Assembly: GCA_027493955.1 (NCBI GenBank)
Contig: JAOSJT010000001.1
Span: 2,653,131-2,717,130 of the forward strand
Length of the DNA stretch: 64,000 nucleotides
DNA from: Bacteroidia bacterium
GTDB lineage: Bacteria; Bacteroidota; Ignavibacteria; SZUA-365
Reading direction: 5' to 3'
The notes beneath the pieces were generated by a model, which ran no database searches, was not told the DNA's origin, and worked only from the letters and a program-made list of their open reading frames with translations. Below are positions 1 through 64,000 of this stretch, piece by piece (positions within the stretch are counted from its first letter, which is position 1; every line of letters begins with the position of its first letter). Both the position numbers and the translations under genes were made by a program.

Positions 1-2
1 AT

Positions 3-2177
3 TACTGGGGCGCGAATATGGGTCATGTGGACCGAACTCTCGCCCAGCTCATCTCCCGCAAGCGGATTTCCGCCGACGGCGTCTCGCAGGGACTCGCGTG
101 GGTCAATCAGCTTTGCAGTAAAACCCGCGGCTACGCATTTACCAAGCTGTCCGCAAACAACAGCTGGATCAGCGGGCACACCGGTGTATGGGCGCATGAA
201 ATCGGTCACAACTTCGGGTCGCCGCACACGCATTCCTGTCTCTGGAATCCGCCGATAGATTCCTGCTACACGGCCGAACCCGTACGTGGTCAGGCGCCGT
301 GCTTTTCCAGCAGCGACATTCATCTGATCCTCGGTGGAGGCGAGATGATGAGTTACTGCCATATGCGCTTCGGGGGCTCGGCGAAGCAGAACATTTTCCG
401 CAACAGGACGGGCGCCCTCGTCCGCGGCCGCGCCGAAGCCGCATTGTGCATGAACGTCACCAGTACCGTGCGCAATCTGACCCTCATGTCGCCCACAGGC
501 GGCGAGGAGCGATGTGGCGGAAGCACCCTGGAAATCACCTGGGAGGCGCAGGGGAATAACGACTTCTCCATTCTGCTCTCCAGCGACGGAGGCGCGACCT
601 ACGACAAGGTGCTTGTGTCGGATATCCCGCGCTCCGTCCGTTCGTGGACCTGGAACATCCCGAACGACCAGCCCGTCGGGACGCAGTACCGCATCAAGAT
701 TCAGGACAACAAGCTCCCGGAACTTGTTGACGCGATGGACGCCGATTTCACGATAACGCTGGGAACGCAAATCACCGATCAGGTGAAATGGCGCAATGTG
801 TGCGTTGGCGAAGGTGCATGGTTCTATGTACGCGCCACCGGTTCCGGGACCCTGCGCTATCAGTGGAAGAAAAATGGTCAGAACATCGACGGCGAGACGC
901 GCGACGAATTGCAGTTGCAGAACCTCCAGACGTCCGACAATCTCAGCGAATTCACCTGTGTCGTTACGGGCGACTGCGGTTCAGCGGAATCCGAGCCGGC
1001 GTTATTGAAGGTCTTTACGAGCGCGGTCATCACCCGCGACCTGGAAAATGACACGACCTGTATCGGCGGAAGCGCCACGTTTTCGCTCGAGGCGGAGGGT
1101 TCGAATCTGTCCTACAAATGGTTCTATCGCAGCGTCACCGGCGTGAACAAGGAGTTTCCGGTCAACGCACCCGAACTCACCATTCAGAATGTGCAACAGA
1201 GTGATTTCGGCTCGTACTGGTGTGAAGTGAACAGCTCCTGTGGGAAAAGCACCTCAAAGACGCGTTTTCTGATTGTTCCGGCTACGGCGATAAACGTGCT
1301 GCAGCCTGGCGTATGGGACATGGTCATTCCCGCGGGCAGCCAATACAAAATCGGTTGGAAGCACTTCTGCGTGAATTCCGTGAAAATCGAGTACTCCATT
1401 GACGGCGGCACGCAATGGCTCCCCATCACCGGAAGTTTCGATGCCGACGCAGGTGAATACCTCTGGAATGTGCCGAAGGTCGAGGCCGAACAATGCTTCG
1501 TTCGTGTTAGCAATGCGGACAATACCGCGCTTACCGGGATGTCCAAGCAGTTCAAGATCCGGAATGCCCCGGTCTTCACGCTGGAAATCCCGAACGTCGG
1601 TTTCGGTTGGGTGGATGTCGGAAGCACTTCGTCAAAGCCGCTCGTCATTCAGAATACCGGTCTGGCAGATCTCCAGATAAGCGCGGCCACCATCAGCGGA
1701 AGTGCGGAAGTTTCCGTCACTACGGCGATGCCGCTGACAATCGCTCCCGGCACAAGCGGCGAATTGATGCTGGAATACACACCGACAGCACCGGAGCCTA
1801 TGAGCGCCACGATGCGCGTTGTACACAACGCCGCGGGAAGTCCTGATACCATCGAGGTCTTCGGCGAGGGGTATATTGCGACATCGACGCCGTCGCTGAT
1901 CCGGCCCACACAGCTGTCGCTGCTCCAGAGCTATCCGAATCCCATTCCGTCCGGTTCTCCCGCGACCTTCCGCTTCGATCTTCCGAAAAGCGGATCACTG
2001 ACGCTCACCGCATACTCGCTGCTCGGATCGGAGGCTAAGATCCTTTATTCCGGCAATCGCGCAGCGGGGACGCATAACCTCACTCTCGGCATGCACGATC
2101 TGCCTGCGGGCGCATGGATCATCCGTCTCACCACCCCCGAAGGTTCGGTGTCCCGCATGATACATATTCTCCGTTGA
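3..2177 (+). CDS. Secreted reprolysin-like zinc metalloprotease with T9SS tail (5' partial)
   Basis: The frame is open from base 3, so the true start lies left of the window and the ATG at 18 is internal. Near the visible N-terminus the text HEIGHNFGSPHTHSC is a HExGHxxGxxH zinc site of metzincin (M12B-like) proteases. After it come Cys-rich Ig/PKD-like beta domains (about residues 150-610), a short ASPM/HYDIN-like module (FGWVDVGS..KPLVIQNTG) and a C-terminal type A sorting domain beginning at SYPNPIPSGSPATFRFDL and ending RMIHILR. Family knowledge says such tails send the protein through T9SS to the cell surface or medium. Substrate is not predictable. A strong terminator follows 20 bp after the stop. 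Confidence 0.88.
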   Translation, partial: YWGANMGHVDRTLAQLISRKRISADGVSQGLAWVNQLCSKTRGYAFTKLSANNSWISGHTGVWAHEIGHNFGSPHTHSCLWNPPIDSCYTAEPVRGQAPCFSSSDIHLILGGGEMMSYCHMRFGGSAKQNIFRNRTGALVRGRAEAALCMNVTSTVRNLTLMSPTGGEERCGGSTLEITWEAQGNNDFSILLSSDGGATYDKVLVSDIPRSVRSWTWNIPNDQPVGTQYRIKIQDNKLPELVDAMDADFTITLGTQITDQVKWRNVCVGEGAWFYVRATGSGTLRYQWKKNGQNIDGETRDELQLQNLQTSDNLSEFTCVVTGDCGSAESEPALLKVFTSAVITRDLENDTTCIGGSATFSLEAEGSNLSYKWFYRSVTGVNKEFPVNAPELTIQNVQQSDFGSYWCEVNSSCGKSTSKTRFLIVPATAINVLQPGVWDMVIPAGSQYKIGWKHFCVNSVKIEYSIDGGTQWLPITGSFDADAGEYLWNVPKVEAEQCFVRVSNADNTALTGMSKQFKIRNAPVFTLEIPNVGFGWVDVGSTSSKPLVIQNTGLADLQISAATISGSAEVSVTTAMPLTIAPGTSGELMLEYTPTAPEPMSATMRVVHNAAGSPDTIEVFGEGYIATSTPSLIRPTQLSLLQSYPNPIPSGSPATFRFDLPKSGSLTLTAYSLLGSEAKILYSGNRAAGTHNLTLGMHDLPAGAWIIRLTTPEGSVSRMIHILR

Positions 2178-2196
2178 ACTGCATGTAGCTCAGCAC

Positions 2197-2224
2197 AGGG
2201 GCGGCTCACGGGCCGCCCCTTTTG
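2197..2224 (+). terminator. Rho-independent terminator of the metalloprotease gene
   Basis: A 9-bp perfect GC-rich stem (AGGGGCGGC / GCCGCCCCT, arms 2197-2205 and 2212-2220) with a six-base loop is followed directly by TTTT. It sits just after the stop codon at 2177. Confidence 0.85.
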
Positions 2225-2540
2225 GTTTTCGCGGATGGGCGGCGAGGTGAAAAGTGAAGGATGAAAGGAAAAGCGCAACATAATCGTGAATCGGGAATCG
2301 TTCATCGGTCCGCCCAAGCGGAGGGAATCGGGAATCGTTAACCAGAGCTGTCGTCAGCCTCAGGCTGAGCTTGGAAGGTCCTGGTTAGGCGCGTGCGTAC
2401 CCCAACTGCCTTTGAAGGGTACAGGAGGCGTCGCCCTTCGGGCTCAACGCGTCGTTTAACGTTTCACGTTTAACTCTTCCCTTCACTTTTCACGTTTCAT
2501 ATTTCAATCTTCACTTCCTCATTCCCCGCCGGGTACGACC
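2225..2540. repeat. Gene-free convergent gap filled with word repeats and REP-like hairpins
   Basis: No gene seen. The arms GTGAAAAGTGAAG (2247-2259) and CTTCACTTTTCAC (2481-2493) are perfect inverted repeats 221 bp apart. Between them lie two copies of GAATCGGGAATCGTT (around 2289 and 2327), the hairpin GTCAGCCTCAGGCTGAGCT (2353-2371, found again at 33332-33350), the palindromic CGCCCTTCGGGCT (2432-2444, a module of the 32-33 kb array) and TTTAACGTTTCACGTTTAAC (around 2454). The gap separates convergent genes. Confidence 0.75.
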
Positions 2541-4514
2541 TCAAGGCGCATAGGGCCCGTCGAGAGGATCCACGCCGCGAAGGAAGGCCTCGGCACGGGA
2601 AAGATCGAGTGTCGTGCCGAGAAGAAACAGCTTGTCGCCGCCTTGTATGGGTGTGTCGGGATCGGGATTGGGTTGTGTTTCATTCCCATGCTGTATCGCC
2701 AGCACCGATACTCCAAAGCGTGCGCGGAGCTCGAGGGTGCGCAACGTTTCTCCCAGGGCGGGTGATTCATCGGAGATTGCGGCGCTGCAGATGTCGAAAT
2801 CCGGTAACGGCAGTGCTTCGCTTCTTCGGGTTCCGGCACCACGAAAGGTTTCGTATCCATCAGACCGAAGGTCGGCGATCATGCGCTCGATTTCGTGACG
2901 CGGAAGCAAGTAGCGCCGCAGGACACGCGCGAAAATCTCCACGGCGGTCTCGAATTCCTCCGGAATCACCTCGTCCGCTCCGAGGTTATACAGATGCGGG
3001 ACTTCGCTGACGAATCGCGTCCGCACTATGAGGGAGCTGGTCGCATTATGTGCGCGGACACGCTCCGTGATGCGCGCGGTAGCGGCGGGATCGGAAATGG
3101 CCACCACGATGACGCGCGCGGTCGCCGCGCCCGCATGCAGCAGGACGGCATCCTGTGTGGCATCGCCGAACATGATGTTGACGCCGGCACGCGCCTCTCT
3201 GCGCACCGTGTCCGGATTCATTTCGATAACTGTGTAGGGAATGCCTGCGGAGAGAGCTGCTGTCACCAGGTTGCGCCCATTGAGCCCGTAGCCGATCACC
3301 AACAGGCCGTCGCGGCCTGCCGATGTCTTTTCGGGGGCTTTGTCCGTCCCGCCAAAAACTGTCGCGAGCTTTTCCGCCACAACCGGTGCGATAGCCATGA
3401 GCAGCGGTGTGAGTCCCATGCTGAGAATGGCCACGGCGAGAAACAATTGATAATCCGAGGCCCCGAGCAATCCCTGCTTCACGCCGACGCGCGAGAGCAC
3501 GAACGAAAACTCCCCTACCTGCGCCAGACTGAAACCGGTGAGTATTGCGGTGCGCGTCGGATATCCCAGCAGAAGAATCACCCCGGCGGCGAGAACAAGT
3601 TTCCCGAGAACGACGATGAGCGTAATCGCGGCGACGATGAAGGGGTGCTCGAGGACATTCGCCGGATCCAGCAACATTCCGATGGAAACGAAAAAAATGC
3701 TCGTGAACAGGTCCCGAAAGGGAATGACATTCCCCAATGCCTGATGACTGTATTCGGAGTCCGCGATGAGCAGCCCCGCGAGGAACGCGCCCAGGGCAAG
3801 AGAGAGGCCCGCAATAGACGTGAGCCACGCCACCGCGAAGCACATGGCGACGATAAAAAGGAGGAACAACTCCCTGTTGCGCGTCGCCGATATGCGATGC
3901 AGCACGAAAGGCATCACATAGCGTGCCGCCACGATTACCGCAATAACCACGACGACGCTCTTCAACAGCAACATCAATAGCTCGCTGCCGATCGCGTCGC
4001 CCGATCCGCCCGCCAGCAACGGAGTGAACAGCATCATCGGCACGATGATAATGTCCTGAAAAATCAATATCCCCAGCGTTGCCCGACCATGCGGACTGTC
4101 TATTTCACCTGACGACTGCATGCTCTTGAGCACAATAGCGGTGCTGCTGAGGGCTATCAGGAAACCCGCGAAAACGGATACCGCGATGCTTTGTCCCGTC
4201 AGAGCAGAGATCAATCCTGTGCACAGCAGCGTCACGAGAACCTGCAGGCCGCCACCGCCCAGCACGCTTCGCCGCATGCGCAAAAGCTCCCGCGGTGCAA
4301 GCTCCAGCCCTATCGTGAACATCAGCAAAATGACGCCGACTTCGGCCAGAAGCTCCACGGCGTGCACATCACGCACCGCTCCGAACACTCCGGGACCCGC
4401 CAGAACACCGGTGACCAGAAAACCGATGATAGCGGGGACCCGCAGCCAATGGAACACCGACACCACGGCTGTGGACAAGGCGACGATAACGACAAGATCT
4501 GTGAGAAGCTGCAT
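2541..4514 (-). CDS. CPA2-family monovalent cation:proton antiporter with RCK domain
   Basis: 657 residues, Kef/YbaL-like. Residues 1-380 form about 12 hydrophobic segments of a Na+/H+ exchanger fold, opening with LLTDLVVIVALSTAVVSVF and including the conserved GFLVTGVLAGP and FTIGLEL stretches. Residues about 400-520 are a TrkA-N/RCK Rossmann domain (VIGYGLNGRNLV, acidic residue in TVIEMNPD) and the last 85 residues a TrkA-C domain. Family role: K+ or Na+ efflux in exchange for protons, gated by nucleotide or ligand at the RCK. It stands alone, convergent with the metalloprotease. The start at 4514 leaves a 25-bp dyad immediately upstream. Ion specificity cannot be read from sequence. Confidence 0.9.
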   Translation of the reverse strand: MQLLTDLVVIVALSTAVVSVFHWLRVPAIIGFLVTGVLAGPGVFGAVRDVHAVELLAEVGVILLMFTIGLELAPRELLRMRRSVLGGGGLQVLVTLLCTGLISALTGQSIAVSVFAGFLIALSSTAIVLKSMQSSGEIDSPHGRATLGILIFQDIIIVPMMLFTPLLAGGSGDAIGSELLMLLLKSVVVVIAVIVAARYVMPFVLHRISATRNRELFLLFIVAMCFAVAWLTSIAGLSLALGAFLAGLLIADSEYSHQALGNVIPFRDLFTSIFFVSIGMLLDPANVLEHPFIVAAITLIVVLGKLVLAAGVILLLGYPTRTAILTGFSLAQVGEFSFVLSRVGVKQGLLGASDYQLFLAVAILSMGLTPLLMAIAPVVAEKLATVFGGTDKAPEKTSAGRDGLLVIGYGLNGRNLVTAALSAGIPYTVIEMNPDTVRREARAGVNIMFGDATQDAVLLHAGAATARVIVVAISDPAATARITERVRAHNATSSLIVRTRFVSEVPHLYNLGADEVIPEEFETAVEIFARVLRRYLLPRHEIERMIADLRSDGYETFRGAGTRRSEALPLPDFDICSAAISDESPALGETLRTLELRARFGVSVLAIQHGNETQPNPDPDTPIQGGDKLFLLGTTLDLSRAEAFLRGVDPLDGPYAP

Positions 4515-4519
4515 GTATC

Positions 4520-4544
4520 GTGGAATATAGAATTACGATTCCAC
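4520..4544 (-). promoter_or_regulatory. Inverted repeat just upstream of the antiporter start
   Basis: GTGGAAT (4520-4526) and ATTCCAC (4538-4544) form a perfect 7-bp dyad with an 11-bp spacer, 5 bp before the start codon of the antiporter on the minus strand. It could be an operator or a leader hairpin that hides the translation start. Confidence 0.4.
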
Positions 4545-4587
4545 AAAAATACACAAACGCCGCTCATTCGCGCCATGACACTCTCCC

Positions 4588-4661
4588 CTCTCTGTATCCT
4601 CCGCATTCCCCGCCCCCCACTCTGTGTCCTCTGTGTTCCCCTCTGTGTCCTCTGTGTTCCC
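4588..4661 (+). repeat. CTCTGTG word repeat between divergent genes
   Basis: A 21-bp unit built from CTCTGTGTCC and CTCTGTGTTCCC occurs twice in exact tandem (4620-4640 and 4641-4661), preceded by a degenerate pyrimidine-rich copy from about 4588. It ends 6 bp before the -33 element of the histidine kinase promoter. It is one of several short-word repeats in this window. Confidence 0.75.
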
Positions 4662-4667
4662 CCCCGG

Positions 4668-4698
4668 TTGAGAAAGTACTGGTCAGTCTCTATCTTAA
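4668..4698 (+). promoter_or_regulatory. Bacteroidota-type promoter of the histidine kinase
   Basis: TTG at 4668-4670, a 20-bp spacer, then TATCTTAA at 4691-4698, resembling the TTG / TAnnTTTG consensus of Bacteroidota primary sigma factors. The expected transcription start near 4705 leaves a short leader before the ATG at 4734 and supports that start over the longer open frame. Confidence 0.6.
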
Positions 4699-4733
4699 AC
4701 CGTTCGAGATTCTATGAAGCATTGCGGAATCCT

Positions 4734-5888
4734 ATGACCCCTGATACCTGGTTTGCACCGGCCGAACGCGCCCCGATTGACGCGGTGCGTCGCATGCACG
4801 ACGACCTTATGCAGGAGCTGCATTTTCAGGACATGCTCGAGGCCTTCCCTTCGCCGGTGGCGGTATTGAATCGGGAGCGGCAAATCGTCGCCTGTAACGG
4901 CAGATTCGCCGACGCCGTACCACGCGGACATGATGAGTCCTTGCTGGGTCTGCGCGTCGGTGAATCCATCGGCTGCGTCACCGTTGCGGATGCACCGGGA
5001 GGCTGCGGGACGGGACAGGGCTGTCGGCTGTGCGGTGCCGTCATCGCCATGCTGCAGGCGCAGCAGGGAGAGACGGGCGTGCAGGAATGCCGTATCAACG
5101 CGCAGTTAGACGGCGTAACCGTACCTCTGGATTATCGCGTGCTCGCCGTGCCGCTCACCGTGCGTGATCACACCATCACCGTACTTTCACTCGTGGACAT
5201 CAGCGACGAGAAACGCCGAAGCATACTGGAACGGATGTTTTTTCACGACGTGCTCAATACGGCATCCGGTGTTCGCTCTGTTGCCGAGTTGTATCACCTC
5301 GTCAGCGACAACGAGCGCAACGCGCTGATAGCGGATCTGGAGAATCTCTCGACGCAGCTCATTGAAGAAATCATCGCACACAGGGATCTCCTGGCCGCGG
5401 AGCGCAACGAGCTGCGCGCACGACTGCAGCCGACGCTGCCGCATGAAATGCTCCGCCACATCGAAGCCCTGTACCGCTATCATTCCCTTGCTCACGGAAA
5501 GACCATCCGGTCAATCGCGGACGCCAATCTCCCTCCCGTGGACACCGATCCCGCACTTCTGGGGCGTGTGCTCGGCAATCTGTTGAAAAACGCCCTCGAA
5601 GCCAGCACGGATGGCGATGTGGTGACCTTGCGGGGTGTTCGTGAAAATGACGATATCCTGTTCAGCGTCCATAATACCGGGACTATGCCCGATGATGTCA
5701 AACTGCAGGTGTTCCAACGGTCGTTCAGCACCAAGGCGAAGGATCGCGGCGTCGGCACGTACAGCGCCCGACTGCTCACGGAGCGCATGTTGGGTGGACG
5801 CATCTGGTTTACGTCCTCCGCGGAAGATGGTACGACCTTCACCGTCGCCATCCCGCTTTCTGTTTCACCTTACACCGATGATGAGTAG
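4734..5888 (+). CDS. Cytosolic PAS sensor histidine kinase with four-cysteine motif
   Basis: 384 residues from the ATG at 4734; the frame stays open far upstream, but the promoter lies at 4668-4698. A PAS-like domain (about 30-155) carries four clustered cysteines, C81, C91, C97 and C100 (pattern C-x9-C-x5-C-x2-C), suggesting a metal, Fe-S or redox sensor. The H-box is FFHDVLNTASG with H171 as likely phosphoacceptor, followed by a HATPase domain with N-box LGNLLKNALEA and a GVGTYSARLL lid. No membrane segment is seen, so the signal should be cytoplasmic. No response regulator is adjacent; the next gene overlaps its end and is probably co-transcribed. Confidence 0.87.
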   Translation: MTPDTWFAPAERAPIDAVRRMHDDLMQELHFQDMLEAFPSPVAVLNRERQIVACNGRFADAVPRGHDESLLGLRVGESIGCVTVADAPGGCGTGQGCRLCGAVIAMLQAQQGETGVQECRINAQLDGVTVPLDYRVLAVPLTVRDHTITVLSLVDISDEKRRSILERMFFHDVLNTASGVRSVAELYHLVSDNERNALIADLENLSTQLIEEIIAHRDLLAAERNELRARLQPTLPHEMLRHIEALYRYHSLAHGKTIRSIADANLPPVDTDPALLGRVLGNLLKNALEASTDGDVVTLRGVRENDDILFSVHNTGTMPDDVKLQVFQRSFSTKAKDRGVGTYSARLLTERMLGGRIWFTSSAEDGTTFTVAIPLSVSPYTDDE

Positions 5889-6474
5889 CACAATGATGAT
5901 CACTGCGGCGGAATTGAAAACGAGAATACTCACGCTCCATGGGAGCGCATTGGAGATGAGTGACGAAGAAATTGACGGCATAGACACCGCCGCTCTGACG
6001 GAGGTACTCGATGAGTACGGCTCGAGTGTTCTCATGCTGCTTCCGCCGCGAGAACGCGTATTCATGGAATGGCTGAAGGACGCCGATCCCGCAGTCTTCA
6101 CCGACCTGTGGGGAGACGACACACCCGTCGTATCTCTGCATTTTATCGAAGCGTTCAAGCGTGCGGACAGAGGGTTCGTCATTTGCGAACTCGAGGCCTG
6201 TGACAATTATTATTTCACGGACCGCCACATTAAACCGGAAGCACGGGATAACCTTCCCGGCATACTCGACCGCGCGGGCGCCGGGCAGCAGCTCAGCATC
6301 GGCGAGGTGTTACTGTTCGAAATCCTGCAACAACCCATAGATATCTGGCATTTTTGCTACAAATACGGCGTTTCGGTCGAAAAGGGGAAGTCCGCTGTCG
6401 AGGAACTGGCAGGGCATGACTGGCTCGTTCATCTGACGGCACGCGAGGACCTCGCGAAGTACATCGACGCATAA
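5878..6474 (+). CDS. Conserved-looking hypothetical protein co-transcribed with histidine kinase
   Basis: 198 residues from the ATG at 5878, which overlaps the kinase stop (alternative ATGs at 5881, 5893 and 5896). I do not recognise the family. The protein is soluble and acidic, with no signal peptide or membrane segment. The N-terminal third is helical (ELKTRILTLHGSALEMSDEEIDG) and the C-terminal third (EVLLFEILQQPIDIWHFCYKYGV) could be a small helical or winged-helix-like module. Overlap with the kinase suggests a partner or output protein of that sensor. The gene uses the same codon style as its neighbours. Confidence 0.7.
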   Translation: MMSSTMMITAAELKTRILTLHGSALEMSDEEIDGIDTAALTEVLDEYGSSVLMLLPPRERVFMEWLKDADPAVFTDLWGDDTPVVSLHFIEAFKRADRGFVICELEACDNYYFTDRHIKPEARDNLPGILDRAGAGQQLSIGEVLLFEILQQPIDIWHFCYKYGVSVEKGKSAVEELAGHDWLVHLTAREDLAKYIDA

Positions 6475-6545
6475 TCATCCCTGACCAGCGTTCCGGGCGG
6501 GCAAGGGAGAGCCGGCGGTCAATTTTTGAGGGATGAGAAAGGGAC

Positions 6546-6576
6546 TTGACCGCGTATGTGAAATGGCGTATGTTTC
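6546..6576 (+). promoter_or_regulatory. Bacteroidota-type promoter of the Kelch/Omp28-like gene
   Basis: TTG (6546-6548), 20-bp spacer, TATGTTTC (6569-6576). It lies about 90 bp before the ATG at 6667, which has a GGAGA ribosome binding site. Confidence 0.6.
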
Positions 6577-6666
6577 TACTTGTACCTTTCGGCCCCCCCT
6601 AATTCAGGCGTTCCGCACCTAAACTAATACTGCGTTTCATCCACAGCTTACATTTGGAGAAGCTCC

Positions 6667-9075
6667 ATGAAGAAAAGCGTTTCTGTTTTCTTTCTTTCCT
6701 GTGCAGTGATGCTGCTCTCGTTGAACACCGCGTTCGCGAAGGGTGGGCACACCGACAGCGATGGTCCCTTTGTCCCGATGTCCTCCGTTGCACTCGCGAA
6801 AAGCGGGCCTGCGGATGTCATGGGTCAATGGTCTACCCGCGCGGACATTCCCACCGCGATGGGGTACAACACCGCCGTGTACTACAATAACGCGATATAC
6901 AATTTCTCGGGTTTGACAGCGACCGCTCTGTTGTCGACGGTGTACAAACTTGATTTGACATCGAACACCTGGGACCAGGTCGCAAACATGCCCAAACCCC
7001 GCGCGCTTGCCATGTCCGTGGTGATTGATAACATGATTTATCTGATCGGCGGTTACAGCACTGGTAGTCCGTTTACCACGGAAGGCACTGTGCTGGTGTT
7101 CGATCCCGCGACCAACCGATTCACGGAAAAAGCACGCATGCCGGTACCGGTGTTTGCCGCCGGCTACTTCGTGCATGAAGGCCGCATCTGGGTTCTCGGC
7201 GGCGGTACGACCAGTTTCCAGGCCCAGACCGACGTCGTTCAGATTTACGACCCAGCATCGGATACCTGGACCCAGTCGAATTCCAAGCTTCCCCGCTCTC
7301 TCCGTTCCTTCTCTGCAGTGAACATCAAAGGAACACCGTTCATTGTCGGCGGCTATGCGGTCGTTGGCACGCAGGGACAGTTTTTCGGACAAATGTACAA
7401 GGGTACCATCAACGGTGACGACCTGACCTGGACGCAGCTTGCGGACTTCCCCGGCGGCGCCATCATGCGTCATTCCATGGGCACCGACGGCAATATCCTC
7501 TACCTGACCGGTGGGTACACTACGATCACAGCGCAGACTGGCGTCATGTCCAATCTCAGCTGGGCCTACAATCCCCTAGTGGACGGCTGGAGAGGCGAAC
7601 TCATGAAGCCGACAGCCGTATCTTACGGATCGAATCTGCTCTACGACGGCGACAAAACCTTGTATCAGGTTGCGGGTCAGACGAGCGGCGGTGCGTATGT
7701 CAAAGCCGTCGAAGCGTATGATTTCCAGGCCGCTTCGAAGCCCACAGCCCTGCTTTCCGCTACGGGTACAACGTTCTGGGCCAAGCGCACCAGTACATAC
7801 AACAATGGCTTCTATGTTGGTAACACCGGCGGCGAAGAATTGACCTGGAGCGCCGCTGTTTCACCGAACGCGTCCACATGGATGAACATGAGCGGCCTGA
7901 CCAGCGGTAAGCTCACGCCGGGCGGTCAGTCTCTCATTGCTTTCACCGTCAATCCGAATTCCCTCACCGAAGGCCAGCACACCGGTACCATCGAAGTGAC
8001 GACCAACGATCCGGACAACGCGACGCTCACGTACACTGTGCAAATCACTGTGCAGGAGCTGGACGTTGACGAGCCTTCGAATGTGTTGATCGAGCAATAC
8101 ACCGGCATCTGGTGCCAATGGTGTCCGTATGGCGCGGACTCCCTCGCCGCGGTCATCGGGCGTCTCGGCAATCGCGTTGTCCGCACTTCCTGGCACGACA
8201 GTGATCCCATGGAAATCACCGCGTGGGAAACGATGAACAACTTCATCGGCGTCACCGGATTCCCGACCGCGTCGATCAACCGCATCACCTGGCCTGGCAA
8301 CAATGCGATTCCCGTGAGCCGTGGTGATTGGGGTAATTACGCAACATTTGTCGTGAACAATCTGCGTGCGCCAGTCGGTATCGATGTGATGGAAAAATCC
8401 TACAACCCCGCGACAAAGCAACTCAGCTTCAAGGTTAAGGTGTTCTTCCATCAGGGCATCAATGCGGATCTGCGCCTGAACGCGCTTATCACTGAAGACG
8501 GTCTGAATTACGAGCAGGTCAAGTACACGTCCAGCGGCAACATCCGTGTGAATCCGTACTATCACTATGCCGTTGTCCGCGGCATCTGGCCCGATGTGCA
8601 GGGCATGCCCCTCTCGACGAGCAATACTTTTGCCACGCAAAGCGAAGTCATCAAGGAGTTCAGCTTCACTTCGCCGCATGGTGTGGATGACAGCACACAC
8701 ATTGTCGTGTATGTCCACCGCCTGAACGGCAGCAACCCGGGTCCCGTGCAGCAAAGCTACAGCGAACCCCTCATGCTCGGTATCACCGATGTGGAAAAAG
8801 CGCCGGCACCGGGTGAATTCGTCCTCCATCAGAACTATCCGAATCCTTTCAATCCCAGCACGACCATCAGCTTCGCGCTGCCGGTTCGCTCGGATGTCAA
8901 GATCAATCTCACGGACGCCTTGGGCCGTTCGCTTGGCTCCATCGTCAACGGCAGCTACGAAGCCGGATCGCACAGCGTGCTCTTCGACGCCAGCGAGCTG
9001 CCATCCGGCAATTACTTCATCACCATGATCTCCGGCGACGTGGTGCTCACCCGCAGCATGACGCTGATGAAGTAA
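6667..9075 (+). CDS. Secreted Kelch-repeat plus Omp28-like thioredoxin-fold protein with T9SS tail
   Basis: 802 residues. A signal peptide (MKKSVSVFFLSCAVMLLSLN, cleavage after AFA) is followed by Kelch-type propeller repeats (about 45-350: NTWDQVANMPKPRALAMSVV, YLIGGYS, IWVLGGG and similar). Then comes a HYDIN-like beta domain (about 370-460) and an Omp28-related thioredoxin-fold domain (about 465-690) with a real CxxC, GIWCQWCPYG, near residue 483. The C-terminus is a type A sorting domain (NYPNPFNPSTTISFAL...RSMTLMK). The CxxC suggests a surface disulfide or redox role; the Kelch part suggests glycan or protein binding. The combination of propeller and CxxC domain in one secreted chain is unusual. 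Confidence 0.88.
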   Translation: MKKSVSVFFLSCAVMLLSLNTAFAKGGHTDSDGPFVPMSSVALAKSGPADVMGQWSTRADIPTAMGYNTAVYYNNAIYNFSGLTATALLSTVYKLDLTSNTWDQVANMPKPRALAMSVVIDNMIYLIGGYSTGSPFTTEGTVLVFDPATNRFTEKARMPVPVFAAGYFVHEGRIWVLGGGTTSFQAQTDVVQIYDPASDTWTQSNSKLPRSLRSFSAVNIKGTPFIVGGYAVVGTQGQFFGQMYKGTINGDDLTWTQLADFPGGAIMRHSMGTDGNILYLTGGYTTITAQTGVMSNLSWAYNPLVDGWRGELMKPTAVSYGSNLLYDGDKTLYQVAGQTSGGAYVKAVEAYDFQAASKPTALLSATGTTFWAKRTSTYNNGFYVGNTGGEELTWSAAVSPNASTWMNMSGLTSGKLTPGGQSLIAFTVNPNSLTEGQHTGTIEVTTNDPDNATLTYTVQITVQELDVDEPSNVLIEQYTGIWCQWCPYGADSLAAVIGRLGNRVVRTSWHDSDPMEITAWETMNNFIGVTGFPTASINRITWPGNNAIPVSRGDWGNYATFVVNNLRAPVGIDVMEKSYNPATKQLSFKVKVFFHQGINADLRLNALITEDGLNYEQVKYTSSGNIRVNPYYHYAVVRGIWPDVQGMPLSTSNTFATQSEVIKEFSFTSPHGVDDSTHIVVYVHRLNGSNPGPVQQSYSEPLMLGITDVEKAPAPGEFVLHQNYPNPFNPSTTISFALPVRSDVKINLTDALGRSLGSIVNGSYEAGSHSVLFDASELPSGNYFITMISGDVVLTRSMTLMK

Positions 9076-9098
9076 CACGCTCTCGTATCCTTTTTTCC

Positions 9099-9129
9099 GC
9101 AGCGCCTCCGGGTTTTCCGGGGGCGCTGC
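9099..9129 (+). terminator. Hairpin after the Kelch/Omp28-like gene
   Basis: GCAGCGCC (9099-9106) pairs with GGCGCTGC (9122-9129), and an inner CCGG/CCGG pair strengthens it. Only a weak T-stretch follows, so it may be a Rho-independent terminator or a 3' stabilising hairpin. Confidence 0.6.
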
Positions 9130-9464
9130 TGTTAGGAGCGGAGAGCAGAGACAGCGGAGAGCGGAGAGCAAAGAGCGGAGAGTACGGCCTTGCACGTCGA
9201 ACGTACGAGCGACGCATCCAGATATCGCAACTCATTTTCAGGGGATTGTGCAATTCGGATGTCGGCGCAACAAATTGAAACGATAGACACTCGCAGCCGA
9301 AGCCCGGTTCGTGTGCGGACTTCCTTGTCTTGTGCGGACATTCTCTCTGCTCTCTGCTCTCTGCTCTTCGCTCTCTCTGCTCTCTGCTCTTCGCTCTCTA
9401 TGCTCTCAACCCGGCATTCACTATTTTTCCTGTTGTCCGGTTGCTACACACCGGCGGTGAAATC
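9130..9464. repeat. GAGAGC/GCTCTC word-repeat inverted structure, no gene
   Basis: Left arm 9136-9181 is a run of GAGCGGAGAGC-, GAGCAGAGAC- and GAGCAAAGAGC-like words. Right arm 9341-9405 is the complementary CTCTCTGCTCTCTGCTCTTCGC run. They could fold into a long imperfect stem around a loop of about 160 bp. The right arm ends about 60 bp before the queE start. No gene or riboswitch was recognised. Confidence 0.7.
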
Positions 9465-10121
9465 ATGACCACAGTACGACTCAACGAGATTTTTCACAGC
9501 ATACAGGGTGAGGGCAGCAGGGCGGGCCTGCCCTGCGTGTTCGTGCGCCTGCATGGCTGCGGCTTGCGCTGCTTCTGGTGCGACACACCTTATGCGCTCG
9601 ACCATAAGAACGGCGGCGAGGTTCTTCCACTCGACGAGGTCATTGCGCGGGTGGAATCCTTCGGATGCAATTTCGTGGAACTCACGGGCGGCGAGCCGCT
9701 CGAGCAGGAAGGTGCGTTCGAACTGATGACAGAGCTCTGCGATCGCGGTCACACTGTGGCGGTGGAAACAGGCGGACATGTGGACATCAGCCGTGTGGAT
9801 TCGCGCGTCATCGTGATTCTGGATCTCAAATGTCCTGCTTCCGGGATGACGAAGAAAAATCGCCTCGCCAACCTGGAGTATCTCAAGCCGACGGATGAGG
9901 TGAAGTTCGTTATCGCGGACAGAGCGGATTACGAGTGGGCGTGCGATCTTATGAAAACGGAGCGCATCGGAACGCGCTGCGGTGAAGTGCTGTTTTCACC
10001 GGTGTTCGGCTCAATCGAAGCGGCGGATCTGGCGCGATGGATACTGGATGATCGATTGCGTGTGCGCATGCAATTGCAGCTGCACAAATTCATCTGGCAT
10101 CCCGACACCCGCGGTGTGTAG
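9465..10121 (+). CDS. queE: 7-carboxy-7-deazaguanine synthase
   Basis: 218 residues from ATG 9465 (GGCGG just upstream); the longer open frame runs back into repeats and is not used. It is a small radical SAM enzyme with the CX3CX2C cluster ligands C32, C36 and C39 in HGCGLRCFWCDTPYA, a QueE substrate loop (SIQGEGSRAGLPCVFVRLHG) and a GGEPLEQ SAM motif. It converts 6-carboxy-tetrahydropterin to CDG in preQ0/queuosine synthesis. The first of three queuosine genes in a row; the partner QueD is not in the window. Confidence 0.95.
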   Translation: MTTVRLNEIFHSIQGEGSRAGLPCVFVRLHGCGLRCFWCDTPYALDHKNGGEVLPLDEVIARVESFGCNFVELTGGEPLEQEGAFELMTELCDRGHTVAVETGGHVDISRVDSRVIVILDLKCPASGMTKKNRLANLEYLKPTDEVKFVIADRADYEWACDLMKTERIGTRCGEVLFSPVFGSIEAADLARWILDDRLRVRMQLQLHKFIWHPDTRGV

Positions 10122-10244
10122 ACGCGCCGCCGGCGCACAGGTGCGAGAAACGGTTTTCACGAAACTTCGCGGGTAGCCACGGAAGTCATACCGGACCGGA
10201 CAGTCGCACTCTCTTACCGACATTATCATCACAAGGATACATTC

Positions 10245-10604
10245 ATGGCGGAACTCGTCACTTTCGAAAACAAATATCCCGGCCGCGATTACCTAATCAC
10301 ACATGTGAATCCGGAGTTCACCTCGGTCTGCCCCGTGACGGGACTGCCGGATTTCGCGACCATTACCATTCAGTACATCGCCGATACGCTGTGCATTGAG
10401 CTGAAGTCGCTCAAGTATTACTACCTTGGTTTCAGAAATCAGGGCATTTATTTCGAATCGTCCGTGAATCAGATCCTCGACGATCTCGTCGCCGTTTGCG
10501 CGCCGCGGTACATGAAGGTTATCGGCGAATTCAATACGCGGGGCGGCATACACTCCGTCGTCGAGACCGAGTATGTGAAGCCGGGCTGGTCGCCCGCAAA
10601 ATGA
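10245..10604 (+). CDS. queF: NADPH-dependent 7-cyano-7-deazaguanine reductase, short (YkvM) type
   Basis: 119 residues, the usual size of unimodular QueF. The catalytic Cys29 lies in EFTSVCPVTGLPDF with the general acid Asp36. The family motif CIELKSLKYYYLGFRNQ (NADPH binding, ES/LKS-LK type) and the GEFNTRGGI end are present. It reduces preQ0 to preQ1, the last soluble step before tRNA insertion. ATG at 10245 follows an AAGGA-containing leader, and queC starts 26 bp downstream, so the genes form an operon. Confidence 0.95.
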   Translation: MAELVTFENKYPGRDYLITHVNPEFTSVCPVTGLPDFATITIQYIADTLCIELKSLKYYYLGFRNQGIYFESSVNQILDDLVAVCAPRYMKVIGEFNTRGGIHSVVETEYVKPGWSPAK

Positions 10605-10630
10605 TCATCTTCCAGAATACCGTGTAACTC

Positions 10631-11320
10631 ATGACAAGCAACACGCGGCCGCGACCCCTCGCCGTGGTACTGGCGAGCGGCGGTATGGATTCCTGCGTCA
10701 CCATCGCCATCGCGCAGCAGGATTACGACACGGCTCTCCTGCACGTCAACTACGGACAGCGGACGCAGGCGCGGGAACTGCGCGCGTTTCGCGATATCGC
10801 CGCACATTATCGCATTCCCCCGGAACGCCAGCTCATCATATCCATCGAGCACCTTCTGCGCATCGGGGGATCGAGTCTTACCGACACCGAACTGCGCGTT
10901 CCCGACGCAGAGGAGCGGCAGGACGGCATACCGAACACCTACGTCCCCTTTCGCAATGCCAACATGTTGAGCATCGCCGTCAGCTGGGCCGAAGTGCTGG
11001 GCGCGGAGGCCATATTCGTGGGAGCCGTCGAAGAGGACTCCTCGGGGTATCCCGATTGTCGGGAGGAGTTCTATCAGGCCTATCAACGTGTGATTGAGAC
11101 CGGCACCAGGTATGAGCGGCCGTTGCTCATACACACCCCGCTGATTCACCTGCGTAAATCAGACATCGTGCGGACGGGAATGCAACTCGGGGCGCCTCTC
11201 GAGCTGAGCTGGAGCTGCTATCGCGGCGAACACCGCGCGTGCGGCCGCTGCGAGTCCTGCCACCTGCGTCTCAAGGGCTTCCGCGAAGCCGGCATCGAGG
11301 ATCCGATTGCGTATGAGTAA
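10631..11320 (+). CDS. queC: 7-cyano-7-deazaguanine (preQ0) synthase
   Basis: 229 residues. ATP-pyrophosphatase P-loop SGGMDS (16-21), typical HVNYGQRTQARE and NTYVPFRNANMLSIA segments, and a C-terminal zinc site of four cysteines in SWSCYRGEHRACGRCESC. It turns CDG into preQ0 using ATP and ammonia. With queE and queF this supplies CDG to preQ1; queD and tgt/queA/queG must be elsewhere. Confidence 0.95.
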   Translation: MTSNTRPRPLAVVLASGGMDSCVTIAIAQQDYDTALLHVNYGQRTQARELRAFRDIAAHYRIPPERQLIISIEHLLRIGGSSLTDTELRVPDAEERQDGIPNTYVPFRNANMLSIAVSWAEVLGAEAIFVGAVEEDSSGYPDCREEFYQAYQRVIETGTRYERPLLIHTPLIHLRKSDIVRTGMQLGAPLELSWSCYRGEHRACGRCESCHLRLKGFREAGIEDPIAYE

Positions 11321-11685
11321 CAACTGCCGATTAACGATTGTCGAATGTGCTTCTTCCGTGTAGATAATGGGGCGGTCGGAAAATGGTGAAAAGGAAAAAA
11401 GGTGAAAAGGTATGAGTGGATGGTAAAATGGTGAAAAGGCAGGAGCGCATCGTATAAAGAAGAAAATTACCGGATGCCCACTACCTTTTCACCTTTTCAC
11501 CATTTTTCCTTTTCACGGGTAGTGTTACCTCTTCGCCTAACTCGTTGATCAAGCCGTACGTCGTAAATGTTCCCGCCTACGCTCGCTTGTATCAACGGCT
11601 GTGCCATTCTCGCATGATGCTTCGGCGGGCAGGCCATCGTACATCGTTGATCGTAAATCGTTGATCGTAAATCCTCAAACGCCGG
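11321..11685. repeat. GTGAAAAGG inverted word repeat plus ATCGTTGATCGTAA direct repeat, no gene
   Basis: Left arm about 11379-11438 holds four GGTGAAAAGG/GGAAAA words. Right arm 11482-11516 is their complement (ACCTTTTCACCTTTTCACCA). Further right, CGTTGATCGTAAAT occurs twice in tandem at 11645-11658 and 11659-11672, ending 14 bp before the lepA promoter. No coding sequence seen. Confidence 0.75.
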
Positions 11686-11716
11686 TTGTTTCCCCCTGCA
11701 ACCGGAGGTATATTTA
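11686..11716 (+). promoter_or_regulatory. Bacteroidota-type promoter of lepA
   Basis: TTG (11686-11688), 20-bp spacer, TATATTTA (11709-11716), 31 bp before the lepA ATG. It is the best match in the window to TTG-N20-TAnnTTTG. Confidence 0.7.
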
Positions 11717-11746
11717 TTTGATATGCAATTTTGAACCAAGAGGCAC

Positions 11747-13543
11747 ATGGAACGCACGCGCAATTTCTGCATTATCGCGCACATTGATCACGGAAAATCC
11801 ACACTGGCGGATCGTCTGCTGGAGCGCACGGGCGCAATCACACAGCGCGATCTGGTGAACAACCAGGTACTGGACGACATGGATCTGGAGCAGGAACGCG
11901 GCATCACCATTAAACTGCATGCCGTGCAGATGCAGTACAAGCACAGCGACGGCCTCGAATACACGCTGAATCTTATCGATACGCCGGGGCACGTCGACTT
12001 TTCCTATGAAGTGTCCCGCTCGCTCAATGCCTGCGAAGGCGCCATCCTTGTTGTGGACGCCACGCAGGGCATAGAGGCGCAGACCATTTCGAACCTCTAT
12101 CTCGCCATCGAAGCGGGTCTCGAGATCATCCCGGTTATTAATAAAGTGGATCTCGCCAGCGCCGAAGTCGAGAAAGTCACGCACAGTATCGTGGATCTCA
12201 TCGGCTGTGATCCGGAGGACATCATCCCCGCCAGCGCCAAATCCGGCGTCGGTATTGACGAGATTCTCGACGCCGTGGTTAAGCGTGTTCCCGCTCCCAA
12301 GGGCGATCCCGAAGCCCCGTTGCAGGCACTGATTTTCGATTCCGTTTTCGACTCCTATCGCGGAGCCATCGTGTACATGCGCGTGGTGCAGGGCACGATA
12401 CGGGAGGGTGAGCGCATTCGATTTTTCTCCAACGGCAAGGAATTCGAAGTGGAGGAAGTCGGGATATTGCGCCTGAAGCGATTCCGGACCAAAGAACTTT
12501 CCGCCGGCAATGTCGGCTATCTCATCGCCGGCATCAAGACTGTCGCAGACACGAATGTCGGCGATACCATCACGAACGTCAAGAATCCCGCCTCCGGTCC
12601 TGTACCCGGATACAAGGAAGTGAAGCCCATGGTCTTCTCCGGCATGTATCCGACGGTCAGCGAGGAATTCGAGGAGCTGCGCGACGCACTCGCCAAATTG
12701 CGCCTTAACGATTCGTCGCTGATGTACGAACCCGAAACTTCCGCAGCGCTGGGCTTCGGTTTCCGCGCGGGCTTCCTGGGCCTGCTGCACATGGAGATCG
12801 TGCAGGAGCGCCTCGAACGGGAATTCGGCATGACCATCATCACGACGGTCCCCAACGTCGAGTATTTCGTCATTCTCAAAAGCGGGGAGCGCGTCGTCAT
12901 TGACAATCCTTCGATGATGCCGGAAGTCGGAAAAATCGAGTATGTAGAAGAACCCTACATCTCCGCGCAGATCATCACGCCGACGGAGTACCTCGGCAAC
13001 ATCATGAAGCTGTGCATGGAGCGCCGCGGTGTGTATGTGAATACACAGTACATCGATCCCACGCGCGCGGATGTCCACTTCGAGCTGCCGCTGTCCGAGA
13101 TTATTTTCGATTTCTACGACAAGCTCAAATCCGTGTCGCGCGGCTATGCCTCCTTCGATTACGAATACAAGGATTACCGCGAATCCGACCTCGTCAAGCT
13201 CGACATCCTGCTCAACGGCGAACCCGTGGACGCACTGTCGAGCATTGTGCATCGCTCCAAGTCCTACGACTGGGGCCGCCGTTACTGCCGCAAGCTCAAG
13301 GATTTGATTCCCCGGCAGATGTTCGAGGTCGTCATTCAAGCGGCGATAGGCAATAAGGTCATAGCCCGCGATGTGGTGAAGGCGCTGCGAAAAAACGTGA
13401 CCGCCAAATGCTACGGCGGCGATATCTCCCGCAAACGGAAGCTGCTCGAGAAGCAGAAAGAAGGCAAGAAGCGCATGAAGCAGGTCGGTGCGGTGGAAGT
13501 ACCGCAGGAGGCCTTTCTCGCCGTGCTCTCCATGGACGAGTAG
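11747..13543 (+). CDS. lepA: Elongation factor 4 (LepA), back-translocating ribosomal GTPase
   Basis: 598 residues, full length for the family. G1 is [10 protein letters not shown]2 lies in ERGITIK, G3 DTPGHVDF, G4 NKVD and G5 SAKSG. After the EF-G-like domains II, III and V comes the LepA-specific C-terminal domain ([23 protein letters not shown], then a basic end ...[26 protein letters not shown]). It binds ribosomes and affects translocation and initiation under stress. A lepA-lepB order is common in bacteria and is seen here. Confidence 0.97.
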
Positions 13544-13647
13544 GGGAATATTTCATCCCCGCGTAACTGTACGGCTCATGCCTCGTATTCCGGAAGTTGC
13601 CTCTCGAGGTACGACACATTGACGTTTTCTGAAACAGGATATTCGAC

Positions 13648-14502
13648 ATGAAGAAATCATTCATCGAAACGCTGAAATCCCTCGGCTTCGCGCTTGTGGC
13701 CGTCATCATTCTGAACAGCTTTGTCCTGGCCTCCTTTCAGGTGCCGACAGGATCGATGGAAAACACGGTCATGGCGGGTGATTTCCTGTTCGTGAACAAA
13801 TTCATCTACGGCGGAACCACTCCCCCGACCATTCCCCTGCTCGGCATTCTTTTCGGCACCGAGATCGAGGTCCCGTATTTCCGCGTTCCCGGTTTCAGCG
13901 ATCCGGAAAAAGGCGACGTGATCGTCTTCATTTTTCCCGGCTATCGGGACGAGGTGAAAGCGAGCGTTTTTCAATACTACCTGAAACGCTGCGTCGCCAC
14001 TGCCGGCGACACACTCGCGATAAAGGACAAGCAGGTGTACGTCAACGGGAAAAAATTCGACGATCCCGAGGGTGTGCTGTTCAGCCGGAACCTCGAACCC
14101 GCAGGGTATGTCAGTGGCGACATCTTCCCGCGCGGGAAGGAATGGAACCGCGACAATTACGGCCCGCTGCGTATTCCCGCCGAGGGCGACGTCGTTCAAC
14201 TGAACGCCGAAAACATTCAGGAGTGGGCTACCTTCATCCGGCGTGAAGGACACGAGGTGGATGTACGCGGGACGGATATCCTCATCGACGGCAAGCTTGC
14301 GACGTCCTACACGGTGGAGCGCAACTACGTCTTCGGCATGGGCGACAATCGCGACGATTCCCTTGACAGCCGTTTCTGGGGTTTCATTCCTCAGGAGTAT
14401 GTGATCGGGACACCCATGATCGTGTACTGGTCCATGGATCCGATGATCAACAACATTTTCAAGAAAATCCGCCTCTCCCGCATGTTCACCATTATCGGAT
14501 GA
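13648..14502 (+). CDS. lepB: Signal peptidase I, first copy
   Basis: 284 residues. One N-terminal membrane helix (FALVAVIILNSFVLASF), then box B VPTGSMENTVMAGDFLFVNKF with the catalytic Ser, box D YYLKRCVATAGDTL with the catalytic Lys, and box E GDNRDDSLDSRFWGFIP. A long insertion between boxes D and E (about residues 140-215) is typical of Bacteroidota-group enzymes. It cleaves Sec/Tat signal peptides at the periplasmic face. A second intact copy begins 1 bp after its stop, so the two are translated together. Confidence 0.95.
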   Translation: MKKSFIETLKSLGFALVAVIILNSFVLASFQVPTGSMENTVMAGDFLFVNKFIYGGTTPPTIPLLGILFGTEIEVPYFRVPGFSDPEKGDVIVFIFPGYRDEVKASVFQYYLKRCVATAGDTLAIKDKQVYVNGKKFDDPEGVLFSRNLEPAGYVSGDIFPRGKEWNRDNYGPLRIPAEGDVVQLNAENIQEWATFIRREGHEVDVRGTDILIDGKLATSYTVERNYVFGMGDNRDDSLDSRFWGFIPQEYVIGTPMIVYWSMDPMINNIFKKIRLSRMFTIIG

Positions 14503-14503
14503 C

Positions 14504-15466
14504 ATGGCCGACGACGAACGCCAGAGCGAAGGAAACGCAGTCGCGGAGAACACTCCGAACGCAGGAGACACCGCGAAAACGACAGACGAGCGCAACAGTG
14601 ATGTTCCGCGGAAAAATCCGTTGCGCGAATACTGGCGTGTGCTGCTGTTCGCACTGTTCATCGCGCTGTTCCTGAAGGTGTTTTTCATCGAGGCCTTTGG
14701 CATTCCCACCCCGTCCATGTCCTCGACGTTGTTGCCGGGGGATTTCCTGTTCGTCAACAAATTCATCTACGGCATACGCTCCCCGCGGACGATTCCGCTT
14801 ACGAGCATTCGACTTCCGCATGTGACCATTGTGCCCGGGTATTCCTCGCCCGAGCGCGGAGATGTCCTCGTGTTCGAGTTCCCGGGCGAGCGCGCTTCGC
14901 TGGAACAGCCGAACGTACTGAATTACGTGAAACGCTGCATCGGCCTGCCCGGCGACACGGTGGAACTTGCCGGAAAGCGCGTGCTGGTCAACGGCGAGCG
15001 ACTGGAGGATCCGGTTACGGCGCGCTTCCATCCGCATGTGATGGGTCAGGGCGACTTTGACGCGTACATCTATCCCAAAGCGAGCGGCTTCAATCGCGAC
15101 TGGTGGGGACCGATGGTGGTACCTTACAGCGGAATGGAGATAGACCTGACACTGGAAAACATCGATCACTGGCGACTGTTCATCGAGAGAGAAGGACACG
15201 CGGTGCGCTTCACTGCCGAAGGTGCGATACAGGTGGACGGCAATGAGGAAAATTCCTACATCGTGGAGCGTGATTATTTCTTTGTTCTGGGCGACAGCAG
15301 GGACGACAGCCAGGACAGCCGATATTGGGGATTCGTACCCGAGCAAAATATCATCGGAAAGGCGATGCTGATTTACTGGTCCTGGGATGCGTACATCCCG
15401 CTGAGCAGTCCCATCGAACTGTTCGGCTCCGTGCGCTGGGATCGGGTGTTCAGCATCGTTCGCTGA
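14504..15466 (+). CDS. lepB: Signal peptidase I, second copy
   Basis: 320 residues. A charged cytosolic extension of about 45 residues (rich in D, E, N, T) precedes the membrane helix VLLFALFIALFLKVFFIEAF. Catalytic Ser is in IPTPSMSSTLLPGDFLFVNKF and Lys in NYVKRCIGLPGDTV; box E is GDSRDDSQDSRYWGFVP. All active residues are present, so it is not a decayed duplicate. It differs from the first copy in the cytosolic tail and substrate-pocket region, so the two may divide substrates. hemW starts 2 bp after the stop. Confidence 0.95.
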   Translation: MADDERQSEGNAVAENTPNAGDTAKTTDERNSDVPRKNPLREYWRVLLFALFIALFLKVFFIEAFGIPTPSMSSTLLPGDFLFVNKFIYGIRSPRTIPLTSIRLPHVTIVPGYSSPERGDVLVFEFPGERASLEQPNVLNYVKRCIGLPGDTVELAGKRVLVNGERLEDPVTARFHPHVMGQGDFDAYIYPKASGFNRDWWGPMVVPYSGMEIDLTLENIDHWRLFIEREGHAVRFTAEGAIQVDGNEENSYIVERDYFFVLGDSRDDSQDSRYWGFVPEQNIIGKAMLIYWSWDAYIPLSSPIELFGSVRWDRVFSIVR

Positions 15467-15468
15467 CC

Positions 15469-16593
15469 ATGCCCGGCCTCTATCTGCACATTCCCTTCTG
15501 CGACACGAAGTGCATTTACTGCGATTTTTACTCCATTGAAAGCGACGGGAAGCATGAACGCTTTCTTGCGCAACTGCATACAGAGATAGCGCGGCAAGCC
15601 GATCTGATCGTCGCCCCATCCTCGTTTCACAGCATATTCTTCGGTGGGGGAACCCCATCACTTTTGGAAGCGCGGCAGATCGGCGATCTCCTCGAAGCGC
15701 TGCACACGCGCTTCCCCGTTGCGTCCGATGCCGAGATTACCATGGAGTGCAATCCCGGGACGGTGCATGTGGAGAAACTGCGGGGATATCGCGAAGCGGG
15801 CGTGAACCGGCTGAGCTTCGGAGTGCAGTCCTTTCACGAAGACGATTTGCGCTTTTTGAGCCGCATTCACTCCGTCACGCAGGCCGAGGCGGCGATAGGC
15901 GATGCGCACACGGCGGGCTTCGACAATGTGAATCTGGATCTCATGTTTTCGCTGCCGGGACAAACGCCGGAGCGCTGGATGCACAATCTCGAGCGGGCGC
16001 GGGCGCTCGGCACGACACATCTGAGCTGTTATTCGCTGACCGTGGAACAGGGCACGCCGCTCGCGAGCATGGTGCGTCGCGGCACGGTGGCGATGCCGCT
16101 TGATGAGAGCGACGCGACGCTGTTCGAGCTCACCATGGACACGCTCGCCGGCTGGGGCTTCCGTCAATACGAAGTTTCGAATTACGCGCTCCCCGGATAT
16201 GAATGCCGGCACAATCTCACGTACTGGCGGCATGAGGATTATCTCGGTTTCGGTCCCTCCGCGCACAGCACCTGGACCGGCCGCCGCTGGTGGAACGTCA
16301 GCAGTGTACATGCGTACGGTGCGGCGATCGAGCGTGGCGCCTTGCCCGAGGCCGGAGGCGAATTGCTTTCGCCCACACTGCGACGCGAAGAGTACATATA
16401 TCTGCGGCTCAGAAGCGAGGGCATAGATCTCACGGAATTCCGGAAAGTGTTCGGCAGCGATCTCGCCGAGGATAACCGGGCGTTCGTTATCCGCTGCCTT
16501 GAAGCAGATCTGCTTATGCAGCAGGGAAACATACTCCACCTCACGCGCAAGGGAATGCTCGTGTGCGATGAAATCTGCGCCGAGCTGGGGTGA
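15469..16593 (+). CDS. hemW: HemW-like radical SAM heme chaperone
   Basis: 374 residues from ATG 15469 (the frame extends upstream into lepB but MPGLYLHIPFCDTKCIYCDF is the normal N-terminus). CX3CX2C ligands are C11, C15 and C18; GGGTPSLL and ECNPGT are family motifs, and a HemN-type C-terminal domain (YLRLRSEGIDLTEF) follows. The N-terminus lacks the extra cysteine of true HemN coproporphyrinogen dehydrogenase, which favours the heme-chaperone role. It ends an apparent lepA-lepB-lepB-hemW transcription unit. Confidence 0.9.
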   Translation: MPGLYLHIPFCDTKCIYCDFYSIESDGKHERFLAQLHTEIARQADLIVAPSSFHSIFFGGGTPSLLEARQIGDLLEALHTRFPVASDAEITMECNPGTVHVEKLRGYREAGVNRLSFGVQSFHEDDLRFLSRIHSVTQAEAAIGDAHTAGFDNVNLDLMFSLPGQTPERWMHNLERARALGTTHLSCYSLTVEQGTPLASMVRRGTVAMPLDESDATLFELTMDTLAGWGFRQYEVSNYALPGYECRHNLTYWRHEDYLGFGPSAHSTWTGRRWWNVSSVHAYGAAIERGALPEAGGELLSPTLRREEYIYLRLRSEGIDLTEFRKVFGSDLAEDNRAFVIRCLEADLLMQQGNILHLTRKGMLVCDEICAELG

Positions 16594-16668
16594 GCCGAAC
16601 CGGACGAAGGCACCACGTCCCCAATCGGGCGCCGCTCGCGAGACTCTATCGTTGCACCGTCACTTCGC

Positions 16669-16694
16669 ATTCCGCGCAGCCGGCTGCGCGGAAT
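16669..16694. terminator. Perfect 26-bp palindrome between convergent genes
   Basis: Arms ATTCCGCGCAGCC and GGCTGCGCGGAAT form a perfect 13-bp palindrome 75 bp after hemW and touching the stop of the minus-strand lipoprotein gene. A bidirectional terminator is the simplest reading, although no long T-run follows on the plus side. Confidence 0.6.
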
Positions 16695-17137
16695 CATTTC
16701 ACATTGGATACGAACATCTTGATGCGCCCGTCGGCATATTGCCATCCATACACCGCATCCGTGGTATCGCCATGCAGAAAGAGCAGGTCGAAGCCGCTAT
16801 CCCATAGTTCCTCGCGTATTTCGCGAGTTGTCAGGACGAGCGCGTCACCGGGGCGCAGTGCCGGAAGAGTATCGATAACGGTGTCAAAGGGACGCAGATA
16901 GCTCTCTTCCCTTCTGTCGATACGGATAGTGTAGCGATCGATCCTCTTCTCCCAGGCGTACTTCATAACAATGGAGTCATTGCCGGCGCTGACATGAAAG
17001 GGCGCTTCATCGACGAGCCGTTGCCAACGCTGCGAATCCGCATCATTGTTCTCCTGTGTGCACATTGTTATGAATGCTACACTGAAGATGAGTTGGAGTT
17101 GTACGAGCACTCCTCTCTGAAGCAGTCGGCGTTTCAT
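16694..17137 (-). CDS. Hypothetical lipoprotein
   Basis: 147 residues from the ATG at 17137, which has a GAGGAG ribosome binding site 11 bp upstream; the longer open frame (to 17197) has none. The N-terminus MKRRLLQRGVLVQLQLIFSV ends in a lipobox-like FITMC, pointing to a lipoprotein. The rest is mixed and charged (TIRIDRREESYLRPFDTVIDT, DLLFLHGDTTDAVYGWQYADG). I do not recognise a family. It is convergent with hemW. Confidence 0.65.
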   Translation of the reverse strand: MKRRLLQRGVLVQLQLIFSVAFITMCTQENNDADSQRWQRLVDEAPFHVSAGNDSIVMKYAWEKRIDRYTIRIDRREESYLRPFDTVIDTLPALRPGDALVLTTREIREELWDSGFDLLFLHGDTTDAVYGWQYADGRIKMFVSNVK

Positions 17138-17803
17138 TATATACACGTCTCCTCGTTGCTGTAGCTCTATGGGCTCGTCACATCGGAGCACCGGCATCTC
17201 GTTTGCCCTGGTACGTGGAATGGATCCAAATCGCTGTTGGCATGGAATTGTGCCTTACGACTGGATCACCATCTTTCGTGTAAGGAATTTACCGATCGTC
17301 TTGCACTATATCAAGAGATGCAACGCGGGTGTTGTTTTTTTTTAAGACATTCTCGGGACATAGAACCGTTTTCCGTCTACTATACGCTGGTCTCCGGCTT
17401 TCCATCAACAATTATCTCCCGCAAATGTAATTATAAATTGGATTCATGACAGTCGGGTGAGCACATGCTTTCGTGCGTGTGACAGGACGCCGCTTACCCG
17501 GATATAGCGTGGGTGGTTATGGACGAAGCGTGGCATCTCCGTCGCGTCGGTCTTCAGGTTTGCCGCTGTACGATACCGTAAGGAGGGAAATGACCGTTAC
17601 GAGAAATCGCCTGGCATTCCAGGAGGCTACGAGTCCTGACTGGACAGTGAAGGGACGGGGCAATTCCATACTCGCGGGCTCGGGATGCAGGGCGGTGCAC
17701 CGCGAGAGGTATCGGCCACCACCGTGCAAAGCACGATACCGCTTATCGTCTTTCACGTAGCCTTTAACGAATCCCGTCGCTCATCTCCGCGCAATTGTCT
17801 GCG
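17138..17803. other. 666-bp gene-poor gap with T-tract motif
   Basis: No convincing gene; the short open frames here lack start signals and recognisable sequence. At 17332-17354 the plus strand reads a nine-T run followed by AAGACATTCTC. The same T-run plus AAGACATTTTC occurs on the minus strand at 47248-47270, upstream of the anti-sigma-like gene. This suggests a shared promoter or upstream element, but no obvious coding target lies downstream of the copy here. Confidence 0.45.
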
Positions 17804-18556
17804 CTACACCTTCAGCTCATAAATCATGAAACGGCTTTCGTCGGTGAGCGGCGACCAGTCGTAACCGCCCCAGACATTGGTGATGCGCAGCCCCGCCGAG
17901 GCGATGCGCTGCTCTATGTCATCACGCTCGAAGACGCGATAGGTGGGCGTAAAGATTCGCTTGCGATGGAGCAGGCCATCTACGTCATACTCTTCGTAAA
18001 TCTGATAGCTCGTACCGATATGCGTTTCGGCGTTGTAGTTGCGGGCCAGCCAGAAAAGCATACGATTTTCGTTGGGCAGCCGGTACTCGTCCACCAGACG
18101 CAGTGTGCGTCCGTCGCCGCAGGTCTGCGCCGAGGGATGGTGCAGCGTGACAATGGCCCGGCCTTCTTCTGAAATGTGCGCTCGCACACGCCTGAGCGCG
18201 GCGGTGGCGTCGCAGGGATCGGTGAGCTCCTGCAGCGACTGAAAAGGAATAATGACGAGCGGAAAGGTCTTCCCGAGATCGAAGTCACGCATATCCGCTT
18301 TCACGATGTCGATATGCAAACCTTCGGAAGCGGCTTTCTGTTGCATGCGCTGCAATTGTTTCCAGGACGCATCGAGCGCGGTCACCTTCGATCCTTGCCT
18401 GACGAGAGGCAGCGATACGCGACCGGTGCCCGCCGTGACTTCGAGAACTTCGGAGGCTCCCTGACCCTCCTTCTTCCAGAACGAAATGTCGTAATCCGCC
18501 GTGACGTACAGGTCGTACAGATCGGCGATGCGGTCGTAGTTGTTGACGTTGCTCAT
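17804..18556 (-). CDS. SAM-dependent class I methyltransferase
   Basis: 250 residues. SAM motif I is VLEVTAGTGRVSLPLVRQG, with the acidic motif II residue in VTALDASWKQL and motif III in IVKADMRDFDL. The C-terminal half carries a beta-rich region (RIFTPTYRVFERDDIEQRIASAG) typical of small-molecule methyltransferases of the methyltransf_25 type. Substrate unknown. It has its own promoter and is separated from the adjacent restriction genes; GC matches the chromosome rather than the island. Confidence 0.85.
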   Translation of the reverse strand: MSNVNNYDRIADLYDLYVTADYDISFWKKEGQGASEVLEVTAGTGRVSLPLVRQGSKVTALDASWKQLQRMQQKAASEGLHIDIVKADMRDFDLGKTFPLVIIPFQSLQELTDPCDATAALRRVRAHISEEGRAIVTLHHPSAQTCGDGRTLRLVDEYRLPNENRMLFWLARNYNAETHIGTSYQIYEEYDVDGLLHRKRIFTPTYRVFERDDIEQRIASAGLRITNVWGGYDWSPLTDESRFMIYELKV

Positions 18557-18607
18557 GTTGTCCCCCGGAGTGGTTGGATGTGCTGCGAATATGTGCGATA
18601 CCTGAGT

Positions 18608-18638
18608 CCGATATACAAACTTTTGGGGTAAAGAGCAA
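18608..18638 (-). promoter_or_regulatory. Bacteroidota-type promoter of the methyltransferase gene
   Basis: On the minus strand: TTG (18638-18636), 20-bp spacer, TATATCGG (18615-18608), about 50 bp before the start codon at 18556. Confidence 0.55.
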
Positions 18639-18701
18639 ATTTCCCTGTTTCACTTCGTGCGGGAGCTTGTTCTGGCGCACCGCCTCCCCTTCCCACTGTC
18701 G

Positions 18702-19442
18702 TCACTTACTACGAGCGGCGGTAGCGGCGATGTGCCCTGCAAAGGTGGTGATGAATGTTTCTAATCCGGACATGGTAGAATATTCGGTGAATTTACCTGT
18801 CGAACTCGCATTCCTGGAGGACAGCAAAAGGCTTGCGCTCGTATAGAGATTCTCACGAATCAATTTTCTACACAGAATATCATATCGCTTCGCGTAGGAC
18901 GCATTCTGAAAATCCGGAGAGATCGGGAAATGCGGGCTTCGATCTTTCACAGATTTCCGGGACCTTTCGCAATCCTCAAGAAGCATAAGCCAGCCGATAA
19001 ACGGCCGGGGTGCTTCTCCAAATGCACCTTCACGAAAAGCGGTCCAGAAATCGGCGGCAGTGCCGATCGCTTCCTCGCAACGATTATTGAAATTGTTTCC
19101 GAAGGACGGCCCTACCTGGCTCTTCAGTTCTATCGCCGCGATTAATTGTTCGTCATGTATGACGATAACATCCCATATTTTCGTCGGCCGAAAGTACCCA
19201 GGCAACGTCAAAGCGTGTCGGCCAATCTGAATATGGGCGTCTGTGAGTCCGTTATTCAGGACAACCTTTTTGATCAACGTGACGAAGCCATCCATGTTCT
19301 TCCCTGCCGTGACTCCAGCCCGTTCCCCCTGATCGGATATCCCACGGTTGGCTTGCTTCTGGCGAGCGCCGTCTCGTTGCCGCCAAAATTTCTTAATCGC
19401 GGAGCGTGCTTCTTTCTGGTAATCCAATACGTGAAGTCCCAT
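18702..19442 (-). CDS. Type II restriction endonuclease, PaeR7I/XhoI family
   Basis: 246 residues. The stretches [22 protein letters not shown] and [20 protein letters not shown] are hallmarks of the XhoI/PaeR7I enzymes, which recognise CTCGAG. The PD-(D/E)xK core is visible as D91, E105 and K107. The start codon lies 4 bp after the methyltransferase stop, so the pair is one operon with modification first, the usual safe order. Lower GC than the flanks indicates horizontal gain. Full length; no disruption seen. Specificity is from family similarity only. Confidence 0.92.
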
Positions 19443-19445
19443 GAT

Positions 19446-21227
19446 TTACTCCTTACCGTTTCCGCCAATTGCTGCCCGTTCGGCAGCACTGAGGCTATAA
19501 AGGTCAAAGACAGCTTGTTGTCCGTCTTCAAAATCGTCCACTTCCGCAGCATGACTGAGCTTTTTCTGCAAGGATACGGACACGTCGCGCCAAATCGGTA
19601 GCCTGATTCTGCGCAAATACTGAGCCTGGAAGCGAAGATATCCGCCGCGCATCTGCGTGCTGTACGTCGAGACGAACAGTTTTGCGATCCCTGAACGCAA
19701 GACTGTTTGAAGGGCTCGTAAATCCCAGTCTCGCGACGTAATGTAATAAATGTTGTGGTGCGGGTAATATTCACCAGAGTCGTATACGATGTTGGCCTCG
19801 CCCTTTATATCGGGAATGAGCAACTTGGGTGTTGATCGAAGCACTGGGTGAATTCTGTCAATCGTGCGATACCATCGGAGTGGTTGATTCTTTGCACAAT
19901 TACGTTGCTTCAATGCCTCACGATGCTTTGCAAAGTATGCTTTGAGTCGCGGATATTCCTTTAAGTCAACAAGTCCACCGTCATCACAAAACGGATTAAT
20001 GACCCCGAGACCACGCCACCGTATCACACCACTCTCGATGTCTTTCGTGGTTACCAAGGGTAAGACTCTGTCCTCCTCGACGGGAAGTGTGTTCATTGTG
20101 TCGATATATATTCTGTCGGCTCCTGTTGCCACACCTATTCCAACCTTGCAGCCTGTTTCCTCCAGGGAAGGAAATTGTTTCTCCAGGCGCCGGACAATTG
20201 AAAGTTGGTCGAAGGAATGCAATAACCAAGGCTGGGAGCCGTTCACAACACCTTCAACATCGACTATTCCGGGAAGGATCGAATTTAATCCGGATCGTAA
20301 CTCCCGAGCAAGCTTTTTGAGATTGGACGATGTGAGCTCAGGTTGGTGGGTAATACGGGTGCGCTTTTGTTTTTTCTCTTTGGAAATCAAAGTGATTGCC
20401 GGGTACGCTACCACATCTGAATGGAAAGCGGGTGTATCGACCATATCCACATAGCAGTCCAGGTGGTAATCCCTTGCTACCATCGACCGGAGTACCTGAC
20501 CGTACTTATTCTTCATCCATCGGTCCGAGCAAATGAAACACAGCTTCCCCCCAGGAATCAACTCCCGCAACCCGCGCTCGATAAATGGCACGTAGAGATC
20601 CGCACGATCATACATGGTGCTGTACCGCTTTCGATAGAGGTTGAGGAGCTCGGTCGGGATAGCTTCCTGACGAAGATATGGAGGGTTGCCAACGACGTGA
20701 GTAAACCCACCAGGAATGTCAACGAGCAGAAAATCACCCAGTACAATCCATTCATCAAGCAATAACTCCGCATTTTTGATACTGACTCCACGCCCGACCA
20801 TAAGGGCGCTCAATAAACTTCTGGTTTTTCGGAGACTTGCCTCATGCACCTCGACCGCGCGGATGCACGGAGCCATTATCCCGACTATGTTATCCTTTTT
20901 CAATGCGCTCGCGGGAACACTTTTCAGCAACCGCTCCACGATTTCGGTAAGGAAATCCCCTTCGCCAAACGATGGCTCCAATATTCTGTATGTTGAGAGC
21001 GGAGCATCTTCGGAATAGCCGGCCAAATCCAGTATGAACTCAACGACCTCGTGTTTTGTAAAAACAGCCCCTCGCTGCTCCGCATCCGCGGCAGCATATT
21101 TTGCGTGGGCTGGTGCAGTATCAAACATTGGCAGGCTCAATTGAAATGGCATTTCTCGTACACTGAAAGCTACATTGAAAGCATCCTCGGAACAATGCAC
21201 GCAATCGGCATTTGCATTTTCTCCCAT
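19446..21227 (-). CDS. N6-adenine DNA methyltransferase, cognate of PaeR7I/XhoI-type enzyme
   Basis: 593 residues, TaqI/Eco57I-like m6A fold. Motif I is [12 protein letters not shown] (82-93) and motif IV NPPY (181-184); the C-terminal half is a target-recognition region ([33 protein letters not shown]). The start at 21227 has a GAGGTG binding site; a later ATG (21152, [10 protein letters not shown]) is an alternative. The first 25 residues include CVHC. The promoter and an 18-bp perfect operator lie within 60 bp upstream, suggesting self-control. It would protect CTCGAG sites in the host. Confidence 0.92.
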
Positions 21228-21243
21228 CGTTTCACCTCTTCAC

Positions 21244-21261
21244 ATTAGACATATGTCTAAT
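21244..21261 (-). promoter_or_regulatory. Perfect 18-bp operator of the restriction-modification operon
   Basis: ATTAGACATATGTCTAAT is fully palindromic, lies 16 bp upstream of the methyltransferase start and overlaps the -7 element TATATTAG. A dimeric repressor binding here would block transcription. No separate controller gene is adjacent, so the methyltransferase itself or a distant factor may bind. Confidence 0.75.
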
Positions 21262-21287
21262 ATATGGCGTTTGTTCTGTTTTCGCAA
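21257..21287 (-). promoter_or_regulatory. Bacteroidota-type promoter of the restriction-modification operon
   Basis: On the minus strand: TTG (21287-21285), 20-bp spacer, TATATTAG (21264-21257). Same geometry as the housekeeping promoters in this window, so the acquired operon is readable by the host sigma factor. Confidence 0.6.
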
Positions 21288-21406
21288 TGCGTTGCTCAAG
21301 AATCGCGCGAGTTCTCCACATTCGTATGGATACATTGCGCCGGATTGTTCTGCTTCACACCGCCGTTTGTAGGCCAGTGATAAAGGCGATGATCCGATGA
21401 AAGGAA

Positions 21407-21877
21407 TCAGCTATTATCCGTCGGCTCCGCTCCAACCTGTTTCTTGCTAATACATTCCCTGGCCCACTCATAACGCCTGAAGCGCCCGTCGTCCTTCGTG
21501 GCGGAGGCCGGAATTCTGCGCACATCGAGATTGTCTTCGAGATCGAGCAGTTTGACGCGCATGGCGGCGGAGTTGGTCATGACGCGGGCGATGTATGCTT
21601 CCCACTCCTCCTCCGCACCGTCGATAACGCGCTTGCTCAGGCAATCCACCGCGGCGACGATGTGTTCGGGAAAACCGCTATCCCTCAGTGTATCGAGCGT
21701 TACCTTTCCGTCGCCGTCTTCCACCACATCATGCAGGATGGCAATGACCATGTCATCCACGCTCTGCGCACGCATGGCGACACGCAGCGGGTGCAGAATA
21801 TACGGTGCGCCGTATTTGTCCACCTGTCCCGTATGCACGGAAAGGGCGATTGAGAGAGCGGTATCGATGAGGTTCAT
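21407..21877 (-). CDS. Small HD-domain hydrolase, SpoT/MESH1-like
   Basis: 156 residues, the size of single-domain alarmone hydrolases. Metal and catalytic motifs are ALSVHTGQVDKYGAPYILHP (H29), ILHDVVED (H49, D50, E53, D54) and a late LLDLEDN. There is no synthetase, TGS or ACT domain. Family knowledge suggests Mn-dependent (p)ppGpp or related nucleotide hydrolysis; the same HD fold also acts on other phosphoesters, so the substrate is an inference. Confidence 0.8.
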   Translation of the reverse strand: MNLIDTALSIALSVHTGQVDKYGAPYILHPLRVAMRAQSVDDMVIAILHDVVEDGDGKVTLDTLRDSGFPEHIVAAVDCLSKRVIDGAEEEWEAYIARVMTNSAAMRVKLLDLEDNLDVRRIPASATKDDGRFRRYEWARECISKKQVGAEPTDNS

Positions 21878-21908
21878 GGGCGGTATTCTCTATTTTCTGG
21901 AGGGATCG

Positions 21909-22042
21909 TAAAAAGGAAGGATTCGTGAAAAGGTGAAAAGGAAAAAAGGTGAAAAGGTAGGAGTGCTAATCGAAGAGCGTCTTACCTTTTTACCTTTTAT
22001 CCATCTCACCCTTTCACGATCTTACCTTTTCACCTTTTCACG
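21909..22042. repeat. GTGAAAAGG word-repeat stem-loop
   Basis: CGTGAAAAGGTGAAAAGG (21924-21941) has a perfect complement at 22025-22042. Additional words (AAAAAAGGTGAAAAGGTA and TACCTTTTTACCTTTTATCC) fill the space, so several pairings are possible. It lies between the HD gene and the sbcC stop, both on the minus strand. Confidence 0.8.
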
Positions 22043-22055
22043 CTTCCCATCCGAT

Positions 22056-24647
22056 TCACTCCTCCTTCATCAGCTTACTCCCGTGATCGGGACTGCGCTC
22101 GAGTTCGATGCGATGGCCCGCGCCGGAGAAGGATTCTTCATGGCTGATGATGAATAGCTGGTCGAACCACGGATCGTTGTCGCCGGTGAGATCCTCGAGA
22201 TGCTCAATGACGTCTGCGAGATGCCGGCGGGTTTCCTTGTCGAGGTGTGTGGTGGGTTCGTCGAGAAAACCGATGCGGCATTGCGAGTACCATTTGATCA
22301 GCGCAAGTTTGACCGCGAGACTGACCCCCATGAGCTGTCCGCCGGAAAGTTCGCGTCCGCGAATCCGACGTTCACCGTCGCGGAGCTCCACCGCGTAGGT
22401 CTGCTCATCCCAGTGCAGTTGCAGCCCCTGCTCGGGCGCGATGCGCTGATACAATTCGGCAGCAAAGGCCGACAGTGCGCTGACGATGCTTGCGCCCACG
22501 TGCTTCGCCAGCTCGCGTACCACGTGCTGATGCACTTCGCCGGAGAACGCCGATTCCGCCCCGGCTTGAGCGAGCATGGCTTCAAGCTTGAGAAATTCCT
22601 TGTGGGCTTTCTGCAGGGAGGCAACTTTCTCGCCCTGCTCTTTCACAAGAGCGGCAATACGTCCATGCCCGGCATGTGCCTCTTTCTCCGCGACGGATGC
22701 CTCGTCGAAGCGGGTTTTTGCTTCGGTGTAGTCGGATTCGGAAAAAGCCTGCGAGAGCTGTTCCTCGCGGAGGGACAGCGCACCCAGCGCATTGCGCGAA
22801 TCCGCGATATCAAGAGCGACAACCTTCACATCAGCTTCACGTTGCGAAAGCTGCGCTGCGGTGGGCTGTGCCGCGAGATATGCTTCGTAGGCCGGACGCG
22901 ATCGCTCCAGTTCGGCTTCCGCAGTCGTAATGTGCTCATCCAGCTTCTCGTACTGTCCGAGGATACCATTGAGAGCTGACGATGAGGTCAGCCAGGCGGC
23001 TTGCAGCCTTGCGATGTCGTTTGTCAGATCTGCCAGCCGATCCGTGAGCTGAGTATCCTTATCGAGAGCTGCTTGCAAGGCACGCTGCTTTTCTTCGAGC
23101 TGCTTCCGTTCGCTCACACCCTGCTCTTTCACAGTACTGACGTCCTTCACGGCGTCCTTCGCAAGTTTCTGCAGGCGCTTTTCGATACCCAGCGCTTCGG
23201 ACAACATGGCGTCCAGCACCGTACTCTCCTCCGTTGTCGCTTCCGCCGTGGTGAAACGCTCGAAGAGTAGCTCAGACTCCTCGCGCAAAGCGGGAAGGAA
23301 GGGCGCGTCCAGTTGTATGTCGGCGAGGCGTTGGTTGAGCACATCGAAGGTGTTGCGCAGATCGAGGATCTTCGATCCCTGAGCAAGCAGCGTCTTGCGC
23401 GTGGTGTTCACGTCCTGCACATAGGAGCGGAGCTCACCCGCAAGCTGCGCGCGGATTTCGATGGCTTTCCGATCCTCATCGAGACGCGCGAACTCGTCGC
23501 GCAGCGTGGCTATGCGTGTCTCACGTTCGAGAATATCCTGTTTCGCGTCCTCGATCGCAGTGCGGGTGTTTGCCGATTCCTGAAGCGCTGCATCTCGGCC
23601 GGCCTGTATTCTCGCGATCGTTGACTCGTAACGCAAAGTTTCCGCCGCCAGTTGCTGTTTCGCGGTGTCGCGTTCTTTCACGGAAGCTCTGAGCGCGTCG
23701 AGCGTCTTCCCGGCCTCAACATATTGTCCGAATCCCGGCAGAGCTTCACGCATGGCCGCCGCCGCCAGCTTCACCTCATCGAGCAGCAGGCGGGCCTTCC
23801 CTTCCGCATCGAGCGCCCCGTTCAATTTCTCCTGAAGGCGCTGTTTCTCGGAGCGGAGCGTCTGCAATTCGTCGCGCACCGTTGACAGTGCCTCCACAAC
23901 GGCTTTTGCTGCCGCTGAGTTTTTCGAGGCGGCCGCGAGGGTTTGTTCAGCTGTTCGGAGTTCCTCTTCGCGGTCCGACAGAATCCTCATGGCCTCTTCA
24001 AGCTCCGCGCGTACGCCGGAACGCTCATCATACCGGATGTTCAGCTCCTTCAGCTGGCTTGCCTGCCATTTCACGAAGGCGTAGAACTGCTTCTCGAAGG
24101 TCTGGAAATCCTCGATACCCAGAATCTTCTCGAACAGGTCGCGCCGCTCGCTCTCGGTGCGCGTGAAGGGTTCGTCGAAACCTCCCTGCTCGGTGCCGAT
24201 GATGTCGCGAAACAACCTGTCGTCGTCAATGCGCGCCTCGCCAAGTATGTGCAGACGGATATCGTCCTGAAAATCCTTTTTCCGTCCCCCGCTGTTGGCC
24301 AACTCGCTCCCATGCGCATCGAAGATGCTGCGCTCGTAGTCGATGCTTTCGCTGCCCTTCCGTTTCCGCGAAACGAGTTCGCAGCGCACCGTGAAGCGCT
24401 CGGCGCCCCGCTGCACCTCGACCTCGATGCTCGCTTCCTTTTCACCCTTGCGTATGAAGCCGGTACGCGCGTTTGCGTCACGGAATTTTCTCGGCCAGGC
24501 GTCGAAGAGCGCTAGTCCCACCGCTTCGATGACTGTGGATTTTCCCGCGCCGTTCCGTCCGGCGATGACGTTGACGCCACGCACGAAACGGAGTTCCTCG
24601 CTGATAAAGGATTTGATGTTGAACAGTCGGATGGCGGTGATGATCAT
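22056..24647 (-). CDS. sbcC: SbcC/Rad50-like SMC-family ATPase
   Basis: 863 residues. Walker A is GRNGAGKST near residue 34, then a Q-loop region, long coiled coils (about 170-700) and the C-terminal lobe with signature LSGGQLMGVSLAVKLALI and Walker B RIGFLDEPTTHLD. With SbcD it forms the nuclease complex that cuts DNA hairpins and processes ends. Oddity: only two cysteines are visible and there is no CxxC zinc hook in the coiled-coil apex, so dimerisation must differ from E. coli SbcC. The start codon overlaps the end of sbcD by 4 bp (ATGA), showing translational coupling. Confidence 0.92.
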   Translation of the reverse strand: MIITAIRLFNIKSFISEELRFVRGVNVIAGRNGAGKSTVIEAVGLALFDAWPRKFRDANARTGFIRKGEKEASIEVEVQRGAERFTVRCELVSRKRKGSESIDYERSIFDAHGSELANSGGRKKDFQDDIRLHILGEARIDDDRLFRDIIGTEQGGFDEPFTRTESERRDLFEKILGIEDFQTFEKQFYAFVKWQASQLKELNIRYDERSGVRAELEEAMRILSDREEELRTAEQTLAAASKNSAAAKAVVEALSTVRDELQTLRSEKQRLQEKLNGALDAEGKARLLLDEVKLAAAAMREALPGFGQYVEAGKTLDALRASVKERDTAKQQLAAETLRYESTIARIQAGRDAALQESANTRTAIEDAKQDILERETRIATLRDEFARLDEDRKAIEIRAQLAGELRSYVQDVNTTRKTLLAQGSKILDLRNTFDVLNQRLADIQLDAPFLPALREESELLFERFTTAEATTEESTVLDAMLSEALGIEKRLQKLAKDAVKDVSTVKEQGVSERKQLEEKQRALQAALDKDTQLTDRLADLTNDIARLQAAWLTSSSALNGILGQYEKLDEHITTAEAELERSRPAYEAYLAAQPTAAQLSQREADVKVVALDIADSRNALGALSLREEQLSQAFSESDYTEAKTRFDEASVAEKEAHAGHGRIAALVKEQGEKVASLQKAHKEFLKLEAMLAQAGAESAFSGEVHQHVVRELAKHVGASIVSALSAFAAELYQRIAPEQGLQLHWDEQTYAVELRDGERRIRGRELSGGQLMGVSLAVKLALIKWYSQCRIGFLDEPTTHLDKETRRHLADVIEHLEDLTGDNDPWFDQLFIISHEESFSGAGHRIELERSPDHGSKLMKEE

Positions 24648-26026
24648 GCTTCACCTCCGTGAGCGTTTCCCGGCAGCGCCTCAGCTTCCCGCCCGGACAG
24701 CTCCGGATATTCGACGAAGGGTAGGAGACGTCTCCGTACGTCGTCCAGGACAGCGGGACCGGGATTCTGGGCCAGTCCCTGCAACTGCGCCTTGACGTTC
24801 AGCAGCTCCGCAGCGAGTTCCTCTTCCCTGCCGTGTGCGATGCCGCGGTCGCGCAGCAAACCCGCCGCAATAACGCGCGCGCGGTCCATTACACGTTCCA
24901 GCCCTGCGTCGTCGAGAATCAACGTACCGTGATCGCCGGCGCTCAATACATCCTGCATCAGTATTTCGACATGCAAAGCGCCGAAGTCCTCCTTCAGCAG
25001 TTCCGACATTGCATCGCGCGGAAGCAGAACGCGCGACAGGCCCAGCGCCCCGACAAGGCGTACGACTACTATGGGACGCCTGGCTCGCGCCTGCTCATCG
25101 AGCGAGGACGCAGCCGCTTCGCGCAGTCGCTCCACGATATCGGAGGGGCTCGAGGCTCCGCTTACATCCACCCGCAATGTATGCGCCGGACGCTTGTCGG
25201 TGGGCACATGCCGCACATACAGGTGCCGGTTCCGGCGCACGGCGTGCAGACAGCCGGGCTCAGGTTCCCGCAATTCATCGGAGACAGTGATGTCGTAGAA
25301 GCCCCGCAGCTCGGCGGGCAGGCGGTAGTCCAGCGGATTGACGTATTCGAGCGAACCAGGATTGAAGATCCAGCCATCCGTTTCACCGTCCAGACCCACG
25401 CGAGTATGGCGGTGGCCGAGTGCGAGACAGGTCACGATCTGTTCCAGCGGCGAAAGATCCTCCTGCGCGATGCAGCCATATTCCAACGCATCGCTGGTCT
25501 TTGCCACCATGAAATGCGCGAGCAGTATCACGATATCGTCATCCGGCAATTGCGCGGCGGCTCGTGCGAGATGTTCTTCGATACGATGGGCGACGAAGCC
25601 GATGCCGGCGACGGTGATTCCCGCGGCGGGTTTCCACAGCGCCCCGCCTTCCGCTTCGCCCAGTACGATTCCCGCGTCATCATAATCCGGACGCAGCAGG
25701 CGCAGATAGCCCTCGCTGTGCAGCAGATCGAGCGGTCCCGAGGGCTCGCCCCGCTTGCGCCGGTCGTGATTGCCCTCGATGGCCGCGGCCGGTATGCCTG
25801 CTGTGCGAAGTGGTCGCAACGTTTCCATGGCGCGGCGGAGCGTTTCATTCGACGGCTCCTGCTCATCAAAGAGGTCCCCTGCGACGAGCACGGCATCCAC
25901 GCGCTCCTCACAGGCGTGACGCACAACGGCAGCCAGAGCGGAAAAGTAATCACCATAGCGTTCCGGGCTCTGATGCCCGTATTTGCCAAGATGGACGTCG
26001 GCGCAGTGGAGAAATCTGAACGGCAT
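24644..26026 (-). CDS. sbcD: SbcD/Mre11-like DNA double-strand break nuclease subunit
   Basis: 460 residues. Metallophosphoesterase motifs appear in order: FLHCADVHLG, VLVAGDLFDEQEPS, IEGNHDRR, then ILLAHF and LALGHRHTR. It is the Mn-dependent exo/endonuclease that acts with SbcC. The capping and C-terminal regions (residues about 280-460) are somewhat longer than E. coli SbcD. Upstream gene of the sbcD-sbcC pair; 47 bp separate it from the EEP gene's stop. Confidence 0.92.
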   Translation of the reverse strand: MPFRFLHCADVHLGKYGHQSPERYGDYFSALAAVVRHACEERVDAVLVAGDLFDEQEPSNETLRRAMETLRPLRTAGIPAAAIEGNHDRRKRGEPSGPLDLLHSEGYLRLLRPDYDDAGIVLGEAEGGALWKPAAGITVAGIGFVAHRIEEHLARAAAQLPDDDIVILLAHFMVAKTSDALEYGCIAQEDLSPLEQIVTCLALGHRHTRVGLDGETDGWIFNPGSLEYVNPLDYRLPAELRGFYDITVSDELREPEPGCLHAVRRNRHLYVRHVPTDKRPAHTLRVDVSGASSPSDIVERLREAAASSLDEQARARRPIVVVRLVGALGLSRVLLPRDAMSELLKEDFGALHVEILMQDVLSAGDHGTLILDDAGLERVMDRARVIAAGLLRDRGIAHGREEELAAELLNVKAQLQGLAQNPGPAVLDDVRRRLLPFVEYPELSGREAEALPGNAHGGEA

Positions 26027-26073
26027 GGAAGGATGATCCCCGTATCGCTGTAGTCGTAGGAGAATTTGTGCGA

Positions 26074-27831
26074 TCAGTGCAGGAGCACACGGCGACGTGC
26101 GGCGCCTTCCGTTCCGGTAGCTGTGAGCGTATAGGCGCCCGCCGGTAACATCGGTAAACGCAGTATATGCTCGCCGCTGCCGTCGGCATAATGTGCGAGC
26201 GCGGAGAACAGTGTGGTTCTTCCAAGCATGTCGCTGAGCGTGAGCCGGGCCGTACCGGCAAAGCCATTGATGCCCACATGCAGCAGGCCGCGGGCGGGCT
26301 GGGGATACACAGCACCGAGTTCGGGCCTCCCGGAAGGATGCAGCGAGCCGCTGCCTGATGGTTTTTTCACGACAATATCGATTATTCGGGCCATGTGATC
26401 GGATGCGGCGAAGGCGTCACCACGCTGCAGTCCAAGGCGGCTGAGCTGCGCGTCGCTCATCTCTTCCGTGTTGAGCACGAGATGCTGTGTGATGTCCAGG
26501 GCGCTCTTCGTATACAACACGTAATCGAGCTTGCCGGGCGCAAAATTACTGCCCTTGTCATACCAGGTCCAGGTGAACAGCGACACGGGATGAGCCGCTG
26601 GAAGTTCCGTCCATTCGCCGCCGTCCCAGTCCGGCGCGGAGTCGGGACCGTAGGTTGCATTGTCGACGATATCGCCGGTCAGCAGCGTACGCAATTGACG
26701 GGAATCACCCACAAGATTGAAATCCCCCGCCATGATGATGGGTGTACCATATTCGAGATCGATTCGATCACCCGGCGTACGGGCATCGCGGAGAAAAGCG
26801 ATGACGCCATCCGCTTCCTGCTGGCGCTTTTCATTGGCATTGCAGCAACGCAGATGAGCGTTGATCACGAGCAGCGGCCTGCCGTCCATCGTACGCAAGA
26901 GGTAGGCCGACTCCCGGTAATTCGGCTGAATGAGCCAGTCGCTCTCGATGTCGAGATGCGTCACCATCACGTTGCCGGCATCGGTTTTGAGTGCGCGCCA
27001 ATGCCTGCCCTCAGGCGCCCGCATCGTCGCCTCTACCATGGATTGGACCTGTCCCGCGCTCAGTTCGAAGCATTCCTGAAAACACATCACATCGGGTTTG
27101 AGAGCAGACAGCACACGTTCGAATATTGGCCGACGCTGTTGATCGAGTAAGCCGTTCTGTTCCACATTCCAGGACAGGAGACGTATGCTCCCCGGTGCCG
27201 GAGCTTCGAGTGTTCGCTCGGTGACGCGGGGAGCTGGGATGTTTTTCAGTTCCACGGTAACACCGCCATCCTGATCGGGCATGCGGTCGCCGCCGGGCTC
27301 TTCCGCAAACAACACGACGCGGATACGGTCCCCCGGAAACAGCTTCCTGCCCGCGATGGTGGCATCGCGCCGAAAGCAAATCTCGAAGCGCGAGGAAGTC
27401 ATGGACGGCGCGGGGATATAGCCGATGTCCGCATGCTGCACTGTCGTGGTGGAGGGACCGAGTCGTACCTCGCCTTCGCGCTTTGCGAAATTCCACACCA
27501 GTTCGGCTCCGATGCCAGCGAAACGTGTGCCCGTCGCATCGGATACATCGGTGTCCAGATAGAGTTTGAGCGGATTGTCCTGCTGAAGCAGAAATGCATC
27601 CTCTGTACTAAAGCTGATGTACACCCATTCGGCGTCGCTGTCCGCCCGCAGTGTTCGAAAATCAATGCCGGATACGCCACGGTCTCCGGGAGCATCATTC
27701 GACAGCACGGGTCGGGCGTCCCAGTCCTCGAAATACCCGTCGATGGCATTGGGCGGAGGGGTGCGCTGCGCGAAAGACAGAGCGGAAAGAATGAAAAAGA
27801 ATACGACTGCGGAAGAAACGACGTTGCGCAT
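26074..27831 (-). CDS. Secreted endonuclease/exonuclease/phosphatase-family protein with T9SS tail
   Basis: 585 residues. A signal peptide (VFFFILSALSFAQ) leads to a beta-sandwich module (about 25-205, carbohydrate-binding-like) and an EEP domain (about 220-485) with LLSWNVEQNG, VMCFQECFEL, NAHLRC, IMAGDFNLVGD and FAASDHMARI, so metal and catalytic residues are kept. The C-terminus looks like a diverged sorting domain (VYPQPARGLLHVGI...ARRRVLLH). Likely surface or secreted nuclease or phosphodiesterase, for example for phosphate or DNA scavenging; the substrate is inference. Confidence 0.85.
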   Translation of the reverse strand: MRNVVSSAVVFFFILSALSFAQRTPPPNAIDGYFEDWDARPVLSNDAPGDRGVSGIDFRTLRADSDAEWVYISFSTEDAFLLQQDNPLKLYLDTDVSDATGTRFAGIGAELVWNFAKREGEVRLGPSTTTVQHADIGYIPAPSMTSSRFEICFRRDATIAGRKLFPGDRIRVVLFAEEPGGDRMPDQDGGVTVELKNIPAPRVTERTLEAPAPGSIRLLSWNVEQNGLLDQQRRPIFERVLSALKPDVMCFQECFELSAGQVQSMVEATMRAPEGRHWRALKTDAGNVMVTHLDIESDWLIQPNYRESAYLLRTMDGRPLLVINAHLRCCNANEKRQQEADGVIAFLRDARTPGDRIDLEYGTPIIMAGDFNLVGDSRQLRTLLTGDIVDNATYGPDSAPDWDGGEWTELPAAHPVSLFTWTWYDKGSNFAPGKLDYVLYTKSALDITQHLVLNTEEMSDAQLSRLGLQRGDAFAASDHMARIIDIVVKKPSGSGSLHPSGRPELGAVYPQPARGLLHVGINGFAGTARLTLSDMLGRTTLFSALAHYADGSGEHILRLPMLPAGAYTLTATGTEGAARRRVLLH

Positions 27832-28087
27832 GGACTCTATTCCTGATCAAAACATGACGAGTTTACCATTCCCGAGGTGCGCAGTGCCCCGGTCTTCGCC
27901 CGGGTGCGTCTGAGCCAGACCACAAGAATCAATGCCTGTAAGGTAGGAAAAAATGTCCGCGCGAGAAATGACAGCAGTATGAAACGACATGACGGCTGAC
28001 GCTTCCTCACTCCTCACAAATACCAGGGGCCCAGTTTCCCGGACCCCATGAATCTGCGGAGACAGAAGCGGAAGTCCTTCGGTGCTG

Positions 28088-28627
28088 TCACTTTGCAATG
28101 GCGTAGCCGACGATTATGCCAATTCTGTTTCCGTCAGGGTTCGTCACCCATACCAGGTTGATGGGTATGCTGACGCCGCTGTAATCGAAACTTTTCCCGA
28201 CAGAGGCCATCAGCGCCGTGTGCGCACCGTCACCGGCCAGAAGCAGGTTTGGACCGAGACCGAATTCGATGCCCGAGGGCATGCGGATGCCGAGACCCAG
28301 CGTTGTGCTGAGCAGAACTTTTCCGTACTCCACACCGCCGACGAGGGGGATGAACTCCACGACGAACTGCGGTCCGCCGCCGTCCGGAATGACCTGCCAT
28401 TCGAAATGCCAGCCAAATTGCGAAATGATACCGCCGATTTCCCGCTTGTCCAGCTCGTCCCGCAGCTTACCGCCGCCGGGGATAAAGGTGAGCCCGAGAC
28501 GTGGTCCACCGAGATTGCGTTCGGCGAAGGTGACCGGCCCTTCCACCGGCACAGGCTGCGCTGTTGTCGCTTCCGTGCAGAACAGGAAGAAGATTGTGAG
28601 CGCAAGAGAGATGATGAGCGTTTTCAT
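28088..28627 (-). CDS. Exported beta-rich hypothetical protein, possible outer-membrane barrel
   Basis: 179 residues from ATG 28627, which has a strong GGAGG site; the longer frame (to 28663) is not supported. Signal peptide MKTLIISLALTIFFLFCTEA ends around TTAQ. The mature part has alternating strands and glycines (GWHFEWQVIP, GKVLLSTTLGLGIRMP, FGLGPNLLLAG, IGIIVGYAIAK), as in small porin-like barrels. No family is recognised. The 250 bp between it and the EEP gene holds nothing I can name. Confidence 0.65.
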   Translation of the reverse strand: MKTLIISLALTIFFLFCTEATTAQPVPVEGPVTFAERNLGGPRLGLTFIPGGGKLRDELDKREIGGIISQFGWHFEWQVIPDGGGPQFVVEFIPLVGGVEYGKVLLSTTLGLGIRMPSGIEFGLGPNLLLAGDGAHTALMASVGKSFDYSGVSIPINLVWVTNPDGNRIGIIVGYAIAK

Positions 28628-28821
28628 GATATCCTCCGATTGAGGGTTGTGTCCGATTTCCACCGGTAAAGTGTGGAAACGAACGACGGGACTTGTCGCG
28701 GAATTGTCATGAGACGGTAAAGGGTTGTCGCATCCCGGCGGCAGGCCAGGCTACCGCAACCTGGCTACCTCAACCAAAAACGCATGCTGTGTTACTCCTC
28801 GGAAAGTGCGATATTTCCAGG

Positions 28822-29310
28822 ATGAAACTCTTCTGTCTACTGCTCCTTGCTCTGATCTGCATTGCTGTTGTCCCGCTCCGGGCGCAGCCCAAAGCCCCGC
28901 CGTTTGTCTTCCGCTCGCTGGACGACACCACGCGCTTCATTTCCAGCGAATCCCTTGAGGGGAAAGTGTATCTCGTGGATTTCTGGGCTACCTGGTGTCC
29001 GCCCTGCGTGGAGGCCCTGCCCGAACTGGAGCACATTCACAAGGAATTCTCGCCACGAGGATTCACCATTGTCAGTCTGTCCTTCGATGCCAGTGACGAG
29101 CGCGTGCGCAGCTTCCGGCAGAAGCGTTTTACCATGCCCTGGCTCCATGGGCGACTCAACGGCGGCTTCAACGACATCATCGCACTTGCCTTCGCACTCG
29201 AGAACATTCCGCATTACATACTCGTGAACCGCGACGGAGGCATTATCGCGGAGGGAAATGACATTCACGGCGAACGTCTGCGCGACCTGCTGCGTGAGCA
29301 TGTGCGGTGA
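28822..29310 (+). CDS. TlpA-like exported thiol:disulfide oxidoreductase
   Basis: 162 residues from ATG 28822, which begins a clear signal peptide (MKLFCLLLLALICIAVVPLR, cut after RAQ); the upstream part of the frame lacks one. Thioredoxin fold with active site WATWCPPC (C59, C62), the cis-proline in ENIPHYILVN and a TIVSLSFD strand. Periplasmic reductase, perhaps for cytochrome maturation or oxidative repair. It is divergent from the barrel-like protein. Confidence 0.88.
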   Translation: MKLFCLLLLALICIAVVPLRAQPKAPPFVFRSLDDTTRFISSESLEGKVYLVDFWATWCPPCVEALPELEHIHKEFSPRGFTIVSLSFDASDERVRSFRQKRFTMPWLHGRLNGGFNDIIALAFALENIPHYILVNRDGGIIAEGNDIHGERLRDLLREHVR

Positions 29311-29539
29311 CTCCGCATATTCATAATGTTGTTAATAACGGAGCAAGACACCCCACTACTGATGCGCCTGGCACTCCGTTCTGCTGATGTGAGTAACAGG
29401 CGAGTACTCCGGGAATACAGACAGCATCCCTGTCGCACCTCCAACACATGCGTGCCGGCACCTTCCGACGCACTGGATGCTCCCGCACGGGCCGCCACTT
29501 ACCGGCACGGCAATATCAGACACTTCTTATCCGATTTCA

Positions 29540-29570
29540 TTGCCTGAATCAGCACGAGTGCATACTTTAT
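29540..29570 (+). promoter_or_regulatory. Bacteroidota-type promoter in the 29.3-29.6 kb gap
   Basis: TTG (29540-29542), 20-bp spacer, TACTTTAT (29563-29570), 57 bp before the ATG at 29627. The rest of the 316-bp gap from 29311 holds no gene or repeat that I can identify. Confidence 0.6.
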
Positions 29571-29626
29571 ATACAGTTGTTCTGATTTCGCCGCACCGAA
29601 GTGATCTCGTCTGAGGAGGGTTCATC

Positions 29627-31543
29627 ATGCATCTACTCCGTTGTGTAACCATCGTACTCATCTTCGGTAGCTTCGCGGCGGCACCCCTGTCCGCGCAGAA
29701 GAAAATCACCGTCGGCGGAAGCATACTCGCATCTGATGGCGCGCCGCCGCTCAAAGCACATGCGCATTTGACCCGTCTGCCCTGGGAGCACAACGAAGAG
29801 CACAACTACACCATCGAAGCGGCCAGAGATGGCAAGTGGATAACGCGCGTGCCCCCGGGTTTGTATCGCCTGCGCTTCACGGGCGTGAATCATCGCATGA
29901 CAGAGCCCGTGTATGCGTACATCGGACACGAGTCCGACAACACGTTTACCACCAGGTTGGGCGTAAATCCGTATTTCGAGCAGCACGAGATCGACACAGT
30001 ATTCATCGTGTACGACGATCCCGGATGGCCCGGCCGCCGCTACAACGCCATGACGCCGCTCGGCAACGGACGATTCACCGCAAAGCTTCCCTGTCCCTCC
30101 GACAGAAGCACTGTCTGTTATCACATTTCCGGCATTATGCCTCGACGATACATCAACGGGACGCAAAGCACGTTGTATGCGTATGACGGCGACGGTGATT
30201 ATCAGAGCTGCGTGGATTGTGCGGAAAATGCGAGCGAAATGGAAATCATCCTCGACCTCGCTTTGTTGCCTGATCACAACAAGCCCGAAGCATCGCAAGA
30301 GCTGGTGCAGGGCACGCCATTGCAACATTCCGTGGCAAAGGGTGCGGCAAAGCTGCTAGCTAAGATTGAGTTTAACAAACAAATGCAGCAGAAACATTTC
30401 GACGATTACAATGCGCTCACCGATACTATCGCCTCCGGAAAGGACGGGAAACCCTGGCGTCAGCCGCGGGATGGTACCTCACATGCATGGACGAAATGGT
30501 ATGTCGACATGGCTGGAGTCCATCATTACTCCGACACCACTGCCGAAATGGAATTGAGCAAGAGCGTTCGCGCCGAGTACCGTAGTGCTTTCGAGGCGCA
30601 GCGGTCAGCATTCGAGAAGGCTCTGATATCCGGCACGGCCGAAGACAAGCTATTTGCCGCCGCTGCGCTGGCCGAGGCACTGTTGATGGTCGAACGCGAT
30701 TCCGCATTTGACTACTCCGCGTTGCTGAGCCGCGTTTTCGAACTTGTACCGCCGGAATCCCCGGTCTGGAGCCTTTCGCAAGGATACACTCTGGCCGCAA
30801 AGCTACCTGATCCCGCACGCAGGGCCTATCTGCAAGGATTGATCTGGCGGCAGCGTTCCAACAGCGTGCGACTTGGTGCGTATCGGGAATACTTCCTGCT
30901 CCTCCGCCGCTCAGGCAGCGAGGCCGACTCCCTAAAGATCTTGACACTGCTTGACAGCGCGATGTCCGTGTGTAGTGATGGTAGTTGTGAATCCGAATCC
31001 GTTATCCAGGCCGCACTGGGATATAAAGGGATGAAGGCATGGCGCATGAAGCGGCTCATGGAAGGCAATGAGCAGGCACAACGACACTACGAAAATCTGC
31101 TTCCCGATGAACTCGCTGGCAGGAGCATGCCGCCGTTCAGCTTGATCACATTGGACTCCGTTCGCACGATGCTCAGCAGCGAAGAACTGCGGGGAACGCC
31201 TTATCTCCTCGTGATTTTCAAAGCCAGCATGATTGGTACTTCTTACGGAGTCGAAGCCGCCCTCGAAGCCTCACGAGTATATAAAAAGCAGGGCCTGCGA
31301 AGCTTGTTGTGCTACGAGATTCCTGACAATCCTTCCATTGACCGTTTCACCAGGCACCTGGAGCATCCCATGTACATCATGGGAGAAGGCCTGGACGCGC
31401 TGCATACTCTGAACGGGCAGTACGCATATTTCGCTGATTTCAGAATGCTCGTTGATAGCGACGGCATTGTCCGCGCTTCGAATCGACGTTTGTCGGATGA
31501 TATCCTCTTCTACACGCTGCGCGATTTCTTCGGGGAGAAATAA
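29627..31543 (+). CDS. Large exported protein with CxxC-less thioredoxin-like C-terminus
   Basis: 638 residues with a GAGGAGG binding site. Signal peptide (CVTIVLIFGSFAAAPLSAQ), then a beta domain resembling the N-terminal strand-rich part of Bacteroidota TlpA/DUF4369 proteins, a helical middle (about 230-470, AKLLAKIEFNKQMQQK onwards), and a C-terminal region (about 490-638) with TlpA-like spacing: MPPFSLITLDSVRTMLSSEELRG, LLVIFKAS, MLVDSDGIV. Where the CxxC should be the text is SMIGTSYG, so redox activity is probably lost. Function unknown; perhaps a folding or binding partner. Confidence 0.65.
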   Translation: MHLLRCVTIVLIFGSFAAAPLSAQKKITVGGSILASDGAPPLKAHAHLTRLPWEHNEEHNYTIEAARDGKWITRVPPGLYRLRFTGVNHRMTEPVYAYIGHESDNTFTTRLGVNPYFEQHEIDTVFIVYDDPGWPGRRYNAMTPLGNGRFTAKLPCPSDRSTVCYHISGIMPRRYINGTQSTLYAYDGDGDYQSCVDCAENASEMEIILDLALLPDHNKPEASQELVQGTPLQHSVAKGAAKLLAKIEFNKQMQQKHFDDYNALTDTIASGKDGKPWRQPRDGTSHAWTKWYVDMAGVHHYSDTTAEMELSKSVRAEYRSAFEAQRSAFEKALISGTAEDKLFAAAALAEALLMVERDSAFDYSALLSRVFELVPPESPVWSLSQGYTLAAKLPDPARRAYLQGLIWRQRSNSVRLGAYREYFLLLRRSGSEADSLKILTLLDSAMSVCSDGSCESESVIQAALGYKGMKAWRMKRLMEGNEQAQRHYENLLPDELAGRSMPPFSLITLDSVRTMLSSEELRGTPYLLVIFKASMIGTSYGVEAALEASRVYKKQGLRSLLCYEIPDNPSIDRFTRHLEHPMYIMGEGLDALHTLNGQYAYFADFRMLVDSDGIVRASNRRLSDDILFYTLRDFFGEK

Positions 31544-31679
31544 CAGGGCTGCGGATCGCGGAATTCAGAGCAAAGCTCAATCACTAATCGTGGTTGGTCT
31601 GGCGCGGTTTGCGCTTGCGGGGCTCCGCAACAACGCGTGAAGCGTGCTTCCTGTCGCGAGGAATAAATCGAATTTCCAG

Positions 31680-31960
31680 TTAACAGTCCACGGCATCCGC
31701 GTATTTCATGAGTGTTGCGACGGAGGGCGTCTGCTCACGCACGGACTCGATTCGTGAAACCGCGCTTTTCGTCGTGCCGATTGCGTCGGCCACGTCTTGC
31801 TGCGTCATCCCTGCGCGAAGCCTGGCACGCAGTATCTCCTTGACGATGGCGTATTCCACTGTCAGGTGCTCATACGCTTCCGGAAAGCCTTGCGCGCCAT
31901 CGCTTTCGAGAGCATATCCTCGTGCTCATGCGGTGTCGGACTGTAGATAAGATCAGGCAT
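31680..31960 (-). pseudogene. HigA-like helix-turn-helix antitoxin, frameshifted
   Basis: The frame from ATG 31960 reads MPDLIYSPTPHEHEDMLSKA and then AFRK before ending early at RMST. One frame over, the text resumes as AYEHLTVEYAIVKEILRARL and runs through an HTH (MTQQDVADAIGTTKSAVSRIES) to a stop at 31680. Adding one G in CGGAAG|CG near 31882 restores AFRKAYEHLTVEY, the normal continuity of this XRE antitoxin family. It overlaps the toxin's original end, so the pair was an operon. Either real decay or a sequencing indel. Confidence 0.8.
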
Positions 31961-32003
31961 TGTTCACTTCCTTTATTCTTGATCGGGCGAGCTCAAGGTC
32001 GCG

Positions 32004-32279
32004 TTACATTGTTTTCTCACTTTTCTTCATAACTGCATGCACAAGCACGATGCGCTGTCCGGAGATGTAGCAGTAGAATGCGCGTCCATCTCCCTCGGCT
32101 CCGCGTGGTCGCAGCTCGAATAGGCCGTCGCCCAAGGCGCGGGTATGCTGCATTCGTAGTTCGCGACCAAATTCCGCGAGCAATTCGATCATTCGCAAAT
32201 AGTCCGCCAAGATACCGACCGGCCAGCTTTCGATCACCTTCTTGACACGTGCATGATAGTATTCGATGCGATATGGCAT
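32004..32279 (-). CDS. HigB/RelE-type toxin, truncated by premature stop
   Basis: 91 residues, phage-derived Gp49-like (HigB-1) family: MPYRIEYYHARVKKVIESWP, LRMQHTRALGDGLFELRPRG and GRAFYCYISGQRIVLVHAVMKKSEKT. A TAA at 32004-32006 ends it early; the same frame continues as RDLELARSRIKEVNNA to a TGA at 31953 that overlaps the antitoxin ATG, as in intact HigBA operons. About 16 C-terminal residues are lost. Family role: mRNA cleavage on the ribosome. With the antitoxin broken too, the module is probably inactive. Confidence 0.85.
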   Translation of the reverse strand: MPYRIEYYHARVKKVIESWPVGILADYLRMIELLAEFGRELRMQHTRALGDGLFELRPRGAEGDGRAFYCYISGQRIVLVHAVMKKSEKTM

Positions 32280-32322
32280 GTCGGCATGTTAGCATTTTTG
32301 CGAACACCAGTCAGGCGACGAA

Positions 32323-33326
32323 GTGTCGCCCTGCGGGCTAAGAGGGCGGGTGGGTTGCGCGTGCCCCCCGACTGCCGTTGGGGGTTAGAAGACGTGCCGC
32401 CCTTCGGGCTGATGGCGGATGTGCTATGCGCGTGGCCCACCAGCTGAAGCTGGGGGTTAGAAGAAGTGCCGCCCTTCGGGCTGATGGCGGATGTGCTATG
32501 CGCGTGGCCCACCAGCTGAAGCTGGGGGTTAGAAGAAGTGCCGCCCTTCGGGCTGATGGCGGATGTGCTATGCGCGTGGCCCACCAGCTGAAGCTGGGGG
32601 TTAGAAGACGTGCCGCCCTTCGGGCTGATGGCGGATGTGCTGTGCTCGTGGCCCACCAGCTGAAGCTGGGGGTTAGAAGACGTGCCGCCCTTCGGGCTGA
32701 TGGCGAATGTGCTATGCTCGTGACCCACCAGCTTAAGCTGGGGGTTAGAAGACGTGCCGCCCTTCGGGCTGATGGCGGATGTGCTATGCGCGTGACCCAC
32801 CAGCTGAAGCTGGGGGTTAGAAGACGTGCCGCCCTTCGGACTAAGAGGGCGAGTGGGTTGCGAGCGGCCCCCAACTGACGTTGGGGGTTAGAAGACGTGC
32901 CGCCCTTCGGGCTGATGGCGAATGTGCTATGCTCGTGACCCACCAGCTGAAGCTGGGGGTTAGAAAACGTGCCGCCCTTCGGGCTGATGGCGGATGTGCT
33001 ATGCTCGTGGCCCACCAGCTGAAGCTGGGGGTTAGAAGACGTGCCGCCCTTCGGGCTGATGGCGAATGTGCTATGCTCGTGCCCCACCAGCTGAAGCTGG
33101 GGGTTAGAAGAAGTGCCGCCCTTCGGGCTGATGGCGGATGTGCTATGCGCGTGGCCCACCAGCTGAAGCTGGGGGTTAGAAGAAGTGCCGCCCTTCGGGC
33201 TAAGAGGATGTGCTATGCTCGTGGCCCACCAGCTGAAGCTGGGGGTTGGAAGAAGTGCCGCCCTTCGGGCTGATGGCGGATGTGCTATGCGCGTGACCCA
33301 CCAGCTGAAGCTGGGGGTTAGAGGGA
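32323..33326. repeat. 14-unit tandem array of 72-bp hairpin repeats
   Basis: Unit starts (GTGCCGCCC) fall at 32394, 32466, 32538, 32610, 32682, 32754, 32826, 32897, 32969, 33041, 33113, 33185 and 33255, with a diverged unit before from about 32323. Period is 72 bp except one 71 and one 70. Each unit holds two palindromes: GCCCTTCGGGC and CCAGCTGAAGCTGG. Units at 32323 and 32826 are a variant type with CCCAACTGACGTTGGGG in place of the second palindrome. Units are 90% or more identical and have no unique spacers. Open frames through the array on both strands are by-products of the period being 24 codons. Confidence 0.92.
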
Positions 33327-33331
33327 GTGAG

Positions 33332-33350
33332 GTCAGCCTCAGGCTGAGCT
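33332..33350. repeat. Dispersed hairpin GTCAGCCTCAGGCTGAGCT
   Basis: This 19-mer at the array's right edge is identical to 2353-2371. Its core CAGCC-TCA-GGCTG is a hairpin. It is followed by CTCTTCACTCTTTACTCTATACTC words up to the next gene. Confidence 0.7.
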
Positions 33351-33484
33351 GGGATCGATTCGCTTTGCTCTTCACTCTTTACTCTATACTCTTAACTTCT
33401 TTATGCGATTCGACTATCATGTTTATGAACGCAGTCCCGTATATTGCTGTTATCCCTTACATGCAGAAACAAACGGAAAGTGAT

Positions 33485-33817
33485 ATGGACAGACAGGATT
33501 TTGAAGTAACCGCCCGCGAGGCGTTTGAATATATCGAACACGTCATCGAGCGACTCGCTCTGGACGGCGTAGAGGCGTATCCGCTGGAGAAGGGGTTGAA
33601 ACTCATGTTGGAGAATGGTTTAAGCTGTGAATTTCTCCGTAACGACGAGGCGATGCATATCGACGCGCGTTTTCCGCAGGGCGTGGAGACCTTGTACTGG
33701 GATGCCGTGGAGGAGCAGTGGTACACGCACACGGATGAAAAACCGCTGCCCGCAGTACTTGGCGACGTTCTTACGAGCTGCCTCTCGCGCCCCGTGGATC
33801 TTACGGATGTAGATTGA
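33485..33817 (+). CDS. Frataxin/CyaY-like small protein
   Basis: 110 residues from ATG 33485 with a CGGAAAG binding site; an upstream ATG (33419) lacks one. The order of elements resembles CyaY: an acidic N-terminal helix (DFEVTAREAFEYIEHVIERL), strands KLMLENGLSCEFLRN and MHIDARFP, then TLYWDAVEEQWYTHTDEKPL and a final helix ending in CLSRPVDL. This matches CyaY text such as FENGSKIIINRQ, GGYHFDLKGDEW and the final helix. If right, it would bind iron and modulate cysteine desulfurase, fitting the suf operon 17 kb away. Similarity is judged by eye only. Confidence 0.5.
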   Translation: MDRQDFEVTAREAFEYIEHVIERLALDGVEAYPLEKGLKLMLENGLSCEFLRNDEAMHIDARFPQGVETLYWDAVEEQWYTHTDEKPLPAVLGDVLTSCLSRPVDLTDVD

Positions 33818-34377
33818 TGAGCAGCGACGCATACCCCGGTTCCATGTTCTCGCTGACCGATCACGAGCTCTATGTGGTGACTGCGCGGCACGAAGGACGC
33901 GACAACGGGCAGATCGCCACGTGGATCATGCCGGCTACGCTGGTGCCGGATCACCCCCGAATCGTCGCGGTGCTGTCGCCGCAGAACTTCACGCATACGC
34001 TCATTGCTCCGACGCAGCGCTTCGCCATCTCCATGCTCTGCGAAGAGCAGTACGATCTCGTCCCGCGCTTCGGATTGCGGAGCGGTCGCGACGGCGATAA
34101 ATTCGACGGTGTGGATATTGGCCGGACCGCTTCCGGACTCGCGGTTCTTACCGGCGGCTGCGGCTGGGCAGATTGCCGTATTGTGCAATCGATGGATGCC
34201 GGGGACCGCATGCTGTACCTTGCGGACATCGTCGAGCAGCAGGTGTATGCAAACCGGCGTCCCTTGCGCAAGCAGGCCGCGTTCTCGCTACAGACGACAG
34301 AGGTGCGCGCGCAGCTCGAGGAAAAGCACCGCAGGGACGGCGAGCGGGACAGAGCGTTACTTCGCCAATTTCGATAG
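33817..34377 (+). CDS. Flavin reductase-like (FMN-binding) domain protein
   Basis: 186 residues; the ATG at 33817 overlaps the previous stop (TGATG). The strands ATWIMPATLVPDHPRIVAVLSP, FTHTLIAPTQRFAISML and the later GGCGWADCRIVQSMDAGDRMLYLADI follow the flavin-reductase-like split barrel that binds FMN. The last 30 residues are a charged helix (QLEEKHRRDGERDRALLRQF). It may supply reduced flavin or act as an FMN-dependent oxidoreductase. Coupled to the frataxin-like gene before and to crtW 4 bp after. Confidence 0.75.
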   Translation: MSSDAYPGSMFSLTDHELYVVTARHEGRDNGQIATWIMPATLVPDHPRIVAVLSPQNFTHTLIAPTQRFAISMLCEEQYDLVPRFGLRSGRDGDKFDGVDIGRTASGLAVLTGGCGWADCRIVQSMDAGDRMLYLADIVEQQVYANRRPLRKQAAFSLQTTEVRAQLEEKHRRDGERDRALLRQFR

Positions 34378-34381
34378 ACAC

Positions 34382-35101
34382 ATGCGTCAGAAAACGACAT
34401 ATCGCTGGAAAGGCCTGCTCGTCGCAGCGACAGTGATGTCCGCCTGGGCAACCGCGCTCACCGGCAGTCTTGCAACCGGTGTTGAATACATGCATACGGC
34501 TGTCATACCATTGCTCGTGCTGCTTATCACCTTTCTCTACACCGGGTTGTTCATCACCGCGCACGACGCCATGCACGGCACGGTGGCACCGACGCTGCCG
34601 AAGCTCAACAACGCGATCGGACGCACGTGTACGCTGCTGTACGCGTTGTTTTCCTTCGATCTGCTGCTGAGCAAGCATCGCGAGCATCACAGGCATCCCG
34701 CGAGCGGCGGCGATCCGGATTTCCACGACGGGCGGCATGCGGGGCTGTTTCGCTGGTATCTGCATTTCTTCTTCACGTATGTCACCTGGAAACAGCTCCT
34801 GGGCATGGCGATTATTTTCAACCTGCTGAAATACGCCGCCGAGATATCGGACATCACGATCCTGTTGTTCTGGGTGCTTCCCTCCCTGCTGAGCACCTTC
34901 CAGCTCTTTTTCTTCGGCACCTACCTTCCCCACCGCGAGCCGGCCGCCGGCTACACCGAGCCGCACCGTGCAGTGTCCAGCGGCTATGGGGTCCTGCTTT
35001 CCTTCCTCACCTGTTATCATTTCGGCTATCATTTGGAGCATCACGCCATGCCCGGCGTCCCCTGGTGGCGGCTGCCGGGAAGCGTGGAGCAGAGAGCGTA
35101 G
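34382..35101 (+). CDS. crtW: Beta-carotene ketolase
   Basis: 239 residues, a membrane fatty-acid-desaturase-like di-iron enzyme. Histidine boxes are HDAMH (61-65), HREHHRHP (99-106) and YHLEHH near the C-terminus; FGTYLPHR and PWWRLP are CrtW hallmarks. It adds keto groups at C4/C4' (canthaxanthin, astaxanthin). No other carotenoid gene is near. The tail after PWWRLP (SVEQRA and the stop) is written inside a GAGCAGAGAGCGTAG word repeat, so the repeat has replaced the natural 3' end. Confidence 0.93.
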   Translation: MRQKTTYRWKGLLVAATVMSAWATALTGSLATGVEYMHTAVIPLLVLLITFLYTGLFITAHDAMHGTVAPTLPKLNNAIGRTCTLLYALFSFDLLLSKHREHHRHPASGGDPDFHDGRHAGLFRWYLHFFFTYVTWKQLLGMAIIFNLLKYAAEISDITILLFWVLPSLLSTFQLFFFGTYLPHREPAAGYTEPHRAVSSGYGVLLSFLTCYHFGYHLEHHAMPGVPWWRLPGSVEQRA

Positions 35102-35134
35102 AGCAGAGAGCCGAGGGCGTAGACGGGGAGATAA
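35087..35134 (+). repeat. GAGCAGAGAGCGTAG word repeat overlapping crtW 3' end
   Basis: Words GGAGCAGAGAGCGTAGAGCA and then GAGAGCCGAGGGCGTAGACG; the first TAG is the crtW stop (35099-35101). Same word family as at 9.1-9.4 kb and 49.6-49.8 kb. Confidence 0.75.
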
Positions 35135-35222
35135 AGACCCGTTGTTGCGGCATACCGTGGCATGCTCCGATTTCCTTTGTGGTGCGTTGCAGCCCGGCGC
35201 AATCTCAAGCCCACTCCCCACA

Positions 35223-35253
35223 TTGACATTTGCGGTTTTTCCGGCTACTTTGC
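35223..35253 (+). promoter_or_regulatory. Bacteroidota-type promoter of the BNR-repeat gene
   Basis: TTG (35223-35225), 20-bp spacer, TACTTTGC (35246-35253), 95 bp before ATG 35348. Confidence 0.6.
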
Positions 35254-35347
35254 TCTGCATAATGTGTATCACGCAGCATTCTTTCATCGGAGATATCTGA
35301 AGTGACTCATTGCCGAATCGCCTCTGTATACTGAGCAGACGCCCGCC

Positions 35348-37813
35348 ATGCCTCGCATTCTCATACCCGCGTTTAACAAACGAAAGCAGACGCCCTGTGT
35401 CGCCGATTCTCAACAGTGTGTTTTCGCTGATGTTCAGCGGCACCGGGCCGTCTCCGTTGATCGCTTGACGCCGCTCCTGCCGTGTTTGCTCGTTGCGTTG
35501 CTTCTCGCAATGCTTCCGTCGTTTGCGCATGCACAGGCATACGAACGAATGTATCCCGCCCACGACGTCGCCATAGCACGCGCCACGATACACTGGAACG
35601 GCGACACGGTGTTCATCCCTTCGTGCGATGGGTTGATTATGCGTTCGGTGGATGCTGGAAAAACGTGGGAGGATTTGCGGCCTGCGGGGCGCAACTGGTG
35701 TTTCTACAATTCGGCAAAAACCTCGCACGGGATTTTTCTCCTTGGCGAACCGACCTTCTGGGCGGATACGTCGCTTGCGCCGGGACATCTCGCAGCACTG
35801 CTGAAATACGATCCATTGAAGAATTCACTCGACATCGTCTCCATCCCCGTGCTACCGGGGACAGATTCCAGTTGGCTCAATTACGTGCAGTTCTACGATA
35901 TCACGGCGCGCAACGATGCGCTCTTCCTCAGTCAGGCGGGGGTCCGGCCCGGTACGAGCATCCATCGTTCGCTGGACGGTGGAAAAAGCTGGGACCCCAT
36001 CCCTCTTCCCGATTCGACCTACGTCCCGCGGAAATCGCCGCTGACCTGTTTCGACAGCACGCACCTCGCGGCAAATTTTTACAACGTGCTGCAAATCACT
36101 ACGGATGCAGGCGCTACCTGGAATGCCAAAGCGGGGCTCGTCCCGTCCACATCAGAACTGTTTCGTGCGAATTACGATTGGCTCTCGGCGGATGAGTTCG
36201 TGACATACACAAAGGATGGCGATATCAAAAGAACCACCGACGGGGGCGACACCTGGACGCATCTCTGCTACCCTCCATTTCAGCAGGTCAGGCAGTTTAT
36301 CGCAACTTCCGGTGGACGCGGATACGTGCTGGCCGAGCAAAAGCTGTATAGGACCGACGACGGCTTTTCAACGTTCATCAATCTGCTGCCGGATGAATAT
36401 TTCAGTTATATATCGGTCCAGGGTCGCGATACTATCGTAGCCACACAGGACAACGATAATATATCGATCAGTCACGATGGAGGTGTGAGCTGGGAAATCA
36501 GTCGCAGGAATCCGCTATTCATTGAAACAATGCGCATGGCTTCCGCTGATCACGGCGTCATCTACGTCAAGGACTACGACAGCGGAACAAACGGCTATTA
36601 CAGAACCTCGGACGGCTGGCGCACGATGGAATACGTCATGGACGAAGACGCCCCCGGCTTCTTGACGTGCCTGATCCATCCGATAACGAATACGCTCTGG
36701 TACCGCGTGCAATCCACCGTCGTTGAGAGTGTGCCAATCGTTACGCGTTCCACGGATGCAGGCAGAACATGGACGGAGGCGCTGAGGCGGAGTGATCTTC
36801 CCGATTTGCGTCTGGACAAAGGCATCGATGTCGTGACGATTACGGATACGAATTATGTGGGCATGATTATTGAGAAAAAACTGTACTACAGCTCCGACCA
36901 GGGCGAGCAATGGAACACGCTGCCGCTGCCGGTCACGGGTGACGACAATTATCGCATTCATCTGTCTCCCGGAAAGGCCTCCTGGCTGATGATCAAGAAG
37001 CCTCGAGGCAGAACGGAGGCCGACATCGACAGCGTATTGTATAGCAGTGGCGATTGGACGCAATGGCATGCAGCGCTGGTCGAACCCGATTCGTTTTCTT
37101 ATAAGTACAGTTACTTCCACGAGCTGCACGTCACCGAAAGCGGCAAGGTGTACATTCACGCGGAGAAATATCGAGACGGCGGCAACCTGGATTACGTCCT
37201 TCATTCCGACGATAACGGACAGACGTGGGGCGCGTGGCCCGGTGCCCGGGGGACGAGATTTGACTCGTATCACCCCATCATCTATTTCGATGACGGCAGC
37301 TCCATTTCCAATAGCGCAAGCACGGGACTCTTTGGACGATCAACAGCGGGTACAGAACTCAGGCGCAGCATCGACGCCTGGAAAACCTCATTCGTCGAAG
37401 ATTATCGGTATCTGGGCACATCGGCGGAGTCGCTGGTGAAGGCCGGGAAGAGCACCGTTTAGCTGAAGGGTTACGATACGATTCTGCGCAATTCCAGCAG
37501 CGGAGTGAATAGTGTGCGCGAGCTGCTCGCCGTTCCCTCAGCGCTGAGTGTCGGTTCGCCCTATCCACATCCCGTAGTGCGAGGCGAGGTTTCGCACATT
37601 CCCATCGAATTCGGTACTACCACGCATCGTGTGCTTCGTGTTACCCTCGCAAACATGCTCGGGCAAACGATTCAGAACATAGCATTCACAGCTTCCGATG
37701 CGGCCTCCGCCGAAGTACGGTGGCTTGTTCCCGGCATCGCGCCCGGGGTCTACATCCTGCGCGTTCAAGCGGGCGATGCGGTAACGGTGAGACCGGTGGT
37801 GGTGAATCGGTGA
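35348..37813 (+). pseudogene. Secreted BNR/Asp-box repeat protein with T9SS tail, split by in-frame amber codon
   Basis: From ATG 35348 the frame codes a signal peptide (LLPCLLVALLLAMLPSFAHAQ, preceded by an oddly long leader, so the true start may be later) and many BNR/Asp-box repeats (RSVDAGKTWEDL, RSLDGGKSWDPI, ISHDGGVSWEIS, STDAGRTWTEA, SDDNGQTWGAW) of a sialidase/VPS10-like propeller. A single TAG at 37460-37462 interrupts it; the same frame continues LKGYDTILRNSSSGVNSVRE into a complete sorting domain (SPYPHPVVRGE...VTVRPVVVNR) ending at 37813. A C-to-T change of CAG explains it. Without readthrough the protein lacks its T9SS signal. Confidence 0.85.
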
Positions 37814-38308
37814 ATCGGTAATCGTTAATCGTGAGTCGCGTTATCACGAATAGCTTGTGCAGAATCCATGTAAAGAGAGCGATGAGAGCGGAGAGAGTGA
37901 GGAGAGATTTTTTAATAAGAGAGACTTGCTTATGACATGTAATGCTCTGGACCTATGAACACTGAAAAAGACGAATGCGGATCCTTCTCCGCAGTGGCGG
38001 AGTGCCCGTGAACGTCAGTGCATCTTCCAAACATATTGCTGCGGGCACTTCGCTGCTCATGACATCATCCGGACGGTACTTGTGAAGAGTGCAAAAGCAT
38101 GGACGTTGGCCCTTCGACTCCGTGTCCGTATAAACCCTGTGCCTCTTCCTTGTGATCTTACCGCGGACACTACGCTCAGGGTGACGGGGTTTGATTAGAC
38201 CGCTTCAAACTCAATGTCACACTCGACATAAACCGGAGCAGTGCGAAGGTTACCTGACTCAGGATGACGATGTTGTAATCCTAAATTATCCATTGTCCAT
38301 TATCAATT
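37814..38308. repeat. 495-bp gap of mixed word repeats
   Basis: No gene seen. It holds GTGAATCGGTGAATCGGTAA-type words (37800-37833), GAGAGCGGAGAGAGTGAGGA (37883-37905), a palindromic block whose arms read CCCTTCGACTCCGTGTCC (38109-38126) and GGACACTACGCTCAGGG (38165-38181), and two 28-bp-spaced copies of ATTATCCATTGTCCATTATC (38285-38304 and 38313-38332), the second lying inside the next gene. Confidence 0.7.
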
Positions 38309-40300
38309 ATGCATTATCCATTGTCCATTATCCGCAACACCCTCCTTCTCCTTGCCCTCCTCGCCTCCACGGCACTCTCGCAGCCGCTGGAGCTGCGCAT
38401 TCATTCTATTGATGCGGGGGCACTGCCGCAGATGCGGCTGAAGGTTGCGGTGACGCGCGGAGGTGTGGCGCTGACGCAACCGGGTCGTGCGGTGTTTTCG
38501 CTGCTCGACAACGGACAGCCGATGCAGATCGACGTCGATTGTCCCGACAGCTCGATAATGAACAACGTGGCGCTGGTGCTGGACAACTCGGGAAGTCTTG
38601 GCGGTCTGGCTTTCGACAGTCTCAAGGCGGGCACGCATTCGGTAGTGGACAGCCTCCGCGACAACGACGCCACTGCGATGTACAATTTCAGCAACGGTGG
38701 CCAACGTGTGCTGGATTTCACGACGGACAAAGCCATACTTCATTCCACCGTAAGCGCGATGACCCTCGGTGGGAATACGCCGCTGTACCAGACTATCGAC
38801 ATGGCGTTGCGAGACCTCGACGCGCGTGTCGGGAGGAAGTATTGCATCGTCTTCACCGACGGCGTGGACAATGCATCGAGCGTGCTATGGAGCGATCTCA
38901 TTCCGAGGGCGCAAGCGGCGGGCATACGCGTGTATATTATCGGTTTCGGCAACACGGAGCTTTCCGACGACATCCTCTCCACCATCGCACGCGACACCGG
39001 CGGACGCTACTGGCGCATTTTCGCACCGGCACTTATCGCCGGCATTCTGCGCAGCATCGCTTCGGAAATCGCCTCGCCGTACTGCACCATCAATTACGAA
39101 GCCACCGGCTGCGCGGACAGCCTGCGCATCCTGAACCTCTCCGCCACACTGGACGGACAGAGTGCCGCGACGGACACGGCCTACGTCTCACCTTTCCGCG
39201 CGGATACGCTCTACGCGAGCGTCGTCGCTCCCGACCGCATCTTGCCCGGTGATCGCGCGCTGGTGTACATCGCGCTGCAGCCGGGATTGCACACCGGGCT
39301 CGAACTCAGCTTCCGCTTCCTGCTGCGCTACGATCCCGCGCTGCTCAGCGCCACACCGCCGACGGCCATCACCGTCGGCACCATCACGCAAAACACCGCC
39401 GCCCGCGTGCGTCAGCTCCGGCCCGGCGTGCTGCAATTCTCGGCCGAATTCGCAGTGCCCGGCATGTCGCAGGGGAATCTCATCGGTATACAACTGCGGC
39501 ATGCGGTGGGCGACAGCAGTCGTCCTGTGGTACTCACGCTCGACAGCCTCACGCTTACCGCCGGTTGTCCCACGACGGTGATTCTCATATCCGACACCAT
39601 GGAAGTCTGTCAATGCGAGCAAAGCTTCATTGCCAACATGCATGGCATTGCCATCGCGACCCACGGTGAAGAGGTCACGGTTCCACTCGCAATTCCACTT
39701 CCAGGCTCAAGCGTGCCCGTGCTGCTGCGCACATGGCTGCATTATGCTGCCACGGCGCTCCGTTTCTCCGGTGTAGACGATGCGGCGGGCGAGGGTTGGG
39801 ACGCACAGATTGACGAGGCGAATGGGAGGTTGCGGATCGATCTCTACACACGCAGCAATGCCGACTCGCTGCTGCCGCGGCTTCGCTTCCTTGCTCATGG
39901 AGAGAAAAAGCCCATGAGAACCTTTGTCGGCGTAGACAGCATGAAGCTTTACGCGGACTGCTGCTACAATACCGGTTCGTCCGGGCAATGGGTGTGGGTT
40001 GACGGACGCTGCGAATTCCTCGTACGGCGCAAAGCGGTTGCCACCATTGTTTCGACATATCCAAACCCTGCATACGATATGCTGCATGTCGCAACGAGCA
40101 TCACTTCCACCGAGACTGCGCCTGCCCTGCTCGAGCTCTTCGACGCTCGCGGGCAGCTCGTCAGGAGCGTGCATCTGTCAACGGAAATATCGGAGCGCAT
40201 AACCAGCCTCGGTGTGCAGGATCTGCCTCCGGGACGCTATACCATTCGCCTCTCAACCGCAGCTTCAATCAGCGCGAGGACGGTGATGGTAGTGCGGTAG
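38309..40300 (+). CDS. Exported VWA-domain protein with T9SS tail
   Basis: 663 residues. The signal peptide begins MHYPLSIIRNTLLLLALLAS and its n-region (HYPLSIIRN) is written by a CATTATCCATTGTCC word repeat. A VWA domain (about 84-260) has the MIDAS DNSGS (D92, S94, S96), the T in GGNTPLY and the D in IVFTDGVDN, so metal-dependent adhesion is plausible. Two cohesin/beta domains (about 280-560) follow, then a sorting domain (TYPNPAYDMLHVAT...ARTVMVVR). Surface adhesin or matrix protein; the ligand is unknown. Confidence 0.85.
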   Translation: MHYPLSIIRNTLLLLALLASTALSQPLELRIHSIDAGALPQMRLKVAVTRGGVALTQPGRAVFSLLDNGQPMQIDVDCPDSSIMNNVALVLDNSGSLGGLAFDSLKAGTHSVVDSLRDNDATAMYNFSNGGQRVLDFTTDKAILHSTVSAMTLGGNTPLYQTIDMALRDLDARVGRKYCIVFTDGVDNASSVLWSDLIPRAQAAGIRVYIIGFGNTELSDDILSTIARDTGGRYWRIFAPALIAGILRSIASEIASPYCTINYEATGCADSLRILNLSATLDGQSAATDTAYVSPFRADTLYASVVAPDRILPGDRALVYIALQPGLHTGLELSFRFLLRYDPALLSATPPTAITVGTITQNTAARVRQLRPGVLQFSAEFAVPGMSQGNLIGIQLRHAVGDSSRPVVLTLDSLTLTAGCPTTVILISDTMEVCQCEQSFIANMHGIAIATHGEEVTVPLAIPLPGSSVPVLLRTWLHYAATALRFSGVDDAAGEGWDAQIDEANGRLRIDLYTRSNADSLLPRLRFLAHGEKKPMRTFVGVDSMKLYADCCYNTGSSGQWVWVDGRCEFLVRRKAVATIVSTYPNPAYDMLHVATSITSTETAPALLELFDARGQLVRSVHLSTEISERITSLGVQDLPPGRYTIRLSTAASISARTVMVVR

Positions 40301-40483
40301 CCGCAAGACTTCGCCAGGTCAGTCCGGGCATGCCGGGTATGCCCCGCCAACGCGACGCGTGTAAGCGCGTGGCCGGGCAACTGCCACGTTAGGTCAAAGC
40401 AGGCACATTTGACCTTGTCCCATTATTTTCCGATATTCTCGTCAGGATTCGCCATCTACACCTACCATTACCGGAGGATGTCC
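40301..40483. repeat. REP-like hairpin block
   Basis: Three short stems follow one another: GGGCAT/ATGCCC (40326-40344), ACGCG/CGCGT (40355-40370) and GTGGC/GCCAC (40369-40387), then GTTAGG. This resembles the modules at 2.35 kb and in the 32-33 kb array in style, though not in exact sequence. Confidence 0.5.
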
Positions 40484-41023
40484 ATGAAGCTCACCTACGC
40501 AGTACTTTTAATTCTGTGCCTCGGCGGCTGCGCTGCAAACACCGATACGGGCATGAACGGTAGCTCCGCCCGCGAAAGGGATGTCAACGGTAACACTGCC
40601 GCCACTGCGGACATTGCCAGACCCGCGTTGTTCGACAAACCTCTCCCGTGGCCCGTTTCAAGCGGAAGCGTGGTGAAGCAATTCGGCGATCAAATCAATC
40701 CGGTATTGGGCACCGTCACCCACAATCCGGGCATCGACATCTCGGTACCCGTGGGTTCGCCCGTCATGTCCGTCGCGCCTGGCAAAGTATCCCTGATTGA
40801 ATCCATCCCGGGCTATGGCAACATTGTGATACTCGAGCATGACAATGCGGTGTTCTCGGTGTACGCGCATCTTTCCGAAATCAGCTTGACGAAGGGAGAT
40901 GCAGTGGCCGCGCAACAGGTCATTGCCATGAGCGGCGAGAGCATCGACGGTCCCGGCCTGCATTTCGAATTGTGGCATCAGCGGCAAAAACAAAATCCCC
41001 TGCTGCTACTTGAACAACGATAA
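40484..41023 (+). CDS. M23-family (LytM-like) lipoprotein
   Basis: 179 residues from ATG 40484, six bases after a GGAGG; ATG 40478 is too close to that site. Lipobox LGGC places the lipid on C16. After a low-complexity linker, the peptidase M23 domain runs from about 60 to 170 with HNPGIDISVPVGSPV (zinc His and Asp), VYAHLSE and GLHFELWH (HxxxD and HxH sets complete). It is either an active peptidoglycan endopeptidase or an activator of amidases at the envelope. A strong bidirectional terminator follows. Confidence 0.87.
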   Translation: MKLTYAVLLILCLGGCAANTDTGMNGSSARERDVNGNTAATADIARPALFDKPLPWPVSSGSVVKQFGDQINPVLGTVTHNPGIDISVPVGSPVMSVAPGKVSLIESIPGYGNIVILEHDNAVFSVYAHLSEISLTKGDAVAAQQVIAMSGESIDGPGLHFELWHQRQKQNPLLLLEQR

Positions 41024-41085
41024 TCTGATTGACGATGTACGAGTGACGATTTGAGGATTGCCTCATGGCAACCTCAACATAAGAA

Positions 41086-41110
41086 AAAGGGGTCTGTAAC
41101 AGACCCCTTT
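41086..41110. terminator. Bidirectional Rho-independent terminator after the M23 gene
   Basis: AAAGGGGTCTG (41086-41096), loop TAA, CAGACCCCTTT (41100-41110): an 11-bp perfect stem with A-run and T-run on the two sides. A CCCTTTACTCTTTACCCTTC word repeat continues to 41156. Confidence 0.88.
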
Positions 41111-41218
41111 ACCCTTTACTCTTTACCCTTCACTCTTAACTCTTCACCATCCTCCCGCATCGCATTTCTCACACGGGATCGCTACCTTATAGAGTATTTC
41201 AACACCAAGGAGCAATCA

Positions 41219-41644
41219 GTGGCAGCAAAGAATGGAGATATGGTCAGCGTGCATTATACAGGGACGCTGGCGGACGGGACGGTGTTCGACAGTTCGCGCG
41301 ATCGCGATCCTCTGTCCTTCACCATCGGGGCGGGGCAGGTCATCGCCGGCTTCAACAGCGCGGTGGAAGGCATGGAAATCGGCGACGTGCGGACGGTGAG
41401 TATTCCCGCGAAGGACGCCTATGGCGAGTATCGGGACGAATGGGCCATCAATGTCAAGCCGACCGACATTCCCCCGGAGATTCAGCCCGAAGTGGGGATG
41501 GATCTCGAGATGCATCAATCCGACGGCGGGAGCATCCCTGTTCGCGTGACGAGTGTGAGTGAAGAATCCGTGACACTCGACGCAAATCATCCCCTCGCCG
41601 GTATGGATCTCACATTCGAGATAGAACTGGTATCGGTGGACTGA
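41219..41644 (+). CDS. SlyD-like FKBP-type peptidyl-prolyl isomerase
   Basis: 141 residues starting at GTG 41219, which has an AAGGAG site 6 bp upstream and begins MAAKNGDMVSVHYTGTLADG; the longer frame runs through the terminator and is not real. FKBP residues VFDSSRDRDPLSFTIGAGQVI and EGMEIGDVRTVSIP are present, with an insert-in-flap chaperone domain (GEYRDEWAINVKPTDIP...VRVTSVSEESVTLDANHPLAGMDLTFEIEL). The His-rich tail of E. coli SlyD is absent. It assists proline-limited folding. Confidence 0.92.
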   Translation: MAAKNGDMVSVHYTGTLADGTVFDSSRDRDPLSFTIGAGQVIAGFNSAVEGMEIGDVRTVSIPAKDAYGEYRDEWAINVKPTDIPPEIQPEVGMDLEMHQSDGGSIPVRVTSVSEESVTLDANHPLAGMDLTFEIELVSVD

Positions 41645-41843
41645 CCGGTCGAACTGAAGCATTTGCGCCCCGCATTGCCGCAAGCGATGCGGGGCGCTGC
41701 GGTTTCAGGGCAACGGATCAGGTGGTCACAATTTTTGGGATTGTACAGACAGATAGCCTGCACGATATTGCACAGCGCTACCCATTACTCCACAAGGGAC
41801 GGGAAGCGGAACGGGGACTGTATCACACACAGGGACAGGAATC

Positions 41844-42461
41844 ATGCTTACCCATTTCACACACAGCCTTGTCGCCCTATTCGTACTCTTCGGCTGCTCT
41901 CCGCTGAACGGGCAGGACGGCGTATCATGGCTGCAGACAGAGGCCCCTTTCGGTGTACACAGCAGTGCATTCGTGCAACTGCACGGGGGGCAGCACAGCG
42001 GCCGCAGCTTCGGTCTCACCAATGTCTTGTCCGTAGACCTCACGGAGCAGCTACGCTTTGAAGGGGCGATACTTCTCGACGGCAGACACATGAACGCAAC
42101 GAATGAGCTGAGCATGCACTCCGCCCTCGCTGCGGGCTTGCGTGTGCGGCTCCTTGCCGAGCCGATGTTCATACTCCCCGTCCATGCCGGATGGAGCTCC
42201 GCCATCAGCTATCCTTCAGCTGCCGACGTGCAGCACCGGCAAACGCTGCTCTACGCCGGGATACGTCCGGCGTGGCGGTTTTTGGACAATGCTGAGATCG
42301 TCGGTACGGCCGGCATTCTTTGGCTACCCCGGAGTGGTACGACGCAGACCAATACGAGCATCGGCATTCGTATCGCCTCGTTCTTCACCTTCTCCATTGA
42401 TCTGACCTCTGTCGTCGAAGGAGAACGCCGACAAAATCTTCCCGCGCTGATCCTCCGTTGA
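41844..42461 (+). CDS. Exported hypothetical protein, likely outer-membrane associated
   Basis: 205 residues with an AGGA site. The N-terminus MLTHFTHSLVALFVLFGCSP is a signal peptide with a possible lipobox (LFGC). The mature chain has amphipathic strands with aromatic ends (LRFEGAILLDG, LAAGLRVRLLAEPMFILPVHAGW, TLLYAGIRPAWRFLD, IGIRIASFFTFSIDL), suggesting a small beta-barrel. No family is recognised. Confidence 0.6.
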   Translation: MLTHFTHSLVALFVLFGCSPLNGQDGVSWLQTEAPFGVHSSAFVQLHGGQHSGRSFGLTNVLSVDLTEQLRFEGAILLDGRHMNATNELSMHSALAAGLRVRLLAEPMFILPVHAGWSSAISYPSAADVQHRQTLLYAGIRPAWRFLDNAEIVGTAGILWLPRSGTTQTNTSIGIRIASFFTFSIDLTSVVEGERRQNLPALILR

Positions 42462-42524
42462 TTACAAAGGCACCGCTACGGCGGTGCGCAACTTCACATC
42501 ACATTAATAAACTAGGGAGTCTTC

Positions 42525-43436
42525 ATGAAGACCATGCCTTCATTCATCCGCCGCGTCCCGGCAATGCTGCCCGCGCTCTCCGTGGTCCTGGTAATCGCGT
42601 TGATTGCCGTGGCCTGCAGCAAAGACGATGAGTCCACCGCAGTGTCCCCCGGCCGCAGCAGCGCAGTGGTCGACCCATCCGTCGTTGTGTACGGAGTGAC
42701 AAACTACAGCAATCCTTTCGAATCCGTCGGGTTGCGGCACAACGACATCGTCCACGCCGGCTTGACCGGCTTGCTGGCAAGCGATACGGTCTCGTCTACC
42801 GCGATGGTGGAACGTATGATCGAGCGTACACGCGAATGGGTTGCCTTCTCCAGTTATGATGCGGCGCTTTCCGACGCCTGCATTGACCAGGGTATCGCGC
42901 GCGATCCGGCGAAGGATTATCGCGCCGTTTTGGCCGGCTTGAACAATCCGGAATACACAGAACGCGAGAACCGCTTCCTCCGGAAGCTGGGGAAGGTGCT
43001 TGCAACGCGCGGGACCTTCGCAGAAGTGGAGAAGGGACTCGCACTGCTGGAGATGGACATACTCGCGGAGCCCTGGCCTGCAGACCGAAACGCCGAGTCG
43101 GCTCCGCGTATCGCAATCGCTGTGGCCAAGCACAGTTTCGCCTACTGGAAACGCGTCCTCTCCCTCGCCCTCTCTCTCGATCGTAACGCTCTCGGGAAGA
43201 CATCGAATGAGCCCGTGGATATCACCATCGAGGACGCGAGTCCCGGACAGATGATCGTAGCGGCCGACGTTGCCGGCGCCATAACCGGAGCCGAACGATA
43301 TGCCGGAGCCGGACCCGAGAAGCAAATCATCGGAGCGGTCATCGTCGGTGGGACCTCATCTCTTTTCACCGCCGTCATCGTGCATCACAAGAAAATCATC
43401 GGCTTTTTCAGAAGACTTGTGGGCTGCGACAGATAA
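42525..43436 (+). CDS. Hypothetical lipoprotein with glycine-rich C-terminal hydrophobic segment
   Basis: 303 residues, AGGGAG site. Signal peptide ends in a lipobox (IAVACSKDDES). The middle is helical (about 60-230). Near the C-terminus ADVAGAITGAERYAGAGPEK and IIGAVIVGGTSSLFTAVIVH form a glycine-zipper-like hydrophobic hairpin, followed by a basic KKIIGFFRRLVGC end. This pattern is known from small envelope-inserting proteins, but I do not recognise the family. A terminator follows. Confidence 0.6.
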   Translation: MKTMPSFIRRVPAMLPALSVVLVIALIAVACSKDDESTAVSPGRSSAVVDPSVVVYGVTNYSNPFESVGLRHNDIVHAGLTGLLASDTVSSTAMVERMIERTREWVAFSSYDAALSDACIDQGIARDPAKDYRAVLAGLNNPEYTERENRFLRKLGKVLATRGTFAEVEKGLALLEMDILAEPWPADRNAESAPRIAIAVAKHSFAYWKRVLSLALSLDRNALGKTSNEPVDITIEDASPGQMIVAADVAGAITGAERYAGAGPEKQIIGAVIVGGTSSLFTAVIVHHKKIIGFFRRLVGCDR

Positions 43437-43469
43437 TTGAGCGATTTCACATCGCGATCTCCCGCGACA

Positions 43470-43506
43470 CAGGCACGGAAGCTCCGGCGACCGTGCCTGG
43501 TCGTTT
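43470..43506 (+). terminator. Terminator after the lipoprotein gene
   Basis: CAGGCACGG (43470-43478) pairs with CCGTGCCTG (43491-43499), 12-base loop, then GTCGTTTTCC. It separates this gene from the convergent LamG gene. Confidence 0.65.
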
Positions 43507-43569
43507 TCCATCGCCATTGCGGCAGAACCGTATGTAAAGGAGTGTCCATCGGTTCAATGAGACCGACGG

Positions 43570-46500
43570 TCACTCCCAGGCGCGAACCTGTTTCACATGC
43601 ATGAGCAGGCCGTTCACGTTGTCCTGGTAATTGAGGTAGGAGTCGGGTTGCCTGTCGAAGTTCCACGAAGCGACGAGACCGCGTTCGGGCAGACGCGTGC
43701 CGCCGTAGAGCTCTGCGATCTCATCCGCCGAGAGCACACGTTGCCAGACATGCAAGTCCGCGTATGCTCTGGGATAGTTGAGTGTCGGGTGGTACCAGTT
43801 GTAGTACTTCGAGCTGAGTTGTTGCTGCTTATCGAAGCGAAATCCCAATTGTAATCCTTCGAAGCGATAATGCCAATCGTGCAATCCGCTATTGGTCGTT
43901 CGGTTGCGGTCGAAGAGCCGTCCGTTAATGTACAGAGCCAGATCTCCCTCACCGTTCGTGGTGAGTACCGCGTGATGCCAGCCGGCTTCGGGTTTACGAA
44001 CGAACCAGTGTTTTGCAACCGACGTGTAAGTCGCAGTGTCCTCGAGAGCAATCCATCCGCGTTCACCGTTGACGTAGGCGAAGTGAATTGCCGGCGCTCC
44101 GGACTGATGAAACCAGAACGCGAAGGTGGCGTCGCCATGCCGTTGCATCGGCCAGCGTGCACAAGCGAGATAGCGACCCGCCGAAAGCTGAACGGCAGTT
44201 TTCCCTCTCGGACCGGCGATCAGCGTCGTATGCCGCGTCGGGTGTGACACCGGTGCAGTTGAGCGCACCACGGCTGTACGCCCTTGCAGGATGCCGGAAT
44301 GGGCGCGCAGATTTGCGTTGAACACGGTGTTTTCCACCGTTGCATCCATATCCCAGTAGCCGCTCAATCCCGGTGTGAGCCCCGGGACGGTTCCGTGCAT
44401 ACTTCGCCGGATCTCGGCTGCTGTCCGGAACACCGACCAGAAGCGCACATCATCCAACTCCCCGTGAAAGAACGCTTCGCGGCTGCGTGAGGTATTCTGT
44501 GCGCCGATGGTCACGAACGCGGAACCCGGTCCCTCGAAAATGAAATCCGTCTTCCTCCGTTCCAGCTCGATGCCGTTGACGTACACCGCGACGCTCCTTC
44601 CGGGGATCGAATATGCGAGCGCGAGATGCGTCCATTTTCCCGGAGCGAGCACAAGCGCAGGCGGGAGATTCACGAGTCCGATTTCGGAACCTACACGTAT
44701 GTACAGTGTGGTGGGCGAGAGAAAGCCGAACCAGAGATCCTCTGTCGACGGCTCGGCCTGCCGTGCAATGCCATTGTGCAGAATCATGGCACGTGTTGTG
44801 GAGTATGGCTTCACCCAGCATTCAAACGTCCCCTCCGGCACATCGAAGGCGGTGCTGCGCTTCCCAAAAAAGATATGGTCATCCTTTCCGTCCAGTTGCA
44901 GTGCGTACCCTGCATCCGTCGGCGCTCCGGCCGAGCCGCGCAACTCCAGCTGATGCAAAGCGGCGCCGGTCGCCGCATCGCGAAAGACCAAGCGCGCACG
45001 CTTCGATTTGCCGGGGGTGAGCGGGGAATACATGACAGAGAACTGAAGCTGTTCGGTGGACAGGACCTCCTGCGTTCCGTTGCGCCAGTTCAGATACCAA
45101 TCGCCGGCATCGTGGCCCTCGACCGACAGACTGACATCCAGCGTGCCAGGTGAAAAATTCCACAGCCAGAAATTCCGCGTGAAGCCATCTCCGACTTCCA
45201 GGTCACCAAAGTCAACCACCGAGGGCTGCACGATGGCATAATCGCGCAGACACCAGGTGATGGAATCTCGCGGATTGAATACGACGGCATTTGCTCCGAC
45301 ATCGATGCCGAGCGACAGTTCCAGATTCGGATAATCCACATAGGATTTGTACGCGAAAAAGCCCACGACAAACAGCAGGCCCACCACCACCGTGATCAGC
45401 ACCGCGACGGAATGCTGGCGGACAAACTCCCGCAGACGTTGCGCGTTGGAGCGGTGCTCCACCCCCATTACACCGTGCAGGAGCGGCAGATCGCTGAGTC
45501 GCTGAACTCCGTACATCTCCAGCGACCGGTTCGGATAGCGCTGCTGTAAACGGTGGACCAGGTGGCGGGCCGCTTCCCGATGCGGAGCGGGAATGACCAT
45601 GGCTTCGAGAGGTGAGTAAAATCCTGTGCGAATTTTATGCTCGATGATTGTCCAGCCGGGGTCCTCGACATTCCCTTCCGTGTCGAGACTACCGACACAG
45701 GCAATAGTCGGGCGGAGCGTCCAGCGTTCCGACAGGTTCATCCTCTGGCTCAGGGTTGCCGCGAGTCCCGCGGCGGCGGCGAGCCCCAGTGATTCACCGA
45801 CGATTTCCGCACTTCCTTCATGAAGCGCGAAGGTGATTTCGAGGTGTGGAACGCGGACAGACAAGCTTCCGGCGAGCAGACGCTCGCCCTGTCGCTGCGC
45901 CTCCTTCAACTGCTCAAGTGTCGTTACTCCCTGTTGACCAAGGACATTTCCCACATGCGTGCCGCCGGTCCCGTTCACGGAGCCGTGGATGTCCATCAAC
46001 AGTACGCGTCCGAGGGGACGGCGATCGAGATGATCCTCCTCGAGCATGACCACAGATACCGCGCCCGCACGATTGCGGAACGCCGTCCAGGTTTCCAATG
46101 ACGCGTACAGCCAGTCGAGGTGTACTTCGGTCCGATCACGCAGGGTGCCGATATAGCTGCGGAACGTTTCATAGGCGCTCGCGGACGAACCGAAAATGCG
46201 CGCCCAGTCATTCTCATCGAGTTGCACTGTAAGCAATGCGTGACGCAGGCAAAGCCGATGGAATTCACGGAGGGAGGATACGAACGCATGCGTGAGCGCG
46301 GCGTGGCCGGCGGCCTCCGCGAACGCTTCATCGAGTTGTGTAAAGCGGTCCGCCCACGCCTGAGCACGCACGAAAGCAAAAAAATCCAGGGCTGCCGCCC
46401 AATTTTCCGGAGGCAGCGATGGAACATAAGGAAGACGAACAAGTTCGATCAGACCCGGCGCGAGATAGAGCACATACCCCTGCTGCCAATCCTCCGGCAC

Positions 46501-46668
46501 CGCCCGGATCTGTGTATAGAAATCCGTTATCAGCAGAAATCGCTTTTGCGGGGACCGCGTCTGAGCCAGAGAACGATCAAGCGCGCGCGCCGCGGCGTCC
46601 AGATCGGCGGGCGTGCGGATGTACCCCCGTGTTCCCGGTGTTTCATCCATGAGCAAGCCCACATTCAA
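43570..46668 (-). CDS. Membrane-anchored Lon-like protease domain with two LamG ectodomains
   Basis: 1032 residues. Residues 1-260 are an unrecognised helical region. Residues about 265-400 match the Lon (S16) proteolytic domain: ITFALHEGSAEIVGESLGLA with candidate Ser293 where Lon has PEGATPKDGPSAG, then ACVGSLDTEGNVEDPGW and IIEHKIRTGFYSPLEAMVIP with candidate Lys345, aligning with Lon's TGEITLRGQVLPIGGLKEKL. A single membrane helix (about 420-440) follows; 450-600 is a HYDIN-like Ig domain (DFGDLEVGDGFTRNFWLWN). Two LamG/concanavalin domains fill 605-810 and 825-1010. Topology: protease in, lectin-like domains out. Last gene of a three-gene minus-strand set. Confidence 0.75.
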   Translation of the reverse strand: MNVGLLMDETPGTRGYIRTPADLDAAARALDRSLAQTRSPQKRFLLITDFYTQIRAVPEDWQQGYVLYLAPGLIELVRLPYVPSLPPENWAAALDFFAFVRAQAWADRFTQLDEAFAEAAGHAALTHAFVSSLREFHRLCLRHALLTVQLDENDWARIFGSSASAYETFRSYIGTLRDRTEVHLDWLYASLETWTAFRNRAGAVSVVMLEEDHLDRRPLGRVLLMDIHGSVNGTGGTHVGNVLGQQGVTTLEQLKEAQRQGERLLAGSLSVRVPHLEITFALHEGSAEIVGESLGLAAAAGLAATLSQRMNLSERWTLRPTIACVGSLDTEGNVEDPGWTIIEHKIRTGFYSPLEAMVIPAPHREAARHLVHRLQQRYPNRSLEMYGVQRLSDLPLLHGVMGVEHRSNAQRLREFVRQHSVAVLITVVVGLLFVVGFFAYKSYVDYPNLELSLGIDVGANAVVFNPRDSITWCLRDYAIVQPSVVDFGDLEVGDGFTRNFWLWNFSPGTLDVSLSVEGHDAGDWYLNWRNGTQEVLSTEQLQFSVMYSPLTPGKSKRARLVFRDAATGAALHQLELRGSAGAPTDAGYALQLDGKDDHIFFGKRSTAFDVPEGTFECWVKPYSTTRAMILHNGIARQAEPSTEDLWFGFLSPTTLYIRVGSEIGLVNLPPALVLAPGKWTHLALAYSIPGRSVAVYVNGIELERRKTDFIFEGPGSAFVTIGAQNTSRSREAFFHGELDDVRFWSVFRTAAEIRRSMHGTVPGLTPGLSGYWDMDATVENTVFNANLRAHSGILQGRTAVVRSTAPVSHPTRHTTLIAGPRGKTAVQLSAGRYLACARWPMQRHGDATFAFWFHQSGAPAIHFAYVNGERGWIALEDTATYTSVAKHWFVRKPEAGWHHAVLTTNGEGDLALYINGRLFDRNRTTNSGLHDWHYRFEGLQLGFRFDKQQQLSSKYYNWYHPTLNYPRAYADLHVWQRVLSADEIAELYGGTRLPERGLVASWNFDRQPDSYLNYQDNVNGLLMHVKQVRAWE

Positions 46669-46702
46669 TGCTATGCATGACCGGCAATACCGTGCGCGCT
46701 CT

Positions 46703-47185
46703 TCAGCTGGCGGATAGCGTAACGTTCATCGGCTCGATCTCGATACTCGCCGAACCGATTTCAAACACTCCGTTCAGATCCGGAGTATACTCCTTGTCGA
46801 TACCGTCAAAACGTACCCTGGTGTGAGCGGACTTCTCGTGCTCGCTGATCAGAAAGCCGGTCAACACCTTCCGTTGCATGTCCTCGATGACGCGAAGCAC
46901 GACGGAGTTGTTGTTCAGATACCAGGTCCTGCGCAGTCGGAACATCACAGGTCCGATGTCAAGGGTCTGGGCGGCGAGTCGATAGTTTGCGCTGGAGACG
47001 AACTCCTGCGGCTCATCGGATGAGGCCATTTCGCTCATGCGCTGCTGAGCGATCTTTTCTGAAAAGGCGAGATAATCCTTCGCCAGGTCAAGTTGCTCCC
47101 TGCAAAATGCGCATTCGGCCACGTGCACTGGTCTCTCACCCCGGCATGCGAGCATGAGAAGCTGCTGAATTGTTAGGTGTTCCAT
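46703..47185 (-). CDS. Zinc-finger (ZAS-like) anti-sigma-type protein
   Basis: 160 residues. The N-terminus LTIQQLLMLACRGERPVHVA is followed by H21-x3-C25-x2-C28, the HxxxCxxC signature of zinc anti-sigma domains. The rest (about 50-160) is a mixed beta domain with GPVMFRLRRTWYLNNNSVVL and a final beta end. There is no membrane helix, so it is soluble or acts through its neighbour. It lies 34 bp upstream of the Lon-LamG gene and behind a T-tract promoter-like region. It could bind the sigma-like protein encoded just before it; this is inference. Confidence 0.6.
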   Translation of the reverse strand: MEHLTIQQLLMLACRGERPVHVAECAFCREQLDLAKDYLAFSEKIAQQRMSEMASSDEPQEFVSSANYRLAAQTLDIGPVMFRLRRTWYLNNNSVVLRVIEDMQRKVLTGFLISEHEKSAHTRVRFDGIDKEYTPDLNGVFEIGSASIEIEPMNVTLSAS

Positions 47186-47214
47186 GGCGGACCGCGTGTT
47201 AATGGTGCAATTCT

Positions 47215-47278
47215 CTAGTATATATAGGACCAGACGTGCTTACTGCTGAAAATGTCTTAAAAAAAAAACATTTTTTTT
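47215..47278 (-). promoter_or_regulatory. T-tract/AAGACATT element and AT-rich -10-like box upstream of the anti-sigma-like gene
   Basis: On the minus strand: an A8 run, then T10-AAGACATTTTC (47268-47249), and about 21-26 bp later TATATATAC. The T-run plus AAGACATTYTC repeats at 17335-17354 on the plus strand. The TTG-N20-TAnnTT pattern is not present, so a different sigma factor may read this promoter. Confidence 0.5.
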
Positions 47279-47289
47279 GCAGGCGCGTA

Positions 47290-48342
47290 TCATTCGGCGT
47301 TTACATAGACCGCAAGTCTTTCCGTGATTTTTCTGATAAAATACTCAAATCGATTACGATACGTCTCTCGGTATCTGAGCCGAGTCAGACCCGGCATTGA
47401 CCCGCGCAGACAGGAATAGAGCGTCAGACGTTCGCCGGCGGTCGCTGCTTGCAGATATTCCTGCGCTGCGGCAACGAAGGCGTCCAACTCGTTCGCACTC
47501 AAACGTTGGGTATCGTCGTAGAATTCTCCCAACCTCTGCCGGACATCATCAATTGCGGAGAGAAGATAACTATCGACACTCTGCATCGTGCTCGTGATAT
47601 CGTTGTTCTGATCGTCGAGACTCTCAATATCGGCGACCGTCTGCAATTGCGAGGCGAAAATCTCAGTGGCGATGCGGATAATATCGCTTTCACGGACAGC
47701 TTTCCGATATTCGGACTGCGCATCGAGCATATCGAGCGTATCTTCGAGTAATTCCAACACAAGGGCTTTCCCCTGCACCCCGGAAGTGCGTATGTGCATG
47801 CGCAATTGCTCCCAGGGTATGGACTCGCGCTCAAGAAAGGCGTGCGCGGTGTCATGTCGCATATACCAGCGCCCGTCCAGCATATCCAGTGTCACGATGT
47901 CCGTACGACGCCGTACGCCGCTGCGCAGCGAGCGGAGGAGCAGGTACTGGGCGCGGTTGAATTCACCCAGCAAGCGCGAAAGGGACTGCGTCACATTTCT
48001 GATCAACGTCCCTTCGAAACTCATGCGACGCTCTTCTTCGGTTTCATGCGGAAGCTGAAGCAGCGCGTGGCGCAAGAGCGCGCATCCCGTATCATCCTGT
48101 TCCGCGACAAGGTCGGCGACAATATCGAACGCCAGGTCCTCAATACCGAGTCCCAACCTGTTCTGTGCGTACACCGACTGACCGTTGCTCCATTGAATGA
48201 TGCCCACAGTCCGTTCAATGCAATACCGTACCATCGCTTCGGACGAAACTCTGTCGAGTTCCCCACGAAGGGTCATGAGCAGGAGCTGATCAGGCGTGTA
48301 GGTTCGCATGTGTCTGTTATCGGTCCGTCCTATTCCGAACAT
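47290..48342 (-). CDS. Sigma-70-like regulatory protein (divergent, tentative)
   Basis: 350 residues (a second ATG at 48309 is possible). The first 40 residues (TYTPDQLLLMTLRGELDRVS) echo the N-terminus of the adjacent anti-sigma-like protein. Then GLGIEDLAFDIVADLVAEQD resembles sigma region 2.2 and SFEGTLIRNVTQSLSRLLGE region 2.4; a long helical insert (about 150-290) follows, and ERLTLYSCLRGS...YRNRFEYFIRKITERL could be region 4. This is divergent and unproven. Gene order places it first in the module, as ECF sigma genes usually are. Confidence 0.4.
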   Translation of the reverse strand: MFGIGRTDNRHMRTYTPDQLLLMTLRGELDRVSSEAMVRYCIERTVGIIQWSNGQSVYAQNRLGLGIEDLAFDIVADLVAEQDDTGCALLRHALLQLPHETEEERRMSFEGTLIRNVTQSLSRLLGEFNRAQYLLLRSLRSGVRRRTDIVTLDMLDGRWYMRHDTAHAFLERESIPWEQLRMHIRTSGVQGKALVLELLEDTLDMLDAQSEYRKAVRESDIIRIATEIFASQLQTVADIESLDDQNNDITSTMQSVDSYLLSAIDDVRQRLGEFYDDTQRLSANELDAFVAAAQEYLQAATAGERLTLYSCLRGSMPGLTRLRYRETYRNRFEYFIRKITERLAVYVNAE

Positions 48343-48531
48343 TCAATATACAGAAATACGATAACCTCGGCATAATGTACGACAGCGTCTCACCAGGGCC
48401 TCCGACAAGCGGGATCAGGTGGCGGTGAACCGTATACATCCGCAAGCTCCCGCGAAAAATGCGGTGGAAGCACAGTATTCGATACTCCCGTCGGAGCTGC
48501 CGTGTCGGAAATGTCTCTTAGTGAAAGGGTA

Positions 48532-49011
48532 CTAGGAGGCGGAGCGGGTAGAGACGAGTGACTCCCTCGGGATGGCGACGCGGGGAGGTGTATCATGGGG
48601 AGCGTCCAGGACATCGGCGATAGTGGTTTCTCCCAACACTTCGTCGATTGCGGTCTGTACGCGTCGCCAGAGAGGGCGGATGGAGCAGGAGAAGGTGTGC
48701 GTGCACACCTCCTCCGTTCCGGAAAAATTGTCACAGAAGCCGGGCTTGTAAAAGCGACCGCCCAAGGCTCCGAGGACGTCAAGCACATGCATGTCACTTG
48801 TCGGCATCGAAAGTGTATAGCCGCCTTCCTGACCGCGGACGCTGTCCACAAAGCCGTTAAGCCGAAGCAGCCGAAGCAGCTTTGCCACATAGGCCTGTGA
48901 AATGCCTTCCGCATCGCTGATTTCCGCGATGGTCATCGAAGCGCCCTGCCCTTTGCGCGCAAGTTGCAGCAAGCAGCGCAGCCCGTACTCTTCCTGTGAG
49001 CTGAACTTCAT
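48532..49011 (-). CDS. Rrf2-family Fe-S-responsive regulator (IscR/SufR-like)
   Basis: 159 residues. An Rrf2 winged helix (MKFSSQEEYGLRCLLQLARK, ISQAYVAKLLRLLRLNGFVDSVRGQEGGYTL) is followed by three cysteines C93, C103 and C109 (C-x9-C-x5-C) that can hold a [2Fe-2S] cluster. Last gene of the suf run, 6 bp after the bacilliredoxin gene. Expected to sense Fe-S status and repress sufB through the dyad at 55465-55492. Confidence 0.88.
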   Translation of the reverse strand: MKFSSQEEYGLRCLLQLARKGQGASMTIAEISDAEGISQAYVAKLLRLLRLNGFVDSVRGQEGGYTLSMPTSDMHVLDVLGALGGRFYKPGFCDNFSGTEEVCTHTFSCSIRPLWRRVQTAIDEVLGETTIADVLDAPHDTPPRVAIPRESLVSTRSAS

Positions 49012-49017
49012 TGTTCT

Positions 49018-49554
49018 CTATCCGTCGATACGGGGAATTTTCGACCCGCACATGCGCGCATGATCGAGTTCGGCATACCGCTCGGCGGGAATGGACGGTC
49101 CCTGCCGGGTGCACATCCGATCAAACACCTCACGGAGTTCCGCCGCGATGTCCTCCGCCCCGCGTCCTTCGATATCGTGGCGCTGAAGCATGTACTCGAG
49201 CTTTCCGCCGCGCAGGACCGCCATACATGGGGAGGACGGCGCGAAGCCCGGGAAGTAGCCGCGCATCGCGTCCACGGCATCGCGCTCCTGACCGGCAAAC
49301 ACGGTGACGAACCTGTCGGGAATGACAGAGTGCTGGAGGGCTGCGGTGGCTGCCGGGCGAGCGCTGCCGGCCGCGCAGCCACAGACACTGTTGACGAGCA
49401 CGAAGAGCGTTCCGGAGGTCTGCGTCACGGCATCATGCACGGACTGCGGCGTGAGCAGTTCCTCGAAACCGACAAATGTCAGTTCGTCGCGCATGGGCTG
49501 CACCGCAACCGGATCGTACATCGGTCCACGGGAAACGGAAATATTCTCAAACAT
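49018..49554 (-). CDS. BrxA/BrxB-family bacilliredoxin with C-terminal cysteine extension
   Basis: 178 residues; the family is normally about 145. The active CGC motif is FVLVNSVCGCAAGSARP (C58, C60), with PSSPCMAVLRGGKLE near residue 110. The extra 30-residue tail adds C148 and C169 (RMCTRQG...ARMCGSKIP), which could act as a resolving pair. Bacilliredoxins remove bacillithiol from proteins; whether this organism makes bacillithiol is unknown. Placement in the suf run suggests thiol care of Fe-S assembly proteins. Confidence 0.88.
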   Translation of the reverse strand: MFENISVSRGPMYDPVAVQPMRDELTFVGFEELLTPQSVHDAVTQTSGTLFVLVNSVCGCAAGSARPAATAALQHSVIPDRFVTVFAGQERDAVDAMRGYFPGFAPSSPCMAVLRGGKLEYMLQRHDIEGRGAEDIAAELREVFDRMCTRQGPSIPAERYAELDHARMCGSKIPRIDG

Positions 49555-49593
49555 ATATCAATCGATCCTTTCAAACTGTGAAAACCTGGTAGT

Positions 49594-49774
49594 GCGGAGA
49601 AAACGCGGAGAGCAAAGAGCGGAGAGCGGAGAGCCAGTCTGTGCGATACGCCCGCTCATGTGCTGCAACCTGTGCTTCCTAATGTGCATACTTTAAAATT
49701 TGTTCATGTCATAATATTGTTCGAAGCACACGCATACGGAACGCATGTCTATGCTCTCTGCTCTACGCTCTCTG
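49594..49774. repeat. GAGAGC word-repeat inverted structure inside the suf run
   Basis: Left arm GCGGAGAGCAAAGAGCGGAG and more (about 49594-49632), right arm ATGCTCTCTGCTCTACGCTC and more (49748-49780). The right arm's end overlaps the sufT stop codon. It could form a stem between the sufT and bacilliredoxin genes and lower downstream expression. Confidence 0.7.
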
Positions 49775-50104
49775 CTAAAAGAACCCCAGCTCAAGCCGTG
49801 CCGCTTCGGACATCATGGACGGACTCCAGGGCGGGTCCCAGACGATATTGATATCCACCGCTGTGACACCGTTGATCTGGCTGACCTTCTCTTTCACCTC
49901 TGCGGGGAGGGATTGCGCGGCGGGACAGTTCGGGGAGGTGAGCGTCATGTTCACCGTCACGGCGCCGTCCGATTTCACCCGAATCTGATAAATCAACCCG
50001 AGTTCATAAATATTGACGGGTATCTCGGGGTCGAAACAGGTCTTGATGACGTGCACGACGTTCTCGTCTATCTCTCGCAGTTGCTCGTCTTTCAGCATGC
50101 CCAT
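49775..50104 (-). CDS. sufT: SufT-like MIP18/DUF59 Fe-S maturation protein
   Basis: 109 residues. MIP18 family motifs: VIKTCFDPEIPVNIYELGLI, VNMTLTSPNCPAAQSLPAEV and VDINIVWDPPWSPSMMSEAA, the last being the usual family ending. The conserved cysteine in SPNCPA is present. It helps Fe-S cluster transfer to target proteins. Three bases separate it from sufU. Confidence 0.93.
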   Translation of the reverse strand: MGMLKDEQLREIDENVVHVIKTCFDPEIPVNIYELGLIYQIRVKSDGAVTVNMTLTSPNCPAAQSLPAEVKEKVSQINGVTAVDINIVWDPPWSPSMMSEAARLELGFF

Positions 50105-50107
50105 CAG

Positions 50108-50563
50108 CTACTCCGTAGTCACGTGCTGGTTCTCGCCATGCAACGCCCCGTGCATGGTATGCCAGGGTAAGGTCGCGCATTTCACGCGCATGGGGAATTC
50201 CGACACCCCTGCGAAAGCGGCGAGCTTGCCGAGTTCGTCGAGGTGCTCCAACGGATCCAGTTTCGCGGTGATAATGCCGACGAACAATTCAAAGAGCCGG
50301 TCAGCCTGCTCGCGGGTTTTGCCTTCGAGCACAGAACTCATGATCGAGGCGGAGGCCTTCGATATGGCACAGCCGCTCCCTTCGAAACTGACTTCTTTAA
50401 TCGTGCTGCCGTCGTATTTCAGATAAAACGTGTAATGATCACCGCACAGGGGATTGAATCCCTCCAGTGTGGCGTCTGCATCCGTCATGGCGTGGAAGTG
50501 GTACGGGTGCTTATTGTGGTCCAGTATCACTTCCTGGTAGAGATCTCGTATTTCATCGATCAC
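50108..50563 (-). CDS. sufU: SufU sulfur transferase / Fe-S scaffold-like protein
   Basis: 151 residues starting at GTG 50563, with GGAGG 7 bp upstream and the GTGA overlapping the sufS stop; the longer frame overlaps sufS and is not used. Zinc/sulfur ligands C40, D42 (GFNPLCGDHY), C65 (EGSGCAIS) and C129 (RVKCATLPW) are present, with the SufU-specific insertion before the last Cys. It takes persulfide sulfur from SufS. Confidence 0.94.
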   Translation of the reverse strand: MIDEIRDLYQEVILDHNKHPYHFHAMTDADATLEGFNPLCGDHYTFYLKYDGSTIKEVSFEGSGCAISKASASIMSSVLEGKTREQADRLFELFVGIITAKLDPLEHLDELGKLAAFAGVSEFPMRVKCATLPWHTMHGALHGENQHVTTE

Positions 50564-51831
50564 GCAAATACCTCCAGCACGCTGTGCACGCCGCGCACCA
50601 GGGCGTCGACGTCTTCGCGCGTATTGTAAAACGAAAATGAAGCGCGCGCCGTCGCGGGTATCCCATAGAATTTCATCACCGGCTGCGCGCAGTGATGACC
50701 CGCCCGCACCGCAATGCCGGCCTGATCGAGTATCGTGCCGATATCGTGCGGATGCACAGCGCACAGAGTAAAGGATAATACGCTCGCTTTTTCCTTCGCC
50801 GTGCCGACCAGCCGCAGCTCGGTGATGGCGGCGAGCTGCTCGGTGGCATACCGCAACAGCTCCTGTTCATGTGCAACGAGCGCTTCGAGATCCAGAGATC
50901 TGAAATAGCGGAGTGCGGCGGCGAGCCCGACAGCACCGGCGATGTTCGGTGTGCCGGCTTCGAATTTGAACGGGACCTCGTTATAGATCGTTTTCTCGAA
51001 GGTGACGGAGAGAATCATGTCTCCACCTCCCTGATATGGCGGCATGGCATCCAACAGTGCGCGCTTGCCATAGAGCACACCTGTGCCAGTCGGACCGTAC
51101 ATCTTGTGTCCGCTCATAGCGAAAAAATCGCAGTCCAATTCCTGCACATCGATGGGCAGATGCTGGGCGGACTGCGCCCCGTCCACGAGCACAGGAATAC
51201 CGTGCGCATGCGCCATTCTGATGATGTCGCGTACGGGATTCACGGTACCAAGCGCGTTGGACACATGCGTCACACATACGATGCGTGTACGCGGTCCGAG
51301 CAGCGATTCGAAATCGTCGAGGAGGAGTTCGCCGTCGTGATTCATCGGAATAACACGCAGCTTCGCGCCCTTCTCTTCGCAGAGCATCTGCCACGGCACG
51401 ATATTCGCGTGATGCTCCATGGCCGATACGACGATCTCGTCTCCTTCGCGCACATTCGCGCGTCCATACGTCTGCGCGACGAGATTGATCGCCTCCGTAG
51501 TGCCTTTCACGAAAATGATTTCATCGTCGCTCGCCGCATTCAGGAATTGCTGCACCGTGCGTCGCGCGTCTTCGTACAGATCCGTGGCACGCTGACTGAG
51601 ATAATGCACGCCGCGATGCACGTTGGAATAGTCCTCGCGGTAAAACGACGACACCGCGTCGATCACGGCTTGCGGCTTCTGCGTGGACGCCGCGTTATCC
51701 AGGTACACCAGCGGACGACCACGGACAGTGCGCGCGAGGATGGGAAAGTCCTCGCGAACGCGATCTGCGTCGAAATGCGACGTAAAGAGATGCGGTGTAC
51801 TCATCGCGGTGGCGGATTCGTGTTGCCACAT
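50560..51831 (-). CDS. sufS: SufS cysteine desulfurase
   Basis: 423 residues from ATG 51831 (AAGGA site, 11 bp after sufD); ATG 51804 (MSTPHLF) is an alternative. Group II enzyme: YLDNAASTQKPQAV start, FVKGTTEAINLVA, PLP lysine in FFAMSGHKMYGPTGTG, and the active cysteine in VRAGHHCAQPVMKFYG. It releases sulfur from cysteine as a persulfide and hands it to SufU. Confidence 0.96.
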   Translation of the reverse strand: MWQHESATAMSTPHLFTSHFDADRVREDFPILARTVRGRPLVYLDNAASTQKPQAVIDAVSSFYREDYSNVHRGVHYLSQRATDLYEDARRTVQQFLNAASDDEIIFVKGTTEAINLVAQTYGRANVREGDEIVVSAMEHHANIVPWQMLCEEKGAKLRVIPMNHDGELLLDDFESLLGPRTRIVCVTHVSNALGTVNPVRDIIRMAHAHGIPVLVDGAQSAQHLPIDVQELDCDFFAMSGHKMYGPTGTGVLYGKRALLDAMPPYQGGGDMILSVTFEKTIYNEVPFKFEAGTPNIAGAVGLAAALRYFRSLDLEALVAHEQELLRYATEQLAAITELRLVGTAKEKASVLSFTLCAVHPHDIGTILDQAGIAVRAGHHCAQPVMKFYGIPATARASFSFYNTREDVDALVRGVHSVLEVFA

Positions 51832-51841
51832 GGCTGCATCC

Positions 51842-53170
51842 TTAGCTGATGGTGCTGCGGTCCAGTCGCGCATTGATCAGCGCGTTGAGAGAGTCGTGCA
51901 GGGATTCGATACTCACGCGGTCAACCAGTTCCGCCGCGAAGGCATGGGCAAGTATACTCCTCGCCTGTCCGGCGTCGATGCCGCGGCTGCGAAGATAAAA
52001 CAGTGCATCGTCGGAAAGCCGGCCCACGGTGGCGCCGTGCGTGCACTTCACATCGTCGGCGTAGATCTCAAGCTGCGGCTTGGTGTTCACCTTCGCGTCG
52101 TCTGAAAGAAGCAGGTTGTTATTCGACTGCTTCGCATTGGTTTTCTGCGCATCCTGACGCACGATGATGCGGCCGCTGAACACGGCGCGCGTCGTGTCGT
52201 CGAGAATACCTTTGTACAGCTCGTGACTTTCGCAATGCGGCTGCGCATGGTCAATCACGGTGAAATGATCCATATGTTGCGTCTCGGTGGGGAGATACAA
52301 GCCTTCCAGCACGGTCTCGCCATGCTGACCTTCGAATACGGCAGTGATGTTGTTGCGCGTGATTGCCGCGCCGAAACCGAAGTAGCGATTGCTGTACCGG
52401 GCGTCACGTGAGACCCGGGCGTGCGTCATGCCTATGTGAAACGCCTGCGTGTTTTCCCGCTGCACGACCACGTGCTCGAGCCCGGCATTGGGTCCGATTT
52501 CCACACTGACCGCAGCGTTGGTGAAATGTGCTGCGCCGGCCAAGGACCCATACTGCTCGACAACACGAAGAGATGCACCCTCTTCCACGGCAATGTGTAC
52601 GCGCGGCTGGACGAGCAGCGGCGCCTCGGTTGCGGAACTCAGAAACAAAATATGCACGATACGTTCAGAGGCGACAGAGCGCCGCAGATGTATGTAGGCT
52701 CCATCCACGAGGAATGCCGCGTTGAGCGCCGGAAAGGCCTGCGTACCCTCCGAGATATCCGCATGCATGCCACCCGGCAGGGCGGGATCTGGCCTTGTCA
52801 TCTCCGCAAGCGACCGCACGGTCAGTCCATCGGGAAGGGACTCCATCGTGGAAAGCGCAGGGGCATAGATGCCGTCGAGAAACACCATGGTTATGGCGTC
52901 ATGCAGGCCCTCGAAGAAATGCTGCAGAGCACTACGTTGCGGCAACGCAGCATGTACGAGGGCGGCGGGGACAAAATCCGTGGCGAAAAGAGGACCGATG
53001 TTCGTGAATCTCCAATCCTCCTGCTTGAGCGTCGGGAAGCCGAGGCGCTCAACAGTGCCGATAGCCTCGCGTCGCAGACCGTGAAGCGGGGTAGCTGATT
53101 CGCCGTTGAGCGTGCGCTCGAAGCGGTCGAAGTGTTCGCGGAAGCGTTGAATTGCCTGTTCGTTATTCAT
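51842..53170 (-). CDS. sufD: SufD, Fe-S scaffold complex subunit
   Basis: 442 residues with the right-handed beta-helix core of SufB/D (VQRENTQAFHIGMTHARVSR, YLPTETQHMDHFTVIDHAQPHCESHELYKGIL, FSGRIIVRQDAQKTNAKQSNNNLLLSDDAKV) and the conserved C-terminal CTHGATVGRLSDDALFYLRSRGI. Forms SufBC2D with the next two gene products. Confidence 0.95.
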   Translation of the reverse strand: MNNEQAIQRFREHFDRFERTLNGESATPLHGLRREAIGTVERLGFPTLKQEDWRFTNIGPLFATDFVPAALVHAALPQRSALQHFFEGLHDAITMVFLDGIYAPALSTMESLPDGLTVRSLAEMTRPDPALPGGMHADISEGTQAFPALNAAFLVDGAYIHLRRSVASERIVHILFLSSATEAPLLVQPRVHIAVEEGASLRVVEQYGSLAGAAHFTNAAVSVEIGPNAGLEHVVVQRENTQAFHIGMTHARVSRDARYSNRYFGFGAAITRNNITAVFEGQHGETVLEGLYLPTETQHMDHFTVIDHAQPHCESHELYKGILDDTTRAVFSGRIIVRQDAQKTNAKQSNNNLLLSDDAKVNTKPQLEIYADDVKCTHGATVGRLSDDALFYLRSRGIDAGQARSILAHAFAAELVDRVSIESLHDSLNALINARLDRSTIS

Positions 53171-53183
53171 TGTCCTTGTTCCG

Positions 53184-53954
53184 TTACGCGGGTTGCGCGG
53201 CAGGTTCCGCCATCAGTTCACGAGCCCAGTCGTACCCCTCTTCCTCGAGATGCAGCGCCAGGTCCTTGTCGCCCGATTTCACGATGCGTCCATCCACAAG
53301 CACATGCACCACGTCGGGGACGATATAATCGAGAAGACGCTGATAATGCGTCACGACGATGGCGGCATTGTCCGGCCTGCGCAGTTTGTTTACGCCGCCG
53401 GCAACGATGCGCAGCGCGTCGATGTCGAGGCCCGAATCGGTTTCGTCGAGAATGGCTAACTGAGGATCGAGAACCGCCATCTGCAGAATCTCGTTGCGCT
53501 TTTTTTCACCGCCGGAAAAACCCTCATTCACGGGCCGATTGAGCAGTGACGGATTCATTTCCACCAGCTTCATTTTATCCTTGATCAGCGCGAGGAAATC
53601 GACGGCATCGAGTTCGGCCTCGCCGCGCGCCTTGCGCACGGCATTCAGGGCAGCCTTGAGAAAATAGGAGTTGCTCACGCCGGGAATTTCGACAGGATAC
53701 TGAAAGGCGAGAAAAATCCCTTCACGGGCCCGCTCCTCCGGTGCGAGATCGAGCAGGTTTTGACCATTGTAGAGGACTTCGCCCTCTGTGACGGTGTACA
53801 GATCGCGGCCCGCCAGCACCCCTGCGAGAGTGCTTTTGCCCGATCCGTTGGGACCCATGATGGCATGTACTTCACCCGCGTGCACGGTAAGATTCAATCC
53901 CTTGAGGATCTGCTTCCCTTCGACCGCCGCGTGAAGATTTCTGATTTCGAGCAT
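53184..53954 (-). CDS. sufC: SufC ABC-type ATPase of the Suf complex
   Basis: 256 residues. Walker [13 protein letters not shown]-loop [13 protein letters not shown], signature [13 protein letters not shown], Walker [14 protein letters not shown]-switch [12 protein letters not shown]. It powers the SufBCD scaffold. 13 bp upstream of sufD. Confidence 0.96.
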
Positions 53955-53984
53955 GAATTACTCCTGTATCCTTTCGTTTTGGTA

Positions 53985-55430
53985 TTATCCGACGCTTCCT
54001 TCAAGACTGATGCCCAGCAGTTTCTGGGCTTCCACAGCGAACTCCATGGGCAGTTCGCGGAACACTTCCTTGCAGAAACCATTGACGATCATGTTCACCG
54101 CATCTTCGGTGGAAATGCCGCGCTGGTTGCAGTAAAAAATCTGATCTTCTCCGATTTTCGATGTCGTGGCCTCGTGCTCGAGCTGGGCGGAGCTGTTGGC
54201 GTTTTCTATGTAGGGAAAGGTGTGCGCGCCGCATCTGTCGCCGAGAAGCATGGAATCGCATTGGGAGAAATTCCGGGCCCCATGCGCATTTTTGGAAATT
54301 TTCACCAGACCGCGATAGGTGTTCTGGCTCTCGCCGGCGGAGATGCCCTTGGACACGATGGTGCTGCGCGTGTTCTTGCCCAGGTGAATCATTTTGGTTC
54401 CGGTATCCGCCTGCTGACGGTTATTGGTCACCGCCACGGAGTAAAATTCGCCCACGGAATTGTCGCCAGCGAGAATGCAGCTCGGGTATTTCCACGTTAT
54501 GGCCGAACCGGTCTCCACCTGTGTCCAGGAGATCTTGCTGTTGATGCCGGCGCATTTTCCGCGTTTGGTCACGAAATTATAAATGCCGCCTTTGCCTTCC
54601 TTGTCGCCGGGATACCAGTTCTGCACCGTCGAGTACTTGATCTGCGCGTTGTCCAACGCGATCAGTTCCACCACTGCCGCATGAAGCTGGTTCTCGTCGC
54701 GTATCGGTGCCGTGCACCCCTCGAGATAGCTCACATACGCACCTTCGTCGGCGATAATGAGAGTGCGCTCGAACTGCCCGGTCTCGCTGCTGTTGATGCG
54801 GAAGTAGGTCGAAAGCTCCATCGGGCAGCGCACACCCTTCGGGATGTAGACAAAGCTGCCGTCGCTGAATACGGCGGTGTTCAGGGCAGAAAAGTAATTA
54901 TCGGCGGCGGGGACAACCGAACCCAGATACTTCTCGACCAGCTCGGGATGCTCGCGCACCGCTTCGGAAAAGGAACAGAAAATTATTCCCATTTCCTTCA
55001 GCTTGTCTTTGAAGGTTGTCGCCACTGACACGCTGTCGAACACAGCATCAACCGCAACGCCGGCCAGCATTTCCTGCTCGTGCAGCGGAATACCCAGCTT
55101 GGCGTAGGTGGCCAGCAACTCGGGATCGACCTCGTCGAGACTCTTCGGAGCGTCCTTCACTTTCGGAGCAGAATAATAGGAGATATCCTGGTAGTCGATG
55201 GGCTCGTAATGCACATTGGGCCAGCGGGGTTCCTCCATCGTCTGCCAGAGACGGAAGGCCTTCAGCCGTCGTTCGAGCATCCACTCCGGCTCCTGCTTTT
55301 TCTGTGAGATCAGGCGAATAACGTCTTCGCTCAATCCCTTGGGAATGGTATCGGATTCGATTTCGGTGACGAAGCCGTGCTTGTATTCACCGCTGGTCAA
55401 TTCCTGAAGTTCTTGTGTTTCGGTGCTCAT
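53985..55430 (-). CDS. sufB: SufB, Fe-S scaffold core subunit
   Basis: 481 residues from ATG 55430 (MSTETQ, AAGGA site); the open frame further upstream crosses the promoter. Family text: [36 protein letters not shown]-like ([20 protein letters not shown]), [20 protein letters not shown] with the key cysteine, and the end [20 protein letters not shown]. First gene of sufB-C-D-S-U-T. Confidence 0.96.
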
Positions 55431-55464
55431 TCTTGTGTCCTTGGTGCTGCGTGTCCTCGTTCGC

Positions 55465-55492
55465 ACAATCTGTACTAAATTGTCAAGATTGT
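55465..55492 (-). promoter_or_regulatory. Likely Rrf2/SufR operator upstream of sufB
   Basis: ACAATCT (55465-55471) and AGATTGT (55486-55492) are perfect inverted repeats with a 14-bp spacer. The dyad overlaps the sufB promoter's spacer and -7 box, 35 bp before the start codon, as expected for a repressor site of the Rrf2 protein encoded at the end of the operon. Confidence 0.65.
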
Positions 55493-55500
55493 CTATCCAA
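55470..55500 (-). promoter_or_regulatory. sufB promoter, Bacteroidota type
   Basis: On the minus strand: TTG (55500-55498), 20-bp spacer, TAGTACAG (55477-55470). The -7 match is weaker than at other promoters, which fits a regulated gene. Confidence 0.5.
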
Positions 55501-55647
55501 AACAAGACCAAAACGCAAAAAAATTCCCAGTGGCGGCATTCTGCCGAAAATTGTGGTGAAAAGCGCATTCAGACAGGATGGAAAAATCCCCAAAATCTCT
55601 ATCTTGAACGATGCCACTGATTGTATGTTCAACAGATTGTCCAACCT

Positions 55648-57678
55648 ATGCGTAACTCCATCCGCTTCTCCCTGATACTGGTGCTCATCGCCGTGCTGGT
55701 TTCCGGCGTGTCCGCGCAGAACGACGTTCTCACCACACGCAACATTTTCGATATCCGGCAGGTGCTGGAAACCGCCGTATCTCCCGACGGCCGCCATATC
55801 GCCTACACGGTGTTCGCGCCGCGTCCTTTCACCGATCCGGCAGGGCCCGATTACCGCGATCTCGTGCTTTTCGACACGCAGAGCGGACAATCGCGCACTT
55901 TCCTTTCCGCAAAGCGGGCGGTCTACTCCCTCGGATGGACAACCGATGGTTCACAGGTGACCTTCCTCGGCGTGCTCGATAACAACGGTGGTGCGCAGCT
56001 GTATGCGATGTCCCTCAGCGGCGGCGAAGCGCGTGCGCTCACCACCAGCGCTACCGGGGTATCCGACTATTCGTTCTCGCCCGACGGAAAGAGGCTCGCG
56101 TTCCTCGCCACGGATCCGCAGCCTGCGGCCCTGGCCGATGCGCGGAAAAAGGGCTTCGATGCGCAGGTGTACGAGGAACTCAACGCCGAACGTGGTGTCC
56201 ACATTCTGGACCTCGCCACCAACACCAGCAAAAAGCTGACCAGTGGGGTCTCGGTGTTTGACATCGAGTGGAGCCCAGACGGCAGCCGCATCGCGGCGGC
56301 TGTGGCGAACGAAAATACGGTGGACATGTCCTATATGTTCAAGCGCATCCATCTCATCGATCCCGCGAGCGGCGCAATGACCCTGCTGGTCGAAAATCCC
56401 GGAAAACTCGGCAAATTGGCCTGGAGCCCCGACGGATCGAAACTGGCCTTCATTTCAGCAGTAGAGGTCTGGGACTCCAAGGAGCAGAGTATTTTCATTG
56501 CGGACAGGAACAGCCCCAAACCATTCAAGGAACTGCGCAATTACTCCGCCGGCTTCGAGGGTTCGGTGATAGATATCGCCTGGAAAGACAACACTGCGTT
56601 GCTCTTCGCTTCGGAAGAAGGGGTGGACATCACACTGCGCGAACTCTCCGTCGAGAGCGGCGGCAATACACTGCTCATCGCAGGCGGCACGGTAGCCTTC
56701 GGCGCTTTCTCCGCGGAGAAAGGCGTGCTATCCTTCGCCGCTTCCACACCGGCACATCCGCGTGAGCTCTTCACCTGGCGGGACGGCACGCTCACCCGTC
56801 ATACCACGTCGAATCCCTGGCTCGCAAACATCCGCCTCGCCCGCCAGGAGCGCTTTGTGTACAAGGCAAAGGACGGTCTCGAAATCACCTCCGTGCTGAT
56901 CTATCCCCTGGATTACACACCCGGAAAAACCTATCCCCTCATCGTGGACATACACGGCGGTCCCGAAGCGGCGTATCAAAACGACTGGGTGACGGGTTAC
57001 GGCAACTGGGGACAGGTAGCCGCGGCCAAGGGCTATGTGGTGTTCATGCCGAATTACCGCAGCAGCACAGGTCGCGGCGTGGCCTATGCGAAAATGGGTC
57101 TCGGCGACCTCGCGGGCAAAGAATTCACGGATGTGCTGGACGGCATTGACGAGCTGGTGAAGATGAAGCTCGTGGATCCGAAGCGCGTGGGCATCGGCGG
57201 TGGCTCCTACGGTGGCTACTTCTCCGCCTGGGCGGCCACGCGGCACAGTAAGCGTTTCGCCGCGTCGGTGGTCTTTGTCGGCGTGTCCAATCAGATATCC
57301 AAGCGCAACACCACGGACATTCCCTGGGAGGATTATCACGTGCACTGGGGCATATGGACACATGAGAATTTCGAGAAGGTGTACGACCGCAGCCCCGTGA
57401 AATGGGCCAACGGCAGCGTCACGCCCACGCTCATTCTGCACGGCACCGAGGATCCCCGCGTGCATCCCAGCCAGAGTCTGGAACTGTACCGCTCGCTAAA
57501 GCTGCACGGCAAGGCGCCTGTTCGCCTCGTCTGGTATCTGGGCGAAGGACACGGAAATCGCCGGAACACCAGCCGCCTGGACTATCTCGTACGCACTATG
57601 GACTGGTTCGACACCTATCTGCAGCGCGGCGGCGGCGACATGCCACCCGCCATCCCCGCAATGCCGCTGGAGAAATAG
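55648..57678 (+). CDS. Exported S9-family (prolyl oligopeptidase-like) peptidase
   Basis: 676 residues from ATG 55648, which begins a signal peptide (MRNSIRFSLILVLIAVLVSG, cut after VSAQ). Residues 30-400 are a TolB/DPP-like propeller (SPDGRHIAYTVF, SPDGKRLAFLA, SPDGSKLAFIS). The C-terminal alpha/beta hydrolase has nucleophile GGGSYGGYFS (near Ser522), Asp in HGTEDPRVHPSQ and His in YLGEGHGN. Likely periplasmic acylaminoacyl- or dipeptidyl-peptidase-type enzyme for peptide uptake; exact specificity unknown. Divergent from sufB. Confidence 0.92.
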   Translation: MRNSIRFSLILVLIAVLVSGVSAQNDVLTTRNIFDIRQVLETAVSPDGRHIAYTVFAPRPFTDPAGPDYRDLVLFDTQSGQSRTFLSAKRAVYSLGWTTDGSQVTFLGVLDNNGGAQLYAMSLSGGEARALTTSATGVSDYSFSPDGKRLAFLATDPQPAALADARKKGFDAQVYEELNAERGVHILDLATNTSKKLTSGVSVFDIEWSPDGSRIAAAVANENTVDMSYMFKRIHLIDPASGAMTLLVENPGKLGKLAWSPDGSKLAFISAVEVWDSKEQSIFIADRNSPKPFKELRNYSAGFEGSVIDIAWKDNTALLFASEEGVDITLRELSVESGGNTLLIAGGTVAFGAFSAEKGVLSFAASTPAHPRELFTWRDGTLTRHTTSNPWLANIRLARQERFVYKAKDGLEITSVLIYPLDYTPGKTYPLIVDIHGGPEAAYQNDWVTGYGNWGQVAAAKGYVVFMPNYRSSTGRGVAYAKMGLGDLAGKEFTDVLDGIDELVKMKLVDPKRVGIGGGSYGGYFSAWAATRHSKRFAASVVFVGVSNQISKRNTTDIPWEDYHVHWGIWTHENFEKVYDRSPVKWANGSVTPTLILHGTEDPRVHPSQSLELYRSLKLHGKAPVRLVWYLGEGHGNRRNTSRLDYLVRTMDWFDTYLQRGGGDMPPAIPAMPLEK

Positions 57679-57685
57679 CGGAGGA

Positions 57686-57754
57686 GTTAAACGTTAAACG
57701 TTAAACGAGGGGAGAGTTGGTCGGTAATACATCGTTTAACGTTTAACGTTTAAC
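57686..57754. repeat. GTTAAACG triple-word perfect inverted repeat
   Basis: Three GTTAAAC words (57686-57708) and their exact complement (57732-57754) form a 23-bp perfect stem with a 23-base loop. It fills the whole gap between the convergent S9 peptidase and thiN genes and could serve as a bidirectional terminator. Confidence 0.88.
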
Positions 57755-57759
57755 GCATC

Positions 57760-58413
57760 TCACATCCGCGCCATGTCCTCGTGGTATCTCCTGAACACCA
57801 GCAGGACGCCGGAGGCGAGATGTACGGTAAATCGTTCGCCCAGCGCCTCGTTGCAGGTCCCTTCGGCAATTCCCGCTTCAAGCACTCCGCCGTCCAGGGC
57901 ATAGCGCAGACCATCGTAGCGCACTCCTTCGCAGCGCCCGAGCGGCACGATGCTGACGCGGTCTCCGGGTGACGCACGGAACTCCGCACTCTGCGTGATG
58001 ACGTCGATGCGGCAATGCGGATCGAACAGCACCATGCGCATGCGGGAGCTGTGCCGAAGCAGGATGGAGAAATTCCCGAGCGTGTGATCGAGCAACCCCC
58101 CGGTTACCCCGGCTACCGCGATGGAGGAATGGCCGGTCTCATGCAGATACAGCAGGGCCTTCTCGAAATCCGTATCGCTCTGCCTGCTCAAGTATCGTAA
58201 TTCTACTTCGCGCTGCTCATAGTACTCCCGCGTCTCTCGTGTGATGCTGTCGAAGTCGCCAATGATGAGCTGCGGCTGAATGCCCGTTCTGCGGGCCACG
58301 TTCGCGCCTCCGTCCGCGCAGACGATATGCGATGCCCTCGCGGCCAGTTCGCGCAGTGTCGCAGCTTGCGGCTGCTCTCCATTGCAGATCAGCAAGGCGT
58401 ATGGTGTATCCAT
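57760..58413 (-). CDS. thiN: Thiamine pyrophosphokinase
   Basis: 217 residues from ATG 58413 (MDTPYALLICNG); the longer frame is unsupported. TPK motifs are IVCADGGANVA, LIIGDFDSI, SRQSDTDFEKAL and GGLLDHTLGN. It makes TPP from thiamine and ATP. It lies 78 bp after the TonB receptor gene on the same strand, so both fall under the TPP riboswitch: salvage by import plus pyrophosphorylation. Confidence 0.94.
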   Translation of the reverse strand: MDTPYALLICNGEQPQAATLRELAARASHIVCADGGANVARRTGIQPQLIIGDFDSITRETREYYEQREVELRYLSRQSDTDFEKALLYLHETGHSSIAVAGVTGGLLDHTLGNFSILLRHSSRMRMVLFDPHCRIDVITQSAEFRASPGDRVSIVPLGRCEGVRYDGLRYALDGGVLEAGIAEGTCNEALGERFTVHLASGVLLVFRRYHEDMARM

Positions 58414-58491
58414 GGGTGCTCCGTGTCCCGATATTCTACGGCTGTGTGAGACGGCGGACAGTGCGAGCTGCACCGTCCGCCACCATCCTGA

Positions 58492-60936
58492 TTATAATTC
58501 AAAAGCCAGATCGATGAAGTAATTGCGTTCGGCGCCGACGAAGAACTGATCGCCTTCGCCGCTCTGCGCGTACAGGGCGTCGAACACATTGTTCACTGCA
58601 AGCCGCAGCTCGACCGCCTTCCACCACGGCAATGCCGTGCTGCGATAGCCGACTGCAAGATTGAACACATTCCACGCGTCGACGCTGTTGTCCTCGTTTT
58701 GTTCGTTGTCTGTGTACTGTTTGCCGACGTACTTCCACAGCGCCACGACGGACAGGCCGCGGTCGCGCCAGGTGAGCTTTGCGTTGGCAAGCTGCTCGGG
58801 GAAGCCGGCAATGTGGTTGCCGTCGAGTTTGCGTTCGAGCACGCCGCCGCTGCCGTCATCCTCGAACACGGAGTAGCGGCTGAGGCGGCTGCGACTGAAC
58901 AATCCGTTGACGTCCAACGTGAGCGTGCGCAGCAAGCGCAGCTGCGCCGACAGCTCGAGACCGAGATGCAGCGTCTTCTCCGCGTTGCCGGTAATGGGCT
59001 GCCCGAAGCGGTCCAATTGTCCGCTCTTTACTATCTCGTCGCTGAAATCCATCACATAGGTATTGACGAGCACGCGCACGCCATCCGCAATGTATCCCGC
59101 GCCGAATTCGGAATTGAGAAGCTGTTCCGGCTTCACCACCGGCGACGTGAAATCGTAGCTTCCGTCGGGCCGCTGCGCGAATTGCGGAGTTTCGCCTCCG
59201 CTGGATTCCGCGGCGTCGTACAGATTCTTCAACCGCGGCTCCCGGCTGGTAAGCGATACGCTGCCGTAGAGATTCCACCGCTCGTCGATGTTATAGTTGA
59301 TGCCCAGACGCGGATTGAGGAAGTGGTAGTCGCTGGAAAAATCCGTACCGACATACATTTCGTCGAACAGGCGGTAGCGATTGAATACATACTGCACGCT
59401 GCCCTGCACGTTGACGCGCTCGCTCAGTTGAAGCTGCTCCTGCGCGAATACGGCGGCCACATCCTTCCCGCCCTTGTATTCATAGTAATGCCGCGACGGA
59501 TCGAGTTCCTCCGGCAAGCCCGCGGCGCTCTGTATGCGGCCCCAATGCACGGAGCGGTGCCGGCGCAGCTCGAAACCAGCAGTGAAGGCCCCTCCGCCAT
59601 GCTTCAGCGTGAGGCGCGGCAGCCAGCCGAATTGCCGGTTATCCACATAGGCGCGAATGATGGGATTGCCCGGGTCCGGCGCGTTCGGAAAACCGAATTC
59701 CGGCGTGAGGCGGTAATACGCGGCGTCGGTCCAACCCGTCCCGTCGTAATCAAAATATCCTTGCCCCACGACATAGAACAGCGCGCTGTTGAAGGTCAGC
59801 ACGTCCGATGCGCGCCACTCGTTAAGCAACTCGTAATGCGGTTGGCTGAACTGCTCGTGCTCCTGTTTGCGCCTGTCCTGCGTATAGGTGTACGCACCGT
59901 TCTCGGCTTCCCAGTAATTGTAGTTTTTCCTGCGCGCGTCCCGATCCTTGATCGCGAATTTCGGCAAGCCCGTGTACACCAAGCCGTCTTCCAGCGGACC
60001 GCCGTACACGTTGACCCGCGTTGTGACGTCCGTATCGTAGCGCGTCGCGGCAAGATAGTAGGAACTGGCTTTGACCCAGGAATGATCGCGATAACCGTCC
60101 GTGCTCATGCGCGAGAGACGCGCGTACAGCGTGTAGGTGTCGTCCACCAATCCCGATCCCGCGGCAATCGCGTAGCGCTGCGTATTGTAGCTGCCTCCGC
60201 CGGTACTCAGCGTAACGCCCTTTCTGTCCGCAAAATCCCCCGTCACGATGTTGATGGAGCCACCGATGGCCGGAGGTCCGTAGAACGCGCTGCCGGCACC
60301 GCGCTGTATCTGAATGTCCTCGGTATTCCCGAGCATGTCCACAAGGTTGATCCAGTACACGTTGTGGTCTTCCGGATCGTTCTGCGGCACGCCGTTGACC
60401 ATGACGGCAAGCCGGCGTTGGTCGAAGCCGCGGATACGGAGATAATTGTAGCCGATGCCGCTGCCGCCTTCGGAGTAATAGGTCACGGACGGAAGGTCCG
60501 AAAGAAGCACCGGGACGTCCTGCACGAAGTACTCGCGTTCCAGCGTCTCCCGACCGATGTTGGAGAAGGTCACCGGCGAAAAGCGCTCCGTCGCGCGCGA
60601 AGCGGAGATCTCGATGAGCGGTCCCTGCGTGGGGGACGGCTGCAGGTCTATGGCGAGCGTCAGAGTTTCGTTGCCGAGCGACACCGTGCGCACATCGCTG
60701 CGATAGCCGACATGACTGACGCGCAGCGTGTACTCGCCCGGCTGAAGTTGCGGAAGAGAGAAGCGGCCTGTTTCGTCCGTGGCCACGCCGCGGTTGCCCG
60801 GCTGGAGCAGCACGTTGGCGGAGGGGAGCGGCGCACCGGTGCGCGCGTCGCTCACGCGGCCGGTGATGGACTGAGCGAAAAGCGGGCCCTGCAGAAGCGT
60901 GTGTACTGCGAGGGCGAGTAACCAGAATGTTCTCAT
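58492..60936 (-). CDS. TonB-dependent outer-membrane receptor, probable thiamine importer
   Basis: 814 residues. Signal peptide (TFWLLALAVHTLLQGPLFAQ), a carboxypeptidase-like regulatory domain (22-110: ITGRVSDARTGAPLPSANVLL), a plug (about 115-240: PVLLSDLPSVTYYSEGGSG, IRGFDQRRLAVMVNG, IQRGAGSAFYGPPAIGGSINI) and a 22-strand barrel ending in a final aromatic-poor FIDLAFEL. The TPP riboswitch in its leader and the thiN partner point to thiamine or a precursor as cargo; the receptor family itself is broad. Confidence 0.9.
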   Translation of the reverse strand: MRTFWLLALAVHTLLQGPLFAQSITGRVSDARTGAPLPSANVLLQPGNRGVATDETGRFSLPQLQPGEYTLRVSHVGYRSDVRTVSLGNETLTLAIDLQPSPTQGPLIEISASRATERFSPVTFSNIGRETLEREYFVQDVPVLLSDLPSVTYYSEGGSGIGYNYLRIRGFDQRRLAVMVNGVPQNDPEDHNVYWINLVDMLGNTEDIQIQRGAGSAFYGPPAIGGSINIVTGDFADRKGVTLSTGGGSYNTQRYAIAAGSGLVDDTYTLYARLSRMSTDGYRDHSWVKASSYYLAATRYDTDVTTRVNVYGGPLEDGLVYTGLPKFAIKDRDARRKNYNYWEAENGAYTYTQDRRKQEHEQFSQPHYELLNEWRASDVLTFNSALFYVVGQGYFDYDGTGWTDAAYYRLTPEFGFPNAPDPGNPIIRAYVDNRQFGWLPRLTLKHGGGAFTAGFELRRHRSVHWGRIQSAAGLPEELDPSRHYYEYKGGKDVAAVFAQEQLQLSERVNVQGSVQYVFNRYRLFDEMYVGTDFSSDYHFLNPRLGINYNIDERWNLYGSVSLTSREPRLKNLYDAAESSGGETPQFAQRPDGSYDFTSPVVKPEQLLNSEFGAGYIADGVRVLVNTYVMDFSDEIVKSGQLDRFGQPITGNAEKTLHLGLELSAQLRLLRTLTLDVNGLFSRSRLSRYSVFEDDGSGGVLERKLDGNHIAGFPEQLANAKLTWRDRGLSVVALWKYVGKQYTDNEQNEDNSVDAWNVFNLAVGYRSTALPWWKAVELRLAVNNVFDALYAQSGEGDQFFVGAERNYFIDLAFEL

Positions 60937-61002
60937 GGCATGGTTCCTGAGTTGTTTTCCGGGACTCGACCCTGACGTTGGATGGGTGAGGGAGAGGGAA
61001 TG

Positions 61003-61039
61003 AAAAAACCGTTGACCCTGCGGTTAGCAGAACAACGGT
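61003..61039 (-). terminator. TPP riboswitch expression-platform terminator
   Basis: On the minus strand ACCGTTG (61039-61033) pairs with CAACGGT (61014-61008), an inner CTGC/GCAG pair sits between, and TTTTTT follows (61008-61003). It lies between the aptamer and the receptor start, so ligand-bound RNA should stop here. Confidence 0.85.
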
Positions 61040-61045
61040 GTAGAG

Positions 61046-61133
61046 AGGCTTCCTTCCCTACGCCGGCATTATCCGGGTCAGGTTCGACGGGTGTATTCTC
61101 AGCTGCCGGTATCTCCGGCAGCACCCCGAGTGA
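61046..61133 (-). ncRNA. TPP (THI-box) riboswitch
   Basis: The minus strand reads GGGGTGC, the stem GCCGGAGATACCGGC, then CTGAGA, later GAACCTGA and CCGGATAATGCCGGCGTAGG: the conserved THI-box order with the pyrimidine- and pyrophosphate-binding elements. Its start at 61133 lies at the position predicted for transcription from the promoter at 61139-61169. It controls the TonB receptor and thiN. Confidence 0.96.
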
Positions 61134-61138
61134 ATGAA

Positions 61139-61169
61139 ATAATGTAGCACGGATTTTTTCTTTGAGCAA
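61139..61169 (-). promoter_or_regulatory. Promoter of the TPP riboswitch operon
   Basis: On the minus strand: TTG (61169-61167), 20-bp spacer, TACATTAT (61146-61139). The next transcribed bases are the riboswitch 5' end. Confidence 0.65.
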
Positions 61170-61177
61170 GGAAAAAC

Positions 61178-61205
61178 AAAAAAACCGCCCCACGATTGTG
61201 AGGCG
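61178..61205 (-). terminator. Terminator of the large T9SS gene
   Basis: On the minus strand CGCCTCAC-AATC-GTGGGGCG followed by GTTTTTTT (to 61178): a 7-bp stem with one mismatch and a T-run. It lies 116 bp after the stop codon at 61321 and just upstream of the riboswitch promoter. Confidence 0.8.
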
Positions 61206-61320
61206 ATTTCGAAACCGTGTTCAAGGAGAGGGTGAGAGCGGAATTACCATTCCCTCGTCACTCACAGCCATGTGGTCCGGTACAACGTTATTGCATCCCG
61301 CATAGGTCGCCCGGCGCGCA

Positions 61321-64000
61321 TCACCGCAACAGCGTCATCTTTCGTGTCAGGCTTTGTCCGAGCGCACTGAGGCGGTAATAGTACACGCCGCTGGGGAGAT
61401 TGCGCGCGTCGAAGGTGACGCGATGGCGACCCGCCGCCGTGTGCTGCTGTACCAGGGTCGCCACCTTGCGACCGAGGTGATCATGGACCAGCAGTTCGAC
61501 GTGCGCGTCGCTTTCTATACCGTAGCTTATGCTGGTCGTCGGATTGAAAGGATTCGGCGCATTCTGTTCAAGCGTCAGCCCCGTCGGTCTCGGCGCGTCG
61601 TGCGCCATCGCTTTTTGTTGCTGCAGCGTATCGAGACTGGTGATAACCTGTACCTCCCACCCATCCGCAGACGTTGTATCCGCAAGCTCTATGCACATGT
61701 ACACCGTCGAACCGCCGATGTTGCTCAGGTCATGTCTGTCGAGTACATACAGCGCCGTATCGCCCTGATATCCATACATGTCGATGCTGTTCTCGAGCAA
61801 CACTTGATGGCTGCTGGCGTCCCTGAAGCGCACGAGCACGACCATGCTGCTGTCCAGATCGGCCGGATACTCGGCATAGAGCTCGTTGCCGTATTCAACG
61901 GCGCCTCCGGTCGGGACGGTGAAGGGCGCAGTACGCATGCACCGGCCTATGTCGCTCCACCACCGGAGATCCAGCGAGTCACCCTCGAGGTCCCATTCAA
62001 TCTCGGTGTAATTCTCGCCGGCGGCAATCACATGCGGCTTCACGATGCCGAACATGGCGTAGGAGGAGTCGTTTTTGCGCACCACTAGCTCGCGCAGCGG
62101 ATCGCTGACGAGTATCGATGTTGACTTTCGCAGACCTGTGGTTGTGGTGTTGACGTGGTATTGCAGAGCCTCGCGCAACACCGGCGATCCGGGATCGGCG
62201 GGTGATGGATACCCCCAAGAGGTACTGAAGATCTCCAACGGTTTGTACAACTCGGAAATCGCAGGATAGTACCCCATGGCTTGGGCATTCGCTGCAACAG
62301 TTGCAGGCATATTGTGAGGGAATCTCGCGTATGCGATCTCGTGCGCCACTGAAGTCAGCGGTAGTACTACCTCTCTGAGATTCATGGCCACAAGAAAATC
62401 CATCGAACCGTTGAACATCGAAAAATTCAACACCGGTTCCGGTTTTACGGCTTGCGTTGACGGCAGATTGGTGACCTGAGTCACACGGGTTCCGGCCGCG
62501 CTGAACCTCGTCACTGCCACGCGGTTACCGGTCGGTATCGGTAGAGTAGGATCGGGAGTGACGATCGGCCACAAGGAAGTGACTGGCATGAACGTGCGGC
62601 CCATCATGGACAGACCCAACGGAGATATTTGCGCAGGATTCGGGAAAGTACCCCGATTTACCATCTCGTAGGCGATCGCGGCTACAGTATTCCCCCCGAA
62701 ACATTGACTGGTGACGGACGGCCCGGCGGTGTTGGCGATATTGATGCTGTTTGCCGGAACGTTGGCTGCATCGGGATTCACCACGACGGTGCTTCCTGGC
62801 GTTTGGTCGTCTATCGTGAGCATCTTGTAACGCATGCGTCCGGTTATGCCTTCTCTCCATGCCACAACAAACTGTTTCGCATTGTTGCAGGCATACAAAT
62901 GGCTTATGGAAGGATACTCCGGCTGATGCTGATCCGGCCTGAAGTCCCAGAGACCGTCCTCCAGAAGAACATCGCTGAATAACACGTTCGCAGTGCCTTG
63001 ACTGGTTTGATGACCGGCGTACAGGGGAAAGCTGGCATTATAGACCGAGTAACGCATTTGCTTGTTCCCCTCGTACACGAGCACACAGTATCTGCTCTCG
63101 CTATAGCTTGCCGCCGCGACGACGGGGTGCGTGTTGGGTGGATCCGCCACAGCGATACTGTCGAGCGTATACCAGGCATCGGGTCGCTCCGAGAGTAGCT
63201 TGCTTTTCAGCACAACAGCCCCCGCCGAGTTATCGACATAGGAAATGTATATCATCGTCGGAGCTGCGAGCGAGCCCGGATCGTGCTCGTTTTTGACGGC
63301 AATACACGGATTTGATGCGTTGTGATGGAAGTCGCTGATCAGCACCTCCGGTTGCCACGTGTCGCCCGCGTCTTCCGTCCAGGTGTACCACACGCGCCCG
63401 CCGCTGACGTACACGGCATGGTACCAGGTGGAGTCCCAGGTCCAGCGCATGGCCGCAATTTTTCGCTGACTGTTGCCGCGGGTAGGCGGGATCTCTTGCG
63501 TTGCGCGCATGTGTGCTTTGTAGAACGCAAAGATCTGAGCATCCGGATTCTCGAACTTCAAGTCCACCCCGAGTGAGGCGGTGCGCTGCCATTGCCTGGT
63601 TTGAGACAATTCGTAGACATTCGGCTCGCTGCTGAACGACACCACCGCATCATCCGCATCGCGCGCATAGACTCTGACCAGCGACCAGTCGCCCTGCGCG
63701 AGCGGCGGCGTCACCGTCGAGCCGCGGTCCCACGAAAGAAATGTCGGAAACTCCGCGGAGTAGAACGGACGGCCTGATGTTACCGGTTGATCCAAAAACA
63801 CCGCCGCGTCCGATGGATCCGGATAATTCGCGTTACCCGTCGGGATGTAGGGCGAGGGAAAGTCGTTCGGCTCGCCGGTCTGATCGCCGTTGCCATCCAC
63901 AAACCAGGGGTCACGAAAGCGCACCGTGCCGTCGTCGGCGAATTCCTCGAAGTTGTTGAAAATTTGAACGGAGGCGGGAGACTTGAAGTGTGCTCGTTTC
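61321..64000 (-). CDS. Large secreted T9SS protein, N-terminus beyond window
   Basis: At least 892 residues; the frame stays open to base 64000, so the GTG near 63924 is internal. The visible part begins near FNNFEEFADDGTVRFRDPWF and contains long sialidase-like or beta-propeller stretches (WTWDSTWYHAVYVSGGRVWY, WTEDAGDTWQPEVLISDFHH with an Asp-box, SYVDNSAGAVVL). The C-terminal 85 residues are a clear sorting domain (NAPNPFNPTTSISYGIESDA...RKMTLLR). Likely surface enzyme or adhesin; function unknown. Confidence 0.85.
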   Translation of the reverse strand, partial: KRAHFKSPASVQIFNNFEEFADDGTVRFRDPWFVDGNGDQTGEPNDFPSPYIPTGNANYPDPSDAAVFLDQPVTSGRPFYSAEFPTFLSWDRGSTVTPPLAQGDWSLVRVYARDADDAVVSFSSEPNVYELSQTRQWQRTASLGVDLKFENPDAQIFAFYKAHMRATQEIPPTRGNSQRKIAAMRWTWDSTWYHAVYVSGGRVWYTWTEDAGDTWQPEVLISDFHHNASNPCIAVKNEHDPGSLAAPTMIYISYVDNSAGAVVLKSKLLSERPDAWYTLDSIAVADPPNTHPVVAAASYSESRYCVLVYEGNKQMRYSVYNASFPLYAGHQTSQGTANVLFSDVLLEDGLWDFRPDQHQPEYPSISHLYACNNAKQFVVAWREGITGRMRYKMLTIDDQTPGSTVVVNPDAANVPANSINIANTAGPSVTSQCFGGNTVAAIAYEMVNRGTFPNPAQISPLGLSMMGRTFMPVTSLWPIVTPDPTLPIPTGNRVAVTRFSAAGTRVTQVTNLPSTQAVKPEPVLNFSMFNGSMDFLVAMNLREVVLPLTSVAHEIAYARFPHNMPATVAANAQAMGYYPAISELYKPLEIFSTSWGYPSPADPGSPVLREALQYHVNTTTTGLRKSTSILVSDPLRELVVRKNDSSYAMFGIVKPHVIAAGENYTEIEWDLEGDSLDLRWWSDIGRCMRTAPFTVPTGGAVEYGNELYAEYPADLDSSMVVLVRFRDASSHQVLLENSIDMYGYQGDTALYVLDRHDLSNIGGSTVYMCIELADTTSADGWEVQVITSLDTLQQQKAMAHDAPRPTGLTLEQNAPNPFNPTTSISYGIESDAHVELLVHDHLGRKVATLVQQHTAAGRHRVTFDARNLPSGVYYYRLSALGQSLTRKMTLLR

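Follow-up and report, generated by a model that had tools for sequence, protein, structure and literature searches.

In the window (the whole stretch of 64,000 nucleotides analysed here, part of a complete genome of 5.24 Mb) lies a tandem array of hairpins, which raises the question of whether it is a repeat that grew where it stands or one cluster of a mobile family served by an enzyme. The array is probably a tandem cluster of a REP-like non-autonomous mobile unit, whose cognate enzyme would be a Y1 protein of subclass 1.2 encoded elsewhere in the same genome.

Organization and history of the window array

The initial annotation described a 72-bp tandem hairpin array of fourteen units, and both TRF (72 bp x 13.2 copies at 32379-33322, 92% match) and a covariance model (14 B-linker-A modules) agree with it, the true extent being 32320-33346 (Table 1). 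All units are direct and head to tail, each consisting of hairpin A (GCCC-TTC-GGGC; fourteen occurrences from 32328 to 33260, in steps of 70-72 bp), about 25 nt of spacer, hairpin B and a 14-nt linker, which is conserved. At the 3' end the final module closes with a variant hairpin A, CAGCC-TCA-GGCTG (33334-33346). The two long module patterns have an expectation of 0.00 in dinucleotide shuffles. The spacers are near-identical inside the array, unlike the unique spacers between the short repeats of a CRISPR. The two variant units already noticed are genuine, each with a distinct spacer and B stem, and the single modules seen near 2353-2444 are a full unit and an adjoining variant hairpin.

Table 1. 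Positions of the array, its parts and related elements; coordinates refer to the window except in the last row.
Feature	Position	Strand	Remarks
Whole tandem array of REP-like units	32320..33346	+	14 B-linker-A modules; period 72 bp, 70-71 bp in variant units
First unit, spacer type A (AAGAGGGCGGGTGGGTTGCGCGTGC), hairpin B stem CCCCCGACTGCCGTTGGGGG	32328..32398	+	
Six type-B units, 72 bp each	32399..32830	+	
Hairpin B, example (CCACCAGCTGAAGCTGGGGG)	32437..32456	+	inner stem covaries among arrays
14-nt linker, example (TTAGAAGAAGTGCC)	32457..32470	+	conserved; genome consensus TTAGAGGAAGTGTC
Hairpin A, example (GCCCTTCGGGC)	32471..32481	+	
Second type-A unit	32831..32901	+	8 positions unlike first type-A unit
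Four type-B units	32902..33189	+	
Chimeric unit, type-A start (CTAAGAGG) fused to type-B end	33190..33259	+	
Last unit	33260..33346	+	variant hairpin A at its end
Single full unit, same repeat family	2394..2445	+	covariance model, E 6e-12
Variant hairpin A (CAGCCTCAGGCTG) adjoining the single unit	2355..2367	+	same variant also upstream of Y1 transposase gene
IS3-family copies	G000:C1:470845, 1303232, 4069139, 4382389, 4660494, 4983995		loci L024, L060, L070, L073, L074, L076

The folding energy of single units, which are GC-rich, was not better than that of shuffles (z about -1), and covariation was therefore used as the test of structure. Among 26 diverse units pairing was kept in 94% of the pair cells, and of the 30 double-changed cells 28 lay within hairpin B, at three inner pairs (CG/AU/GC; AU/GC/CG/UA; AU/GC). 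Covariation scored 0.283, while shuffles gave 0.116±0.015 and slid controls no more than 0.065; hairpin B thus covaries in its inner stem, and structure is conserved. Hairpin A also occurs in a variant form, GUCC...GGAC. On the 3' side conservation ends abruptly after GGGCT; 5' of hairpin B it fades out. These data also bear on a 345-aa open reading frame that runs through the array, which could be read as a gene for a repeat-containing protein because the 72-bp period is divisible by 3 and several frames stay open. Such a gene is very improbable, since changes in the stems compensate each other at the DNA level, frames are open on both strands, and the array periods differ within the genome (46, 71, 72, 73 and 74 bp), so coding is not the constraint.

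Along the window array the spacer types follow the order A BBBBBB A BBBBB. Growth by the copying of a block of units had been proposed from this arrangement, and a duplication of seven units was rejected: in-register similarity at lag 7 was no better than in shuffled arrays (P = 0.94), and between the two variant units there are 8 differing positions, a number that most pairs of type-B units do not reach. Neighbouring units, in turn, are more alike than shuffled ones (P = 0.018), which, together with the chimeric unit at 33190 and the lag-7 result, suggests from the sequences that unequal exchange between neighbours, not block copying, shaped the array. Six loci have spacer type A, which in several arrays occupies the first or second unit, and six have spacer type B, there paired with several different B stems; modules have therefore been reassorted between loci. 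As a local repeat the window array is ordinary.

A repeat family dispersed through the genome

Copies of the unit occur genome-wide, at about 30 loci that comprise arrays and single copies, as the comparison with dispersed repeats made in the initial annotation would lead one to expect. BLAST of the genome with two units as query gave 140 matches, the covariance model counted at least 152 units (a lower bound, only 150 candidates having been scored), and 234 matches, a figure that includes fragments and counts one locus twice, came from searching 1.03 Mb of fetched sequence locally. Forty 20-kb stretches picked regardless of the repeat yielded just a single copy, already known, and one small cluster that was new, and hence most copies sit in the examined loci. 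Like REP/BIME elements, the repeats are palindromes of 20-40 bp, dispersed in high copy number through intergenic DNA.

The presence of GC-rich hairpins in intergenic DNA, together with the location of many REPs downstream of genes (PMC3733652), would also fit a regulatory RNA or an array of transcription terminators acting on the toxin-antitoxin neighbour or on downstream genes. We regard this as a slim possibility, because the arrays of the host genome lie in codirectional (16), divergent (9) and convergent (7) gaps with no clear preference for convergent or downstream ones, and because an Rfam search found no match to the array. The only hit returned was a TPP riboswitch at window positions 61038-61138 on the minus strand (RF00059, 69 bits). 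The position of dnaA (3.568 Mb) and the GC skew place the replication terminus, as a suggestion, near 0.95 Mb. Counted by hand, the orientation of about 18 of 27 loci follows the leading strand, which is not significant.

The toxin-antitoxin pair beside the window array (31690-32279) had been called decayed, which applies to one of its partners: the HigB/Gp49-like toxin gene (PF05973) is intact, and the antitoxin partner that follows it, with an HTH-like region, is split over two reading frames. Additionally, the genome carries six near-identical copies of an IS3-family element (rve and HTH_21 domains), all six of them in or beside repeat arrays. It looks like an IS that targets REPs, which would be a further REP-like trait of these repeats, IS targeting of REPs being already known (PMC1525189).

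The Y1 transposase and its flanking units

REP/BIME elements depend in other bacteria on RAYT transposases, and the initial annotation, which likened the array to such elements, had noted that none is present in the window. This absence was confirmed, and the search of the whole genome found one Y1 (HUH) transposase gene (PF01797, E 9e-19) 1.5 Mb from the window array, at G000:C1:4215638-4216120, flanked by the same modules. The likeness to REP/BIME elements thus stands as regards the repeats and their presence around a Y1 gene, and fails as regards their orientation, which is direct, and the enzyme, which by its motif is not a classical RAYT. Inverted modules lie upstream of the gene and a direct array of the same family downstream, so that, like in a REPtron, a single-copy HUH/Y1 gene stands between inverted copies of the repeat of its genome. 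The upstream module copy is weak but significant (E 7e-6, covariance model); its B stem is imperfect and a strict A-linker-B-spacer-A triplet was not detected upstream of this gene. Beside the gene, at L058:9191-9735, some units are cut to 46 bp, with hairpin B straight after hairpin A and no spacer.

The protein, of 160 aa, has the invariant residues H53, H55 and Y113 of the HuH motif and catalytic tyrosine, and its catalytic HxH, Tyr and Gln are intact. Its signature is Y---Q--HH (YISNQKEHH), not the Y---NP motif of class 2 RAYTs; it scores 54.1 with the NCBIfam IS200 model, just below the cut-off of 55, and 21 bits with the REP_Tyr_transpos model, whose cut-off is 80. Motif, size and low copy number correspond to those of TnpA-Y1 subclass 1.2 (Y---Q--HH, about 148 aa), and judged by its motif the enzyme is a member of this subclass and not a classical class 2 RAYT. 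The HuH motif, a length near 150 aa, the low copy number and hosts among the Bacteroidetes also agree with the published description of the subclass, reported mostly from Cyanobacteria and Bacteroidetes (PMC6006769). Quentin et al. 2018 classified it as 'REP: no' (PMC6006769), whereas REP-like units flank the gene in the genome studied here.

We fetched 80 homologous loci from Bacteroidota, Acidobacteriota, Planctomycetota, Verrucomicrobiota, Desulfobacterota and others, a range of hosts wider than the published one. Strong hairpins were found within 250 bp upstream of 38 of 76 homologous genes (50%) and of 26 of 231 other genes of the same loci (11%; P 1e-11), and within 250 bp downstream of 37 of 78 (47%) versus 34 of 229 (15%; P 2e-8). 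A TAG foot on the 5' side was also enriched (25/96 vs 5/109). We then scored the arrangement A - short linker - B - long spacer - A, in which on either flank the linker end is the one distal to the gene. In 79 homologous loci this oriented triplet was present upstream 15 times versus once reversed and downstream 17 times versus 3, and on both sides of the gene at 11 loci; it was found 0 times in ten shuffles and 0 times at a distance of 2 kb. A second set of 22 relatives, from which L083 was left out against double counting (it holds the same gene as L161), gave 8 versus 2 upstream and 7 versus 0 downstream. The strict triplet occurs at only about a quarter of the homologous genes and any strong hairpin at about half. 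A subclass 1.1 control gave 0 triplets in 4 loci, a set too small for comparison.

Recurrence of the flanking units was analysed with a concatenated query of ten such units against their ten genomes. Among the matches listed, each genome matched its own part of the query, with the exception of two genomes of the same genus that share a unit. Desulfonema magnum gave 165 matches, the planctomycete Pan216 38, Flavobacterium cutihirudinis 23, G024 16 and the rest 1-7, so that recurrences were few (1-16) in most of the other genomes tested. Two 26-copy arrays of 51 bp are present in D. magnum, with shorter arrays by the gene, and a five-copy 95-bp A-B-A array lies by the gene in Pan216; tandem growth is therefore not peculiar to the genome of the window. 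The D. magnum unit, hairpin A followed by a TTTGTAG foot with no clear hairpin B, matches the architecture more loosely.

These data bear on two other readings of the array, both of which we consider unlikely. The likeness of neighbouring units and the one chimera show that local exchange does shape the array, as would be the case in a satellite grown by slippage, its intergenic hairpins amplified locally by recombination and its adjacency to a transposase gene due to chance; such a satellite would not be expected at about 30 separate loci, nor does it account for a Y1 gene flanked on both sides by inverted units, here and in many phyla with unrelated sequences, or for sampled genomes carrying their own version of the unit. 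The repeats could also have been carried passively by an IS200-like element with subterminal hairpins, solitary hairpins being the decayed ends of past IS copies, and in favour of this the nearest solved structures to the enzyme are the transposases of IS608 and ISDra2 and terminal hairpins are present in IS200 elements (PMC6006769). Against it, IS200/IS605 elements are multicopy with near-identical transposases, while one gene copy is accompanied here by far more repeats; direct arrays reach about 20 copies with conserved linkers, and homologous copies inside one genome are divergent, unlike recent IS copies.

In a draft relative of the same family (G010) there were 16 unit matches and no subclass 1.2 gene was found, the Y1 match being weak (E 5e-4); gaps in the assembly could explain this, as could a gene lost once the units had spread.

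Relation to known repeats and a proposed mechanism

The repeats of the window share with REP/BIME/REPIN elements and their class 2 TnpA-REP (RAYT) partners short intergenic palindromes, many copies and a genome-specific sequence. They differ in that the unit is a two-hairpin A-linker-B-spacer-A block, in that all 14 window units are direct whereas BIMEs alternate REP and inverted REP, and in the foot of the hairpin, CTAA here (the reverse strand of GGGG-TTAG) instead of the 5' GTAG/GTGG of REPs. Because the GTAG foot and the alternating orientation are missing, we file the repeat as REP-like and not as REP. CGTC-tagged REPs, which reportedly lack a dedicated transposase, are likewise palindromic and occur in Chlorobi, Bacteroidetes and others (PMC3733652), a likeness by description; they form mostly inverted (head-head) dimers with negligible tandem ones (PMC3733652), in contrast to the direct arrays found here. 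With IS200/IS605 elements (IS608, ISDra2; subclass 1.1) the system would share single-strand Y1 chemistry and hairpin recognition.

Action on single-stranded units is established for TnpA-REP and IS608 TnpA (PMC8266576, PMC6006769), and by analogy we infer that the subclass 1.2 enzyme acts in the same way. It would recognise the folded single-stranded unit through the foot and hairpin B, and would cut and rejoin close to the shared A hairpins. A unit landing beside an existing A hairpin would regenerate the same end, which would lead to head-to-tail accumulation, and the array could then grow and homogenise through unequal recombination of neighbours. Cutting, mobility and this insertion rule are put forward as predictions of the model.

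The A-linker-B-spacer-A unit looks like an unrecognised cognate repeat of subclass 1.2, and we found no report of their association in openly licensed papers. On balance we think that subclass 1.2 may be a second branch of REP-mobilising HUH enzymes, of class 1 and not class 2, with a two-hairpin repeat of its own that spans several phyla and can form direct tandem arrays. The subclass, whose role has been open, would thereby gain a candidate substrate, and the partnership of REP and enzyme, beyond class 2, would include class 1 HUH proteins and reach several phyla. Intergenic hairpin arrays that otherwise lack an explanation in Bacteroidota-like, planctomycete and acidobacterial genomes would find a natural one here, and the partnership is testable, as the cleavage assay used for E. 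coli TnpA-REP is applicable to these units.

Lastly, some features of the host genome's arrays fall outside the unit itself. Directly after 14 of the 32 last units stands TCTTC (at L059, L060, L067, L072, L073 and L075 among others), followed mostly by a pyrimidine heptad tract (TTCACCC), possibly a target preference or a terminal structure. Arrays of hairpin A only, with a period of 50-52 bp, TTCACCC heptad tracts between the hairpins and no hairpin B, occur at L060:13984-14715 and L064:2690-2944. Tandem repeats of unrelated sequence also lie near arrays, at L067:1784-2156 (six copies of 62 bp) and L070:5746-6812 (several copies of about 117 bp).
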